Source: Sphingobacteriales bacterium JAD_PAG50586_3
GTDB taxonomy: Bacteria; Bacteroidota; Bacteroidia; CAMBQF01
NCBI GenBank assembly: GCA_023213195.1
Contig: CP096135.1
Coordinates: forward strand, 3,716,842 to 3,780,841
Direction of reading: 5' to 3'
DNA: 64,000 nt
How positions within the stretch are numbered: the stretch's first letter is position 1; every line of letters starts with the position of its first letter. This document shows positions 1 to 64,000 of this stretch, piece by piece. A model generated the notes under the pieces. It worked only from the letters and a program-made list of their open reading frames with translations. It did no database searches and was not told the DNA's origin. Position numbers and translations under genes: made by a program.

Positions 1-2594
1 CTGTTGGCGGCATCTATACATTGCTGGTATTGCTTAAGCTGAAAGTGGCAATACATCTGGCCTGAGCGTGCATCTATAAGGTACTCTGGCTTTTCAGTAA
101 CGTTCTCTAGCTGCTCGTAGTTAGCCAACGCATCGGTAAAGTTGCTTTTCTTGTAGTTGATGATAGCCGCACGCAACAGCGATTTCTCGGTATACTTATT
201 CTTCGCCTTTAAAATAACATAGTTATAATCGGGAAGGGCGTTAACAATATTACCGGCATCGTACTCACATTCGGCATGGTAGTAATGTGCCTGCAATATG
301 AATATACCGTTGGGGTATTTATCAATATAAGTTTTAAAAGCAGGTATGGCTTTGCTGCAATCGTTTTTAGAGTACGCACGATAAGCTGCTTCGTAAGTAG
401 ACGAATCTAAATCAGCCGAGTTAGCACCCATTGGCAGGTTACCAATTACGTTGGTGTAAATGGTAATGTCGTTATTCTCTATGGCAATGTCTTTAATATG
501 CGTAAGGGCTGTTGTGGCCTCATCAGTGCCGGGGTACTTTTCTACAATCTCCTTAAACATCTTCAAAGCAGTCTGATCATCATTGTTGGCGTAATGCAAC
601 AGGGCAATCTTTAGCTTAGCATTTTTGGTAAGGTCGCTGTTGGGGTGGTCGGTAAGCACCTGTTGGTAATACACCATAGCTTGGGTATTATCGTTAAGAA
701 ACTCATATGCCTGACCGGCTTCGTATTTAGAGTCGTCCAGGTAAGGCGATTTAGGGAACGCAGTAATAAGCTTCTTCAGCGTTTCTACCTTTTGCTTATA
801 GTCACCACCAAGGCCTGATACTATACCTTTTTGGAATAGCGCGTAAGCAGACCCTCCCGGCATTTTATCCGATGCCTGACCATAAAAATCAGCCGCCAAT
901 AAATAATCTTTGTTGATGAAGTAACTGTCGCCAATGCGCAATAAAGCATCGCTTACCAGTTTGTTTTCTGATGCTGGCGCATCTTTAACATACTTGCGGA
1001 AAGCCGTGGCAGAGCGTGTATAGTCTTTCAGCTTATAATAGCCATAACCAATGTTGTAGTTGGCTTTATTATACTCCGGCATGCCGGCAGAGCTAGGCGC
1101 TTCCTGAAACTCATCAAAGCTGATAACCGAGACTGCATAGTCGCCCATGCGGTATTGTGCCTCGCCTTTCCAGTATTTGGCCAAGGCAAAGTAGTTTTTG
1201 TTGAAATTATTGTCGGCTGATTTGTTGAAGAACCCAATAGCATCGGTATACTTTTGGTCGTTAAACAACTCCACCCCGCGGAAAAAGGCAATCTTTTGGT
1301 AAGCCTCTTTCATGCGCAGGTCTTTCACCTTTATTTTATCTAACGATTCTAGTGCTTTGGTATAGTTCTTAGTAGTTAAATATACACTCACCAAATAACC
1401 ATAAGCCTCGTCTTTACGCTCCGATTTTGGGTATTTCTTTAGATACAGTTCAAACGCTTCAATGGCATCACCATAGGGGTTCATTGCCAGTTCGTACGAT
1501 AGTTTGGCAAAGTTAAATAAGGCATCTTCCTCAATCAGCGGGTCAAAAGCCGTGCGCGATGCTGCCCCAAACTCATCCCTTGCCAGCGGCTTTTTATCCA
1601 ACTTCATATAGCTGGCGCCCAAGTGGTAGTGCGCATTTTGGCTTAGCGAGTCTTCATCGCCAACCGATTCTTTAAACTCTTCAACAGCCTTGTCGTACTG
1701 GCCGCTTTTGTAATAAGCATAGCCCAGTTGGTAGGCATCAAAGCGGTTGCTTTTACTGCTTTTGTCCCTGTATTTTTCTAAAAAGGGTATCGCCTCCGTA
1801 TATTTACCCGTGCGGTAATACGATTCGCCAATAATCCTGGCAATCTCCGGCCCGCGCTTGGTGTTGGCTGAGTCTAACAGGCCCGGCGAGTATTCAATAA
1901 CCTTATCGTACTTGCCTTGCAGGTAATACAATTGGCTAATGTAATAAGGCACTATGGCTTTAAATGATGCGTCGTTTTGCAGCTTTAAAAAGCCGTTAAG
2001 CGCCGTGTCGTATTTCTTTTGGGTGTAGTGTATGTGGGCAGTGTAATATATGGCCGTGTTGGTATAAACCGATTGCTTCTTAGTCAGCGGATCAAACATA
2101 TTAAGTGCCTTGCTGTAGTCTTCTTTAGAGAAATAAGAGTAGCCCAGCTTGTAACGGTATTCATCTTCCTGCTCGGCAGTAAGCGCGTTTACCTCCGTTT
2201 TTTCAAAGTAGGGTATAGCCTTTTTGTAGTTCTTACCGGCATAGTAATACTTACCCAACTCAAAGTTAGCTTGGTTTTGGCGGTTGTTGCCGGGGTATTT
2301 ATCAAGGTAAGCCAATAGCAGGTACTCACCGTCTTTGTTTTGCAGCTCCAGCGCACACAAGGCGGCGTAAAACTGCGCATCAGCCGTAAGCAATGTGGGC
2401 TTTGATAGTTTTACAAACTCATCAAACTTCTTTTGTGCCGCTCCAAACTTTTTGTGGTTATATAATTCCTGACCATCGTGGTACAACCTCTCTGGTTCTG
2501 TGTATGCTGCGGTTTGCTGCGCGTACAGGGGTACTGAACATAAAATCCCCATAAGCACTACCGCCTGTATAATTACAAGCTTTAGCTTATTCAT
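1..2594 (-). CDS. Large secreted tetratricopeptide-repeat protein (3' end outside window)
   Basis: An open frame runs leftward from an ATG at 2594-2592 to the window edge with no stop, so at least 864 residues are present and the C-terminus is missing. It opens with a signal peptide of about 25 residues ending LYAQQ. The rest is almost entirely helical repeats of TPR type, with recurring patterns such as Y..GKYDKAI..., YYRTGKYTEAIPF and YYKLKDY. This is the general shape of the roughly 1000-residue TPR proteins found once per genome in many Bacteroidota, thought to act as periplasmic or outer-membrane scaffolds; the exact partner is unknown. The region from about residue 480 on resembles BamD/YbgF-like outer-membrane-assembly TPRs (inference). 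The frame has no break. Assignment to TPR is firm, any specific role is not. Confidence 0.85.
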   Translation of the reverse strand, partial: MNKLKLVIIQAVVLMGILCSVPLYAQQTAAYTEPERLYHDGQELYNHKKFGAAQKKFDEFVKLSKPTLLTADAQFYAALCALELQNKDGEYLLLAYLDKYPGNNRQNQANFELGKYYYAGKNYKKAIPYFEKTEVNALTAEQEDEYRYKLGYSYFSKEDYSKALNMFDPLTKKQSVYTNTAIYYTAHIHYTQKKYDTALNGFLKLQNDASFKAIVPYYISQLYYLQGKYDKVIEYSPGLLDSANTKRGPEIARIIGESYYRTGKYTEAIPFLEKYRDKSSKSNRFDAYQLGYAYYKSGQYDKAVEEFKESVGDEDSLSQNAHYHLGASYMKLDKKPLARDEFGAASRTAFDPLIEEDALFNFAKLSYELAMNPYGDAIEAFELYLKKYPKSERKDEAYGYLVSVYLTTKNYTKALESLDKIKVKDLRMKEAYQKIAFFRGVELFNDQKYTDAIGFFNKSADNNFNKNYFALAKYWKGEAQYRMGDYAVSVISFDEFQEAPSSAGMPEYNKANYNIGYGYYKLKDYTRSATAFRKYVKDAPASENKLVSDALLRIGDSYFINKDYLLAADFYGQASDKMPGGSAYALFQKGIVSGLGGDYKQKVETLKKLITAFPKSPYLDDSKYEAGQAYEFLNDNTQAMVYYQQVLTDHPNSDLTKNAKLKIALLHYANNDDQTALKMFKEIVEKYPGTDEATTALTHIKDIAIENNDITIYTNVIGNLPMGANSADLDSSTYEAAYRAYSKNDCSKAIPAFKTYIDKYPNGIFILQAHYYHAECEYDAGNIVNALPDYNYVILKAKNKYTEKSLLRAAIINYKKSNFTDALANYEQLENVTEKPEYLIDARSGQMYCHFQLKQYQQCIDAAN

Positions 2595-2990
2595 GTAGTT
2601 ACCGTAAATTAATAAAGGTAAAGGTAGCTCGGGGCGCTAAGAGATAAGGGTTACAGTTATGCGAGTTATTAACGCAATTACGTTAAAAGGGTTACAGGGC
2701 TATTTAAGTTACATGTTTTTTAGAATTAGGACATCAGAACATAAAGGCAGAGTGGTAGTTAACACCTATACCTTAAGAACATTAACAGTTGAATGTTTCA
2801 ATGTTTTTTATATACTTAAAGCAAAAAACTAATACCTGCAAACATATACTGTTAAAAATATTGCTACTGCTTTATGTTAGTATCACAATCAAAATTCTAT
2901 TGAATAAACAAAAAAAGGGCAGAATTTCTTCCGCCCTTTTCTACACACACAACAACTGAAAAGCCCCTCTTAACAGGCCAAACAGAATCT
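2595..2990. other. Intergenic stretch, mostly featureless
   Basis: AT-rich spacer between the large TPR gene and the small ORFs to the right. It holds the terminator hairpin at 2911-2940 and presumably the TPR gene promoter. A TACCTTTA sequence on the minus strand about 30 bases before the ATG is a one-mismatch -7 box, but no matching -33 box is visible. I see no RNA gene or further ORF. Confidence 0.5.
2911..2940 (-). terminator. Rho-independent terminator
   Basis: AAAAGGGC-x-GAA, loop TTTC, TTC-x-GCCCTTTT forms a stem of about 11 pairs with A/T tracts on both sides, so it can work in both directions. On the minus strand it would end transcription of the small ORFs at 2991-3315 before the TPR gene starts. 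Confidence 0.75.
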
Positions 2991-3212
2991 TTAATTAAGT
3001 ATAACCATTTGCTTAAAAAATACACTAATGCGCCTTTTGGTGATATGCACATAGTAAGGTACCGCAGCTTTGGCAAGCTGTATTTGCAGCTTTAGCAGCT
3101 TTAGCCTTGCATTGCCTTTTGCTTTACGGCTAAGCATAGGCATGGCAAACTTTAGTGCATTTACCTTAGTAAGCAGTAACAACAGTTTCAGCTTTATTTT
3201 AAGCAACTTCAT
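2991..3212 (-). CDS. Small basic hypothetical protein (73 aa)
   Basis: A 73-residue ORF beginning MKLLKIKLKLLLLL, with a leucine/lysine-rich first half and many Lys/Arg throughout. No family is recognised. It lies 7 bases after the stop of a 31-residue ORF (3220-3315) on the same strand and 50 bases before a good terminator, which is the layout of a small transcription unit. The low-complexity composition means it could also be a chance ORF. If real, the N-terminus could be an amphipathic or membrane-associated helix. Confidence 0.35.
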   Translation of the reverse strand: MKLLKIKLKLLLLLTKVNALKFAMPMLSRKAKGNARLKLLKLQIQLAKAAVPYYVHITKRRISVFFKQMVILN

Positions 3213-3219
3213 GGTTAGC

Positions 3220-3315
3220 TTACGAGCCTACAATTAATAAACCCATCAGCAGGGTAAACCATATAATGGGCCCCCACAACCTTTCTTGTTTTATCATTCC
3301 TACAATCGCTTTCAT
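3220..3315 (-). CDS. Putative 31-residue single-pass membrane peptide
   Basis: ATG at 3315-3313, stop at 3222-3220. The peptide starts MKAIVGMIKQERLWGP and then has one hydrophobic stretch of about 14 residues (IIWFTLLMGLLIVG). It is positioned just upstream of the 73-residue ORF in the same direction, so the two could be co-translated. No homologue is known to me; evidence is only the intact frame, the membrane-like segment and the spacing. Confidence 0.3.
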   Translation of the reverse strand: MKAIVGMIKQERLWGPIIWFTLLMGLLIVGS

Positions 3316-3369
3316 AACAATGTTGGTTACTTATTTATATGATGTTCTTTCTTTTACAATTCCACAAGG

Positions 3370-3744
3370 CTATAAACTTGCCAACTCCTTTTTTATTGCT
3401 TCCACCGTCATGGGTTTAAACTCAAAACCATCAATAGTACCATCGCCGGTTATGCCATCTTTTACTGCATAATACATGCCATCTTTTCGTTTATCTACCA
3501 CCATTATCTTGACTTTTTCTCCTACAGGTATTTTATCTGATGTGTAGTTCCCCTCTTTGCCGCCATACATATTCATAACGCTTAAAATATCTTTAAAAAT
3601 TAGCTTAACGGTAAGGCCGGGTTTTACCTCATCAACCCTTGCAATTACTGTTCCTTTGGGTTTGTTGTTCTCATAAAAACGGTCGCAATTAATCCAACCC
3701 AACTTGCCGGTATTCATCATATAGTAATCGGCATTATTAGCCAT
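3370..3744 (-). CDS. GWINCDRFY-motif protein, coupled to the upstream lipoprotein
   Basis: 124 residues without a signal peptide, carrying the motif GWINCDRFY at residues 16-24. In Bacteroidota this motif is, from memory, typical of the C-terminal part of large secreted proteins that also carry the domain seen in the gene just upstream. The start codon overlaps the upstream stop in TAATG, so translation is probably coupled. Lacking its own export signal, it would either stay in the cytoplasm or, if the two ORFs were once one protein, be the detached C-terminal module of the lipoprotein. A -1 shift at the overlap would join the two frames. The function is unknown. Confidence 0.6.
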   Translation of the reverse strand: MANNADYYMMNTGKLGWINCDRFYENNKPKGTVIARVDEVKPGLTVKLIFKDILSVMNMYGGKEGNYTSDKIPVGEKVKIMVVDKRKDGMYYAVKDGITGDGTIDGFEFKPMTVEAIKKELASL

Positions 3745-5021
3745 TAGCGAGTCGTGTTGGGCTTTTTAGCTTTGGCAATAGAATCTATATACGCGGTATA
3801 CTCTCCAAGGCTCATGGTATCAGGGTACGATAATAATTCTGTTACCGTTTTTTGGGTTTTATTATCGTTTATATCAAGCGTATAGTTTAGTGGCTCAAAC
3901 TGCGTAAAATTGTTAAAGTAAAAACGAATAACCTCTTTACCCGGGTACTTTGTATTCTCGCCCTTGGGCATACCTTTTATCAGCTTGCCGATTGAAGTTT
4001 TTACACGTTTAACAGCCTCTTTCAATTGTTTTGAGTCATCCTTTTTACTATGAAACTCAAGCGCGGTTGTAACATCGTACACGTTTCCGTTCCAATATCT
4101 GTAGGTGTAAATAATGTACGAGTCTTTCAGCTGTTTTAAATCATGCTCACTAACTTTAAATTTATCTTTAAAATACTCCAGTACATTTTTATAGTTTGTA
4201 GTATCGGCAAACCTTGTGCAATGGTTGTTAGAGCCGTATGCCTGCACCTGGTAGTTACGCCCGGTAAGCAACGATATTTTTTGGCCCAGCACAATCTTAT
4301 CTACCCAATCGCTTTTCCATGTAACAATATTTTTATTGGATAATGAACTATTGTTAACCGTAATAGCAGCAAATTCTGTTGTTTCCCAGTTTACATTGCC
4401 ATCACTCTCTTTTACCCCGTAAAATGTTTGCATGCCGGGCTTAGGTTTAGCCTTACCCGTAGGGAAAGCCAGCGATAGTTTTTGCCCCTTTTTAAGGCTT
4501 ACGTTTTTACCCTCACTAGTTGCATTAATGTATATAGTGCCGCCACTTTCCAGCATTCTGCCATTGCTACTGGTAGTAAGGTTTGCAAACACAAAATCTT
4601 CTGCAGTGGTATACTCCTTCAATTCAATTTTTACCTCGGCATTAGGGTTTGGCAGGTCAAAACAATTTTTAGGTATCAATACTTTAATACCCTTGCTACC
4701 TACTATGGTAGTGTCTTTTTTATTCTTTACCGCAAACTCCTGCTTCGCAACAGCATCAACCAATGCAATACTATTACTATGGGGTAGTACAACTAATTCG
4801 CTAGGTACGTTTTCCTGTGTTTCAGGCTCGGTATACTGGTAAGCAAAATCTGTGGTTTGGGGTGCGGTTTGTGCCGTGCTTGTATCTGCCTTATCGACTG
4901 TATTAGTACACGATGAAAAGATGCTTAAAACTACAATTAAAAGAATCGCTAAAACGCGGAGAAGAGAAGCCGTAAGAAAAGACTTTTCGGCTACAGGTGC
5001 GCCGGTAACATTTGTTTTCAT
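3744..5021 (-). CDS. Secreted lipoprotein of unknown function
   Basis: 425 residues. After a 20-residue hydrophilic lead there is a hydrophobic segment and a lipobox ending LSIFSSC with the lipidated Cys at about residue 38, so the product is probably an outer-membrane or periplasmic lipoprotein. The first third of the mature protein (about residues 95-200: KGIKVLIPKNCF ... VKIELKEY ... LESGGTIYINA) matches a beta-sandwich pattern I know from uncharacterised Bacteroidota surface proteins. The remainder is unassigned. It ends in a TAATG overlap with the 124-residue GWINCDRFY protein. The long N-terminal lead suggests the true start might differ, but no better in-frame ATG precedes the hydrophobic segment. 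Confidence 0.65.
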   Translation of the reverse strand: MKTNVTGAPVAEKSFLTASLLRVLAILLIVVLSIFSSCTNTVDKADTSTAQTAPQTTDFAYQYTEPETQENVPSELVVLPHSNSIALVDAVAKQEFAVKNKKDTTIVGSKGIKVLIPKNCFDLPNPNAEVKIELKEYTTAEDFVFANLTTSSNGRMLESGGTIYINATSEGKNVSLKKGQKLSLAFPTGKAKPKPGMQTFYGVKESDGNVNWETTEFAAITVNNSSLSNKNIVTWKSDWVDKIVLGQKISLLTGRNYQVQAYGSNNHCTRFADTTNYKNVLEYFKDKFKVSEHDLKQLKDSYIIYTYRYWNGNVYDVTTALEFHSKKDDSKQLKEAVKRVKTSIGKLIKGMPKGENTKYPGKEVIRFYFNNFTQFEPLNYTLDINDNKTQKTVTELLSYPDTMSLGEYTAYIDSIAKAKKPNTTR

Positions 5022-5114
5022 AACTACTCTGGTGGTTTGGTTAGCGTAGTTGTGTATCCTGTAGCGTGGTGGTTTTGATTTATATAAACGATGGTAAAAA
5101 GCAATTGGTTACAT

Positions 5115-5122
5115 TATATTTG
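5115..5122 (+). promoter_or_regulatory. Candidate -7 box TATATTTG
   Basis: TATATTTG fits the Bacteroidota -7 consensus TAnnTTTG and lies 17 bases before the ATG of the secreted protein at 5140. No convincing -33 TTTG is present at the usual 19-base distance, so the call is tentative. Confidence 0.4.
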
Positions 5123-5139
5123 TAAATATTATTTAGCTG

Positions 5140-6348
5140 ATGAAACTATTTATCTACATACTATTATTATTAAATGCTACATCCATTTACGGACAGTTTA
5201 ACAAGAAAATAACACAATACAATTATTTTGATTTAGGGTATGTTGAAGACCCTTTATTTTCTAATATACATTCCCTGCAAAAGGTTATTACCGAAAATGG
5301 TATTGCCGAAAAAATGTATAAACAGATTGAAAACATCGGCGATGGCCCTGTAGTGGGTTACTTTTCCTGGAAACCAAAGGATGATTGGCAAGACAATATA
5401 CCGCAAAACGATTTTATAGGTATTGCTATTACCCAAACCCATACCGCCTACCCTGCTGCCGTTCTTAATTACAGGTGGAATAGCTTTGGGTATGACTTAT
5501 CATCAGACTATGCCTATAATTTAATAGTATGTGCAGAAGAAGTAGATGATAAAGAGTATGGCACCCTTTTAAATAAAATAAAAAAGGTAAATAAACTACT
5601 CAATATAACTCTTTTACCTGATGAGGAACAAGCACTAAAAACCAGAAAAAATTTTATAAACTCAAACGGTAACTATACCTACATATTTCACAATGTTGGC
5701 ATTTATAACCAATACACAAATAATTCTTTTACATACAGCGTTGTGCCTAAAATTAAAGTGCGCACAGAAGTGCGTAAAGCAGGCAAACTTTTAGAAGATA
5801 AAGATATCAGGAAAGATACTATTGGTATTTATTCACCTGGTGTTACTAAGCCATTTTGTAACCCCGACTCACTAAAGCAATTGCTCATAGATAATCATTT
5901 TATACCCCAAGAGCCTTTAACAGTTTATCCTATGTACTATTCATTAGCCAAAAACGATTCGTCCTTTTTTTCATACTTAGGATTTTTCAGTAGCCGTAAA
6001 GAACTTCCCGCCAATAGTTTTATGCTAACCGTATTCCCAACTTATTATCAGGTTTCAAAAATTCAAATTGATATAAAAAATCCCTCTAATCCTGATAAAG
6101 CACAAATACAGAACAATCTTACTAAACTAACCACCTTGTATAAAATATTGGGCATTGAGGTTAATAAAGACTTAGGTATGTATCTAAAAAATGCAGCCGC
6201 TACTGATGAGGTAACCCCAAACTTAACTATCACATCAGGCGGCACACAAACACAAATAATAATAAACAGCGCTAACCAATCAGCAAAGCTTACAATTAAT
6301 GCCCCCAATACGGCTTCCAGCCGGTCTTTTAAGCCTTACAAACCTTAA
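5140..6348 (+). CDS. Secreted hypothetical protein (402 aa)
   Basis: The ATG at 5140 starts a signal peptide (MKLFIYILLLLNATSIYGQ) with cleavage expected near residues 18-19. The mature part is mixed alpha/beta with many Tyr/Asn residues. No C-terminal T9SS sorting domain is visible: the tail ends in a Ser/Pro/Lys-rich stretch. No known domain is recognised. It stands alone, with a divergent lipoprotein on one side and the metH riboswitch on the other. The product is probably periplasmic or surface-exposed; nothing more can be said. Confidence 0.6.
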   Translation: MKLFIYILLLLNATSIYGQFNKKITQYNYFDLGYVEDPLFSNIHSLQKVITENGIAEKMYKQIENIGDGPVVGYFSWKPKDDWQDNIPQNDFIGIAITQTHTAYPAAVLNYRWNSFGYDLSSDYAYNLIVCAEEVDDKEYGTLLNKIKKVNKLLNITLLPDEEQALKTRKNFINSNGNYTYIFHNVGIYNQYTNNSFTYSVVPKIKVRTEVRKAGKLLEDKDIRKDTIGIYSPGVTKPFCNPDSLKQLLIDNHFIPQEPLTVYPMYYSLAKNDSSFFSYLGFFSSRKELPANSFMLTVFPTYYQVSKIQIDIKNPSNPDKAQIQNNLTKLTTLYKILGIEVNKDLGMYLKNAAATDEVTPNLTITSGGTQTQIIINSANQSAKLTINAPNTASSRSFKPYKP

Positions 6349-6373
6349 CTAAAACAATTACCCAATCAGCTTA

Positions 6374-6404
6374 TTGACAAATCAGCTAATTTGTATTATA
6401 TTTG
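6374..6404 (+). promoter_or_regulatory. Promoter of the metH transcript
   Basis: TTG at 6374-6376 and TATATTTG at 6397-6404 are separated by 20 bases, close to the Bacteroidota -33/-7 arrangement. Transcription would begin just before the riboswitch at 6423. Confidence 0.6.
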
Positions 6405-6422
6405 CATTGTTCTTTGATACCA

Positions 6423-6541
6423 CTTATCAAGAAAGACTGAGGGACCGGCCCGTTGAAGTCTTGGCAACCCCTAACGGCGCTTCATCGCCCCGTTCCGAAG
6501 GTGCCAATTCCTGTTAGACGTTAATGTCTGGCTGAGATAAG
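6423..6541 (+). promoter_or_regulatory. SAM-I (S-box) riboswitch
   Basis: The sequence carries the hallmark S-box blocks in order: CTTATC at the 5' end, AAGA..GA.TGAGGGAC, GGCCCG.TGAAG, GGCAACC, then GGTGCCAATTCC and the closing GATAAG, which pairs with the opening CTTATC to form P1. Length (about 119 nt) and order fit SAM-I. S-adenosylmethionine binding should switch off expression of the downstream methionine synthase. The 222 bases between the aptamer and metH contain double-hairpin repeat A (6640-6732), whose stems could be part of, or interfere with, the expression platform. Confidence 0.95.
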
Positions 6542-6639
6542 TATAGCGATGTTATTTTTCACTTCTCTGTACCCCAACATATACCGGTTTTAAATGTCTT
6601 GCAAATACTGCATTGCAGGCTATTTGTGCTTGATAATTT

Positions 6640-6732
6640 ACCCCCACCCCGGCCCTCCCCTTAAAGGGGAGGGTGGCAATTCTCCCCTTTAAGGGGGAGA
6701 TGTCAGCTTGCTGACAGAGGGGGTTAAGTGAG
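6640..6732. repeat. Double-hairpin intergenic repeat, copy A
   Basis: Contains CCCTCCCCTT/AAGGGGAGGG (6653-6673), TCTCCCCTTT/AAGGGGGAGA (6681-6700), the unrelated small palindrome TGTCAGC-TT-GCTGACA (6701-6716) and a closing GAGGGGG. Same plan as copies B-E: a C/G-tract hairpin next to a short private palindrome, closed by a second C or G tract. It lies in the metH leader, after the riboswitch. Confidence 0.75.
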
Positions 6733-6763
6733 GTCAAAAACGATTAACTAAATTTGATTTAAT

Positions 6764-9700
6764 TTGGAAACTACAGTAACTGCAACAACATTGGCAAGCC
6801 GCCGCAAGCAATTGTATGCTGCATTAGAGCAACGTGTATTGGTATTAGATGGCGCCATGGGCACCATGATACAGCGTTATAAGCTAACAGAGGATGATTT
6901 CCGAAACCACCCCGCGCTTAAAGACCGCAAAAAGCCTTTAAAAGGCAATAACGACCTATTATCGCTTAGTCGCCCCGATGTTATTAAGGCTATTCACCGC
7001 CAGTATTATGAGGCTGGTTCTGATATTGTGGAAACCAACACCTTTAGCGGTACACAAGTTGCACAAGAGGATTACGACTGCCAGGATTTGGTATATGAAA
7101 TCAATTACCAATCGGCTAAAATTGCCCGCGAGGTTGCCGATGAAATGACGGCTGCTAACCCTGATAAACCACGCTTTGTAGCCGGTGCACTGGGGCCGAC
7201 AAATAAAACAGCATCCTTGTCTCCCGACGTTAACGACCCGGGTTACCGCGCCATTACGTACGACCAACTGGCTGATTACTACTACGAGCAGGTAAAAGCG
7301 TTATGTGAAGGTGGTGTAGACATTATTTTGATTGAAACTATTTTTGATACCCTTAACGCCAAAGCCGCGCTATTTGCGGTAGATAAGTACTTTGAAGAAA
7401 TTGGCGATATGTACCCCATAATGGTATCGGGTACTATTACCGATGCTTCGGGCCGTACATTATCTGGTCAAACAGCCGAGGCATTTTTGTACTCAGTATC
7501 ACATTTACCCCTGTTAAGCGTTGGCTTTAACTGCGCCTTAGGTGCACGCCAGCTTAAGCCTTACATACAAACATTAGCCCGTAATACCGAGTTTAAGGTA
7601 TCGGCCTATCCTAACGCCGGTTTGCCTAATGCCTTTGGAGAATACGATGAATTGCCCGAAGAAACCGCTGCTCAAGTTCGCGAGTATTTAGAAGGAAATA
7701 CTGTAAACATTGTGGGTGGTTGCTGCGGCACCACGCCTGACCATATTGCGGCCATTGCCCGCGTAGCGGCTGAATATAAGCCCCGCGTAGCCCCGCATCT
7801 ACCCAAACGCAGCCACTATAGTGGCTTAGAGCCAATGGTGGAAGTAGAAGGCAACAACTTTATCAATATTGGCGAGCGTACCAACGTAACAGGTAGCCGC
7901 AAATTTGCCAAATTGATTATTGATGGCCGATATGAGGAAGCCCTTATTGTAGCCCGCCAACAAGTAGAAAATGGAGCACAGGTTATTGACGTAAACATGG
8001 ACGAAGGCATGTTGGATAGCGAAGCTGTTATGGTCCGCTTTTTAAATTTGATTGCCTCTGAGCCTGATATATCGCGCGTTCCGGTAATGATTGACAGCTC
8101 TAAATGGAGCGTTATTGAAGCCGGATTAAAATGTGTGCAAGGCAAGTCTATTGTAAATTCAATCAGCCTAAAAGAAGGCGAAGCCGCCTTTATTGCCCAT
8201 GCTAAAAAGTAAAACGCTACGGTGCTGCTGCGGTGGTTATGGCATTTGACGAAACAGGCCAAGCCGACAGCTACGAGCGCCGCATTGCTATATGCCAACG
8301 TGCATATGATATCCTAACTAAACAGGTAGGTTTTCCGGCTGAAGACATCATCTTCGACCCTAATATTTTAACCGTTGCTACGGGTATTGAAGAGCATAAT
8401 AATTATGCGGTTGATTTTATCCGCGCTACCAAATGGATTAAAGAAAACCTGCCCGGGGCAAAGGTTTCGGGCGGGGTAAGTAATATCTCATTCTCATTCC
8501 GCGGTAATGATAAAGTGCGCGAGGCTATGCACTCGGCTTTTCTTTATCACGCCATAAAAGCGGGCTTGGATATGGGCATTGTTAATGCCGGTATGATTGA
8601 GGTGTATGAAGAAATTCCGAAAGACCTTTTAGAACGTGTAGAAGATGTATTGCTAAACCGCCGCGACGATGCTACCGAGCGATTAATAGAAATGGCCGAA
8701 AGCTTTAAAGGCAAAGGCAAAGAAATTCTGGTTGATAATAGCTGGAGGGAAGAGCCTGTTGAGAAACGCCTGGCACATGCCCTGATAAAAGGCATTGTTG
8801 ACCATATTGATGAAGATGTGGAAGAAGCCCGCCAAAAATCAGATAGGCCATTAGACGTAATTGAAGGCCCGCTAATGGACGGAATGAACGTAGTTGGGGA
8901 TTTGTTTGGTGCGGGTAAAATGTTCTTGCCACAGGTGGTTAAAAGCGCCCGTGTGATGAAAAAAGCCGTAGCGTATCTACTGCCGTTTATTGAAGCAGCT
9001 AAACAAGAAGGTACATCATCAAGTGCAGGCCGTGTATTAATGGCTACCGTAAAAGGCGATGTGCACGATATTGGAAAGAACATTGTAGGCGTTGTATTGG
9101 GCTGCAACAACTACGAGGTGGTTGATATGGGCGTAATGGTTTCTGCCGAAAAAATATTAGATAAAGCGCAAGAAATTGGCGCGGATATTATTGGCTTAAG
9201 TGGATTGATTACCCCATCGCTAGACGAGATGGCCTATGTTGCCGAAGAGATGGAAGCGCGTGGTATGAAAATGCCATTGTTGATTGGTGGCGCTACTACA
9301 TCGCGTATGCATACAGCGGTAAAAATTGCCCCTAAATATTCGGGTGCTGTGGTGCATGTGCTTGATGCTTCACGCTCGGTGCCTGTTGCGGGTAGCTTGT
9401 TGAGCAAAGAAAATAAAGAAGAATTTGAAGCCGGTATTAAAACCGAATATGCTGCGCTGCGCGAAATGCACGAGAGCAAAAAATCAGGCAAAGAATCGAT
9501 AACCATTGAAGCGGCCCGTACAAACCGCACGCCTATTGAGTGGAGCATTGATGATTTGTATACGCCGAAATTTACAGGTACTAAGGTGTTCGAAGAATAT
9601 TCTTTAGAAGAACTGGCCAGGTTTATAGATTGGACACCCTTCTTCCAAACATGGGAATTGGCGGGGCGTTTCCCGGCTATTTTAGAAGATGAAGTAGTAG

Positions 9701-10470
9701 GTGTTGAGGCAACAAAATTATATGCCGATGCTAAAGTTGTGCTGCAAAAAATTATTGATGAAAAATGGTTAACGGCAAAAGCGGTTATAGGTATATGGCC
9801 TGCCAATGCAGTGGGCGATGATATTGAGTTGTATACCGACGACACCCGAACAACGGTTTTAGAAACCATACATACGCTGCGCCAGCAAAACAAAAAAGCG
9901 CCGGGGCAACCCAACTATGCGCTGGCTGATTTTATTGCACCTAAAGAAACGGGACTGCCCGATTATTGGGGTGGATTTGCCGTTACTTCTGGTATTGGTA
10001 TAGAGAAGAAATTAGCCGAGTTTGAAGCCGACCATGACGACTATAACAGCATCATGCTGAAAGCCCTTGCCGACAGGTTAGCCGAGGCTTTTGCAGAGAT
10101 GATGCATTTGCGCGTACGTAAAGAGTTTTGGGGGTATGCGCCGAATGAAACGCTGGATAATTTTGATTTAATAGCCGAGAAATACCAAGGTATCCGTCCC
10201 GCACCGGGCTACCCTGCCTGCCCCGACCATACCGAAAAAGCTACGCTATTTAAATTGCTTGATGCCACTGCCAAAGCCGATATTACATTGACTGAAAGCT
10301 TTGCCATGTACCCCACAGCAGCCGTAAGCGGTATGTACTTTGCCCACCCGCAAAGCAAATACTTTGGCCTTGGTAAAATACAAAAAGACCAGGTGGTTGA
10401 ATACGCCACCCGCAAAGGCATGGAGCTAAAAGTAATTGAGCGCTGGTTGAGCCCTGTGTTGGGGTATTAA
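6764..10470 (+). CDS. metH: Cobalamin-dependent methionine synthase (one frame break)
   Basis: Transfers a methyl group from 5-methyltetrahydrofolate to homocysteine through B12. All four modules are present: homocysteine/zinc domain ([10 protein letters not shown] at 28-37, later [10 protein letters not shown]), pterin domain (about 355-620), B12 cap and Rossmann domain with GDVHDIGKN near 765, and the reactivation domain with [12 protein letters not shown] near 1145, ending at about residue 1235. The frame breaks in the pterin domain: the A5 run at 8204-8208 yields a stop, and one more A restores [19 protein letters not shown], the family sequence. Corrected length is a whole number of codons (1,236). 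The start is a TTG at 6764; no in-frame ATG exists before LDGAMG, and a TGA lies three codons upstream. It is controlled by the SAM-I riboswitch. Confidence 0.95.
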
Positions 10471-10473
10471 AAA

Positions 10474-10528
10474 AGATCCCCCTTTAAAAGGGGGTGGCTT
10501 TTGCAAAGCAAAAGGCGGGGGATTTCAC
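10474..10528. repeat. Double-hairpin intergenic repeat, copy B
   Basis: CCCCCTTT-AAAAGGGGG (10478-10494) followed by the private palindrome CTTTTGC-AAA-GCAAAAG (10498-10514) and a GGGGGATTTC tail. It begins 3 bases after the metH stop and may double as its terminator. Confidence 0.75.
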
Positions 10529-10622
10529 CTGCGTCCTTTGCATTAACCTTTGCGCCCTCTGCGGTTAAAGAAACATAAAACCCTTTGTGTTCTCTGTGCT
10601 AAACTTTGTGTACTTTGTGGTT
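10529..10622. repeat. Degenerate CTTTGCG/CTTTGTG repeat tract
   Basis: About seven copies of a CTTTG(C/T)G-like heptamer, such as CCTTTGCG, CTCTGCGG, CCTTTGTG, TCTCTGTG and ACTTTGTG twice, mostly spaced 10-20 bases apart. It lies between copy B and the DUF1398 gene. Similar CTTTGCG tracts occur between genes in many bacteria (from memory). It may also supply a -7-like TTTG. Confidence 0.55.
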
Positions 10623-10647
10623 AATTATTCAGCAAACAAAAACCCAA

Positions 10648-11031
10648 ATGCAAAACAACATACTTCTTCCTTTACAAGAAATTGGCCGCACAGCCAAAAG
10701 CTACGCTGAACTAGCCCAGGGCATGATAAACATCGGGATACAATCGTACACCGTTGATGTAGCTACCGGCACAACCCTTTACCGTCTTGCCGATGGTGAG
10801 TTTGCCTTGAAAGAAGGCCACGGCGAAGCTCTTGCTATCGGTGGCGCATTTAACAATGACGCTACTTTACAGGCAGTAAAAGACACACAAGCAGGTAAAA
10901 CCACCTATCCTGAGTTTATGGATGCTATTGCAGCGGCAGGTGTGCGCTTTTACGAAGCTACCTTACAAGGCAAACCACGGGTTACTTATATAGGCACCGG
11001 CGGCTACTACGAAGAAGAAATCCCTTTATAG
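10648..11031 (+). CDS. DUF1398 family protein
   Basis: Small cytosolic protein of 127 residues from the ATG at 10648 (MQNNILLP). An earlier in-frame ATG at 10606 lies inside the CTTTG repeat and is unlikely to be used. The text matches the DUF1398/YbcV-like family: a central LADGEF-like hairpin, the segment YPEFMDAIAAAGVRFYEA, and the final R.TYIG.GG.Y.EEIP. The family has no established biochemical function. It is probably monocistronic, since the SMR gene that follows has its own candidate promoter. Confidence 0.75.
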   Translation: MQNNILLPLQEIGRTAKSYAELAQGMINIGIQSYTVDVATGTTLYRLADGEFALKEGHGEALAIGGAFNNDATLQAVKDTQAGKTTYPEFMDAIAAAGVRFYEATLQGKPRVTYIGTGGYYEEEIPL

Positions 11032-11065
11032 GGTTTAGGGAATAGCGTACAGCGTATAGATTTAT

Positions 11066-11073
11066 TACCTTTG
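11066..11073 (+). promoter_or_regulatory. Candidate -7 box TACCTTTG
   Basis: TACCTTTG followed by C fits TAnnTTTG and would serve the SMR exporter gene at 11181. No guanidine or other riboswitch motif was recognised in the roughly 100-base leader. Confidence 0.45.
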
Positions 11074-11180
11074 CTTATGCTTTCAGCAATTAGGACCATA
11101 TACATCTCATCGTTCATATTGTAATGCAGTATCTTCTGCATTCTTTATTTTTTTATCTCTTTATCTTTTAATTAGAAAAT

Positions 11181-11509
11181 ATGAACTGGATTCTATTAAT
11201 TATTGGTGGCTTGTTCGAGGTTGGTTTTACCACCTGTTTAGGCAAAGCCAAAGAAACTACCGGCACTACCTCTACCCTATGGATGGTTGGCTTTTTCGTT
11301 TGCCTAACCCTAAGTATGCAACTGTTATACATGGCTACTAAAACCCTGCCCTTAGGCACCGCCTATGCAGTATGGACAGGCATTGGCGCTGTGGGTACTG
11401 TTATCATCGGCATTTTCTTTTTAAAGAGCCCGCCGATTTTTGGCGCTTGTTTTTTATAACCACCCTTATAGCCTCTATTGTTGGATTAAAATTTGTATCA
11501 GCACACTAA
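11181..11509 (+). CDS. SMR-family exporter, SugE/Gdx type (one frame break)
   Basis: Four-helix small multidrug resistance protein, an antiparallel-dimer proton antiporter in the inner membrane. The membrane-embedded Glu sits at residue 13 in GGLFEV, and the helix-3 signature LPLGTAYAVWTGIGAVG is that of the SugE/Gdx branch, whose members export guanidinium or quaternary ammonium compounds. The frame breaks at the AAA run 11423-11425; adding one A continues KEPADFWRLFFITTLIASIVGLK and gives 109 residues, the family's normal length. Without it the fourth helix would be lost. A 31-residue membrane peptide follows 3 bases later. Substrate choice between guanidinium and quaternary amines cannot be decided from sequence alone. 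Confidence 0.85.
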
Positions 11510-11512
11510 ATC

Positions 11513-11608
11513 ATGAAGATTATATTATCTATTATCGGGATTATTGTTGCCGCTATATTAGGCGCTGTTCTTTACAAACTGATAACAGAAGCTAAGAATA
11601 ATAAATAG
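11513..11608 (+). CDS. Putative 31-residue single-pass membrane peptide
   Basis: ATG at 11513, TAG at 11606-11608. The peptide is a hydrophobic stretch (MKIILSIIGIIVAAILGAVL) followed by YKLITEAKNNK. It begins 3 bases after the SMR stop and is followed at once by a terminator, so it is the last member of a two-gene unit. SMR proteins elsewhere can have small membrane partners, but no known family is recognised here. Confidence 0.5.
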   Translation: MKIILSIIGIIVAAILGAVLYKLITEAKNNK

Positions 11609-11610
11609 GA

Positions 11611-11652
11611 AAATGATGATTCATATGCGCTTAAACCATCATCATTTTTTTT
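11611..11652 (+). terminator. Rho-independent terminator
   Basis: AATGATGAT ... ATCATCATT forms a 9-bp stem with an approximately 17-base loop, followed by a run of eight Ts. It ends the SMR/small-peptide unit and separates it from the convergent acyltransferase. Confidence 0.8.
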
Positions 11653-11663
11653 ATTAATCAGAA

Positions 11664-12734
11664 TTACTCTGAACTATACTTTTCTTTTAATTTAAGAAAG
11701 GGTAATTCAAAAAGGTGATAAGACAGGGTTGCAATAATAATTGTACCAATTATTCCTGTACTATATAGAACAGCGTTAGATTCTATACTTTGTATCTTAA
11801 AGTAATCAATGCCATACTTAAACAGCAAAGCTAAAACCACCCAATGATACATATATATACCATACGATATTTTCCCTAAAAATTTAAACAGCCCATTGTC
11901 AAGGTTAATTTTTGCGTTATCAGAAGTTGATATGTTCAATATAGAAATAGAAAAAAGTAAAGCGTATAATTCACTTGTAAAGTATGGAATATGAAAACCC
12001 CAAGCCCACAACATAAAGGGTAATACAATTAACAAATTACAAACGAAAATTTTACTACTTAAAAAACGAATATATTTTGATTTATTGTAATACAAAACAG
12101 CAAATAAGCTACCCACTGCCATGCAATTAAATTTTAAATTATCAAATATCCGTTCTATAAGTATTTTATTCTCAAAGCTTACCCCTGCCCTATTTGCAAA
12201 AAAAACTATTACATGTGGTAATAAAGAATAACCAATAAAGAAGAGCACTAAAAAAGGAACAATACTTTTAATTTTTTTTACTACTAGCGGCCAAAACAAA
12301 TAAAACTGTTCTTCTACACCAATAGACCAAATAATAGGACTTGCATACCACCCTATAGTAAGAGCATGGGCTATATTTGGAAATATACTTAAACACAATA
12401 GTAATGTGGGTAGAGAAGGTGTATAGGCTAATAAAAGTGCAGATACTAATAATATAAAGTAATATAGTGGCCACACTCTGAAAATTCTTCTTAGATAGAA
12501 TTTTTTGAGGCTTATAGTACTCTTCTCCTTTTCTCGCAGCAGTAATAATGTAATTAAAAAACCGCTTAACGAAAAAAACAGTGTAACTGCTGTATGCCCA
12601 CCGGTAAATTTAAAGAAATCAATATTTATTAAACTAAGTGAATAATCAATTTTAAATGATTCAAAATGGCTTATCAATACTACCGTTGCCGCTATGGCCC
12701 TAAACCCATCTAAACCTCTTAAATGAAATCTCAT
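11664..12734 (-). CDS. Acyltransferase 3 family membrane protein (OafA/YrhL-like)
   Basis: 356 residues with about ten membrane segments. Family marks: LRGLDGFRAIAATVVLISHF at the N-terminus with the catalytic-type His, FFSLSGFLITLLLL, FYLRRIFRVWPLYY, and WSIGVEEQFYLFWPL. Such enzymes move acyl (often acetyl) groups across the inner membrane onto sugars of lipopolysaccharide, peptidoglycan or exopolysaccharide. Nothing nearby identifies the acceptor. It has its own candidate promoter at 12751-12758 with an overlapping palindrome. The gene is noticeably more AT-rich than its neighbours, which is common for surface-modifying genes and may indicate horizontal gain. Confidence 0.9.
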   Translation of the reverse strand: MRFHLRGLDGFRAIAATVVLISHFESFKIDYSLSLINIDFFKFTGGHTAVTLFFSLSGFLITLLLLREKEKSTISLKKFYLRRIFRVWPLYYFILLVSALLLAYTPSLPTLLLCLSIFPNIAHALTIGWYASPIIWSIGVEEQFYLFWPLVVKKIKSIVPFLVLFFIGYSLLPHVIVFFANRAGVSFENKILIERIFDNLKFNCMAVGSLFAVLYYNKSKYIRFLSSKIFVCNLLIVLPFMLWAWGFHIPYFTSELYALLFSISILNISTSDNAKINLDNGLFKFLGKISYGIYMYHWVVLALLFKYGIDYFKIQSIESNAVLYSTGIIGTIIIATLSYHLFELPFLKLKEKYSSE

Positions 12735-12750
12735 AATATTGTTTTGAAAA

Positions 12751-12774
12751 CAAATGTAGTATTAAAACACTACA
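12751..12774 (-). promoter_or_regulatory. Candidate promoter with overlapping palindrome
   Basis: On the minus strand TACATTTG (12751-12758) fits the -7 box. It overlaps TGTAGT-8 nt-ACTACA (12755-12774), a 6-bp inverted repeat placed where a repressor could block RNA polymerase. The acyltransferase ATG is about 17 bases downstream. Confidence 0.35.
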
Positions 12775-12825
12775 TAATTATGCCTTACAGCATCACTGCT
12801 TATTCCTTTTAAAGTAATGTTACCT

Positions 12826-13845
12826 TTAACCCCTTGCCCACCTGCCCCTAAACAACAGGTAAATAGCAAAGCAGCTACCACCGGCTACCAAGTAAAACAG
12901 GGTTTGTATTCCGGGAATAATCAGCACCAATATACCGGCTTCTGCCGGGTTGGCACCTAAGAGTATTAGTGCTTGTGATACCAGCAACATATACACCGGC
13001 AATGCCCCTGCCTGTATAGGTATAGCACGGCTAAAATTGCCTAATGCAAAAATGAATAGTATCTGACCAAAGGTGAAGTTTGCTATACTGGGAAAGGCAT
13101 CAAACCAATACCAGGTCATAACAAAATACATAAACCATATAAAGGCCGTATGCGCCCAAAATTGGGCCTGCTTTTTCAGCCTGAAAACACTCAGCAAACC
13201 ATCTAATAACCCTTTAATTATCTCGCTTAACTTACCATCTTTATGTTTGCGGTAATAACCGCGCCACCACAACAAAAACACAGCCAATAAAGCTACACCA
13301 ACAACGCCAACAATAAGTAGCTTGGTAAAATTCTCGTTATACAATTTTACTAGCGGGGTATACAGGTTTTGGTAAACAAAATCGTACAATATATTCAGGT
13401 GGAATAATAGTATGGCAGTGCTAATAAGCAGCATGCAAAGCACATCGGTAACCCGCTCGGCAATTACCGTTCCAATAGATGTTTGAATGGGCACTTTATC
13501 GGTATCGGCCAATACAGTGCAGCGCGTAACCTCCCCTACCCTGGGCAGGCCCTGGTTTACAAAATAGGCACTCATAGTAGCTAAAACGGTAGTGCCCAAC
13601 CGTGGGTTGTAGCCGGTAGATTGCACCATCAACCTCCACCTAACTGCACGGCTAAAATGGGTAATGCTGGTGAAAATTAAAATAGCGATATAATAGGTAG
13701 ATGGTATGGCATTAAACTTATCGCGCAGGCTGCTAAAAGAGTCATTGCCTCTAAACAAAACAGCCCACAATACAAGGGCAAAAACCAAAATACCCACTAC
13801 TGTAAACAGCAGCGATTTTAGCCAGTTTTGTCTTTTATTATCCAA
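12826..13845 (-). CDS. Flippase-like/lysylphosphatidylglycerol-synthase TM-domain protein
   Basis: 339 residues, about eight membrane helices, matching the TIGR00374/UPF0104 family. Marks: SRAVRWRLMVQSTG near residue 70, MSAYFVNQGLPRVGEVTRC near 95, IGTVIAERVTDVLCM near 125, and a late A..GNFSRAIPIQAGALPVY. These proteins resemble the membrane half of MprF and are thought to move or anchor lipids; the substrate is unknown. The ATG lies 4 bases after the stop of the upstream TapB-like gene, so the two are probably co-transcribed and may be coupled. Confidence 0.85.
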   Translation of the reverse strand: MDNKRQNWLKSLLFTVVGILVFALVLWAVLFRGNDSFSSLRDKFNAIPSTYYIAILIFTSITHFSRAVRWRLMVQSTGYNPRLGTTVLATMSAYFVNQGLPRVGEVTRCTVLADTDKVPIQTSIGTVIAERVTDVLCMLLISTAILLFHLNILYDFVYQNLYTPLVKLYNENFTKLLIVGVVGVALLAVFLLWWRGYYRKHKDGKLSEIIKGLLDGLLSVFRLKKQAQFWAHTAFIWFMYFVMTWYWFDAFPSIANFTFGQILFIFALGNFSRAIPIQAGALPVYMLLVSQALILLGANPAEAGILVLIIPGIQTLFYLVAGGSCFAIYLLFRGRWARG

Positions 13846-13849
13846 CTTG

Positions 13850-14555
13850 TTAATTGTTAATTTTACTAAGCGCAGTAGAGCCCTGAAGCTTATCGTTCTT
13901 GTTGTAAGTAATAGATTTTACCAAGCCCACTCCCGGCGCAAAATACTCTATGGTTTTCATATCAATAGGTATTTTCATTCCGCCAATGGCTGTTTCCATG
14001 TGGGTTTCGGCGGTAATCCTGTAACACTCAAACGTGCCTGCCGGTACGGTAATAGTATCTTTTGCCTCTACCATGCGGTTGTTAACACTCATGCTCAGGG
14101 TGGTCATAACCATGGCTTGTCCTTTGGCTGTTATATCCCAGCTCATAGCAGCATCGGGCAATGTAGCGCCAACGGTCAGTACGCTTGGCATCACCATGTA
14201 GCCCTCGCCCTTGGCTTTCAAATCCATATCCTTATAACCATCAAGCGTAGCAGCAGGTATCAGGGCTTTAATATCAATATTCATCTCCGTGCCTTTGCAA
14301 AATACCGTATACGTTGCCGATGATTGCACCTTGCCTTTTTTGTCTTTTACCTCGCTCATCAAATCAGCTTCGGTACTATCGTTACGCACCTCTTTTATAT
14401 AGTAGGTAACAGTGCCGTTAGGTTCTTCTTTAGAGTTGTAGCTTATCATCTCGAATGATGAACCCGTTTTCAGAGGATAATACATATTGCATTGCGCCCT
14501 TAGCATTTAGGCTAACAAACACAGCTACAAACAATAACAACACCAATTTATTCAT
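13850..14555 (-). CDS. TapB/DUF3108-like secreted protein (one frame break)
   Basis: The long ORF encodes a mature beta-rich protein with VPAGTFECYRI, GVGLVKSITYNKN and AMSWDIT, the pattern of TapB-like/DUF3108-like periplasmic proteins of Bacteroidota. Its signal peptide (MNKLVLLLFVAVFVSLNA) starts at the ATG 14555-14553 in another frame. The break is at 14498-14504, read GCTAAGG on the coding strand. Replacing it by GCCAGG joins the two frames as LNARAQCNMYYP, a normal cleavage region, and gives 234 residues. The role is unknown; it precedes the flippase-like gene by 4 bases. Confidence 0.7.
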
Positions 14556-14629
14556 GGCTTACGCAGATTAAATAATAACCAAAAGTATATAATTGGATTA
14601 GAACAAACGGTGTGCCGAATAATTTAAAA

Positions 14630-14658
14630 TTGCCCTGAACAAATTATTGCTATCTTTG
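14630..14658 (+). promoter_or_regulatory. guaB promoter
   Basis: TTG at 14630-14632 and TATCTTTG at 14651-14658 with an 18-base spacer fit the Bacteroidota promoter. The guaB ATG follows 28 bases after the -7 box. Confidence 0.65.
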
Positions 14659-14686
14659 CTCGCTATATAATCTGAAATCAAGGTTT

Positions 14687-16151
14687 ATGGCAAGTTCTAA
14701 ATTTATTGGCGAAGGCCTTACTTACGACGACGTTCTGCTCGTTCCCCGTTACTCTGAAGTTTTACCGCGCGAAGTTGATGTGTCTAGCTGGTTTAGCCGT
14801 GGCATTAAGCTTAATGTTCCTGTAGTTTCTGCCGCTATGGATACCGTTACCGAGAGTGGTTTGGCTATTGCCATTGCGCAGGAAGGTGGCATTGGTGTGT
14901 TGCACAAAAACATGTCTATCCAACGCCAGTACCGAGGAAGTAAAAAAGGTAAAACGCAGCGAAAGCGGAATGATTTTAGACCCCGTAACGTTAGACGAAA
15001 GCGCCATTGTTGCCGATGCCCTTGCCTTGATGAAAGAGAATAAAATTGGCGGCATACCGGTAATTAATGCCGACCGTAAACTGGTGGGCATTGTAACCAA
15101 CCGCGATTTGCGTTTTGAGAAGGTAATGAACCGCCCCATACGCGAGGTAATGACCAGCGAAGGGCTTATTACTGCTGATAAAATTGACCTTGCCAAGGCC
15201 GAAGATATTTTACAGGAACATAAAATTGAAAAGCTACCTGTTGTAAACGATAAGTTTGAATTGGTAGGCCTTATTACCTATAAAGACATTATTAAAACCC
15301 GCATACGCCCAAACGCTTGTAAAGACGATTTAGGACGCTTACGCGTTGCCGCCGCCGTTGGTGTTACTGCCGATATGCTGGAGCGCATTACCGCCCTTGA
15401 AAAAGCCGGTGTTGATGCCGTGATTATTGATACTGCCCACGGACACTCTAAAGGTGTTATTGATGCCGTAAAACGCACCAAAGCACAGTTCCCCAACCTG
15501 CAAGTTGTAGCAGGTAATATTGCTACTGCCGAAGCTGCTTTAGCATTGGTTGAAGCTGGTGCCGATGGTGTTAAAGTAGGTATAGGCCCGGGCTCAATTT
15601 GCACTACGCGTATTATTGCGGGTGTAGGTGTACCACAGCTTACTGCCGTATTTAACGTAGCCGAAGCTTTAAAAGGCACAGGCATCCCGCTTATTGCCGA
15701 TGGTGGTATTAAGTTTACTGGCGATATTGTTAAAGCCATTGCCGCAGGCGCTGCTTCTATCATGGCAGGCTCTGCGTTTGCAGGTGTTGACGAAAGTCCC
15801 GGCGATACTATTATTTACGAAGGACGTAAGTTTAAATCGTACCGTGGTATGGGCTCTATAGAGGCTATGCAGCAAGGCTCTAAAGACCGCTATTTTCAAG
15901 ATGCGGAAGATGATATTAAGAAGTTAGTACCAGAGGGTATTTCGGGCCGTGTGCCTTACAAAGGCTCTATAGCCGAAGTATTGTACCAAATGGTGGGCGG
16001 CTTACGCGCCGGTATGGGTTACTGCGGTGCTGCTAATGTTAAAGCCTTACAAGAAAACAGCCAGTTTGTGCGCATTACCAATGCAGGCCTTAAAGAGAGC
16101 CACCCGCATGGGGTATCTATCACCAGCCACGCTCCTAATTATGGGATGTAG
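14687..16151 (+). CDS. guaB: IMP dehydrogenase (one frame break)
   Basis: Oxidises IMP to XMP, the committed step to GMP. N-terminal [11 protein letters not shown], two CBS domains (about 95-205), the active-site loop GPGSICTTR with catalytic Cys near 303, the GGIKFTGD phosphate site and the flap region ([10 protein letters not shown]) are all present. The frame breaks at 14926-14931 (CCAGTA). If the site was CCAGG, the text reads [16 protein letters not shown], matching the family, and the protein is 487 residues, the usual length. The start at 14687 is supported by the promoter and by alignment to typical N-termini. It appears monocistronic, followed by the GIY-YIG insertion. Confidence 0.95.
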
Positions 16152-16162
16152 CCCACGCTAAA

Positions 16163-16185
16163 GTCATCCCTGCGAAAGCAGGGAT
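16163..16185. repeat. Left inverted repeat of the GIY-YIG unit
   Basis: 23 bp that read GTC followed by ATCCCTGC-GAAA-GCAGGGAT, itself a hairpin with an 8-bp stem and a GAAA loop. It is the exact reverse complement of 16545-16567 on the other side of the GIY-YIG gene. It starts 12 bases after the guaB stop. Confidence 0.9.
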
Positions 16186-16202
16186 CTCCATACCTTACCA
16201 AC

Positions 16203-16541
16203 ATGGGATATGTTTACATCATAGCTAACAAGCACCTAACAGCTCTTTACATTGGTGTTACCAACGATATTGAACGCCGTGTATGTGAACATAAAGCAGG
16301 TGTAGGCTCCTCTTTTACTTCTAAGTTCAAATGCAATGTTCTATTATTTCATGAACAGTATTTTTCAATTGGAGAAGCTATTGAAAGAGAAAAGCAAATG
16401 AAGAAATGGAAAAGGGATTGGAAAATTGAACTAATCAAACAGGGAAATCCAGAGATGATTGACCTAGCTGCTGATTGGTTTACAGATGATCAATTAAAAT
16501 CAGCAGTAGACGAATACAAAAGGCGTAAACTTGAACCGTAG
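16203..16541 (+). CDS. GIY-YIG endonuclease-domain protein
   Basis: 112 residues forming one GIY-YIG nuclease domain of the COG2827/YhbQ-like type. Visible: GYVYII (GIY strand), ALYIGVTNDIERRVCEHK (YIG strand plus catalytic-type Arg), and EAIEREKQMKKWKRDWKIELI with the metal-binding Glu in the IERE segment. Such small stand-alone nucleases usually nick DNA; the cellular role of this group is not settled. The gene is enclosed by perfect 23-bp inverted repeats starting 4 bases after its stop and ending 17 bases before its start. It sits between two housekeeping genes and is slightly more AT- and Lys-rich than they are. The context suggests a small mobile or domesticated repeat-nuclease unit. 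Confidence 0.9.
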   Translation: MGYVYIIANKHLTALYIGVTNDIERRVCEHKAGVGSSFTSKFKCNVLLFHEQYFSIGEAIEREKQMKKWKRDWKIELIKQGNPEMIDLAADWFTDDQLKSAVDEYKRRKLEP

Positions 16542-16544
16542 GAA

Positions 16545-16567
16545 ATCCCTGCTTTCGCAGGGATGAC
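16545..16567. repeat. Right inverted repeat of the GIY-YIG unit
   Basis: Exact 23-bp reverse complement of 16163-16185, again a self-complementary hairpin (ATCCCTGC-TTTC-GCAGGGAT plus GAC). The similarity continues inward for about four more bases with one mismatch. It ends 6 bases before the mqnE stop. Confidence 0.9.
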
Positions 16568-16573
16568 ATCTCG

Positions 16574-17752
16574 TTAGTTGGGGCTTACAACTACCTCTTC
16601 CCTACCCCAATCATAATCGGTATAATCCTTAACAACATTGTAAACAGTATCGCGCTCTATAGGTCGGCGACCAACCTGTTTAATCAGTTCGGTAAGCTGG
16701 CGGGTGGTTAACGATGGGCTTTGCTCTTCGGCACCGGCCATAGAATATATCTTAGTAGTATCGTCAATCGTTCCATCCATATCATCAACACCATAGGCTA
16801 GCGATAGTTGTGCTATTTGGCGACCTATCATGGGCCAATACGCTTTTACGTGGCCAAAGTTATCCATGTATATGCGGCCAATTGCGTAGTTGCGCAAATC
16901 CTCAATAATAGACGACTCTTTTATATGCGACATTTGGTTGCCCCCGTTGCGGAATTTTAGCGGAATAAAGGTATTAAAGCCACCTGTTTTGTCTTGAAGT
17001 TGGCGCAGGCGTTCCATGTGGTCTACACGGTGTGCAAAGGTTTCTATATGGCCGTATAGCATGGTAGCATTGCTTGGCATACCCAGTTTATGGGCTGTTT
17101 CATGCATGGCTAGCCATTCATCGGCAGTACACTTATCTTCAGCAATAATGGTGCGTATTTCGGGGTGGAATATCTCTGCACCACCGCCGGGTAAAGAATC
17201 CTGACCGTGTTCCTTTAATATGCGCAAACCCTCTTCGTAGCTAACCTTAGCTTTTTTGCACATATAGTGCAGCTCCACAGCGGTAAAGGCTTTAACGTGT
17301 ATATCGGGGCGAATTTCTTTAATCTTCTTAATCAGGTCGGCAAAGTATTGTAAGCCCATTTTTGGGTGAACGCCTCCAACAATATGTACTTCGGTAATCT
17401 TTTGCCCATCGTAGCTGCGTACCTTTTCCAGTATCTGCTCTTCACTCATTTCCCACCCTTCTTCCTTGTGTTTTAGCAGGCGGCTGTATGAGCAAAACTT
17501 GCAATCGTACACACAAATATTGGTAGGTTCTATGTGTATGTTGTGGTTAAAGAAAACCTTGTCGCCATGGCGCTTTTCGCGTATGTAGTTAGCCAGCATA
17601 CCTACAAAGTTCAGGTCTGCTTTTTCATAAAGCAAAATACCTTCTTCGGGGGTAATACGTTGCTCTGCTAATACTTTATCTGCTATTGCCTTTAGGGCAG
17701 CATCTACGTTAGATAAGGATACTAACGTGCGCACTTGGTCTGGACTTGTCAT
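16574..17752 (-). CDS. mqnE: Aminofutalosine synthase (radical SAM)
   Basis: 392 residues. Joins a chorismate-derived enolpyruvyl benzoate to SAM-derived adenosine, an early step of the futalosine pathway to menaquinone. The [4Fe-4S] motif is C80-x3-C84-x2-C87 (NICVYDCKFCSY). The surrounding text (FFNHNIHIEPTNIC, VHIVGGVHPKMGLQYF, PGGGAEIFHPEIR, TMLYGHIET) matches MqnE rather than MqnC: the HPEIR segment and the overall length favour MqnE. Transcribed divergently from aroB with 78 bases between the starts, which makes shared control possible; AroB feeds chorismate, the substrate source for this pathway. The frame is intact. Confidence 0.92.
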   Translation of the reverse strand: MTSPDQVRTLVSLSNVDAALKAIADKVLAEQRITPEEGILLYEKADLNFVGMLANYIREKRHGDKVFFNHNIHIEPTNICVYDCKFCSYSRLLKHKEEGWEMSEEQILEKVRSYDGQKITEVHIVGGVHPKMGLQYFADLIKKIKEIRPDIHVKAFTAVELHYMCKKAKVSYEEGLRILKEHGQDSLPGGGAEIFHPEIRTIIAEDKCTADEWLAMHETAHKLGMPSNATMLYGHIETFAHRVDHMERLRQLQDKTGGFNTFIPLKFRNGGNQMSHIKESSIIEDLRNYAIGRIYMDNFGHVKAYWPMIGRQIAQLSLAYGVDDMDGTIDDTTKIYSMAGAEEQSPSLTTRQLTELIKQVGRRPIERDTVYNVVKDYTDYDWGREEVVVSPN

Positions 17753-17830
17753 TTACTTGAATTACAGGTACAAAGTTAACAAACAATGCCTTTTAGTGTT
17801 CATCCTTTATAAATGGTTTATTTTTGACCT

Positions 17831-18901
17831 ATGCACATACCATCTACAGGTTATAGTATTTACCACAGCAACGGTGTTTTTGCCCAGTTACAGGCGTTTA
17901 TAGAAGAACGATACCCTACCCACAGCATTGTGGTGTTGGTAGACGATAATACCTTTGAGCTTTGTCTTCCGGTTGTTGCGGGTTATTCTGATAGTATTGC
18001 CAATGCCGAAGTTATTGAAATACCATCGGGCGAGGCCAACAAAACCCTGGAGAATGTACAGCATATTTGGGAGAGCCTTACCGGCCTGGGCATAGACCGT
18101 AACACCCTGCTTATTAACCTGGGCGGTGGTTTGGTTAGCGATATGGGCGGCTTTGCCGCTTCTACGTTTAAAAGGGGAATACCATTTATAAATATACCTA
18201 CCAGCCTGTTGGCTATGGTAGATGCATCGGTAGGTGGCAAAACCGGTTTCGACTTTAACGGAATAAAAAACCACATTGGGCTTTTTACCAACCCGCAGGC
18301 TGTGTTTGTTGACCCTGTATTTTTAAACTCCCTGCCCGAGCGGGAACTATACAGCGGCTTTGCCGAGATGATAAAACACGCCCTTATTGCCGATGCAGGG
18401 CTTTGGGCTGAATTGAAAAACATAAACCCAACTAATGCTGATGATGTAGCCCGCTACATACCCCGTAGCATTGAAATTAAAAACACCCTGGTTACCTCCG
18501 ACCCTTTTGACAATGCCGCACGTAAAGCCCTCAACTTTGGGCACACCTTTGGGCATGCTATAGAAAGCTATTTTATTGGGGCTGATAACGAGTTGCTGCA
18601 TGGCGAAGCCATTGCCATTGGCATGGTGTGCGAGAGTTTTGTAGCGGTAGAAAAAGGCCTTATTACCCCAACGGTATTAAAGGAGATTGAAGAACTTATA
18701 GCTACCCACTTTAGCTTTGCCGCCCTTGATGAGTATGACGAAGAAGCCATTATGGTTTTAATGGGCCAAGACAAAAAGAACAGCAGCGGAAACATAAACA
18801 TGGCCCTTATTGCGGGCATAGGTTCTTGCCAAACCAATATTGCGGTGGGGGCCGATGAAATTAAAAAGGCCCTGCATTACTGCAAGGCCCTTTCTTACTA
18901 A
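17831..18901 (+). CDS. aroB: 3-dehydroquinate synthase
   Basis: 356 residues; converts DAHP to 3-dehydroquinate in the shikimate pathway, using NAD and a divalent metal (Zn or Co). NAD-binding GGGLVSDMGGFAAS at about 98-111, PTSLLAMVDASVGGKTGFD at 123-141, and the metal ligands in EMIKHALI and in LNFGHTFGHAIES are all present. Length is normal for the family and the frame is intact. It is divergent from mqnE. A GC-rich imperfect stem around the stop (18864-18893) with a T-rich tail may terminate it before the convergent porE-like gene. Confidence 0.95.
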   Translation: MHIPSTGYSIYHSNGVFAQLQAFIEERYPTHSIVVLVDDNTFELCLPVVAGYSDSIANAEVIEIPSGEANKTLENVQHIWESLTGLGIDRNTLLINLGGGLVSDMGGFAASTFKRGIPFINIPTSLLAMVDASVGGKTGFDFNGIKNHIGLFTNPQAVFVDPVFLNSLPERELYSGFAEMIKHALIADAGLWAELKNINPTNADDVARYIPRSIEIKNTLVTSDPFDNAARKALNFGHTFGHAIESYFIGADNELLHGEAIAIGMVCESFVAVEKGLITPTVLKEIEELIATHFSFAALDEYDEEAIMVLMGQDKKNSSGNINMALIAGIGSCQTNIAVGADEIKKALHYCKALSY

Positions 18902-18928
18902 ACACTTTATTTATCTAACTAAATTCTT

Positions 18929-20840
18929 TTAGTAGCTAAGTACTTTAAATGTAGTACGGCGGTTACGTTGGTGCTCATCTTCAGTACACTTAACATCGTT
19001 TTTGCAACCGTTAACCAGTTTGGTTTCGCCATAACCTTTCCAGGTTAAGCGGTCTTTAGATATACCACGTTTAACAAGGTATGCAGTAGCTGATTTTGCA
19101 CGGTTTTCTGATAGTGTAATGTTGTACTGGTCGTTTGCACGAGAGTCGGTATGAGAACCAAGTTCAATAACCATGTTCGGGTACTCTTTCATCAACTTAA
19201 CAATTTTGTCAAGCTCAACAGCCGCATCGGGGCGAATGTTGTATTTATCCAAATCGTAGTAGATATTCTCTAAAGTAAACTCTTTGTTAACCACAGGTCC
19301 GTAAGGGTCTAACACAAAGTCGCGACGAATGGTCTCTGATTTGGTTAAGCCTTTGGTAGTAGCATCGCCGGTGGCTGTAGAGTATTTTTCTTTAGATGCA
19401 ATTAATGAATAATCGGTACTTGGGTCAATAGGTGTTTGGTAGTTACCGTTGGCATCGGTAGTAAACTCTAGCTTGGTATTGTTTTGCATATCAATAACCT
19501 CAACCTTAGAGTTTGCCAATGGCAGGCCGGTAGCCTTATCAGTAACGGTACCTACAAGCATAAAGGCCAATGGTGGCACTTCTTTCTTCTTAACAAAAGT
19601 AAAAATCTTGTCGCCGGTTAAACGGTTAGACGATAAAAAGCCGTTTTTCAAATCAGGCTTTAGGGTGTATGCAAAATCATCCTGTGTGGTGTTCAAGGGA
19701 TAACCCTCGTTAATGGCACGACCAAATTTACCGTTACCTAAATCTTTAGCACGGAAAATATCTAGGCCGCCCATATTGGTGTGGCCTTCTGATGAAAAAT
19801 ATAGTGCAGAATCGCCGGGGCAGTAGAATGGGAACATCTCATCTAACGATGTGTTAATGCCCGGACCAAGATTAACAGGGGTACCCCAGCCTTCGCCTTC
19901 TTTTTTAGCCATGTAAATATCGGTGCCGCCTAAACCACCCGGCATATCTGATATAAAGTACAACGTTTGCTCATCGGCCGATAGTGTTGGGTGGCCTGTA
20001 GAATAATCATTGCTATTATATTTAAACATCATAAGGTCTTTCCACTTATCGCCATCTAGCGTAGCGCGGAAAAGTTGCAGGTTATTGGTATTGTCTGTAC
20101 CTTTTTTAAGCTTGCTCTTTGTGTAATTGCTGCGGGTAAAGTAAATGGTTTTACCATCTTTAGTAACTACAGATGGGCCTTCGTGGTAAGGGCCGTTAAT
20201 TTGGCCTTCCAGTTTTTTAGGCTCGTCCCATTTGTCAGTGCCTTTGTTTTCAGTATAGTAAAGGTCAAGGTAAGAGTTACCTGTCCAAGGGTTTACCATA
20301 TCAGCATCAATCTCGTTACGGTCGGCCGAAAATATAAAACCTTCTTTGTAAAGTGCAGTGGTGTAGTAGTTTTCTAAACCTTTAAGCTGAACCTGCTCAA
20401 TAGAATAACGCAATGTATCGCGGTTAAATATAACTGTAGAATCGCACGATGCCAGTAACACAGTAGCCGTAGGGTCTGCTGGTTTTACAGTAAGGTATTT
20501 GTTATACCAAATTTTAGCCTCATCATACTTTTTATTAGCCTGTAACATACGGGCATAATGAAAGTAGTTGATAGGATCAGTATCGGGCTGCAACACAACA
20601 TCGGCATATACTTTCTCTGCCTTTCTTGTGTCGTTAGTTAAGCGGTATGCGTTAGCTAAGGCCTTCTTTAGCGTTAGGAATGTCTTTTCGTTCCAATGCT
20701 TTTTCAAAAGAGTCTATAGCTTTTGAAAAACGAAGCATGTCAAACGATTTATTTCCTTGTTTAAAATACATTTTGGCACAACCTGTAACAAGTGTTAACA
20801 GGGATGCAATGCATATTAAACGTATATAATTCTTTATCAT
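18929..20840 (-). CDS. PorE/OmpA-like lipoprotein: TPR, WD40-like propeller, OmpA domain (one frame break)
   Basis: Lipoprotein signal (LLTLVTGC, Cys near 21), TPRs (about 30-150), PD40/WD40-like propeller blades (FSADRNEIDADMVNP, YFTRSNYT, YFISDMPGGLGGTDIYMA, YFSSEGHTNMGGLDIF), a carboxypeptidase-regulatory-like beta domain near 385-460, and a C-terminal OmpA domain with HTDSRANDQYN, LSENRAKS and QRNRRTTF. This domain order is that of T9SS PorE, which binds peptidoglycan. The frame breaks at 20655-20661 (GCTAAGG on the plus strand); reading GCCAGG there joins the parts as NAKEGLANAYRL and gives 636 residues. It follows porP by 39 bases, so it is the third gene of the adhesin unit. Confidence 0.85.
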
Positions 20841-20879
20841 TGGTATTAGATTGGAGGTGGAGATTAAAGGCGTTTTAGA

Positions 20880-21815
20880 TTAGAAGTAACGAGGGGTTTT
20901 GATTTTCAATAAACCGCGGCCAAAGTCAAAGCCCAACATAAACTCGTGCGATGCGCCAACATAGTTGTAACGTACGCTTTGTAGTTTATAATCGTAAGCA
21001 TAACCTAAGCGGAAACGACGGTTAATTAAAAACTCTATCATACCCACAACAGCATCTTGCGTACGGTACGATGCGCCTACCCATACCTTGTCGTTAAACA
21101 GGAAATGCACGTTAAAATCGAACTGCACCGGAGATACGGTAGCTGTTTGATACTTCATTAAAAACGATGGGCGTATCTTTAAAAAGTCGTTGGCTTTAAT
21201 AATGTAACCAGCTTGTAAAAAGTAGTGGCGGCGCAAAAAGCTTGTTTTGGTAAAGTCTACGTTAAACTTAGTTTTTGGTACATAAGCCATTAATGTAGGG
21301 AATGATAAACCTGCATAAAACCTCTCAGTATTAAAAAACATACCAAAACCTATACGGGTAGCAAACGCACGGAATGGTTGCATGTTTGGGTCGCCACCAT
21401 TTTGTCCATCCCAATAAATTTCAGGCTCCTGTGCATTTAGAAAGGTACCACCGGCACGTATACCAAAGCTTAGGCGGGTTTTCTCGCTAAACTTAATTTT
21501 ATACGCGTAGTTGGCATAAATATCGGTGTTGTTGTTTACACCAATCCTATCGTTACAAATAGATAAACCCCAGCCCATTGTATTGTTGGCCATGGGCCCG
21601 TCTACAGATAGAACTGCCGTTTTAGGGGCACCGTCCCAGTTTGTCCACTGGTCGCGGTATAGCAGCGTACTCGAAATGTAGCTTTGAGTACCTGCATACG
21701 CCGGATTTAAAAATACCTGGTTAAACATGTATTGGCTAAACATAGCTTCCTGCTGGGCTTTTACCCCCGCAATTGCTGCTATGGCCAATGCTGCTGTTAG
21801 TATAACCTTTTTCAT
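20880..21815 (-). CDS. PorP/SprF family type IX secretion membrane protein
   Basis: 311 residues. A signal peptide ending GVKAQQ is followed by the family opening MFSQYMFNQVFLNPAYAGT and a run of amphipathic beta strands ending FDFGRGLLKIKTPRYF, as expected for an outer-membrane beta-barrel. PorP/SprF paralogues often sit directly beside a large type B T9SS substrate and are needed for its export and surface attachment; SprF for SprB is the named case. Here it lies 88 bases downstream of the giant adhesin and 39 bases upstream of the PorE-like gene. The assignment is firm; that the adhesin is its client is inference from position. Confidence 0.92.
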   Translation of the reverse strand: MKKVILTAALAIAAIAGVKAQQEAMFSQYMFNQVFLNPAYAGTQSYISSTLLYRDQWTNWDGAPKTAVLSVDGPMANNTMGWGLSICNDRIGVNNNTDIYANYAYKIKFSEKTRLSFGIRAGGTFLNAQEPEIYWDGQNGGDPNMQPFRAFATRIGFGMFFNTERFYAGLSFPTLMAYVPKTKFNVDFTKTSFLRRHYFLQAGYIIKANDFLKIRPSFLMKYQTATVSPVQFDFNVHFLFNDKVWVGASYRTQDAVVGMIEFLINRRFRLGYAYDYKLQSVRYNYVGASHEFMLGFDFGRGLLKIKTPRYF

Positions 21816-21856
21816 ATTATTTGGTGTTTAAACCTGTTTTAATTCTCTACTTAATA

Positions 21857-21888
21857 ATATCCGGCGCGGCTTGCGCCACGCCGGATAT
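21857..21888 (-). terminator. Stem-loop between the adhesin and porP/sprF
   Basis: ATATCCGGCG (21857-21866) pairs perfectly with CGCCGGATAT (21879-21888), and further GGC/GCC pairs can form inside. No T-run follows on the minus strand, so it may be an intercistronic stabiliser or a partial terminator that tunes porP/porE relative to the adhesin. Confidence 0.6.
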
Positions 21889-21903
21889 GTTATTATCAAT
21901 TAA

Positions 21904-24900
21904 TTATTTACCTAAGTTGTGGCGTAGTTCTACTGTTGCTTTAAATGTTAACTCGCCTTGGTTTGGTACGTTAACAGTAAACAGTACAAAGTATACACCG
22001 TCTGGCATTAACCTGCCTTGGAAGTTGGTACCTGCCCAATCGTTAGCATAGCCTTCTTTTTCATAGATTACTTGTCCCCAACGGTTAAACACTGTGAACT
22101 TGTTATCTGTAAAGGTTTCAATGCCATGTATCACGTAGTAGTCATTCAGGCCATCAAAGTTACTAGGGCTAAAGCCGGTTGGTAGCTCAATTACCGGAGG
22201 ACAAGTCAGTACATATTCCTCAGTAATAGCACAGCCATTAGCATCGGTAATAGTTACAGTGAATGTATCGCAAGAAAGGTTTTGCAAATCTTCCGATGTA
22301 GAGTCGATAGTAGTGATATCCCAGTTGTATTGGTATGGTAAAACACCACCCGTTACAGTAAGGTCAATAGAACCATCGCTACCGTTAGCAACACTAATGT
22401 TGTAACCGTTAGGATATACAGGAATATCTGCAGCAACCACAATTGCGTCTGGCTCTGTAATTACAATAGTGTCAGAAGCTGAACAACCGTTAGCATCAGT
22501 AATAACTACTACATACGTACCAGGAGCTAAGCTATCGGCACACTGTGTAGCATCACCGTTAGACCATAGGTAAGCAACAGGGGCAGTAGCACCGGTTACG
22601 TTAGCACAAGCCTGGCCGTTGTTTAAGCCGTTACAGCTTACGTTAGTTACAGCTACCGCTAAGGCAAGGTTAGATACCGAACCTACAACAATAGTTTGTG
22701 TAGAAGAACAGCCGCTTGCATCAGTAACAGTTACAGTGTAAGAACCGGCAGCTAGGCCTGTTAAATCCTGGCTGTTAGAGGTAAAGCCGTTAGGGCCTGT
22801 CCAGCTGTAGCTGTAAGTACCAGAACCACCTGCTACGCTAATATCAATGTTACCGTTGCTTGCGCTACAAGTAGCTGCATTGTTAGTTACAACAGTTATT
22901 GCTACCGCGTTTGGCGCAGTTACAACAAACGTATCAACTACTGTACAACCATTACCATCTTGTACGGTAATAATGTAAGTACCTGCACCTATAGCTACCA
23001 GGTCTTCATCTGTAGAAGTGAAGCTGTTAGGGCCAGTCCAGTTGATAATGTATGGGCCATCGCCAACAAGTGATACGTTAATAGCACCGTTGTTTGCACC
23101 ATTACAGTTTGTTGGGGTTATTACACCTGATATTTGTACAGGAGGTTTGTCACCCACAATTACAGTATCAATAACTGAACAACCGTTAGTATCGGTAACC
23201 TCTATGTAGTAAGTACCACCGTTAATGTTAAACAGGTCTTCGGTAGTTGCCAATACAGTGCCGTTAACATCGGTCCACTCGTAGTTGTAAGAACCAGAGC
23301 CACCGTTTACAGTTAAGTCTATAGTACCGTTAGATAAGCCACAGAAGCTTGGAGCGTTTACAGCAACTATGCTTATTGGCTCAGGCTCTGTCATAATAAA
23401 TGTCAAGGTATCATCGCAACCATTAACATCGCTTACAATAAGGGTATAAGTACCTGCTGATAGGTTGGCAATATCTTCAGTATTAGCTGAGAAGCCACTA
23501 GGACCAGACCAGTTAAAGGTATAAGTACCAGAACCGCCTGTAGTAGTTACGTCTATAGAACCGTTGCTACCACCGTTACAGCTAATGTTAAAGCCACCTG
23601 CGTAGGTTGACTGAACACCTGTTGATACAAGTGGGGTAGGCTCTGTTAACGTTACCGTTACAGAAGAAGTACAACCGTTAGCATCAGTTACAGTAGCAAC
23701 ATAAGTACCTACACATAGGGCGCTTATATCTTCTGTTGCAGATACGAAACCGTTAGGACCAACCCAGTTAATTGAGTATGGGGCAGTACCGCCGGTTACA
23801 GTTAGGTTGATAGAACCATCGCAAGCACCGTTGCAGCTAATGTTTGTACCACTGTTAGTAGTAGCAGCTAAAGCTGTAGAGCTAAGCACCTCTGGTTGTG
23901 TTAATGTTACAGTTTGTGTTGTAATACAACCGTTAGCATCTGTTACGTTTAGTACATAAGTACCGGCGCATAGGCCGCTTAGGTCTTCAGTAACAGCTAC
24001 AAAACCGTTAGGACCTGACCAGCTGTATGAGTATGGAGCAGTACCACCGCCAATTGTAGCGTTGATAGAACCGTTGCAAGCACCGTTACAAGTAATATTG
24101 AAACCACCTGCTACTACTGCTGCTACAGCGCCAGATGTTAATGGCTGAGGAGCAAGAAGTGTGATAGTAGTTGTAGTTGTACAGTTATTAGCATCAACTA
24201 CAGTTACTGTATAAGCACCTGCACATAGGCCGGTAATATCTTCGCTTGTAGAAGTGAAGCCGTTAACACCTGTCCAAGAAATATTGAACGGAGCAACACC
24301 ACCATTAATTACAAGGTCTATAGAACCGTCGCAAGCGTTGGCACAGCTTACATTAACACCACCATTGTATTCTAAAGCTACACCACCAACTTCTAATGCC
24401 GGAGGAGCAGTTAAGGTTACAGTTTGTGTTGTTATACAACCGTTAGCATCAGTCACAGTTACAGTATATGTACCCACGCAAATACCAGATAGATCTTGTG
24501 TTACGGCTACAAAACCGTTAGGTCCAATCCAGCTATAGCTATATGGGGCAGAACCACCTGTTACAGATAAGTCAACACCACCATCGCAAGCCGGTACAGC
24601 ACCGCCGCAGCTTACATTGTAACCACCGCTGTAGCTAACTACAACTGTGCTGCTTTGCAGTAATGTTGGTTCTGTTAAAGTTACAGAGCCTGTAGCTGTG
24701 CTACCATTACCATCAACAACTACTACAGTGTAAGTACCATGAGCAAGACCGCTGATGTCTTCTAAGTTAGAAGAGAAACCGTTAGGGCCTGTCCATGTAA
24801 TAGTGTATGGAGGTAAACCAAGGTCAATAGTTAAGTTAATTGAACCATCGTTAGCACCAAAGCAGCTAATGTTGTTACCGCTTGGGAATACGTTCGGGTC

Positions 24901-27900
24901 AATAACTAAGTCAGGAACACTTTGTATGGTAATAAATACCCAAGCAGTATCGCACAAGCCTGCGCTGTCGCAAATGTTGTACAATAAGCTGTCTACACCA
25001 AAGAAGTTGTTGTTTGGGGTATAGATAATCTCACCAAGTGTTGGGTCGTAAATGGCGTTACCAAATAGTGGTGGCGTCATTATTACAACAGAGTTAGTAT
25101 CAAGGTTACCGTCAACATCAAAGTCGTTAAAGTCTATGTTAATGTTGATTGGGGTATCTTCAAGGGTAGTAGCAGTATCGGTAATAGCAACCGGTGGGTC
25201 ATTTACCGGGCCTACGTTAATGTACACCCATGCAGTATCGCAATATACCGGCGAGCCTAGGTCGCAAATTTGGTAGATTAACGAGTCTGTACCATTGAAG
25301 TTTAAGTTAGGAGTATAGGTAATGAAACCTGTTACAGGGTCAATACCAGATACTGTACCGTTAGCCGGAGGCAGGATAATAGTTACGCTGCTGTAATCAA
25401 TGTTGTTGTCAACATCAATATCGTTATCCGGTACCTGAACTACCACAGGGGTATCTTCAGGGGTAGATGCGGTATCAAGTATAGCTATTAGTTCGTCGTT
25501 GTTAGATTCTACGCGGATGAATACCCATGCAGTATCACACAATACCGGTAAACCTGTATCGCATATTTGGTAAATCAACGAGTCATTACCCCAGAAGTTA
25601 GGATTAGGCGTGTAAGTGATAGCACCTGTTACAGGGTCTACAGTTACAGTACCGTTAACCGGAGGAGTAATAATAGTTACTGAAGTTGGGTCTAAGTTAC
25701 CATCAACATCGGTATCGTTAACCGGAACATCAATAGTTACCGGTTGGTCTTCGCCTGTAGCCGCGTTATCTTCATTAGCAATTGGTGGGTCGTTAACAGG
25801 GTTAACGTTGATGATTACTAAAGCAGTATCGCAAAGTACCGGCATACCTGTATCACAAATGTTGTAGATTAAGGTATCAACACCGTTAAAGTTAGGGTTA
25901 GGTGTGTAAGTAATATCACCTGTTACAGGGTCTATAGTTACAGTACCGTTGTTAGGACCATCAACAATAGTTACCGATGTTGGATCTAAGTTACCGTCAA
26001 CGTCAGTGTCGTTGCTTGGTACGTTAATTACAACAGGGGTATCTTCAGGAGTTGATGTAGTATCAAGGTTAGCAATAGGTGCATCGTTTACAGGGGTTAC
26101 GTTAATTACTACGTAAGCTGTATCGCACAATACCGGTAAACCTGTATCACAAATCTGGTAGATTAATGAGTCAACACCGTTGAAGTTAGTGTTAGGCGTG
26201 TATATAATAGAACCATCAGGGTTTACAACCACTGTACCGTTGTTTGGTAGGTCTACTATAGTTACGCTGCCGTTATCCAAGTTACCATCGTTATCAGTGT
26301 CGTTACCTTGGTACAAATACAGTTACAGGGGTATCTTCTAATGTTGATGTGGTATCAAGGTTAGCTACAGGAGCATCATTAACAGGGTTAACATTAATAA
26401 TTACAAGAGCTGTATCACAAAGCACTGGTAGGCCTGTATCGCAAATCTGGTAAATTAAGGTATCAACACCGTTAAAGTTAGGGTTAGGGTCGTAAGTAAT
26501 TACACCTGTTACAGGGTCTATAGTTACAGTACCGTTATTTGGCTGGTCTACTATAGTTACTGTAGTTGGGTCTAAGTTACCATCAACATCTGTATCGTTA
26601 CCCGGTACGTTAATATCAACGTTGGTATCTTCAGGTGTTGTTGTATTGTCCTGATTAGCAACCGGTGGGTCGTTAACTGGGTTAACGTTTATGATTACAT
26701 AAGCAGTATCACATAATACCGGTAAACCTGTATCGCAGATGTTATAAATTAATGAGTCAACACCGTTGAAGTTAGGGTTAGGCGTGTAAACAATAGAACC
26801 ATCAGGGTTTACAACCACTGTACCGTTGTTTGGTAGGTCTACTATAGTTACGCTGCCGTTATCTAAGTTACCATCGTTATCAGTATCGTTACCCGGAACA
26901 AATACAGTTACAGGGGTATCTTCTAATGTTGATGTGGTATCAAGGTTAGCTACAGGAGCATCGTTAACCGGGTTAACATTTATAATTACAAGAGCTGTAT
27001 CACAAAGCACTGGTAGGCCTGTATCGCAAATCTGGTAAATCAAGGTATCAACACCGTTAAAGTTGGGGTTCGGGTCGTAAGTAATTACACCTGTTACAGG
27101 GTTTATAGTTACCGTACCGTTGTTTGGCTGGTCTACTATAGTTACTGTAGTTGGGTCTAAGTTACCATCAACATCTGTATCGTTACCCGGAACGTTAATA
27201 TCAACGTTGGTATCTTCAGGTGTTGTTGCATTGTCCTGGTTAGCAATCGGTGGGTCGTTAACTGGGTTAACGTTGATGATTACTAAGGCAGTATCACATA
27301 ACACCGGTAAACCTGTATCGCAAATGCTGTATATTAAGGTATCAACACCGTTGAAGTTAGGGTTAGGCGTGTAAGTAATATCACCAGTTACAGGGTCAAT
27401 AATTACAGTACCATTATTTGGCTGGTCAACAACTGTTACCGATGTTGGGTCTAAGTTACCATCAACGTCAGTATCGTTGCTTGGTACGCTAATTACCACA
27501 GGGGTATCTTCATTAGTTGAAACAGTGTCAAGGTTAGCTACCGGTGGGTCGTTAATCGGGGTTACGTTAATAATTACGTAAGCCGTGTCACACAACACAG
27601 GTAAACCTGTATCGCATATTTGGTAAATCAACGAGTCTACACCGTTAAAGTTAGCATTCGGGGTGTAAGTAATAGCGCCGGTTACAGGGTCTATAGTTAC
27701 CGAACCGTTGTTTGGCTGATCTACTATAGTTACTGTAGTTGGGTCAAGGTTACCATCAATATCGGTATCGTTACCAGGAACCTGGATGGTTACCGGCATA
27801 TCTTCACCTGTTGATGCGTTATCTTGATTAGCAACCGGAGGATCGTTAACAGGAGTTACAGTGATGATAACAATTGCAGTGTCGCACATTGCTGGTACGT

Positions 27901-30900
27901 CAAGGTCGCAAATGTTGTATATCAAAGTATCAACACCGTTAAAGTTAGGATCCGGAGTATACGTAATGTTACCTACAGAGTCAACAGTTACAGTACCGTG
28001 GTTTGGAGGGTAAACAATAGTCACAGTAGTGCTATCTATACCATCGTCATTATCGGTATCATTATCAGGAACATTTATTACAACAGGGGTATCCTCTGGT
28101 GTAGTTGTTGGGTCTGGGTTAGCTGTAGGAGGATCGTTAACAGGTATTACATTAATGATTACTAAAGCAGTATCGCAGTATACAGGTATACCTGTATCGC
28201 AAATGTTATAGATTAATGTATCAGGACCGTTGTAGTTGCTGTTAGGTGTGTAAGTAATAACACCTGTTACAGGGTTTACAGTAGCGGTACCGTGGTTAGG
28301 CTGGTCTGTAATTACTACAGTAGTAACATCAAGGTTGCCATCAACATCGGTATCGTTACCAGGTACGGTAATAGCTACCTGGGTATCTTCGTTTGTAGAA
28401 GCGTAATCTATGTTAGCTACCGGTGGGTCGTTAACAGGAGTTACGTTAATTACTACGTAAGCCGTGTCGCACAGTGCCGGAACACCAGAGTCACAAATTT
28501 GGTAAATTAAAGAGTCAACACCGTTAAAGTTCGGGTTCGGGGTGTATTCAATCTCACCTGTTACAGGGTCAATTGTTACCGTACCGTGGTTAGGCTGGTC
28601 TACAATAGTTACCGAAGTTGGGTCTAAGTTACCGTCGTTATCAGTATCGTTGCTTGGTACAAGAACCGATACAGGGGTATCCTCAGGTGTAGTAGCATTA
28701 TCTAGGTTAGCAACCGGAGGGTCGTTAACCGGGCCTACAATAATTACAACCAAAGCAGTGTCGCAGTATACAGGAGAGCCTGTATCGCAAATCTGGTAGA
28801 TTAATGTATCGCTACCGTTAAAGTTCGGGTTCGGATCGTAAGTAATAACACCTGTAATAGGGTCTATAGTTGCTGTACCATTGCTTGGCTGGTCAACTAT
28901 AGTTACGGTAGTAACATCTAAGTTGCCATCAACATCAGTATCGTTAACAGGTACGTTAATAGCAACCGGAACATCTTCAGGAGTTGAAGTAATATCAGGG
29001 TTAGCTATCGGCGGATCGTTAACCGGAGTTACATTAATAACAACAGTTGCAGTATCGCAAAGCACTGGCATGCCTTGGTCGCAAATTTGGTATACTAATG
29101 TATCAGGACCGTTATAGTTAGGATCTGGAGTATAGGTAATGTTACCTGTAGAATCTACCGTTACCGTACCGTGGTTTGGTGGGTCTACAATAGTTACCGA
29201 TGTAGTATCTAAACCACCTTCAGGGTCAGTATCGTTATCCGGAACTTCAATAACAACAGGGGTATCTTCAGGCGTTGTAGTAGTATCTGTGTTAGCAACC
29301 GGTGGGTCGTTTACAGGCACTACGTTAATAGTTACTAAAGCGGTATCACAGTATACCGGAGAACCAGTATCGCAAATGTTGTAGATGAACGAATCAGGAC
29401 CGTTGTAGTTAGGGTTAGGCGTGTAAGTTACAACACCTGTTACAGGGTTGATAGTTACAGTACCATTATCTGGCTGGTCTACAATAGTTACAGAACCGTT
29501 ATTGATGTTACCGTCAGGGTCAACATCGTTACCCGGTACGTTTATAGCAACAGGGGTATCTTCGTTAGTAACCGCGTTATCAGGGTTAGCAATAAGTGGG
29601 CAGTTAGCTGTAGTAGTAACAGCAACTGTATCAGCACAACCAAACTGGTTTGTTAAGATGAACAAGTAAATGCCACCTGTAGACATACCGCTGATAGCAC
29701 CTGCCTTGGTTAATAGTAGCCGGGGCAGGGTTACCCACAGCCGGAGTCCAGGTTTCGCCTTGGCCGGCAGCTACAACTGTAGATACCTTTTGGCAAATGT
29801 TTTGGTCGCCACCTGCTTGTGGTTTTGGGTTGTTGTTGATGGTAACAGTAGCTGTAGTTGTACAGTTGTTAGCATCAGTAATAGTTACGGTATACGTACC
29901 TGCGGCTAAACCGGTAGCGGTTGCGCTATTTTGTGCAGGTACTGTGTTCCAAGAGTAGAAGTAGTTAGGAGTACCGCCTGTTGCAGCAACAGTAGCCGAA
30001 CCCGTAGCGAATGTAGGACAAACGTTTACGCTGTTGGTTATTGAAGCAGAAAGAGGAGCAAATGGCTGGGTAATAGTTACTGTGCGTACTACAAAGCAAC
30101 CGTTAGCATCTGTAACAGTAACATTGTAAGTACCGGCAACTAAACCTGTAGCTGTTGGGCCTGTTTGTGCAGGCACAGTATTCCATAAGTAAGTGTAACC
30201 CGGGGTGCCGCCTATTGCAGATACCGTAGCCGAACCTGTTGCATTGCCATAGCACAATACGTTAGTGCTGTTGGTTATGCTGGCGTTAACCGCTGTAGCA
30301 GGCTGGGTAATGGTAACTGATGCATTAGTAACACAACCTTTAGCATCTGTAACAGTTACTATATAAGAACCTGCAGGCAGGTTGCTTGCTGTTTGTGTTG
30401 TTTGGGCAGGGTTAGTATTCCAAGAGTAAGTGTATGGGGCAGTTCCGCCAGATACTGTAACAGTAGCTGCACCGGTAGACTGGCCAAAGCACAATACATT
30501 GGTACGGTCGTTAATTACAGCCGATAGCGGAGCCGATGGCTGGGTAATAGTTACAGTTAATGTTTTAAAGCAACCAAACACATCGGTTACAGTTACCACA
30601 TAAGTACCGGCTACAAGGTTAGTAGCAGTAGTACCTACTTGTTGTGGTACAGTATTCCAAACATAGCTTAAAGCACCTGTGCCACCGCTTGCGCTAACAC
30701 TTGCGCTACCATTGGCAAAGCCAAAGCAGGTAACGTTGTTTTGGTTAACAAGGGCAACAGAAATTGGGGTAGCTGGCTGTGTAATAGTTACACTGCGTTG
30801 TATAGAACAACCTTGTGCATCAGTAACAGTTACTACATAGTTACCGGCAGCTAAGCCTGAAGCTGTAGAGCCTGTTTGAGCAGGAATAGTGTTCCAAGAG

Positions 30901-33900
30901 TATGTATATGGTGTTGTACCGCCCGATACTGAAACAGTAGCAGAACCGGTAGACTCACCAAAACATAATACATTTTGAGAGTTGATAATGCTACCAGACA
31001 TAGCAGCCAATGGCTGGGTTAAGGTAACATTTACAAAACGTGTACAACCGTTAGCATCAGTTACAGCGGCTACATAGTTACCTGCTGTTAAGCCGGTAGC
31101 CGATGGGCCTACTTGTTGTGGAACTGTGTTCCAAACAATGCTGTATGGACCATTGCCACCAGAAGCACCTACAGTAGCCGAACCGTTGTTAGCACCAAAA
31201 CATGTTGGGTTAACAGAGCTTAGCAATGATGCTGTAAGAACAGTGGCAGGTTGTGTAATTGTAACAGTAGTGTTGGCAGAGCAACCAAATGCATCGGTAA
31301 CAGTAACAACATAAGTACCCGCTACTAAACCTGTAGCTGTTGGGCCTGTTTGTGCAGGCACTGTGTTCCAGGTGTAGTTTAAAGAACCTGTACCGCCAGT
31401 TGCTGAAACTGTAGCAGAGCCACTGGCTTCGTTACGGCAGGCAACGTTAGTTACGTTGGTAATGCCAATAGTAACAGGGGCAGCAGGGCCGGTAATAGTT
31501 ACTGATGTAGAAGTGATACAGTTATTAGCATCTGTTACAACTACAGTATAAGTACCCGGAGCTAAACCTGAAGCCACTTGTGTGGTTTGTACAGGCGATG
31601 TGCTCCAGCTATAAGAGTATGGCATTGTACCACCGGTTGCAGAAACTACTGCTACACCGTTGTTCAAACCAAAACATGTTACGTTGGTAGAAGATATAAT
31701 GCTTGATGATAATGGCTGAGACGGGCCGGTAATAGTTACCGCAACCGTAGCGTTACAACCGTTAGCATCTGTAGCTGTTGCAATGTATGTGCCCGGAGTT
31801 AAGTTAGTAGCTGTTGGGCCCGTTTGTTGCGGAACAGTGTTGCAGGTAATTGTAATTGGAGATGTACCACCCGAAGCTGTTATAGTAGCTGCGCCATTGT
31901 TATCGCCAAAGCAAGAAACATTGGTTTTAGATACTAAAGCAGCCGATACGCCAGAAGCAGGCTGTGTAACAGTTGCTGTGCGGGTAGTAGTACAACCGTT
32001 AGCATCAGTAATAGTAACTACATAAGTACCTGCCGATAGGCCTGTAGCGGTAGCTGTTTGCTGTGCAGGGGTTGTATTCCAAGAGTAAGAAAGAACACCA
32101 GAACCACCAGAAGCTGCTACAGTAGCCGAACCGTTGTTGCCACCAAAGCAAGATACATTGGTAACATTGGTTATAGCTGCTGATATTGGGGTAGCAGGCT
32201 GGGTAATAGTAACGGTGCGTTGGATAGAGCAGTTATTAGCATCGGTAATAGTTACAGTATATGTACCTGCAACTAAACCGGTAGCAGAGTTGCCTGTTTG
32301 TGCAGGCGTTGAGTTCCAAGAGTATGAGTAAGGTTGAACACCACCTACAGCAACAACCGTAGCCGAACCGGTAGCAGCACCAAAGCACAATACGTTTGAG
32401 CTAGATGTAATGCTGGCCGATAGCGGAGCGTTTGGCTGGGTAATGGTAACCTGAATAGGAGATGTTGTACAGTTATTAGCATCGCGAACAACTACTAAGT
32501 AAATGCCTGCTGTTAAGTTGGCAAATGCGTTAGAAGAGTTATAAGCGCCACCGTTTAAGCTGTATTGGTATGGGGCAGTACCACCGTTTGCAACAATAGT
32601 AAATGCACCCGTTGCGCCGCCGTAGCATAACACGTTGGTTTGAGAACCAATGTTAGCTGACAATGCGCTGTTTGGTTGAGTAATAGTAACTACTACAGCT
32701 GGAGAAGTACAACCATTGGCATCTTTAACAACTACAGAGTAAGTACCGGCAACTAAACCAACATAGCTGTTAGAGCTGTTGAAGGCACCACCGTTAAAGC
32801 TGTATGTGTAAGGACCAACACCACCTGCACCAATAACTACGAATGAGCCTGAAGCATCGCCAAAGCAGGCAACAGGAATAACATCGTCAGAAGTACCGCT
32901 AACAGGGGTAGCAGGTTGTGTAATAACTACAGTTACTGTAGAAGTACAAAGTTTAGAATCGCGAACGGTAATAGTATACGTACCGGCAGCTAAGTTGTTA
33001 AAAGTACCGCTGGTCTGGTAAGAACCAACACCTATACGGTATTGGTAAGCAGGTGTACCACCTGCACCAATTACGGTTACAGAACCATTGCTACCGCCAA
33101 AGCAAGAAACATTGGTTTGTGAAGTAATACCTACTGATAATGGAGCCGAAGGCTGGGTAATATTTACGTTTACAACAAAAATACAGTTGTTGGCATCCCT
33201 TACAGTAACATCGTAGCTACCTGCTGTTAGGCCGGTAAATGAGTTTGTAGAAGAGAAAGCTCCACCATCAAAGCTATATGCATAAGGAGGAACACCGCCT
33301 GAACCGTTTACGGTTACAGCGCCGTTGTTACCACCAAAGCACGATACGTTTGTTTGTGCCGATATAGAACCTGAAACTGCATCAGCAGGTTGGGTAATAT
33401 TTACCGGTACATTAAAGGTACAGCCGTTGGCATCTTTAACAGTTACAGAGTAGCTACCTGCGTTTAGGCCGGTAAATAATCCTGCTGATTGGAAAGAGCC
33501 GCCGTTTAAGCTGTATTGGTATGGGGTTGTGCCACCAGAACCTGCAACGGTTACAGAACCTGCTGCACCTAAACAGCTAGCGTTAGTCTGATCTACTATA
33601 GCACCAGATACCGCAGAGTTTGGCTGTGTAATAGTTACTGAAATAGTAGCTGTACAGTTATTAGCATCGCGAACAATTACGGCGTAAGTACCGGCTGCAA
33701 GGTTGCTAAATACGTTGCTGGCAGAGAATGAACCACCGTTGATATTAAATTGGTAAGGACCAACACCACCCGAACCTGAAACGGTTACAGAACCTGTGGC
33801 AGCACCAAAACATAATACGTTAGTTTGATTTACTATAGAACCGGCAACCGGAGTTGAAGGCTGAGTGATAGTTACGTTTACAGTAGCAGTACAGTTGTTG

Positions 33901-36900
33901 TTATCGCGAACGGTAACAACATAAGTACCTGCGGCTAAACCGGTAAATATACCGCTAGAGCCAAAAGCACCACCGTTTAAGCTGTAGTTGTATGGGCCAA
34001 CACCACCGTTACCGCTTACTGTTACAGCACCTGTTAAAGCACCATTACATAATACGTTAACCTGGTTGGTAATAGTACCTGATACCGGAGAACCAGGCTG
34101 GGTAATAGTTACCGCTACGGTACCTAAACAGCCATTGGCATCTTTTACAGTTACAAAGTAGCTACCTGCAGCAAGGCCGGTAAATGAACCGCCAGACTGG
34201 AAAGTGCCACCGTTAATAGAGTATTGGTAAGGAGTAACGCCACCCGAACCTGCAACAGTTACAGCGCCGGTAGAGGCACCAAAACATAATACGTTGGTTT
34301 GAGAGGTAATGCTACCCGATACGGTAGAAGAAAGTTCTGATACGTTAAAGTTAACTACAAAAGTACAGTTGTTGTTATCGCGAACGGTTACTGTGTAGCT
34401 ACCTGCTGAAAGTGATGCAAAAGAGTTACCGCTTTGGAATGAACCTGAACCTAATTGGTATTGGTAAGGAGCAGTACCACCGGTAGTGCTAATAGTTACC
34501 GAACCGTTTGTAGAACCGGCGCAAGATGCGTTAACAACGTTTGCTGTAGCATTAAGTGCAGCAGCAGGTTGGGTAATGGTTACGCTTACAACATCGGTAC
34601 AACCGTTAGCATCGCGTACACCTAAAGAGTATGTACCCGCGCCTAAGCCGTTAAATGTAGCTGATGCTTGGTAAGCTCCACCATTAATATTATATGTAAA
34701 AGGAGAAACACCACCGTTACCTACTACAGTAGCAGAACCTGTTGTGTTACCAAAACATAATACGTTTGTTTGAGAACCCAGAACAGCATCAACTGCTGAA
34801 CCCGGTTGTGTAATAGTTACGCTGGTAGTTGCAGTACAACCGTTAGCATCGCGAACGGTAAAGTTGTAAGTACCGGCAGCTAAACCTGTAAAGGCATTAG
34901 AAGTACCGTAAGCACCTGTACCTATGCGGAACTCATATGGGCTTGTGCCACCTGCACCGTTAATTTGTACAGAGCCTGTTGACTGGCCAAAGCATAATAC
35001 ATTAACCTGGTTTGAAGACGAAGCTAATAATGGAGCTGCAGGTTGGTTAATTGTTACGTTAACCGTAGTAGTACAAGCATTAGCATCGCGAACGGTAACA
35101 ACATAAGTACCGGCAGCAAGAGAACCAAATGTTCCGCTTGATTGGAAGGTACCACCGTTGTTAGAGTATTGGTATGGAGCAGTGCCACCAGAACCTGCAA
35201 TTGTTACAGAGCCAGTAGAGTTGCCAAAGCACAATACGTTTGTTTGAGCAGTAATAGAACCCGATAATGGGTTTGAAGGTTGAGAGATAGTAACTGTTAC
35301 AGCAGAAGTACAGTTGTTGTTATCTCTTACAGTAACAACGTAGCTACCTGCAGCAAGGCCGCTAAATGAACCGCCTGATTGGAAAGTACCACCGTTGTTA
35401 GAGTATTGGTATGGGGCAGAACCACCAGAACCGGCTACAGTAAATGCACCTGTTGAGTTACCAAAGCATAATACGTTTGTTGGAGAACCAACTACTGCTA
35501 CACTTAGGTTTGATGGTTGAGTAATAGTTACAGGAACGGTAGCTGTACAGTTGTTATTATCGCGAACGGTTATAGAATAAGAACCGGCAGATAAGTTGCT
35601 GAATGTGCCACTAGAACCAAAAGCACCACCATTAAAAGAGTATTGGTAAGGACCAACGCCACCTGCACCGGCTACGGTTACAGAACCGTTGCCACCGTTA
35701 CAAGCTACGTTTGTTTGAGAGGTAATGCTACCCGAAACTGCTGTTGCAGGCTGGGTAATGGTTACATTAACTGTTGTAGAACAGTTACCACCATCGCGCA
35801 CGGTAACAACATAAGTACCGGCAGCTAAACCTGTAAAGGTGTTAGACGAACCTACTGTGCCGCTACCTAATTGGTAAGTATATGGTAGTGTACCACCCGC
35901 TGCGTTAATTGTTACCGCGCCTGTTGAAGCGCCAAAGCATAATACGTTGGTTTGAGAACCAATGCTTGCAGTTAGGCCACCGGCAGGTTGGGTAATTGTA
36001 ACAGTTACAGGAGAAGTACAGTTGTTAGCATCGCGAACGGTAACAGTATAAGTACCGGCAGCAAGGCCGCTAAATGTACCGCTTGATTGGAAAGCACCAC
36101 CGTTGTTAGAGTACTGATAAGGACCAACGCCACCTGCACCGGCAACCGTTACCGAACCGGTAGCGTTACCAAAGCATAGTACGTTTGTTTGAGAAGATAT
36201 AGAACCCGATACGTTAGTAGCAGGTTGGGTAATTGTTGCAGTAGCCGTAGCTGTACAACCTCTTGCATCAGTAACAGTAACGGTATACGTACCTGCTGCT
36301 AAACCTGTAGCGGTAGCGGTAGTTTGCACCGGAGTTGTGTTCCAAGAGTAAGAATATGTTGTTGTACCACCTGTAGCACTTGCTGTAGCAGAACCTGTAG
36401 CGGCGCCACGACAAAGTACGTTAACAATGCTGCCTGTAGAAGCTGCAAGTGCAGCAGCAGGCTGGGTAATTGTTACGTTAACAGTTGCAGTACAGTTGTT
36501 ATTATCGCGAACGGTAAAGGTATAAGTACCTGCAACTAAGCCGGTAAATGCACCGCTAGACTGGTATGCACCTGAACCAATACGGTAAGTGTATGGAGAT
36601 GTGCCACCCGAACCGCTGATAGTTACAGCGCCGTTGTTACCACCAAAACAAGAAACGTTGGTTGGTGTGCCCGCAGTAGCTGCAACAGCTGATGCTGGCT
36701 GGGCAATGGTTACTGTAACAGTAGCTGTACAGCTATTGGCATCGCGCACGGTATATATATATGTACCGGCAGCAAGGCCACTAAATGAGGCACTGCTTTG
36801 GAATGCACCCGAACCTTGTTGGTATTGGTAAGGAGCTGTACCACCTGTTTGAGACAGGGTTACCGCGCCTGTTGTAGCACCAAAACACAAAACGTTAGTT

Positions 36901-39900
36901 TGCGACGAAATTGAAGCAACTAACGCATTAGCTGATGATACTGTTACCGATTGTGAGCGAACGCAGCCTGCATTGTCTTTTACATATACTGTATACGTAC
37001 CGGCTGTTAAACCTGTAAATGAACCTGTACGCTTGGTACGATGTTCCGTTTATACTATATGTATAAGGTGCAGTGCCACCTGTTGGTGTAGCCACCGTAA
37101 TTGAACCGTTTGCTGCACCACACGTAGCCGCGCCTGTAGAAGCTGTAAAGCTAATTTGCGTTGGCTGCGTAATGGTAAATGTTGCAGTTGCAGTACAACC
37201 ACCCGATGTAGCAGTAACAGTATAAGTACCTGCTGCTAAACCTGTACGGTCTTCAGACACAATGCCACCGCCCCAGTTATACGTTACAGAACTAGGAGCC
37301 CCAGATGCTGTTATGTTAATAGAACCGGCTGTACCACCAAAACACGTATTATTTACCTGCGTACCGCTAATAGTAAATACTACAACCTCTATGTTGGTTT
37401 GAGCCGACAGGGTGCAGTAGTCACCGTTTAGGATACGGCGAAAATATGTTGTTTGTGTTAATGCACCAATTTGGGCTGAGCTTAAATCTTCGCCTGTAGC
37501 ACCTACTATATTTGTCCAGTTGGTGTTGTCAGGAGAACGCTGCCACTGGTAAGATGTAATACCACCAACACTTGGGTGGGCTGATGTTGTACCATTACGT
37601 ATTAGCGTTGGTAATACATAGCTTGGTGTTTGGCCATCTAAACCTGCAGGAACACCACCATTACAAACATTTTGGCTTGCGCTGATAGAGTTGTTGATTA
37701 AATCAGGTGGGTTTGCCCACTCAACAATACCCGGTTCAAAAATTCCAGAACCGCTGGTTTTTGTTGTTGTAACAGCTCCGTTTGTTAATGGTATGTTGTT
37801 AGACTCTGCAGTAACAATAGTATAGATACGGCAATTTGCAAATTTAATACCACGCTGACCTACGGGGTCTTCTTCCTGCTCAACACCACCATAGTAAGTG
37901 CTGTATTGAAGTGTGGTAAGTACACTGTTAATTTTAGAGAATACCTTATCAGTAGAACCGTTACGTGTAGATTGTAATGGGTTACCAGCTGTTGGGTAGC
38001 CATCGTTACCTACGTAACCAAATAAGTAAACGTCGTTATTATCATCAACGTTTAAACCCATTAGGTTATTTTCAGAACCTGTACTACCTATGTATGTAGA
38101 AGCATAGAACGTTTGGTCTATGTTCATGTGGGCAACGTAAAAGTCGTTGGTACCGTTTACAGAGTTATCGTAAGTACCCGATGGAGTGTTGTTTGTACCT
38201 AACCCTGTAGTAATACCGGCAAAGTATAAACGGTCGCGGGTAGTATTGAACTCCATACATAATATAGAGCTTGTACCTCCGCTGGCAGAGTTGAAGTAAG
38301 AACCCCACTGGGCCGTACCTGTACTGTTATAACGGCGAAGGAAACCCGTAGAGTTACCTACCAAAGTACCTTGGCGTGGAGTACCTGCTGTAATACCAGA
38401 TGTAGAAGCAGTATTACCAGCAATAAAAATATCGCCGGTAGTTGGGTTGTTTACTAATATATTAATCTGGTCGTTGCCGCTGCCACCAAAATTGCGCATC
38501 CAATCTAAGGCCGAAAGGTTTTGATTGATACGGAATAACCATGCATCATTACCACCATTATTATTGGCTACCGCGCCAGAACCAGAGTGCGTAGTATTTA
38601 AGTTTGTACTGGTAGTATAACCACCACAAATAATATCACCATCGGCAGCAATACGAATATCAAAAATATTTTCTCCGCCACTACCACCTAATACCGCGGC
38701 TTTAATGCTGTTACCCGCAGGGTTTATTTTTAATACAAAGGCGTTGTTGCCACTTTGTGAGCGGTTGTCTATTGATGCACCGCTAAAACCGGTACCACCT
38801 AAAATAGGAAAACCTGTACCGCTACCGGTTACACCGGCCAGGTAAAGGTTTCCGTCAGGACCTAATTCTGTAACATAAGGGTTATCTTCAGACCCGCCGC
38901 CAATATATGTTTGCCAAACGCGAACGCCTGCACCACCAATTGTAGCCGGCTCGGTATATTTACCTACTATAATATCAACACCGCCATTAGCGCTGGTATC
39001 AAATGCGCCTGTGGTAATTAAGTTTGTGCTACCATCAACACGGGCAACCATATATATGTTGCCGGCTGGGTCTACCCAAATACCGTGTCCGTGGTTATCG
39101 CCTGTAGAGTTGCTGTTTACCCATGTTGCCCAACGTAAGGCAATAGGGTCTATAATAAGTGGCTTGGTAGTATCGTAGTTACCTAGTGTAAAAGTTAACT
39201 GGTTTTTGCCATTTAATGCATAAGCAGCTTCTACTTTTACTTCTTTACCATTTATCATTTGGTAAGCATAAGGCTCTGGCAAATCCATAGCGCCTACGCT
39301 TGTATTTAAAACAAGATGACCCTCGCGGGTTAATTCCAGTTTATCTATACCTTCAAAATTTAAAACAATGGCCGATGGGTTAGAACCCGGCTTGGCTATA
39401 ATATCATACTCTAATGTACCCTCTGCCGATGGGTAGTAACGAACGTCTATATTATTATATACGTTGTTATACCAAATCTCATCGTAGCTGCTAACATCGG
39501 TACCCTCAAAACCATTTCCGTAGAAATAGTTAAATTTATCAGGGTGCTCATTTTTGTTAGTAATACGCATTGATGGAGACGCGTTGGCAAAGTTCATTAA
39601 CCAACCATGGCCTTTTACTTTAAGTCTGGGCTCATTAAAAACCAAACCATCGTGAGTAGCTTTTTCCTGACGCTCACCTTGCTCATAAAAAGCCAAGACT
39701 GATGCAGGATCAAAAGCACCTACCATCATACCCTTGTCTGTAACAAGAGCCTTAGCCGAATTTAAAGTCGGCTTTGTAACGGATGTGGCTTGGCCATTGG
39801 CCTTTGTTTTGGGTAAAGTAGATTTGCTTATCGTACTTTTTAAGCATGGCATCAATACCGTTGTCGTAATCGTCTACTTTGGTAAGTAGACCGGTTCCGT

Positions 39901-40081
39901 CTTTTCCGGCGTTGATGGAATTGCTTCCCTGGTTTTTAGCTGGTTGAACCGTTCGGTTCTGCTGGGCATACGTTGAAGTGCCCAACAATAGAAAAAGCAA
40001 AAAGAAAGCCACTAACGACTTTGTTTTCGTTTTAACCAAACCCGCTATGTTAATTAGTCGAGAGGTACAGGTATTATCCAT
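21904..40081 (-). CDS. Giant T9SS surface adhesin, SprB-like, about 6057 residues (four frame breaks)
   Basis: Read as one gene from ATG 40081-40079 to the stop at 21904; removing four single-base gains (26306-26311, 29704-29709, 37024-37029, 39750-39756) leaves exactly 6,058 codons. Order: signal peptide (LLLGTSTYAQQ); N-terminal DUF7948-like region beginning FTQNKGQW; SBBP-type propeller repeats (about 290-720); Ig-like segment; 32 SprB repeats (about 890-3440); 16 cadherin-like Big_9 repeats (about 3490-5050); 11 SprB repeats; and a type B T9SS sorting domain (PTGFSPSNFDGLNDYYVI ... FNRWGQVIYEKEGY). It should be exported by T9SS and held on the cell surface, possibly moved by gliding motors as SprB is. 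PorP/SprF and PorE-like genes follow, and a strong promoter precedes it. The ligand is unknown. Confidence 0.9.
22195..24930 (-). repeat. C-terminal block of 11 SprB repeats in the adhesin
   Basis: Eleven units of about 80 residues with the frame ...NISCNG..DGSI...GG..PY.Y.W.GPNGF....EDI..L.AGTYTVTVTDANGC... Unlike the N-terminal block they keep the GPNGF and EDI segments and mostly two Cys per unit. They lead directly into the sorting domain. Confidence 0.85.
24930..29600 (-). repeat. 16 tandem cadherin-like (Big_9) repeats in the adhesin
   Basis: Units of about 95-98 residues: NDPPVAN.D...PEDTPV.I.VP.NDTDVDGNLDPTSVTIV..P.NGTV..DPVTG.ITYTPNPNFNG.D.LIY.ICD.G.P..CDTA.V.INV.PV. The acidic NDTDVDGN segment resembles a calcium site. 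Each unit also carries a Cys pair in CD.G.P..CDTA or a close variant. Confidence 0.88.
26317..27485 (-). repeat. 585-bp tandem duplication inside the Big_9 array
   Basis: Repeats 9-10 and 11-12 of the array are nearly identical at the protein level (PEDTNVDINVPGN ... then LEDTPVTVFVPGN). A shared ACAAATACAGTTAC string at 26313 and at 26898 gives a period of about 585 bp, that is two Big_9 units. The ends are approximate. Confidence 0.7.
29760..37350 (-). repeat. N-terminal block of 32 SprB repeats in the adhesin
   Basis: About 32 units of 78-82 residues: ...Q.NVLCFG..TGSVTV.GSGG..PY.YS.NGG.FQSSG.F.GLAAGTYTVTVRDANNCTATV.VTITQP... The two Cys (in VLCFG and in NNCTA) are kept in nearly every unit. 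Units nearest the Big_9 array have a YSWNT.PAQT core instead of NGG.FQSS. Confidence 0.9.
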
Positions 40082-40302
40082 AAATGGTTGTTTACTAGGT
40101 TGGCTGTATTTTAATTAGGGCTTAATACGGTTGAGGACCACCGAAAGATTAGTACAATTGGCAAAAAATCTTACATCAGTAATTATAAGCTGTAGATTTT
40201 TAATTTAACACGTACACATCAGTAAACTCAATCAATTAAGCAATAATTAAAACAGAGTTGTTAATAAATATATTGCAAACATACGAATTTTATGCGAAAT
40301 TT
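40082..40302 (-). other. Long AT-rich 5' leader of the adhesin
   Basis: About 190 bases lie between the expected transcription start near 40269 and the adhesin ATG at 40081. No riboswitch or conserved RNA motif is recognised. The length alone leaves room for translational control. Confidence 0.4.
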
Positions 40303-40306
40303 CAAA
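40276..40306 (-). promoter_or_regulatory. Adhesin-locus promoter
   Basis: On the minus strand TTTG (40303-40306) and TATGTTTG (40276-40283) are separated by exactly 19 bases: a perfect match to the Bacteroidota TTTG-N19-TAnnTTTG promoter. It would drive adhesin, porP/sprF and the PorE-like gene. Confidence 0.8.
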
Positions 40307-40473
40307 GTAAACTTACATCCTTTTTTATGAAGTAGCTGTACCCGACAAGGCAATAGAGAACCCAAACGCCTGAATGCGTAGGGAAATAGACCATGTTATT
40401 TTTGGGTTAACGCTCGGAGAAAATTAATAGGCGCGTTGGTTTTTACCCTCAATAAAGTTAATAAACGAAGTAT

Positions 40474-42322
40474 TTACAACTTTGTTACCCCCGGAGTAGG
40501 GAAGTTACCTGAGAAATACCAGTCGCCGGTGTGGGCCGGTATTGCTTTGTGTAAGTTGTCAATGGTTTGGAAAACCATTTCAGTTTCAGCCTTAATATCT
40601 GGCGGCCTAAGTAGTTCGGCCATCTTAGCTGATATCTGGTCGTCAGTAAAAGGTTCGTATATCTTTTTAACGTGGTTTACCATTTCATCGCTTGGCAAAC
40701 CCTGCTGCGCTTTACACGCTTTATATACGTCATTAATAACAGACTCCTGCTTAGTATCTTTTAATAATGCTATAGCCGATTGAAAGGCGATAAAATCGCC
40801 CAGCTTAGCCATATCAATACCATAACAATCAGGAAAACGTATTTGCGGTGCCGACGAAACCACTATAATCTTTTTAGGATTAAGTCGGTCCAGCATCCTA
40901 AATATACTCTTCTTTAAGGTAGTACCCCTAACAATAGAGTCGTCTATTATTACAAGTGTATCGGTAGGCCTAACAGAGCCATAGGTAACATCGTAAACGT
41001 GGGTAACCAAATCGTCACGATGTGTATCATCGGTAATAAAAGTGCGCAGCTTGGCATCTTTTATGGCCACTTTCTCAATCCTTACCCGTTTGGTAAGCAG
41101 GTTATCAATCTCGCCCGGCGTAATTTTGTCGCCCAGGTCTATCAATGTTTTCTTAATCTCGGCACGCAGGTAATTGTCCATACCCTTTACCATACCATAA
41201 AAACAAACCTCGGCAGTGTTGGGTACAAAAGAAAATACGGTGTTGTCTAAATCGTAGTTAACAGCTTTTAGCACCTGGTCGGCCAAGAGCTTGCCCAGGT
41301 TTTTACGCTCCTCATATATATCCTTATCGCTACCGCGAGAGAAGTATATACGCTCAAAAGAACACGACTTTTTCTCGCCCGGCGGCAGTACTTGTTGTTC
41401 GCCGTACTTGCCATCGCGCTTTATAATTAAAGCAGAACCCGGTGTTAGTTCCTTAACATCTTCGTACTTAACATTAAAGGCGGTTTGTATAGCAGGGCGT
41501 TCTGATGCTACCACAACAACCTCATCATCGGCATACCAATGTGCCGGGCGTATGCCGTTAGGGTCGCGCATAACAAAAGAGTCGCCATGGCCTAGCAGGC
41601 CAGCAATAACATAGCCACCATCAAATTTTTTTGTAGAACGGGCCAGTATTTCTTTTATATCAAGGTTTTTACCTATAAGCATAGATATTACCCCGTTATC
41701 AATTTTCTTAGACTTGTATTCTTTAAACAGGCGCTCGTTTTCTTTATCTAAAAAGTGACCTATTTTTTCTAATACGGTAACGGTATCGGCCTTTTCTTTA
41801 GGGTGTTGACCAAGCTCCAGCAGGTGGCCAAAAAGTTCATCAACATTGGTAAGGTTAAAGTTACCTGCCAATACCAGATTTTTGCTCATCCAGTTGTTCT
41901 GGCGCAAAAACGGGTGGCAATTCTCAATGCTATTTTTGCCGTATGTGCCGTAGCGCAGGTGACCCAGGGTAAGCTCGCCGGTAAAGGGCACGTTTTGTTT
42001 TAACCAGTTAACGTCTTTTAACCTTTCGGGGTGCTGTTTATACACCTCGGCAAAGTAGCCGTTAATCTTGTCAAATATATCGGGTATGGGTTTGTTAGAG
42101 TTTGAACGCAGGCGGCTTATGTAGCGGTTGCCGGGTTCCATATCAAATTTAATGTTGGCAACACCCGCACCATCCTTAGCCGCGGTTATGTTGTTTTTCC
42201 ATTAAAAGATACATTTTGTTTAGGCCGTAAAGTGGCGTGCCGTATTTAGCTATGTAATACTCTAACGGCTTTAATAGACGAACAAGTGCTATTCCACACT
42301 CGTGCTTAATGCTATCACTCAT
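40474..42322 (-). CDS. purF: Amidophosphoribosyltransferase (PurF family, one frame break)
   Basis: First step of purine synthesis: PRPP plus glutamine to phosphoribosylamine. The true N-terminus starts at ATG 42322-42320 (MSDSIKHECGIALV) with the glutaminase Cys at residue 9. The PRPP loop is VIIDDSIVRGTTLKKS near residue 450. The frame breaks at 42174-42180, read GCTAAGG on the coding strand; a GCCAGG site there restores HNRGQDGAGVANI, the invariant PurF segment. The corrected length is 615 residues, which fits the long Bacteroidota version with its enlarged glutaminase domain. It has its own promoter and lies upstream of, but is transcriptionally separate from, the adhesin. Confidence 0.9.
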
Positions 42323-42360
42323 AAGATTTGGGGTATTGCTCCTGAAGCAATTCTACGCTG

Positions 42361-42391
42361 CAAAGATAGTGAATAGTGGCGAAGTGGCAAG
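42361..42391 (-). promoter_or_regulatory. purF promoter
   Basis: On the minus strand CTTG (42388-42391) and TATCTTTG (42361-42368), 19 bases apart, about 39 bases before the purF ATG. Confidence 0.7.
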
Positions 42392-42439
42392 AGGATTGTG
42401 GCGAAGTTTTATTAAATTCCATTAGTTACAAGCAGAAAG

Positions 42440-42497
42440 AAATCCCCCAAACTATTCCAACTAATTGGAATAGTTTATCCCCTTTATAAGGGGGAAC
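42440..42497. repeat. Double-hairpin intergenic repeat, copy C
   Basis: GAAATCCCCC, then a perfect 12-bp private palindrome AAACTATTCCAA-CTAA-TTGGAATAGTTT (42449-42476), then TCCCCTTTATAAGGGGGA. Same plan as copies A, B, D and E. Confidence 0.8.
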
Positions 42498-42521
42498 TTT
42501 TAGTTGTCTATATTTGCCTTT

Positions 42522-43034
42522 ATGCAAAGAATAGCCATATTTTTCATTTTAAGTTTTTCACTTATCATTTTCGCAGGGTGTCCATACGGTTCAACCTTTA
42601 GCGCGGGCGATACCAAAAAGGCTGTAGCTATTAAAAAGATCACCGGCACTTGGGAAAGCAAAGCCCCCGGCATTACTACAATGGTTATTGCCGATTTGAA
42701 GAAGAACTACAAAGGCTACCAACTGGGTTTTGAGCCCGGCAGCACCTACGACCCACAAGGCATGATGCAGATAGATACCGCTTATGCCGTGCATATAAAT
42801 ACTATAGAAGGGCACCTTATTGCCAGCGTGCGCGAACCTGCGCCTGAAGGTAAATTCTTTTTTTATAAAGTGGAGTTGAAAGGCGACAGCCTGTATACCC
42901 ACGAAGTGGATGAAAAAGCTTTTGATAAAGAAGTGTATAAAACCGAAGCCGACTTTAGGACTGCCCTAGCTACCAAGCTGAAAAACAAGGCTGTTTTTAT
43001 TGAGAAAAAAGTGTGGTGGAGGAAAAAGAAGTAG
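42522..43034 (+). CDS. Small lipoprotein of unknown function
   Basis: The ATG at 42522 (MQRIAIFFILSF) is preferred over 42504 because it begins directly at a lipoprotein signal peptide ending IIFAGC (lipid Cys about residue 20). The mature 150 residues have a lipocalin-like pattern: ITGTWESK near the start, then alternating strands and a basic tail (EKKVWWRKKK). Probably a periplasm-facing lipoprotein of the outer or inner membrane. No family is recognised. Convergent with the lipoprotein at 43037, with only 2 bases between the stops. Confidence 0.6.
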   Translation: MQRIAIFFILSFSLIIFAGCPYGSTFSAGDTKKAVAIKKITGTWESKAPGITTMVIADLKKNYKGYQLGFEPGSTYDPQGMMQIDTAYAVHINTIEGHLIASVREPAPEGKFFFYKVELKGDSLYTHEVDEKAFDKEVYKTEADFRTALATKLKNKAVFIEKKVWWRKKK

Positions 43035-43036
43035 GG

Positions 43037-43600
43037 CTAATAAACCCTTTCTAATGTAATACCGATGCGGTTAATTTTACCTGCAAATTCTTGTGTAATA
43101 GAATAGGAGTATTTTACAAAGCCTGTATTATTTATCTCTATAGTTAACTCTTTGCGGATAACCGTAAGCAGGTTTACAACCTCTGAAGTAATAGAGATTA
43201 TCTTGGTTCCATTACTCTTATCAGTGTAGGAAGAAAAGGTTACGGGGTATTTAAATTCCGGCTTGCGTTTATATTCAATTCTATGCACTAATGCACCTGC
43301 ACTATCAGGTGTTGAGTTTAAGGTGTCAACAATATAAGCTCCCTTATACGATGGCTTATTAATTTCAAAATCTTCAAAAAAGTGTATTTGCAAATGCAGG
43401 CTGTCGTTTATTAATTGGGTTTCAGACTTACCATCAACCACAAGCGTTTTTTGGAAATTATATACCGGTTTGCCTTTGATTAGGCTATCGCGTAATGCTG
43501 TTATGCTAAAGTACCCAGCATCAGCATTCATGCCACCCTCGGGGCGGCATGATGCTGACACAATAATAAGTATAGATACTAAAGCAAAAAGCTTTTTCAT
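43037..43600 (-). CDS. Lipoprotein of unknown function
   Basis: 187 residues with lipobox IIVSASC (Cys 18). The mature part is strand-rich with LHLQIHFFEDFEINKPSYKGAYIVD and a C-terminal KINRIGITLERVY. No family is recognised. It starts 1 base after the ALDH7 stop, so it is translated from the same message as ALDH7 and probably rseP and dxr. Confidence 0.6.
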   Translation of the reverse strand: MKKLFALVSILIIVSASCRPEGGMNADAGYFSITALRDSLIKGKPVYNFQKTLVVDGKSETQLINDSLHLQIHFFEDFEINKPSYKGAYIVDTLNSTPDSAGALVHRIEYKRKPEFKYPVTFSSYTDKSNGTKIISITSEVVNLLTVIRKELTIEINNTGFVKYSYSITQEFAGKINRIGITLERVY

Positions 43601-43601
43601 A

Positions 43602-45139
43602 TTAAACAGTATGGCCTAAATTAAACTGTATGCCTTGTGCCAATGGCAGGTTAGCGCCGTAGTTAATGGTATTGGTTTGACGGCGCATGTATGCTTTCCA
43701 GCTATCAGAACCACTCTCGCGGCCACCGCCGGTTTCTTTTTCGCCACCAAAAGCGCCACCAATCTCGGCGCCCGATGTACCAATGTTTACGTTGGCAATA
43801 CCGCAATCGCTACCGGCAACCGAAAGGAACCTTTCAGCCTCGCGCATGTTCAATGTAAATATAGATGAAGACAACCCTTGTGGCACATCGTTTTGCATAG
43901 CAATAGCCTCATCAAGTGTTGAGTACTTCATTACATATAATATAGGGGCAAAAGTTTCGTGCTGTACAATCTCAAAACGGTTCTCCACCTCGGCAATGCA
44001 AGGTTTAACGTAGCAACCGCTTTCAAAACCTGCACCTTCCAGTACCCCACCTTCTATAAGGAATGTAGCGCCTTCTTTCTTGGCGGCCTTAATGGCGTTG
44101 TTATACATCTCAACCGCAGCCTTATCAATAAGCGGCCCAACGTGGTTAGACGAATCTAATGGGTCGCCAATTTTTAGCTGACCGTAAGCCGAAACAAGCA
44201 TTGAGGTAAACTTATCGTAAATGCTTTCGTGGATAATTATACGTCGTGTAGTTGTACAACGTTGACCGGCAGTACCTACCGCACCAAAGGTGCAGCCAAT
44301 AAGCGCCATGTTAAGGTCGGCTTGCTCGCTAACAATAATGGCGTTGTTGCCGCCCAACTCTAATAACGATTTGCCTAAACGTGCACCAACCGTTTGTGCC
44401 ACAGCTTTGCCCATGCGGGTAGAACCTGTTGCTGATATTAACGGTACGCGGGCATCGGCAGTAAGCCAAATACCAACCTCGGCACCACCGGTAATTAAGC
44501 CCGATACACCCTCTGGAACACCGTTACGCTCGAATACGGTTTTTAATATATGTTGACAGGCTATTGCCGTTAATGGAGTTTTTTCTGATGGTTTCCACAC
44601 ACAGGTGTTGCCGCAAACCCATGCAAGCATTGAGTTCCACGACCATACAGCTACCGGGAAGTTGAAGGCAGATATAATACCTACAACGCCCAGTGGGTGC
44701 CATTGCTCGTACATGCGGTGTTCGGGGCGCTCAGAATGCATGGTTAAACCATACAACTGACGAGATAGGCCTACTGCAAAGTCGGCAATATCAATCATCT
44801 CCTGAACTTCGCCAAGGCCCTCTTGCAGGCTTTTGCCCATTTCGTAAGATACCAGTTTACCCAACGGCTCTTTGTATTTACGCAGCTCCTCCCTAGTTGG
44901 CGAACAACCTCGCCACGCTTTGGGGCTGGCCAATTGCGCCATTCGGTAAAGGCACCGGCTGCGGCTTTTACTACTTTGTCGTACCCATCGCGCGATGTGG
45001 TTTCGGCAGTAGCAATAGACTGGCCATCAACCGGAGAGTAGGATACAATTTGGTTACCTGTACCCGGCAACCAGTTTAAACCTGTAGATGTGCCGGCATT
45101 TTGGTCGGCAATACCTAATTGTGCTAAAATATCTTGCAT
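43602..45139 (-). CDS. Aldehyde dehydrogenase, ALDH7/antiquitin type (one frame break)
   Basis: Matches ALDH7 (alpha-aminoadipic semialdehyde / piperideine-6-carboxylate dehydrogenase) along its length: [57 protein letters not shown], the Glu in [10 protein letters not shown], the catalytic Cys in [12 protein letters not shown], and the terminal [30 protein letters not shown]. It oxidises the lysine-degradation aldehyde to 2-aminoadipate with NAD. The frame breaks at the GGG run 44891-44893; one more G restores [15 protein letters not shown] and a 512-residue protein of normal length. It lies 18 bases after rseP. The aldehyde specificity is inferred from the subfamily text. Confidence 0.9.
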
Positions 45140-45157
45140 TGAAAAACTATAAATATC

Positions 45158-46510
45158 TTATTTAATAAATGCCTTGTAAATATCGTTGCCATTGGCAAAA
45201 AGCAGCAGGCCTAATATTAATACCAAACCAACCATATTAGCGTAGCCAATTACCTTTTCAGGTATTTTACGGCGTATAACTACTTCAATTAAAAGGAATA
45301 ATATATACCCACCATCTAACATAGGTATGGGTAGTATATTCATAAACGCCAGGATGAATGAAAGCACGGCAGTAAAACTCCAAAAGTGCTGCCAGTTCCA
45401 TTCAGAACCAAAGCCTTTAGCCATTGCGGCAAAGCCACCTATTTGTTTAGCGCCCTCTTTGGTAAAAAGGATTTTAAACTGACGAACGTAGTTTGTAATG
45501 ATATTTTTACCGGTAACAATTGCGGCCGGAAATGCTTCAAAAAAACCAAACTCTTCTTTCTCAAATTTAAAGTAGTAATCGTATTGGCCCGGGCCTACGC
45601 CTAGCCTACCCTCTTCATTAAGCTTACCTTTTAATGTTTCAATTTTACCATCAATATGGCGTACATTAACCGTTACATCTTTATCTGCATACTTAGGCAC
45701 TATCATTGCTATTTGAGGAAAAGCTATAATTTTCTCATCATTAATGGATAAAATCCTATCAAATTTTCTGATGCCCATTTTCTCTGCAACAGAGCCTTTT
45801 TCTATTAAATAAACATCGGCAGGAAATGCAGGAATAAAATACGATTTTTTGTCGTTGTGCAGCAATGCTTCGGTAGCGCCGTGGGGTATAACAATTGTTT
45901 GTTTTACGCCGTTGCGTTCTATAACTACAGAGCCACCATTATCTAAAAGCAACTCGCGGTTTATATCTTCCAGGCTCCTGATGTTATCAGCGCCTACCAT
46001 GCCAATAATCTTGTCGCCATCGGCAAAGCCCAGTTTGGTAAGGGCTGTGTCTGATACTATGACACCATTGCTAAGGCTGGTTAACGGCACATGCTCGCGG
46101 CCATAAATAAACAACACCATCCAAAAAATAAGCACACCTAAAATAAGGTTAACCGTAACACCACCTGCCATAACAAGCAAACGCGCCCAGGCCGGTTTAG
46201 CACGAAATTCGTAAGGCTCGGGTTCTTTAGAAAGGTCTTCTTCGCTGGTGGTCTCATCAACCATACCGGCAATTTGCACATAGCCACCAAAAGGAAACCA
46301 TCCTAAACCGTATTCAGTATCGCCTACTTTCTTTTTAAATAAAGCAAAGTTGGCAACATTGGCAAAGGGAAAAAGGAAGTCGAAAAACAAGTAAAACTTG
46401 TTTACGCGCATGCCTGTTTTTTTAGCCGTTATGTAGTGGCCCCACTCGTGCAGCGCTATAAGTATTGATAAGCTCAGTAAAAACTGAGAAACTCTTATGA
46501 ATGTATCCAT
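45158..46510 (-). CDS. rseP: RseP/site-2 intramembrane zinc metalloprotease
   Basis: 450 residues. The catalytic HEWGH sits in the first membrane helix (residues 21-25). A PDZ region lies around 130-300, and the second active-site helix NILPIPMLDGG is near 400, followed by a final membrane helix. The family cleaves membrane-bound anti-sigma factors and cleaned-up signal peptides. The ATG is 7 bases after the dxr stop; dxr-rseP adjacency is common in bacteria and supports co-transcription. The frame is intact. Confidence 0.92.
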   Translation of the reverse strand: MDTFIRVSQFLLSLSILIALHEWGHYITAKKTGMRVNKFYLFFDFLFPFANVANFALFKKKVGDTEYGLGWFPFGGYVQIAGMVDETTSEEDLSKEPEPYEFRAKPAWARLLVMAGGVTVNLILGVLIFWMVLFIYGREHVPLTSLSNGVIVSDTALTKLGFADGDKIIGMVGADNIRSLEDINRELLLDNGGSVVIERNGVKQTIVIPHGATEALLHNDKKSYFIPAFPADVYLIEKGSVAEKMGIRKFDRILSINDEKIIAFPQIAMIVPKYADKDVTVNVRHIDGKIETLKGKLNEEGRLGVGPGQYDYYFKFEKEEFGFFEAFPAAIVTGKNIITNYVRQFKILFTKEGAKQIGGFAAMAKGFGSEWNWQHFWSFTAVLSFILAFMNILPIPMLDGGYILFLLIEVVIRRKIPEKVIGYANMVGLVLILGLLLFANGNDIYKAFIK

Positions 46511-46517
46511 TTATATT

Positions 46518-47675
46518 TTAAATCAATTGCGCGGCAAAGGTACGTGTTTCCGCGTCGGTTTCTAAATAGTCGGTAAGGGTTGGTTTTTCTATAAAAGTGC
46601 CTTTTGCCATGCAGTTAGCCAACAGCTCAGGTATCTGCAAAAAGCCTATCTTATCTTGTAAAAAAGCAGCTACTGCAATTTCGTTGGCAGCATTTAGTAT
46701 GCAGGCCATGTTGCCCCCTTTGTTTAGCGCATCAAAAGCAAGGTTAAGGCATTTAAAGGTTTCAAGGTCGGGCTGCTCAAAGGTAAGCGACGGGTAATTG
46801 GCAAAGTTAAAGCGTGGAAAATCAGACTTCAACCTGTGCGGGTAGCCCAATGCAAACTGTATAGGCAGTTTCATATCGGGCAGGCCCATTTGGGCTTTTA
46901 TGCTACCATCGGCAAACTGCACCATGCTGTGTATAATAGATTGCGGGTGCACCACCACGTCAATCTGTTCGGGTTTAAGGTAAAAAAGCCATTTGGCTTC
47001 TATAACCTCCAGCCCTTTATTCATAAGGGTTGCAGAGTCTATAGTAATTTTTGCACCCATATCCCAGTTGGGGTGTTTAAGGGCCTGCTCTTTGGTAACA
47101 CCGGCTAAAAAGGCTGCATCTTTTCCTCTGAACGGTCCACCCGATGCGGTAAGTATAATCTTCTCTATCGGGTTGTGGAATTCACCAACAAGGCACTGGA
47201 ATATGGCAGAGTGTTCAGAGTCTACCGGAAGGATGTTAACCCCTTTTTCTTCTGCCAGTTGGGTAATTAAACTACCGGCAACCACCAATGTTTCTTTATT
47301 GGTCAGGGCAATGGGCTTACGTGCATTTATAGCGGCAATAGTGGGTTTTAAACCTGCAAAGCCTACCAGGGCGGTAAGCACACAATCTATACTTTCAAAT
47401 TCTACTACCTGCTCTAACGCAGCCGCACCTGCAAATACTTTTATATCGGTATTGGCTAAGGCTTCTTTAACCTCGGCATATTTGCTTTCGTCGGTAATTA
47501 CAACCGCGTTAGGGTTAAACTCCAGCGCCTGTTGTATTAACAAACCTGCATTGCTTTGGGCGGTTAGCACCTCGGCCACAAAAGTGTTGGGGTTGGCGCG
47601 TATTACATCTAAAGCCTGTGTACCTATAGAACCTGTTGAGCCTAAAATGGCTATATGGCGTTTTTCTTTATTCAT
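46518..47675 (-). CDS. dxr: 1-deoxy-D-xylulose 5-phosphate reductoisomerase
   Basis: 385 residues. Converts DXP to MEP with NADPH in the non-mevalonate isoprenoid pathway. NADPH loop LGSTGSIGTQ at 11-20, ALTNKETLVVAG near 128, metal site VDSEHSAIFQC near 150, and SGGPFRG and HPNWDMGAKITIDSATLMNKGLE are all present. The length is normal and the frame intact. Upstream is a redoxin gene (74-base gap), downstream rseP. Confidence 0.95.
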   Translation of the reverse strand: MNKEKRHIAILGSTGSIGTQALDVIRANPNTFVAEVLTAQSNAGLLIQQALEFNPNAVVITDESKYAEVKEALANTDIKVFAGAAALEQVVEFESIDCVLTALVGFAGLKPTIAAINARKPIALTNKETLVVAGSLITQLAEEKGVNILPVDSEHSAIFQCLVGEFHNPIEKIILTASGGPFRGKDAAFLAGVTKEQALKHPNWDMGAKITIDSATLMNKGLEVIEAKWLFYLKPEQIDVVVHPQSIIHSMVQFADGSIKAQMGLPDMKLPIQFALGYPHRLKSDFPRFNFANYPSLTFEQPDLETFKCLNLAFDALNKGGNMACILNAANEIAVAAFLQDKIGFLQIPELLANCMAKGTFIEKPTLTDYLETDAETRTFAAQLI

Positions 47676-47749
47676 TATTTACCGCAAGCTAAACGCTTAC
47701 TTAAAGGGATTGTTTTAAAGCGCGAAATTACGAAAATAGACGGTAGGCA

Positions 47750-48288
47750 TCAGAAAATAAAACAACCAACGGGTGTGGTGCGTTTTACCTTTACCGGAGT
47801 GCCCGCCAACATGCTGTTTAAAGCATCTTTAAGATAAAACTGTGTAATTACGGTGCGGCGTGTGCCAATACTTTCGTACCAATTATCAACCTTGCCGGCA
47901 TATAAAACAACAGCCGAGGGATTTAATAATACTACCTCAGGCGTAACGGTTGCTCCTATTGATTGGGTTAAGAAATAATCAGGATCTACCAAAAGGGGCA
48001 TGTTAATGTTATAATTTTTAGCAAAATAGGCAATGGTATCGTTACTAAAATTAGTACCGGGAATGATGCCATAAAAATTAACACCCTGTGCTGAGAAAGC
48101 CTGCTGTAGCTGATTTATAGCTAATGTATATTTTTGGCAGATAGGGCAATCGGGCGCTAAAAAACCAAAACGGTGCCTTTTCCATTTTTAAGGTTTGCAA
48201 TGGTGTATTGCTTTCCGGTAATGTCTTTTAGCTGGGCTTGGGTTGATAAAGCCAGTAGTGATAGTAGTATGATAGCTAGGGCTTTCAT
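47750..48288 (-). CDS. Secreted redoxin/thioredoxin-like protein (one frame break)
   Basis: Starts at ATG 48288-48286 with a signal peptide (IILLSLLALSTQAQ). The thioredoxin fold has the Cys pair CPIC at about residues 48-51 in VFLAPDCPICQKYT, then TNFSNDTIAYFAKNYNI and TPEVVLLNP with the cis-Pro. This is the redoxin/TlpA group, probably a periplasmic thiol reductant or peroxiredoxin-like protein. The frame breaks at the A6/T6 run 48159-48164; one more T on the coding strand restores VLVFLAPDCP, and the length becomes 179 residues. It is upstream of dxr in the same direction. Confidence 0.8.
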
Positions 48289-48719
48289 AGGGTAAAGGTA
48301 GGGAATTGTCTGCCTACGGCATTACTTTACAGAGCGTAATTACATTTCATTTAGTAAATCCCTTGCCTTACGGTGCAATTACTTTTTCCTAGATGAAAAA
48401 GTAATCAAAAAATCACGGCTAAAAATTAACTGTCTAAAAACTACACTTCGTTACGCTGAACCCTGTAAACTTGCCAACGTACCTGCGGTACTTATGACTT
48501 CGAACAGAACAGGCTTCTACGCTTCACTTCGTTTGTTTTATTACGACATTTAATTTAAGGCCGGTTGTTGTCCGTTCCGGACATAGGTTTTATTTCTAAA
48601 GCTAATAGATATGAAGGGGTAAAAACACACAAAAATTTATTGCTTATAATTTAATCTGTTTACTATATTTACGGCAGTCCAACCTAATAATTAAAAACCT
48701 AAAAAACATTTTTGTGTTT
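48289..48719. other. Repeat-bearing intergenic stretch
   Basis: Holds the short head motif TTGTCTGCCTACGGCATTAC from 48306, a perfect 11-bp hairpin ATTACTTTTTC-CTAGAT-GAAAAAGTAAT (48378-48405), and the first 207-bp direct repeat (48385-48591). The last 120 bases must contain the promoter of the beta-helix gene; no clear TAnnTTTG box was found. Confidence 0.5.
48385..48591. repeat. 207-bp direct repeat, copy 1
   Basis: Identical to 51301-51507 at 204 of 207 positions with no gaps. It ends with the hairpin TGTCCG-TTC-CGGACA (48569-48583). The two copies bracket the beta-helix/diheme cytochrome genes. Confidence 0.95.
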
Positions 48720-50036
48720 ATGAACTGTAAAGCCCTGCTTTTTGCTGCGGTTAGTGCCTTGATAATTGTATCATCGTGCAACAACAAACCTGCCATTACC
48801 TACATTAACGACCCTAAAAAGCTGCAAGAGGCTTTGATTAATGCTAAAGAGGGCGACACCATTTATGTTGATGAGGGTACTATTGAGTTTACCTCATCAT
48901 TATCTATGATGGATAAAAAGAATGTTACCATTAAAGGTAAAGGCATGAACAAAACGATTCTATCGTTTAAAAACATGGCTAAAGGTACCGGTGGCGAGGG
49001 CTTAAAGGTGAACAACTGCGAGAATGTTTTGGTATGCGACCTTAGCCTGCGCGATATGAAGGGCGATGGTTTTAAAGCATCGGAGTGTTTAAATATTACC
49101 ATGCGCGCCCTACAGGTATCGTGGAGCAACCCTAACGATTCTACCAACGGTGCGTATGCTTTATACCCTGTAACATCTACCAACGTTATAGTTGAAGATT
49201 GTGATGTTTCTAACGCGTCTGACGCGGGTATTTATGTTGGCCAAAGCTACCACGCTATTGTTCGTCGTAATAAAGTGCACAACAACGTAGCGGGTATTGA
49301 AATTGAAAACTGTACCAATGTTGATGTGTATGAGAACGAAGCGTATGACAACACCGGTGGTTTATTGGTTTTCAGCTTGCCTGATATTCCTGTAAAAAAT
49401 GGCAGCGGCATACGCGTATACAAAAACAATGTACACGATAACAACCTGCCAAACTTTGCACCTCCGGCCAACTCTGTGGCTATAGTGCCCGCCGGTACCG
49501 GTTTTCTTGTTATGGCTACGCCCGATGTTGAGGTGTTTGACAACCAATTTTTAAACCACCAAACCATTAACTGCGGCATTGTAACGTATATGGCTACTGC
49601 CCGCGAAATTAAAGACCCTGAAGGTTTAAATAAAGGTTATAACCCATTTGTATGGGGCATATCTATCCACGATAATAAAATGACTAAAAAAGCAGGCCTG
49701 CCTGATACCACCCGCGATTTAGGTAAAGCGCTTGCACTGGCTTTTAAAGGCAACACGCCTGATATTGCTTTTGATGGTATTTTATTCCCCGCTATGTTGG
49801 TTGATGGTAAACTGCCCGAAGACAAACGCATTTGCATACGCAACAACGGCGCGGCTACCTTTGCCAATATTGACCTTGCCAATAATATGAAGAATATCAC
49901 TACTGATATTACCGCATACGATTGTGCATTAAAACCGCTAGAGCCATACAAAGCAGCCGACGCTAAAGTGCCTGCTGCCGCTGCTGCAGCTACAACAGCC
50001 GCTCCTGCAAAAGCTGAGGAGCCAAAATCTAATTAA
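48720..50036 (+). CDS. Parallel beta-helix lipoprotein (TIGR03805-like)
   Basis: The ATG at 48720 (MNCKALLF) is chosen over a GTG at 48714 because it begins the lipoprotein signal IIVSSC (Cys 20). The mature protein has PbH1-type repeats: VTIKGKGMNKTIL, NVLVCDLSLRDMKGDGF, SNASDAGIYVGQSYHAIVRRNKVHNNVAGIEIENC, VYENEAYDNTGGLLVFSLPDIP. An Ala/Pro/Lys-rich tail ends it. Proteins of this kind are regularly paired with an SO2930/TIGR03806-type diheme cytochrome, which is exactly the next gene (29-base gap). The biochemical role of the pair is not known; an extracellular or periplasmic electron-transfer or substrate-binding complex is a guess. Confidence 0.85.
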   Translation: MNCKALLFAAVSALIIVSSCNNKPAITYINDPKKLQEALINAKEGDTIYVDEGTIEFTSSLSMMDKKNVTIKGKGMNKTILSFKNMAKGTGGEGLKVNNCENVLVCDLSLRDMKGDGFKASECLNITMRALQVSWSNPNDSTNGAYALYPVTSTNVIVEDCDVSNASDAGIYVGQSYHAIVRRNKVHNNVAGIEIENCTNVDVYENEAYDNTGGLLVFSLPDIPVKNGSGIRVYKNNVHDNNLPNFAPPANSVAIVPAGTGFLVMATPDVEVFDNQFLNHQTINCGIVTYMATAREIKDPEGLNKGYNPFVWGISIHDNKMTKKAGLPDTTRDLGKALALAFKGNTPDIAFDGILFPAMLVDGKLPEDKRICIRNNGAATFANIDLANNMKNITTDITAYDCALKPLEPYKAADAKVPAAAAAATTAAPAKAEEPKSN

Positions 50037-50065
50037 GGAAATTTAGTAGTAGGGTAACAATAGTT

Positions 50066-51161
50066 ATGAGTTTAGTACGGAAAAGCCTTTTTATTCTGGC
50101 ATTCGCAGGTATAGTTTTGGCGGGTGTTTACACTTCGGGTTGCAATGGTGGTGGTACGCTTAGGCTTGACCATACCCAACCTGCATTTGAAAAACTGTCG
50201 GAGTATAACCTGTTTGCCGGTAAAATGGCCGACTTAGTACCTAATGAAGGATTGTTACCCTACGACCTTAACACCCCGCTTTTTAGCGATTATGCTGAGA
50301 AGGCCCGGTTTGTTTTTGTGCCCAAAAAGAGGGTGTGTATGCTACCTATAGTACCGAAGATGGCTTGATGCAACTGCCTGTGGGCAGCGTATTGGTAAAG
50401 AACTTTTTTACCCTGTTGATGCCCGCGACCCTGCCAAGGGCAGGCGCATTGTTGAAACCCGCCTTTTGGTTCACCGCGAAAGTGGATGGGATGCTGACAC
50501 CTACGTGTGGAATGCTGACCAAACCGAAGCTGTTAAGGAGATAGCGGGTTCTCAATTCCCTGTTAGCTTTGTAAATAAGGACGGTAAAAAGTTTGATATA
50601 AACTATGCCGTGCCCAACAAAAACCAGTGCGGTGGCTGCCACGAAAGTGCCGGTAAAATAACGCCTATTGGGCCTAAAGTGGGTAACTTGAACAAGGATT
50701 ACCACTATGCCGATGGTATTAAAAACCAACTGGCTAAATGGGTTGATGTGGGCATACTTAAAGAGCTACCCAAAGCTGGAGCAATAAACACATATGCTGT
50801 GTGGGACAAGCCCGAAACCGGTAGTCTTGATGCCCGTGCCCGTGCTTGGCTTGATATTAACTGCGCGCATTGTCATAACCCTAAAGGCCCGGCCAAAAAC
50901 TCGGGGTTAGATTTGCGTATTGTGCAACAAAACCCAACATCGTGGGGAGTTAAGAAAGCCCCTGTTGCCGCGGGTGCCGGTGCGGGTAATAAAGAGTTTG
51001 ATATTGACCCGGGTAATCCTGATAACTCTATTTTGCTATACCGTTTAGCCTCTACCGAATCGGAAGTAATGATGCCTGAATTGGGGCGCAGTGTTGTGCA
51101 TACGGAAAGTGTTGATTTGATTAAGCAGTGGATTGCGGCGATGAAGCCGTTAGAGCAATAA
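50066..51161 (+). CDS. SO2930/TIGR03806-type diheme c-type cytochrome lipoprotein (two frame breaks)
   Basis: Lipoprotein signal with Cys in VYTSGC (about 26). Conserved opening YNLFAGKMADLVPNEGLLPYDLNTPLFSDYAEKARFV; haem sites CGGCH near 188 and CAHCH near 266; axial Met candidates near the C-terminus (SEVMMPELGR). The frame breaks twice, at the A5 run 50324-50328 and the T6 run 50404-50409. One extra base in each restores VPKKEGVYATYSTEDG and VKNFFYPVDARDPAKGRR and gives 365 residues. Located in the periplasm or outer membrane and probably carries electrons for, or together with, the preceding beta-helix protein. Confidence 0.85.
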
Positions 51162-51520
51162 TATCATTATATTCTTTATCTGCTGATGATTGTCTATGCG
51201 TCAGTCGCTTTTTACGGTTTATTAAATTCATAGTTGTCTGCCGACAGCATTACTTTTTATTCATGGTTTAATTATTTTTCAATGGAATGAATGAACTTCG
51301 TTTCCTAGATGAAAAAGTAATCAAAAAATCACGGCTGAAAATTAACTGTCTAAAAACTACACTTCGTTACGCTGAACCCTGTAAACTTGCCAACGTACCT
51401 GCGGTACTTATGACTTCGAACAGAACAGGCTTCTTCGCTTCACTTCGTTTGTTTTATTACGACATTTAATTTAAGGCCGGTTATTGTCCGTTCCGGACAT
51501 AGGTTTTCTATTTTTACAAA
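51162..51520. other. Repeat-bearing intergenic stretch
   Basis: Contains the head motif TTGTCTGCCGACAGCATTAC from 51234, an insertion-like segment of about 43 bases absent from the first copy, and direct repeat copy 2 (51301-51507), ending 13 bases before the next ATG. A 60-residue ORF across the repeat is judged not to be a gene. Confidence 0.5.
51301..51507. repeat. 207-bp direct repeat, copy 2
   Basis: Three substitutions relative to copy 1 and no indels. Its terminal hairpin TGTCCG-TTC-CGGACA is at 51485-51499. The left arm of the 11-bp hairpin seen at copy 1 is displaced here by about 43 inserted bases. Confidence 0.95.
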
Positions 51521-52104
51521 ATGGAGTTTACACGTGAGGAATTTGATATAGTTAGCAACAGCCGGTTTTTATTGGTTAAGGCTGATGTTGTTACTAAGGT
51601 GCGGGCGGAGTTTGAGGGGTTGCAAAATATCTATGGTGATATTGTGAATGCAGAAGGTATTATTCTGCCTAAAACCGCAATGCCTAAGATATCCAGAGGT
51701 GAGAATTATAAGGGCCTCCCTATTTGGTTTTAGACTTCCCTGCTGTGTTTGAGAGGGATGATATACTGGCTTTTCGTACTATGTTTTGGTGGGGTAATTT
51801 CTTTAGTATAACACTCCATCTGCAAGGCAAATACAAGGAGCAATATCAGCATTCAATAGAACAGCATTTGCACAGAAATAAACCCGCGGGATTATATCTA
51901 TCGTGTAACGACAGTGCTTGGGAATACCACTACGGAGAAGACAATTACCGGGCTATTGAAACGCTTGATAAAACTGATATTTCATCACTTCTAAATAAGA
52001 ATGAATTTATAAAACTAAGCGCTAAGCTGGAATTAGCGGATTATGCGCAATTGCAGGGGTTTATGCGGGAGTGGTTTGGAGTGTTGGTGCGGTATGTAAA
52101 ATAG
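51521..52104 (+). CDS. Hypothetical cytosolic protein (one frame break)
   Basis: Two ORFs join if one C is added to the CCC run 51718-51720: ENYKGLPYLVLDFPAVFERDDILAFRTMFWWGNFF. The corrected protein has 194 residues and no signal peptide. It has the marks of a Bacteroidota hypothetical family (GLPYLVLDFPAVF, TMFWWGNFFSITLHLQG, YLSCNDSAWEYHYGEDNY) whose function I do not know. Its start lies 13 bases after direct repeat copy 2, so the promoter may lie inside the repeat. Confidence 0.6.
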
Positions 52105-52118
52105 CGGGTAGCGGATAG

Positions 52119-52178
52119 TAACCACCCCATTCTGACTTAACAGTCAGAATTACCCCTCCTTAAAAAGGAGGGGAGTTG
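52119..52178. repeat. Double-hairpin intergenic repeat, copy D
   Basis: ACCACCCC, private palindrome ATTCTGACT-TAAC-AGTCAGAAT (52129-52150), then CCCCTCCTT/AAGGAGGGG (52153-52173). Confidence 0.8.
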
Positions 52179-52190
52179 AAATTTATAATA

Positions 52191-52237
52191 AAACCTCCCC
52201 CGCCCTTTGGCCCCCCCTCCAAGAGGGGGACATCTTT
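52191..52237. repeat. Double-hairpin intergenic repeat, copy E
   Basis: CCTCCCCC, private mini-hairpin GCC-CTTT-GGC, then CCCCCCTCCAAGAGGGGG. Adjacent to copy D and just 3' of the PhoD-like gene, so D and E form a tandem pair between two convergent genes. Confidence 0.65.
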
Positions 52238-52243
52238 CTCGAA

Positions 52244-53233
52244 TTAAAATTTAACGCCGAGGTCGGTCATGAGCATTTTGTGCTCGCGGACTACGTTGTT
52301 TTGGGTATCAAGTACTTTAAAGGAAACGGCAGGCTGCGGACCCCAGTCAAAATCTATAACACCATACGCTTTGCCAAAGTAAACCTTGCCAATGGTGCGG
52401 CGTTTATTAAAAAAATGGTAAAAGTCGTTGTAGTGCGTCATGCCGCTGGAGGTAAACTCATAGATTGGGTATTCGCGGTCTTTTATTTCGTCTTTTAAAA
52501 ACTCAGAGTGGTGCACATCGCCACTAATAAATAACACGCCCGAAGCTTTAGACGATACAATCAACTTGTTAAGCCTTTTCTTCGATTCTTTAAAGCGCTT
52601 CCAAAGTTCGAACAAGCCGCGTTTGGGTATAAACTGTATGCTGGTGCCTATGATGTTTATTTGTGCGGTAGATGTATTTAATTCATTCTCCAACCATTTC
52701 CATTGTGCTTCGCCCAATATATCGCCTTTTTTACTGTATTTATCGCGGTTGTAGCGGGTATCAAGCAAAATTACTTTTACCTTTTTACCCTCCGGGCCAT
52801 AGGTGTATGATGTGTAAACACCATCTTGCTTGCGGCGAGGAGAGTCTTTAGGTTCGCCAATAAAATCTAGAAATAGTTGCTGGCTGGCTTTTTTAATAGG
52901 ATTATCTTTACCCACGTTGTTTTGGCCAAAGTCGTGGTCGTCCCACGTGCCAATTACCGGCACGGTCTTAACCATATTGGTATAACCGGGTTTGCTAAGT
53001 TGCAAGTCCCAACATTTTTTAAGTACAGTGGTATCTTCAGTATCGGCATAAATATTATCGCCCATCCAAATCCACAAGTCGGGGTTTTGCGCCACAATTT
53101 TATCCCACAGGGGTTGTTCTACCTGCTCATTGTTGCACGAACCAAAAGCTATGCGGTTTATTGGTTGAGTAGTTTGGGCAATCAGGTTAAGCGCAAATAC
53201 TAAGGCTGATACAACTGCAATTATCTTTTTCAT
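52244..53233 (-). CDS. Secreted PhoD-like phosphatase/phosphodiesterase
   Basis: The ATG at 53233-53231 (MKKIIAVVSALVFALNLIAQ) is chosen because it begins the signal peptide; the in-frame ATG 63 bases upstream adds an implausible lead. 329 residues. Metal-site motifs of the alkaline phosphatase D group: AFGSCNNEQ, WIWMGDNIYAD, TWDDHDFGQNN, LLDTRYNRD and SGDVHHSEF. PhoD-type enzymes hydrolyse phosphodiesters or phosphomonoesters with Fe/Ca. The exact substrate is not clear. The frame is intact. Confidence 0.88.
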   Translation of the reverse strand: MKKIIAVVSALVFALNLIAQTTQPINRIAFGSCNNEQVEQPLWDKIVAQNPDLWIWMGDNIYADTEDTTVLKKCWDLQLSKPGYTNMVKTVPVIGTWDDHDFGQNNVGKDNPIKKASQQLFLDFIGEPKDSPRRKQDGVYTSYTYGPEGKKVKVILLDTRYNRDKYSKKGDILGEAQWKWLENELNTSTAQINIIGTSIQFIPKRGLFELWKRFKESKKRLNKLIVSSKASGVLFISGDVHHSEFLKDEIKDREYPIYEFTSSGMTHYNDFYHFFNKRRTIGKVYFGKAYGVIDFDWGPQPAVSFKVLDTQNNVVREHKMLMTDLGVKF

Positions 53234-53324
53234 ACTAAATTTAGGAGTGGCAAAAATAGCAAACAAATATCCATACTTACGGTTATTTAAAACCATTATA
53301 AAATTAAAGGAAACAAAAGGATTG

Positions 53325-53350
53325 TAAACTATACTATTTGAAATAGTTTA
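53325..53350. promoter_or_regulatory. Possible operator palindrome upstream of the hydrolase pair
   Basis: TAAACTAT-10 nt-ATAGTTTA, with a second palindrome CTATTTGAAATAG inside, centred about 37 bases before the ATG at 53375. It could be a regulator site; no regulator is encoded nearby. Confidence 0.3.
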
Positions 53351-53374
53351 TATTTACCCCTACATACAAATACA

Positions 53375-54522
53375 ATGAAAAAACTATTACTCCTATTTTT
53401 AACTTTCAGCGGAATACTTGCCCATGCACAATCTTTACCCATTGGGCATTTAACGGTGGAAACTACTGACCCTGCCCGTAATAACCGCAGCGTTACCGCC
53501 GAGGTGTATTACCCGGGCACAAGCGCCGGAGACGATGTACCGGTGGCTACAGGTTCCTTTCCGTTGGTAATATTTGGGCATGGCTTTTTAATGCAGGCGG
53601 CTGTATATAATAATATATGGGAAGAGCTTGTACCTAATGGGTATGTATGTGTTTTTTAACTACCGAAGGAGGCATATCGCCCAACCACGGTGAGATGGGC
53701 ACTGATTTTATTTTCCTGAAAAACTCACTTCAAAACGATGCTACTACCAATAGCAATTCTGTTTTTTATCAAAAATTAGCTACCACATCGGCCTACATGG
53801 GCCACTCTATGGGTGGCGGGGCATCTTACCTTGCTGCCGCAAACGACCCTAACGTAACGGCTATGGTTGGCCTAGCCCCAGCGGTAACCAATCCATCGTC
53901 TATAGATGCCGCGGCACAAGTAGATAAACCTACCCTTATTTTTTCAGGCTCTGCCGATGCTGTAACCTCGCCCGAAAGCGCGCATTTACCCATTTACAAT
54001 GCACTACAAAGCAGTTGTAAAGTGTTTGTAAGCATTACAGGCGGTGGGCATTGCTACTTTGCCAACTCAGGCTCTGTTTGCGAATTTGGAGAAGCGGGCG
54101 GCAATTTTTCAATCAGTAGGGAACAACAACAAACCATAACCAACAGCCTGCTTACGCCGTGGTTAAACTATTGGTTAAAGGGCGACGCCTTGTCTATAAC
54201 CACCTTTAGCCAGGTGCTAAACAGCGAAACAGGCATTACCCATAACGAAACCTGCCCACTGTTGGCAACAGGTGTTAAAGAAGATGTATTTTCTACTGTG
54301 CAGGTATACCCCAACCCGGCAAAATCTACCATCTACATAAAAAATAACAGTGCAACACCCATGCGCTATAAGCTGATTAACAGCATGGGCGCTGAAGTAA
54401 GGGGTGGAGATTTAACCACAGCAACCGGTAGCATACATACCACAGGTCTTAGTGCCGGCGTGTATACTGTTATTATAACACAAGGCAACCAATTAAAACC
54501 ATACCGCATAATATTAGAATAA
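53375..54522 (+). CDS. Secreted alpha/beta hydrolase with type A T9SS sorting domain (one frame break)
   Basis: Signal peptide ending LAHAQ; then the hydrolase core (PLVIFGHGFLMQAAVYNNIWEEL, GHSMGGGASYLAAANDP with the nucleophile Ser near 144, an Asp in SGSADAVTSPES, a His in TGGGHCYF). The C-terminal 72 residues form a type A sorting domain (VQVYPNPAKSTIYIK ... LSAGVYTVIITQG). This group resembles dienelactone hydrolase/PAF-acetylhydrolase-like lipases; the substrate is unknown. The frame breaks at the T6 run 53652-53657; one more T gives VCVFLTTEGGISP and 382 residues. The next gene is a longer paralogue starting 2 bases after this stop. Confidence 0.88.
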
Positions 54523-54524
54523 TT

Positions 54525-57500
54525 ATGAAAAAAACTCTATCGCTAACCTTAGTATTCATAGGCTTTGCGCTAAGCCTATCTGCACAAATAGGGCATACCA
54601 CAATTACCTTTGCCGACCCATCTAGAACGGGAGGTTTTGGCAGTGGCGGTGGCCCCGGCAGGCAAATACAAACCGAAATATATTACCCCGCAGCCACTAC
54701 AGGAGATGATGTGCCTGTTACCGGCAGCAACTACCCTGTAATAGTATTTGGGCATGGTTTTGTAATGGTGTGGAGCGCTTACCAGAATATTTGGGAGGCA
54801 TTGGTTGCCCAAGGCTATATTGTGGCTTTTCCACGGACTGAAGGCGGGCTACCACCCAGCCACGGCGATTTTGGTTTAGACCTTGCCTATGTGGCCGAGC
54901 AAATACAGATAAAAAGCAATAACGACCCTGCATTTTTCTTTTACCAAAAAACAGCCCCCACAACAGCCTTAATGGGCCACTCTATGGGTGGCGGCGCGGC
55001 ATTATTGGGTGCGCAAAACAACCCGAACATAACAGCGGTTGCCGTATTAGCGGCAGCTGAAACAAACCCATCGGCGGTTGCGGCCTGTGCGGGAATTAAC
55101 GTACCATCGCTGGTGTTTGCAGGGGCTAACGATTGTGTTACCCCACCACCGACCAATCAGGTGTTGATGTATAATGCCCTTTCATCAAAATGCAAAACGT
55201 ATATATCAATAACCGGTGCCAGCCATTGCCAATTTGCCGATGATAACTTTAACTGCAATTTTGGTGAAATTACCTGCTCACCATCGCCAGCCATATCAAG
55301 GGCCCAGCAACATGCATCGCTAGAAACATACCTTATTCCGTTTATGAATAAATACCTTAAAGGTACTTGTGCACCCAACAGCAATTTTGACGCACTTTTA
55401 ACTGTGGGAACCGATATTACATATAACCAAACCTGCGGTTTACAGGCAGGGGGCGATGCTACTGTATGTGCCGGCAGCCCTGTTACTTTGGGCAGCACTA
55501 TTATGGATGGGTATACCTTTAACTGGACATCGAACCCGGCGGGCTATACAGCTACTACCGCTACCCCAACAGTAACACCACAAAGCACCACAACCTATAT
55601 TTTAAACTACACCAACCTGCAAAGCAACTGTGCGGTAATAGATAGTATTACGGTAACTGTTAATCCATCACCAACAGCAAGCGCAGGTAGCAATACAACC
55701 CTGTGTACAGGCAACACGCTAAACCTTGGCGTTGCCCCTACCCCTAGCGTTAGCTATGCATGGTTGCCTGCAACCAATTTAAGCAGCGCATCGGCCGCTA
55801 ACCCCGTATTTACACCAACACAGGAGGGTAGTTTTGAGTATATTTTAACCGCTAGCATAGGCAGTTGCACAGCAAAAGATACCATAAACTTAACGGTGCT
55901 TACCCCACCGGCAATAACAGCCCTTAGCAACCAAACGTTATGCCCGGGCGCACCTGCGCAGCTAAACGTAAACCTTACCCCATTTGTACCTACTACTTTT
56001 AGCGCAACAGCCGGTAATGTTAACATAGCCGATAATTCGCCGGGAGGTGGTGTGGCTGCAAACAATACGTTACCAACTACAGGCCAATTGGCCGGCAGGG
56101 CAAACAAAACAGTAACAGTGCCTACAGGCAGCTACTCTTTTAAGGGCATAACACTAAGTATAACACACGGCTATAACCAGGATTTGGATATATACCTTGT
56201 AAGCCCCAACAGCCAGGTTTACCTTATTTCTACTGATAATGGTGGTAATGGAGATGGCTACAACAATGTTACATTTAACGATGCAGCAGCTACCGTGCCC
56301 CCAACGGCAAATACCACCTTTACCAATGTTAGCTACAAGCCCGAAGGGGCCACTTTTGTTACCTATACAGGCCCAGTAAACGGCACATGGACACTCTACG
56401 CTGTTGATGATGCCTTGTTTGATTCGGGAACACTTACCGACTTTAAGGTAAACGTGCTGGAACTGCCTACCAACCTAACGTATACATGGTCGCCTAATAC
56501 CGGGTTAAATAATGCATCCATACAAAACCCTGTATCAACCGCTACACAAAACAATAACTATGCTGTTGTGGCCGGTTATTTATCATGCTCTGTAACCGAC
56601 ACCGTTGCTGTAAACCGCTTTACACTACCGGTAGCCAACGCGGGCACCGATGCTACCACCTGCGCGCAAGCCCCAATAACCATAGGCACACCGGCTGTAA
56701 ATGGCATTAGCTACGCGTGGCAATCGGCCCCGGCAGGGTTTACCGCCATTACCGCGCAAGCTACGGTGCAGCCTACCCAAACAACAACGTATTATTTAAC
56801 CGTTACCGATGGAAACACCTGCACCAATAGCGATACGGTTGTTGTGGCCATAGGTGCTGCCAACCCGGCCGTAATAACACCGCAAGGCGCTACTACGTTT
56901 TGCAGCGGGGGCAGTGTTACCCTAAACGGCAATGTATTAACCAACCCTGTATGGTTGCCCAATGGAGAAACCACGCAAAACCTTACGGTTGACTCTGCGG
57001 GAACTTATGGCTTAGTATCTGAAGCCGGCACGCCGTGTGCAGACACTAGCTATGTTAGTGTGGTGGTAAATTTAAACCCACAGCCAATGGTATTTGGCGA
57101 TTGGCTTATCTGCCCTAACGATTCAGTAATACTGACCGGTGCCTCAGGCTTTGTATCGTATGTGTGGAACCCCGGAGGAGAAACTACACAAGATATTTGG
57201 GCCAATTTTGGCGGGCCAAGCTATTACGAGCAAATTGCTACAGACACTAATGGCTGCCAAGGCGTGGTTGCCCAATATAGTGTAGATGATCATCCTGCCA
57301 ATTTTACCACTATTATACAACAAGGCGATTCGTTAATTTTAAGCCCTAACCCACCAAACTGGCAATACCAATGGTACTTTAACGGAGAACCTATTAACAA
57401 TGCCACAGAAGGGGTTTTACTGGCGCAAAATAATGGTGACTACTATGTATCTATACTAGATAATAACGGCTGCCGCTTTGCAACAACCCCATATACTTAC

Positions 57501-57761
57501 ATAAAAGGTGGACTAATAAATGCTGAAAACGCTACGGTAAACATATACCCTAACCCGGCTACCGATAAGTTATTCATCAGCCTTAAAAATAACGGGCCTG
57601 TAACGCTTAACCTGATTGATTATAATGGACGATTAGTTAGCAGCACAAAAGTGGTTAACAACCTAACTGAAATTGATTTAAAAGGCCTTGCGGCTGGTTT
57701 GTACCTGTTGCAGGTTATAACCGATAAAGGAGTTAGTACCTACAAGGTAATTAAGGAGTAA
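54525..57761 (+). CDS. Secreted alpha/beta hydrolase with Ig/PKD, P-domain and type A T9SS sorting domain
   Basis: 1078 residues, intact frame. The N-terminal 300 residues are a paralogue of the preceding hydrolase (PVIVFGHGFVMVWSAYQNIWEAL, FPRTEGGLPPSHGDFG, GHSMGGGAALLGAQNNP with Ser near 152, His in TGASHCQF). Then Ig/PKD-like segments with TPSVSYAWLP-type strands, a proprotein-convertase P-like beta sandwich at about 478-645 (GITLSITHGYNQDLDIYLVSP ... NGTWTLYAVDDALFDSGTL), further Ig-like segments, and a sorting domain (VNIYPNPATDKLFISLK ... LAAGLYLLQVITDKG). The gene begins 2 bases after the preceding stop. The P-like module normally accompanies proteases; here it is joined to a hydrolase. 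Confidence 0.9.
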   Translation: MKKTLSLTLVFIGFALSLSAQIGHTTITFADPSRTGGFGSGGGPGRQIQTEIYYPAATTGDDVPVTGSNYPVIVFGHGFVMVWSAYQNIWEALVAQGYIVAFPRTEGGLPPSHGDFGLDLAYVAEQIQIKSNNDPAFFFYQKTAPTTALMGHSMGGGAALLGAQNNPNITAVAVLAAAETNPSAVAACAGINVPSLVFAGANDCVTPPPTNQVLMYNALSSKCKTYISITGASHCQFADDNFNCNFGEITCSPSPAISRAQQHASLETYLIPFMNKYLKGTCAPNSNFDALLTVGTDITYNQTCGLQAGGDATVCAGSPVTLGSTIMDGYTFNWTSNPAGYTATTATPTVTPQSTTTYILNYTNLQSNCAVIDSITVTVNPSPTASAGSNTTLCTGNTLNLGVAPTPSVSYAWLPATNLSSASAANPVFTPTQEGSFEYILTASIGSCTAKDTINLTVLTPPAITALSNQTLCPGAPAQLNVNLTPFVPTTFSATAGNVNIADNSPGGGVAANNTLPTTGQLAGRANKTVTVPTGSYSFKGITLSITHGYNQDLDIYLVSPNSQVYLISTDNGGNGDGYNNVTFNDAAATVPPTANTTFTNVSYKPEGATFVTYTGPVNGTWTLYAVDDALFDSGTLTDFKVNVLELPTNLTYTWSPNTGLNNASIQNPVSTATQNNNYAVVAGYLSCSVTDTVAVNRFTLPVANAGTDATTCAQAPITIGTPAVNGISYAWQSAPAGFTAITAQATVQPTQTTTYYLTVTDGNTCTNSDTVVVAIGAANPAVITPQGATTFCSGGSVTLNGNVLTNPVWLPNGETTQNLTVDSAGTYGLVSEAGTPCADTSYVSVVVNLNPQPMVFGDWLICPNDSVILTGASGFVSYVWNPGGETTQDIWANFGGPSYYEQIATDTNGCQGVVAQYSVDDHPANFTTIIQQGDSLILSPNPPNWQYQWYFNGEPINNATEGVLLAQNNGDYYVSILDNNGCRFATTPYTYIKGGLINAENATVNIYPNPATDKLFISLKNNGPVTLNLIDYNGRLVSSTKVVNNLTEIDLKGLAAGLYLLQVITDKGVSTYKVIKE

Positions 57762-57818
57762 CCTGCTTATTAGTTACAGATCCCGAAATTAATTCGTGAT
57801 GACGGCATGGTGTAAAAC

Positions 57819-57853
57819 AAAAATCCCCGACGGTAAACCGTCGGGGATTTTTA
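57819..57853. terminator. Bidirectional terminator
   Basis: AAAATCCCCGACGG-TAAA-CCGTCGGGGATTTT, a perfect 14-bp stem flanked by A and T runs, between convergent genes (hydrolase pair and the T9SS cargo at 57873). Confidence 0.92.
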
Positions 57854-57872
57854 CTATCTGTAAGTTGAGAGA

Positions 57873-58697
57873 TTACTTAGTAACAATCATTTTACCGGTG
57901 CGTACTTCTGAACCGTTGCTTAGGTTGTAGATGTAAAGGCCACCTGATAATTTATCAGCAGAAAACTCAATAGCGTTTTTACCGGCTTTAGCAGCGTAGC
58001 TGTTTTGGAAAACCATTTTGCCTAACATGTTGAACACTGTAAGCTCTACGTTAGTTTGCTTTGGAGTGCTGTAAAGAATGTTGGTTTTATCAGTAAAAGG
58101 GTTTGGTGCATTGTCTGTTAAATCAAAAGCAGTAACATCAAGCTCTTCTAAAGAAGTAGGAACAGACATGTTGTAAGTTCTGGCTTGTGGGCTTGGTATT
58201 GGTTGAGGGATTGGGAATGAACCGCCAAGTGGTAAACCAAGAGCAGAAGCATCTAGGGTGATGCTGTATTGAACAGCTAAATCTACAGTGTAGTTGCCAC
58301 CTGCAGTAGCGGTGCCGGTAATACCAACACAACCTTGCTCGTTAGCAGAGAAAGAAGTACCGCCGCCAACTGCTGCTGTTAAACCGTTAGGAAGACCGGT
58401 AACCGGGCCTACAGTCATAGCATCTACGCCAACTGTAAAGCTAGCAGGCAGTAAACCGATAAAAGGGGCAATTTGGGCAGGTAGCAGGTTTGATGGAATA
58501 TCAGAAGCACTGATTGTTAAAGTTGCAGGGGCCCTGAATAAAATAGTAGTGTTGTAAGGCTGACCTATTGCTGCTGTTGGTAACGAGGTAGCAATAAGCG
58601 GCTGAAAGTCAGCTTGGATGTTGCCAGGAGTACACTGTGCATTAACATTGATAGCCATAATGCCGATGGCTGCGGCCGATAGTAAAAACTTTTTCAT
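57873..58697 (-). CDS. Secreted protein with type A T9SS sorting domain
   Basis: 274 residues. Signal peptide ending INVNAQC, an all-beta domain of about 170 residues (QPYNTTILFRAPATL, TGTATAGGNYTVDLAVQYSITL) that resembles a small putative-Ig/adhesion fold, and a type A sorting domain (LTDNAPNPFTDKTNILYSTPKQTNVELTVFNMLGKMV ... LSGGLYIYNLSNG..VRTGKMIVTK). No enzymatic motif. It is the last gene of the run TPR, PorE-like, this gene on the minus strand, but has its own candidate -7 box. Confidence 0.8.
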   Translation of the reverse strand: MKKFLLSAAAIGIMAINVNAQCTPGNIQADFQPLIATSLPTAAIGQPYNTTILFRAPATLTISASDIPSNLLPAQIAPFIGLLPASFTVGVDAMTVGPVTGLPNGLTAAVGGGTSFSANEQGCVGITGTATAGGNYTVDLAVQYSITLDASALGLPLGGSFPIPQPIPSPQARTYNMSVPTSLEELDVTAFDLTDNAPNPFTDKTNILYSTPKQTNVELTVFNMLGKMVFQNSYAAKAGKNAIEFSADKLSGGLYIYNLSNGSEVRTGKMIVTK

Positions 58698-58734
58698 TTG
58701 CAGTATTCCTTTTTTATAGTTGATTTTTGATTAA

Positions 58735-58742
58735 CAAATATA
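58735..58742 (-). promoter_or_regulatory. Candidate -7 box TATATTTG
   Basis: TATATTTG on the minus strand, about 37 bases before the ATG of the T9SS cargo gene at 58697. No clear -33 TTTG. Confidence 0.4.
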
Positions 58743-58746
58743 ATAA

Positions 58747-60810
58747 TTATTTGGCTAGTACTTTAAACTCTGTACGGCGGTTTAGCTGGCGGCCACCATC
58801 GCTGTCGTTAGAGGCGATAGGTTGTAAAAACGCGTAGCCTTTAAACACCATACGAGATTTATCAATGCCATTTTTAATCATGTAGTCTACCACAACTTTA
58901 GCGCGGTTTTCTGACAAGGTTTTGTTGTACGCCTCAGAACCTACGTTATCTGTATGGCCCGATATTTCAATTTTAAGTTTAGGGTACTGGTTCATTAACT
59001 TAACCAAACGCTCTAACTCTGTTGATGAAATATCACGCAGGGTATATTTATCAAAGTCGAAGAAGATGTTCTTTAATACAATTTTACGGCCTACATCAAT
59101 CCTGTCTAACGGGAAATTCTTCTCAATCTCCTGATAGCCCGATGCTTTAGGGATGTTAAAGTTTTCTGACATAAACAGGTAATTATCTGCCGATGTGGTT
59201 ACTGAGTAGTTACGGCCCGAAGGAAGAGATACCAGATACTTACCCGTTGCGCTATTTGAGGTAAAGGTTGATACAATAGAGTTTTGCTCTAAGTCAACAA
59301 TCTCAATAGTACCTAAAAGGGGCTTCTTGGTAATCTTATCGTACACGGTACCTTTTAATATGGTAAGCTCGCCGGTTGGTATATCAAGCTTTTGGTCTAT
59401 AAGTTTTTGCTTAACGGTTACATCCAGGCTAGATAGCAGGTTATCTTCGGTATTAAGAAGGAAGCGTTTTTCATCGCCCAAAAAGGTAAGGCGGTAAATA
59501 TCTTTTTCGCCAAAACCATCTTGTTTAAAAGAAGAGAAATAGGCCCTGCGGCTATCGGCAGTTACTACAAAAAACACATCATCATCGGCAGAGTTAATTG
59601 GGTAGCCTAAATTCTCAGGCTTGCCCCATTTGCCATCTTTTAAAACAGATTTAAAAAAGTCGAACCCGCCCATAGAGTTGTGGCCTTGCGATGCAAAATA
59701 CAGGGTTTTACCATCGGGGTGGGCAAAAACACCTTCCTCGTCAAACTGGGTATTAATATCAGGACCAATGTTAATTGGCTGGCCTAAGTTGCCTTTCTCG
59801 TCAACATAGCAGTAATAAATATCTTTGCCACCGTAGCTGCCATCGGGCTTATTGCTTACAAAGTAAAGCATACGGCCATCAAAAGAGTACGATGCGTGTG
59901 TCTCGTAATACATGGTGTTTACCGAGTTGCTCAAAGGCTCCGGCTTAGACCACTCGCTACCTACAAGTACCGATTGGTAAATATCGCCACCGCGCTTTCC
60001 ATCTTTATAAAGCAATAGTTTTTGACCATCGGGCGAAAGGTTTACCGTAGCATCATTAAAATCGGTGTTTACTGATGTTAGGTTAGATACATTACCCCAA
60101 ATTTCTTTAGGGTCGCGAAGTCCCCTGTAAACGTCTTCGTAGTATTTCTCGTCAATATTAGAAATACCACCACCGGTAGTATTATCGCGGCGGGAAGTAA
60201 AGTACATTACTGACTCATCGGCCGATATTACCGGAGAGTACTCCGGGTAAATAGTGTTTATGCCACTGCCAACGTTTTCTATTAAAATACGCACGGGGTT
60301 AGCCACAAACTTTTTACCATTCTCGCATTCAGTAATACGCTTATCAGTAATAAAAATTTCGTCGGGGTATTTTGATGGTATGGTGGCCTTGTATGTTTTG
60401 TAAAGGTCAATGGCTTTATCCCACATCAGGTTGTTTTGGTAGGCCTGCGCCAACGAAAAGTAAATGCCTGCGCCAATATCGGGTTTTAGCTTTTGTGCTT
60501 TTTCTAAATGCTCAATAGCCTTTGCCTTTTGCGGAGAGCGTAACAAGCAGTTGCCAATTTTATAATTTAGCACCGCATTGTTAGGGTTAAAGTTGTTCGC
60601 TTTTAAATAATAAGGCAACGCCTGGGCATAAAAATAAGGGCCCTGATTATATAATTTATCACCCTCTTTAATATTATTTAGAGCGCCTTTAAGTTCCGCT
60701 TTAAGGTTAGGAAAATTGCTTTTAGTAAACTCAACATTTTGTTGGGCATTCAAGCTGCTTGCCAAAAACAAGAATGTAATTGCAAGTATGAAATGTCCAA
60801 ATATCTTCAT
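58747..60810 (-). CDS. Second PorE-like OmpA/propeller/TPR protein
   Basis: 687 residues, intact frame. Signal peptide ending SSLNAQQ, TPRs (about 40-165; FYAQALPYYLKANNFNPNN, AIEHLEKAQKLKPD), PD40/WD40-like blades (YPEYSPVISADESVMYFTSRRDN, YFVSNKPDGSYGGKDIYYC, YFASQGHNSMGGFDFFKS), a carboxypeptidase-regulatory-like domain (LKGTVYDKITKKPLLGTIEI), and an OmpA domain (IEISGHTDNVGSEAYNKTLSENRAKVVVDYM ... RQLNRRTEF). Domain order equals that of the gene at 18929-20840, but with a Sec signal peptide in place of a lipobox. It is preceded 30 bases upstream by a TPR protein and followed by a T9SS cargo gene. The role is probably peptidoglycan anchoring of an envelope machine. Confidence 0.88.
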   Translation of the reverse strand: MKIFGHFILAITFLFLASSLNAQQNVEFTKSNFPNLKAELKGALNNIKEGDKLYNQGPYFYAQALPYYLKANNFNPNNAVLNYKIGNCLLRSPQKAKAIEHLEKAQKLKPDIGAGIYFSLAQAYQNNLMWDKAIDLYKTYKATIPSKYPDEIFITDKRITECENGKKFVANPVRILIENVGSGINTIYPEYSPVISADESVMYFTSRRDNTTGGGISNIDEKYYEDVYRGLRDPKEIWGNVSNLTSVNTDFNDATVNLSPDGQKLLLYKDGKRGGDIYQSVLVGSEWSKPEPLSNSVNTMYYETHASYSFDGRMLYFVSNKPDGSYGGKDIYYCYVDEKGNLGQPINIGPDINTQFDEEGVFAHPDGKTLYFASQGHNSMGGFDFFKSVLKDGKWGKPENLGYPINSADDDVFFVVTADSRRAYFSSFKQDGFGEKDIYRLTFLGDEKRFLLNTEDNLLSSLDVTVKQKLIDQKLDIPTGELTILKGTVYDKITKKPLLGTIEIVDLEQNSIVSTFTSNSATGKYLVSLPSGRNYSVTTSADNYLFMSENFNIPKASGYQEIEKNFPLDRIDVGRKIVLKNIFFDFDKYTLRDISSTELERLVKLMNQYPKLKIEISGHTDNVGSEAYNKTLSENRAKVVVDYMIKNGIDKSRMVFKGYAFLQPIASNDSDGGRQLNRRTEFKVLAK

Positions 60811-60840
60811 TGCTATGCGTTGTATTATAGGTTTAACTAA

Positions 60841-61865
60841 TTATTTTTTGGTGCACTGGTTATCAATAAATGTTTGCGCGGTAGCAAGACCTTTATCTAA
60901 AGCCAGGTGCCAATCTTCGCATGCACCTTTAAAATCGCTATTCATTTCTTTGGCAATACCCCTGTTTAGGTATGCGTAAGAATAATCTGTGTTAATAGTA
61001 ACCGCCTGGGTAAAATCGGCAACGGCACCGCTAAAGTCTTTATTCTTCATACGGGCTGCACCACGGTTGTTGTAAGCAAAGTAGTAGTTACCATTAAGCT
61101 GAACGGCTTTGGTAAAATTCTCTATAGCCTTAGCGTAATCTTCTTTATCAAAATACACACTGCCCAGGTTGTTGTAGGCTATGTAGTAATCGCTTTTAAG
61201 CTCTGTAGCTTTGGTATACGATGTAATAGCGCCTGTTAAGTCGCCTTTGCGTTTAAGCGAACTGCCCAGGTTGTTGTATGCCTGTGCAAAATCGGGCTTT
61301 AGCTCTATAGCTTTGCGGTAGTCGGCAACGGCACCGTCAAGGTCGTCGCTTTCGCGTTTGGCACTACCACGGTCGTTATAAGCTTCGGCAAAATCGCCTT
61401 TCATAGAAATGCACTTATCAAAATCTACAATAGCAGATTTATAATCGGCAAGCTCTACCTTAACACCACCACGGTAGTAGTAATTCTCGTGGTTAGCAGG
61501 GTTAATATCAACTGCCTTGTCGCAATCAATAAGAGCGCCTTCATAATCGTTGGTGGCTATTTTAGCTTTAGCACGCAAGAAGTATATCTTCTCGGTATTC
61601 TCGCCCAATACAATACACGAGGTTAAATCTTTAATAGCCCCGGCATAGTCTTTAAGTTCGTATTTTGTAACACCACGGTTAAAATAAGCCTGTGTAAACT
61701 TAGGCTCCAGGTTAATGGCGTTATCAAAATCTTTAAGTGCCTGCGCAAAGTTTTTCTTATCGTAACTGGTTACACCGGCATTGTAGGCTTTTTTGCCTTC
61801 TCGCCCTGCCCATTTACCGACAAGCTAAAAACTAACAAAACAGCTAAAAGAGTAAAGTTCTTCAT
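60841..61865 (-). CDS. Secreted TPR protein (one frame break)
   Basis: The signal peptide (LLAVLLVFSLSVNGQ) starts at ATG 61865-61863. The frame breaks at 61789-61794, six A on the coding strand; one more A gives KAYNAGVTSYDKKNFAQALKDFDNAI and a 341-residue protein. About nine TPR units of 34 residues follow (ALIDCDKAVDINPANHENYYYRGGVK, AVADYRKAIELKPDFAQAYNNLGSSL). Periplasmic scaffold by family logic. It lies 30 bases upstream of the PorE-like gene, so the two are probably co-transcribed and may act together. Confidence 0.85.
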
Positions 61866-61963
61866 CTATTTTTTAAATTAATTAGCTACAAATATAAATA
61901 AACCCTTAGAAGTATATCAATTAAAAGCAAACATTAACCATAAAATCACAATATTTGCACGTT

Positions 61964-63577
61964 ATGAGCCTTTTAAAGAAGTTAGGATTGGCTGCACTAA
62001 GCGGCTTATTGTTTACGCTGGCGTGGCCCAGAGATGGTTTTGCCCCACTTATTTTTATTGCCTTTGTGCCATTGTTACTAATATCTTATGATTTAAAGAA
62101 GAGCAAGGCCAAGACTATGCAAATTACCCTGTTTGCCTACATTGCATTTGTTATTTGGAACGCCTTAACCACCTACTGGGTATGGTTTTCATCGCCACCG
62201 GGTGGTGTGGCTGCCATTGTGCTGCTATCGTTATTCTTTACCATTGTATACACCGCTTTTCAGTTTACCTACAAGTACCTACCGGGCAATTGGGGCTTAC
62301 TATCGCTACCCGTGTACTGGATAGCTTTTGAAAAATTTCATTTAGGGTGGGATTTAACCTGGCCCTGGCTAACCCTGGGCAATGTTTTTAGCGAATATTA
62401 TACATGGATACAGTGGTATGAATATACAGGGGTTTTTGGTGGTACAACATGGGTATTTGTTATAAATATTTTGGTATTTATTGCCCTGCTAAAGTTTGAT
62501 AAAGCCAATGTAAAAAAGGCCATTGCGCCTGTATTTATTGCGGTAACGTTAATTGCTATACCCGTTGTTTTATCAATAGTGCGCTACACCGGCTATACTG
62601 AAAAAAGCAAGCCGATAAATGTGCTGGTTGTGCAGCCCAATATTGACCCTTATAACGAGAAATTCTCATCGGGAACGTATGTTCAGCAAACCCAAAAGTT
62701 TATAAACCTGGCCCAACCGTTGCTAGATTCTACTGTAGACTATGTTATTGGCCCCGAAACGGCACTTTCTGCCGGTATAGAGGAAGATTATATTAGCGAA
62801 TATACCGAAGTGAAGTTGCTGCGCAAAATGTTAAATGCCAGTCCGCATGCGCTGTTGGTTACGGGCGCATCTACGTACCGTTTTTATAAAAAATGGGAAA
62901 CCCCATCAGAAACCGCCCGAAAAGACAAGCAGCAAGGTTATTACTTTGACCATTATAACACGGCCCTACAAATTGATAGCGCTAAGGATGTGCAATACTC
63001 GCACAAATCTAAGTTGGTACCGGGGGTAGAACGTATGCCAACCTGGGCGGCGTTTTTAGAAGAGTTTGCCATAGACCTTGGCGGCATGAGTGGCAGCCTG
63101 GGGCGCGATACCTTGCAGCACGTTTTTGAAGATAAAGCTACGGGCTTTAAAATTGCCCCATCTATATGTTACGAGAGTGTGTATGGTGAGTATATGGGTG
63201 GCTTTGTAAACAAGGGCGCTGAGCTTATTTTTATTATTACTAACGATGGTTGGTGGGGCAACACGCCCGGCCACCGCCAGCATTGCAGTTACGCAAGGTT
63301 GCGTGCAATAGAATCTCGCCGCAGTATTGCGCGCTCTGCCAATACGGGCATATCGTGCTTTGTAAACCAAAGGGGCGATATTAGTCAAGCCACTGAATAT
63401 TGGGTACCTGCTGCTATTAAGCAGACTATTAACGCCAACAGCGAGCTTACGTTCTACACCCTGCACGGCGATTATATTGCCCGTGTTTGCAACTGGTTGT
63501 TGCTGGGCTTTTTGGGTTGGGCTATTGGGTTAAGGGTGATGGTTTGGAGGAATAGGAAGAAGGTGAAAGTAAACTAA
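61964..63577 (+). CDS. lnt: Apolipoprotein N-acyltransferase
   Basis: The ATG at 61964 (MSLLKKLGL) is preferred over a TTG nine bases earlier. 537 residues. An N-terminal membrane part with several helices is followed by a nitrilase domain with the expected triad: Glu in VIGPETALSAG, Lys in HKSKLVPGVERMP, and Cys in PSICYESVYGEY, plus GADIIF-like AELIFIITNDGWWGNTPGHRQH. It adds the third acyl chain to lipoproteins in the inner membrane. The frame is intact. Many lipoproteins in this window would be its clients. Confidence 0.93.
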   Translation: MSLLKKLGLAALSGLLFTLAWPRDGFAPLIFIAFVPLLLISYDLKKSKAKTMQITLFAYIAFVIWNALTTYWVWFSSPPGGVAAIVLLSLFFTIVYTAFQFTYKYLPGNWGLLSLPVYWIAFEKFHLGWDLTWPWLTLGNVFSEYYTWIQWYEYTGVFGGTTWVFVINILVFIALLKFDKANVKKAIAPVFIAVTLIAIPVVLSIVRYTGYTEKSKPINVLVVQPNIDPYNEKFSSGTYVQQTQKFINLAQPLLDSTVDYVIGPETALSAGIEEDYISEYTEVKLLRKMLNASPHALLVTGASTYRFYKKWETPSETARKDKQQGYYFDHYNTALQIDSAKDVQYSHKSKLVPGVERMPTWAAFLEEFAIDLGGMSGSLGRDTLQHVFEDKATGFKIAPSICYESVYGEYMGGFVNKGAELIFIITNDGWWGNTPGHRQHCSYARLRAIESRRSIARSANTGISCFVNQRGDISQATEYWVPAAIKQTINANSELTFYTLHGDYIARVCNWLLLGFLGWAIGLRVMVWRNRKKVKVN

Positions 63578-63589
63578 CGGCTCTCTCTC

Positions 63590-63655
63590 TGCCTGCCGGC
63601 AGGCAAGGCTGCAAAGTATAACGTTGCCCTTGCCTGCCGACGGCATTACTTTTTC
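63590..63655. repeat. Palindrome plus third head motif of the 207-bp repeat family
   Basis: TGCCTGCCGGCAGGCA (63590-63605) is a perfect 16-bp palindrome. CTGCCGACGGCATTAC within 63633-63655, followed by TTTTTC, is the same head motif that precedes both 207-bp repeats (48306 and 51234), here without the body. Confidence 0.6.
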
Positions 63656-63686
63656 TGAAACAAGTTCAGGATGACGGCCCGTTGAT

Positions 63687-64000
63687 TTACTCCTCACCAT
63701 CCATCTTAATCAGCGCGAAGACGGCGTAGTTAAGAATGTCGTAGTAGTTGCTGTCTATCCCTTCAGATATAAGGGTTTGGCCATCGTTATCTTCAATTTG
63801 CTTAATGCGCATAATTTTAGATAGAATAAGGTCGGTTAACGAGCTTACACGCATGTTGCGCCAAGCCTCGCCATAATCGTGGTTCTTTTTGCTCATTAAA
63901 TCTTTAGCACTTTCGGCATACTTGGTATACAGCTCTGTAGCTTTACCAATGGGCATGTGCGGCTCTTCGGCTGGCTTTAATTCCAACTGCATAAGCGCTA
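63687..64000 (-). CDS. DUF1599 protein, C-terminal part (5' end outside window)
   Basis: The frame is open to the window edge: the codons before the internal Met read Ala-Leu, giving ..ALMQLELKPAEEP.. as in DUF1599 proteins, which are about 180-200 residues with two similar halves. The half seen here has KDLMSKKNHDYGEAWRNMRVSSLTDLILSKIMRIKQIEDN and ISEGIDSNYYDILNYAVFALIKM. The family is linked to nucleotide metabolism or modification; the biochemical role is not established. The Met at 63992 is therefore not the start. Confidence 0.8.
   Translation of the reverse strand, partial: ALMQLELKPAEEPHMPIGKATELYTKYAESAKDLMSKKNHDYGEAWRNMRVSSLTDLILSKIMRIKQIEDNDGQTLISEGIDSNYYDILNYAVFALIKMDGEE

Follow-up and report, generated by a model that had tools for sequence, protein, structure and literature searches.

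The Cassette Between guaB and mqnE

The window (the whole stretch of 64,000 nucleotides that was analysed) contains a cassette of 405 bp, at positions 16163–16567, in which an inverted pair of GTC-tagged hairpins surrounds a gene for a compact GIY-YIG nuclease. The left hairpin element (16163–16185, plus strand) is a 23-nt repeat of the CGTC class of REPs, GTCATCCCTGCGAAAGCAGGGAT, with the layout GTC-ATCCCTGC-GAAA-GCAGGGAT and a CTCC tail on the side of the gene. The right element (16545–16567, minus strand) is the exact reverse complement of the left, with its tag likewise pointing outward. In both copies, the tag is followed by a hairpin with an 8-bp stem and a 4-nt loop, ATCCCTGC-GAAA-GCAGGGAT, at 16166–16185 and 16545–16564 (GAAA/TTTC loop), and the inverted repeat continues for another 4 nt towards the gene with one mismatch (CTCC/TTCC). 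Even when 3 mismatches are allowed, 0.00 copies of such a hairpin are expected by chance in the window. The sequence-only reading had described two 23-bp, exactly reverse-complementary elements, each a hairpin, around a GIY-YIG gene of 112 residues, and this description is confirmed by the sequence itself and by the Pfam match of the protein. Where the cassette ends on either side is inferred by analogy with Sphingobium and Sinorhizobium, in which the boundaries run from REP to REP.

The junction between the flanking genes is almost wholly filled by the cassette, which begins 11 bases past the end of guaB (14687–16151, plus strand) and stops 6 bases short of the 3′ end of mqnE (16574–17752, minus strand). 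The two genes are convergent. The guaB reading frame is split by a frameshift near 14920–14945, while its orthologue at locus L053 reads through, and the frameshift may be either a sequencing error or a real mutation. A scan for intrinsic terminators at both cassette hairpins found none, there being no terminator-like T-run after them, and no matching Rfam family was found.

The Nuclease

The gene (16203–16541, plus strand) is supported by an open reading frame of 112 amino acids, a match to the Pfam GIY-YIG family at 1.6e-16, an intact set of GIY-YIG catalytic residues (Tyr, Tyr, Arg, His, Glu and Asn) and a confidently predicted fold (pLDDT 94.8). Among 48 enclosed proteins, the conservation of these residues is nearly complete (Y5 0.98, Y16 1.00, R26 0.98, H30 1.00, E63 1.00 and N82 1.00), and the motif REKQMKKWKRxWK is typical of the family. 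The enclosed nucleases consist of a single domain of about 97–112 amino acids. The closest solved structures are the UPF0213 protein BH0048 (1zg2), the GIY-YIG domain of UvrC (1yd6), I-TevI (1ln0) and Slx1, with TM-scores of about 0.5 and weak E-values. The cassette nuclease has the catalytic fold and residues in common with homing endonucleases of the I-TevI type and with UPF0213, the N-terminal domain of UvrC and Slx1. It differs from these in having no intron, intein or partner and in lying between hairpins of its own. Each active site of a GIY-YIG enzyme hydrolyses one strand, and the substrates are branched structures or specific sites. Such chemistry fits the cutting of a hairpin or cruciform but does not fit strand transfer alone.

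Repeats in the Genome of the Cassette

With up to 3 mismatches allowed, the GTC-tagged hairpin occurs 57 times in the genome, a single contig of 4.16 Mb, compared with 0 for the reversed control. The exact 20-mer hairpin occurs in 6 copies. The right cassette copy is tagged TGTC and the left AGTC, and GTC is present in nearly all 57. In this genome, the tail of the hairpin is CTCC or CTCACC, that is CTC(A/C)C, while a CCA tail is common in other phyla. Most copies are singletons, and tag-outward pairs are limited to one pair without a gene and two cassettes; 26 of 30 copies examined fall outside open reading frames of at least 100 amino acids. The two cassettes contain the two close GIY-YIG paralogues of the genome, which are 63% identical and both lie within inverted hairpin copies with their GTC tags outward. 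Four of the 57 repeats lie no more than 100 bp from one or other of the two genes, against an expectation of 0.014. Two further, more distant GIY-YIG genes of the same genome are not enclosed by hairpins. The suggestion that the elements are REP-like was therefore borne out by the genome-wide search, in that the repeats are dispersed and both close paralogues are enclosed. It had also been proposed that the idea would fail if the palindrome occurred throughout the genome without any association with GIY-YIG genes and the gene were conserved at guaB in all relatives without repeats. Half of this objection holds at first sight, insofar as 53 of the 57 repeats have no such gene beside them; however, the same is true of REPs relative to RAYTs.

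Other repeats were also observed. A second REP family (type GTCATCCCGAACTTGTTTCGGGAT) has 36 copies in the genome, including a degenerate member in the window (63652–63675, minus strand), and no cassette was found for this family. Two direct copies of CGTCTCGCCTTAGGCGAGACCGTGACAGG, a different hairpin within a tRNA-like fragment, flank a GIY-YIG gene at locus L024 (G000:C1:36895).

Enclosure Across Bacteria

A scan of one genome per bacterial or archaeal species returned 73 homologous loci, none of which was picked by its flanks. Their distribution is patchy and spans the Bacteroidota, Alpha-, Gamma- and Deltaproteobacteria, Chloroflexota, Planctomycetota, candidate phyla and others. At 35 of the 71 usable loci, an inverted repeat with a score of at least 14 spans the gene, compared with 2 of 479 equally spaced control windows from the same loci. 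When a sample of Bacteroidia and hits on plasmids were combined with the species scan, 132 loci were usable. By a strict test, 49 of these carry a GTC-tagged hairpin on both sides with the tags outward, as do 3 of 1,410 controls of matched spacing from the same loci (p about 7e-53). The probability is only a guide, since some of the 132 loci are closely related to each other, and the controls were not restricted to intergenic windows. A tagged hairpin on at least one side is found at 83 of the 132 loci and 64 of the 1,410 controls. The strict test found a hairpin on neither side at another 49 of the 132 loci. Some of these have imperfect or longer hairpins that it missed, and the others may be decayed or unrelated. 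None of 15 distant GIY-YIG genes from the same or related genomes is enclosed. Enclosure across phyla is thus far above the controls, and the proposal of a unit resembling REP and RAYT, with a GIY-YIG nuclease in the place of the RAYT, is supported.

The association is less evident at the level of whole genomes. Some repeat-rich genomes, such as G133 (26 copies) and G001 (9 copies), lack a flanked nuclease. When a single hairpin sequence is considered, its co-occurrence with the nuclease is weak (8/12 versus 77/235, p=0.03), because every lineage has its own hairpin. A viral origin was considered and appears unlikely, with 4 loci in 2.9 million viral contigs and 1 weak match among phage records.

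Individual loci vary in their state. A GIY-YIG remnant with an internal stop (locus L213, G236:C35:21314–21439) has a GTC-tagged hairpin at 21521 and represents a decayed cassette in a repeat-bearing genome. In Sinorhizobium meliloti Ak57 (L161), the intact cassette is accompanied by what is left of another GIY-YIG gene, a 3′-end fragment at about 1680–1795 that lies between two hairpins. In Neisseria gonorrhoeae (L162), the GIY-YIG gene lies amid clustered hairpins of the dRS3 type.

Co-variation of Hairpin and Nuclease

The lineage-specific hairpins fall into three classes, represented by GTCATTCCTGCGNAGGCAGGAAT (8-bp stem and 4-nt loop, 8+4), GTCACTCCGGGCTTGACCCGGAGT and GTCATGCTGAACTTGTTTCAGCAT (8+5) and GTCATCCTCGGGCTTGACCCGAGGAT (9+5). 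When hairpin class is mapped onto the tree of nucleases, only 6 changes are needed, compared with 20.9 after shuffling, and none of 200 shuffles was as low. The tree was built from 73 nucleases with few alignment columns, and many of its forks are weak. The hairpin of a given cassette is dispersed in the genome that carries it, with 18 copies in G210 and 345 in G192, and is rare or missing in the rest of the genomes tested. A hairpin of the 8+5 class, type CTGAACTTGTTTCAG, is present in 28–102 copies in each of four genomes. The gene for the enzyme remains at low copy number, with 1–5 per genome versus tens to hundreds of repeats.

Presence and Absence at Junctions

The guaB–mqnE junction of a same-genus relative, G001, lacks the gene and has a single lone hairpin, GTCATTCCCGCGCAGGCGGGAAT. 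The expectation of an empty site in relatives was met to the extent that the gene is missing, but one repeat is still there. The exact breakpoint cannot be read at this junction, since outside the REP the sequence of G001 is not alignable base by base.

In Azospirillum lipoferum 4B, hairpin dimers and a GIY-YIG gene lie at the conserved junction of sufB and sufC, and the same junction has neither gene nor hairpins in A. ramasamyi (96.8% identical flanks), A. oryzae, Azospirillum B510 and A. thermophilum. Shinella PSBB067 possesses a cassette at the same sufB–sufC junction with a different hairpin. At the junction of fnrL and a response-regulator gene in Sphingobium, the cassette is present in seven plasmids and absent from four close ones. 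In TomTYG64 and TomTYG74, the gene-free site consists of one hairpin tagged at both ends (GTCACCCCGGGTCAAGCCCGGGGTGAC in TomTYG64). This fused hairpin combines the outer half of each cassette hairpin, and the flanking sequences agree as far as its edges. The gene-free site at gltA–lpxB in Sinorhizobium K101 is likewise a single fused hairpin. These sites indicate that the hairpins mark the ends of the element and that a site may, in its other state, consist of a fused hairpin. Such a hairpin can also arise by ordinary slippage deletion between the arms of the palindromes. The direction of change is clear only at the suf junction, because gene-free adjacency of sufB and sufC is the common state. 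Searches of plasmids for the Rhizobium CIAT894 and Novosphingobium pNL2 sites yielded no empty allele, and neither a target-site duplication nor a new insertion at the level of strains was seen.

Relationship to Known Repeat Systems

The CGTC REPs were described as repeats with a CGTC or TGTC tag, an 8- or 9-bp stem starting with A-T pairs, a loop of 4 or 5 nt and mostly a CCA tail (Di Nocera et al., 2013, PMC3733652). The superfamily includes dRS3 of Neisseria and RPE-4 and RPE-6 of Rickettsia, and members of its family 1 are mostly head-to-head dimers (PMC3733652). The repeats described here share the GTC tag, the AT-first stems and the 8+4, 8+5 and 9+5 stem-loop classes, which correspond to families 1, 2 and 3. 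The hairpin of the guaB–mqnE cassette agrees with the description of family 1 in its tag, an 8-bp stem whose first two pairs are A-T, a 4-nt loop and many dispersed, mainly intergenic copies. Its CTC(A/C)C tail differs from CCA but is not disqualifying, as the source assigns CCA only to most members. The catalogued repeats were reported to show no association with genes for transposases, and they 'apparently lack a dedicated transposase' (Di Nocera et al., 2013, PMC3733652). In contrast to that catalogue, which names no associated enzyme, the enclosed GIY-YIG gene is proposed here as the enzyme. Species on its list in which a GIY-YIG gene is enclosed by or adjacent to REPs include Novosphingobium aromaticivorans, Azospirillum lipoferum, Sinorhizobium meliloti and Neisseria. 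No link between GIY-YIG proteins and REPs was found in the literature, within a search limited to open-licence papers without preprints, and neither RepRanger (2025) nor the HuH survey (2018) mentions GIY-YIG.

The arrangement also resembles the REPtrons and REPINs of the REP/RAYT (TnpA-REP) system. In both cases, short tagged palindromes form inverted cognate pairs around a low-copy enzyme gene, many non-autonomous copies are dispersed through the genome, and enzyme and repeat co-vary. In contrast, the enzyme of the cassette is a GIY-YIG nuclease rather than a Y1 HuH transposase, and its tag is GTC rather than GTAG. The cassette resembles a REPtron in how it works but does not qualify as one, since both enzyme and tag are different.

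Interpretation and Alternative Explanations

Based on the current evidence, the cassette is best explained as an autonomous mobile repeat unit with two inverted REP ends of the CGTC class and a GIY-YIG nuclease of about 97–112 amino acids that recognises them, a reading to which a probability of about 0.7 is assigned and in which cleavage and the route of movement are inferred. The layout of the unit, the repeated finding of enclosed genes, the agreement between hairpin class and nuclease tree, the scattered repeats that match the cassette hairpins, and the REP-bounded presence and absence between relatives are matters of observation. A functional partnership between nuclease and hairpin is, from sequence comparison, strongly supported, and mobility of the unit is well supported, while the chemistry and route remain inference.

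In the mechanism envisaged, the nuclease would bind the GTC-tagged hairpin, whether this is extruded as a cruciform or presented by single-stranded DNA, and would cut beside the tag or stem. Host repair might then insert a copy of the hairpin, or of the entire cassette, at a broken REP or intergenic site, in a manner resembling homing; alternatively, the arms could be rejoined to leave one fused hairpin. Lone hairpins and hairpin dimers would be the non-autonomous offspring of the 405-bp unit, as REPs and REPINs are to RAYTs. This break-and-repair route is tentative, with a chance that falls a little short of even. It is judged likelier than true strand-transfer transposition, which is unlikely, because GIY-YIG nucleases are known to hydrolyse DNA and none is known to join it.

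The nuclease might instead be a domesticated enzyme of repeat control, which trims or deletes hairpins much as SbcCD acts on palindromes and is maintained among them without spreading anything. Fused hairpins at gene-free sites are expected of deletion products, and the low number of enzyme genes relative to repeats would also suit this role. It is improbable, without being negligible, given that gene and hairpins were inserted at sufB–sufC in two lineages although the gene-free order is common there, that the distribution across phyla is patchy and hairpin class goes along with the nuclease, and that pure control does not need enclosure by inverted copies. The suf sites also bear on a strict homing endonuclease, which would cut cassette-free alleles at a lone REP and have the gene alone copied in, the dispersed REPs being of other origin. 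The lone REP of G001 at guaB–mqnE and the single hairpins of the gene-free Sphingobium and Sinorhizobium sites are what such an enzyme would target. The gene-free Azospirillum suf sites have no REP, however, which suggests that the REPs came in with the gene, and a pre-existing target need not have a hairpin class that tracks the nuclease tree. This leaves strict homing extremely doubtful.

It is also conceivable that the REPs owe their mobility to a different enzyme, either a RAYT or an IS transposase, and that the GIY-YIG gene is only cargo caught between two of them. For REPs as a whole, RAYTs are regarded as the mobilising enzymes (PMC6006769), and the genome contains three Y1 (RAYT-like) transposase genes; no hairpin lies within about 1.5 kb of any of the three, however. 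Moreover, CGTC repeats were found to flank no tyrosine transposases, with links to other transposases only fortuitous (Di Nocera et al., 2013, PMC3733652), and a single gene family would not be expected as cargo in many phyla with matched hairpins. Hitch-hiking is accordingly regarded as very improbable. Finally, the association could be a coincidence, in which terminators or REPs that prefer intergenic sites lie beside an ordinary repair gene of the UPF0213/YhbQ type. The largely intergenic location of the repeats and the structural proximity to UPF0213 proteins agree with this. Against it, only 3 of the 1,410 matched-spacing controls at the same loci were enclosed (with the limitation on intergenic windows noted above), the hairpins have no terminator-like T-run, and the gene is missing from the junction in the same-genus relative and from the suf, fnrL and gltA junctions of relatives. 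Coincidence is hardly credible at all.

Implications

A second, distant GIY-YIG subfamily appears to be linked to tRNA genes. A tRNA lies within 200 bp in 9 of its 15 loci (L023 at G000:C1:3187869, L212, L215, L216, L217, L219, L221, L222 and L223), compared with 1 of 132 in the REP-type family. In 8 of these 9, an 18–40 bp copy of part of that tRNA is present nearby, mostly across the gene. This looks like homing into tRNA genes with restoration of the tRNA. The location of this subfamily, next to tRNA genes and partial copies of them, raises the possibility that being mobile and modular, with differing target modules, is a more general property of small GIY-YIG genes.

Repeats with the CGTC tag are common in the alphaproteobacteria, Neisseria and Rickettsia and, as seen here, the Bacteroidota. 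The question of the missing enzyme, left by the 2013 catalogue, now has a named, small and testable candidate in a nuclease that is bracketed by the REPs, varies with them and is present or absent with them. On balance, the compact GIY-YIG nuclease is probably the dedicated enzyme of the CGTC-REP superfamily across bacteria, and hence a second class of REP-dispersing enzyme, chemically unrelated to RAYT. If this is true, a GIY-YIG nuclease would be a driver of the spread of structured DNA repeats.
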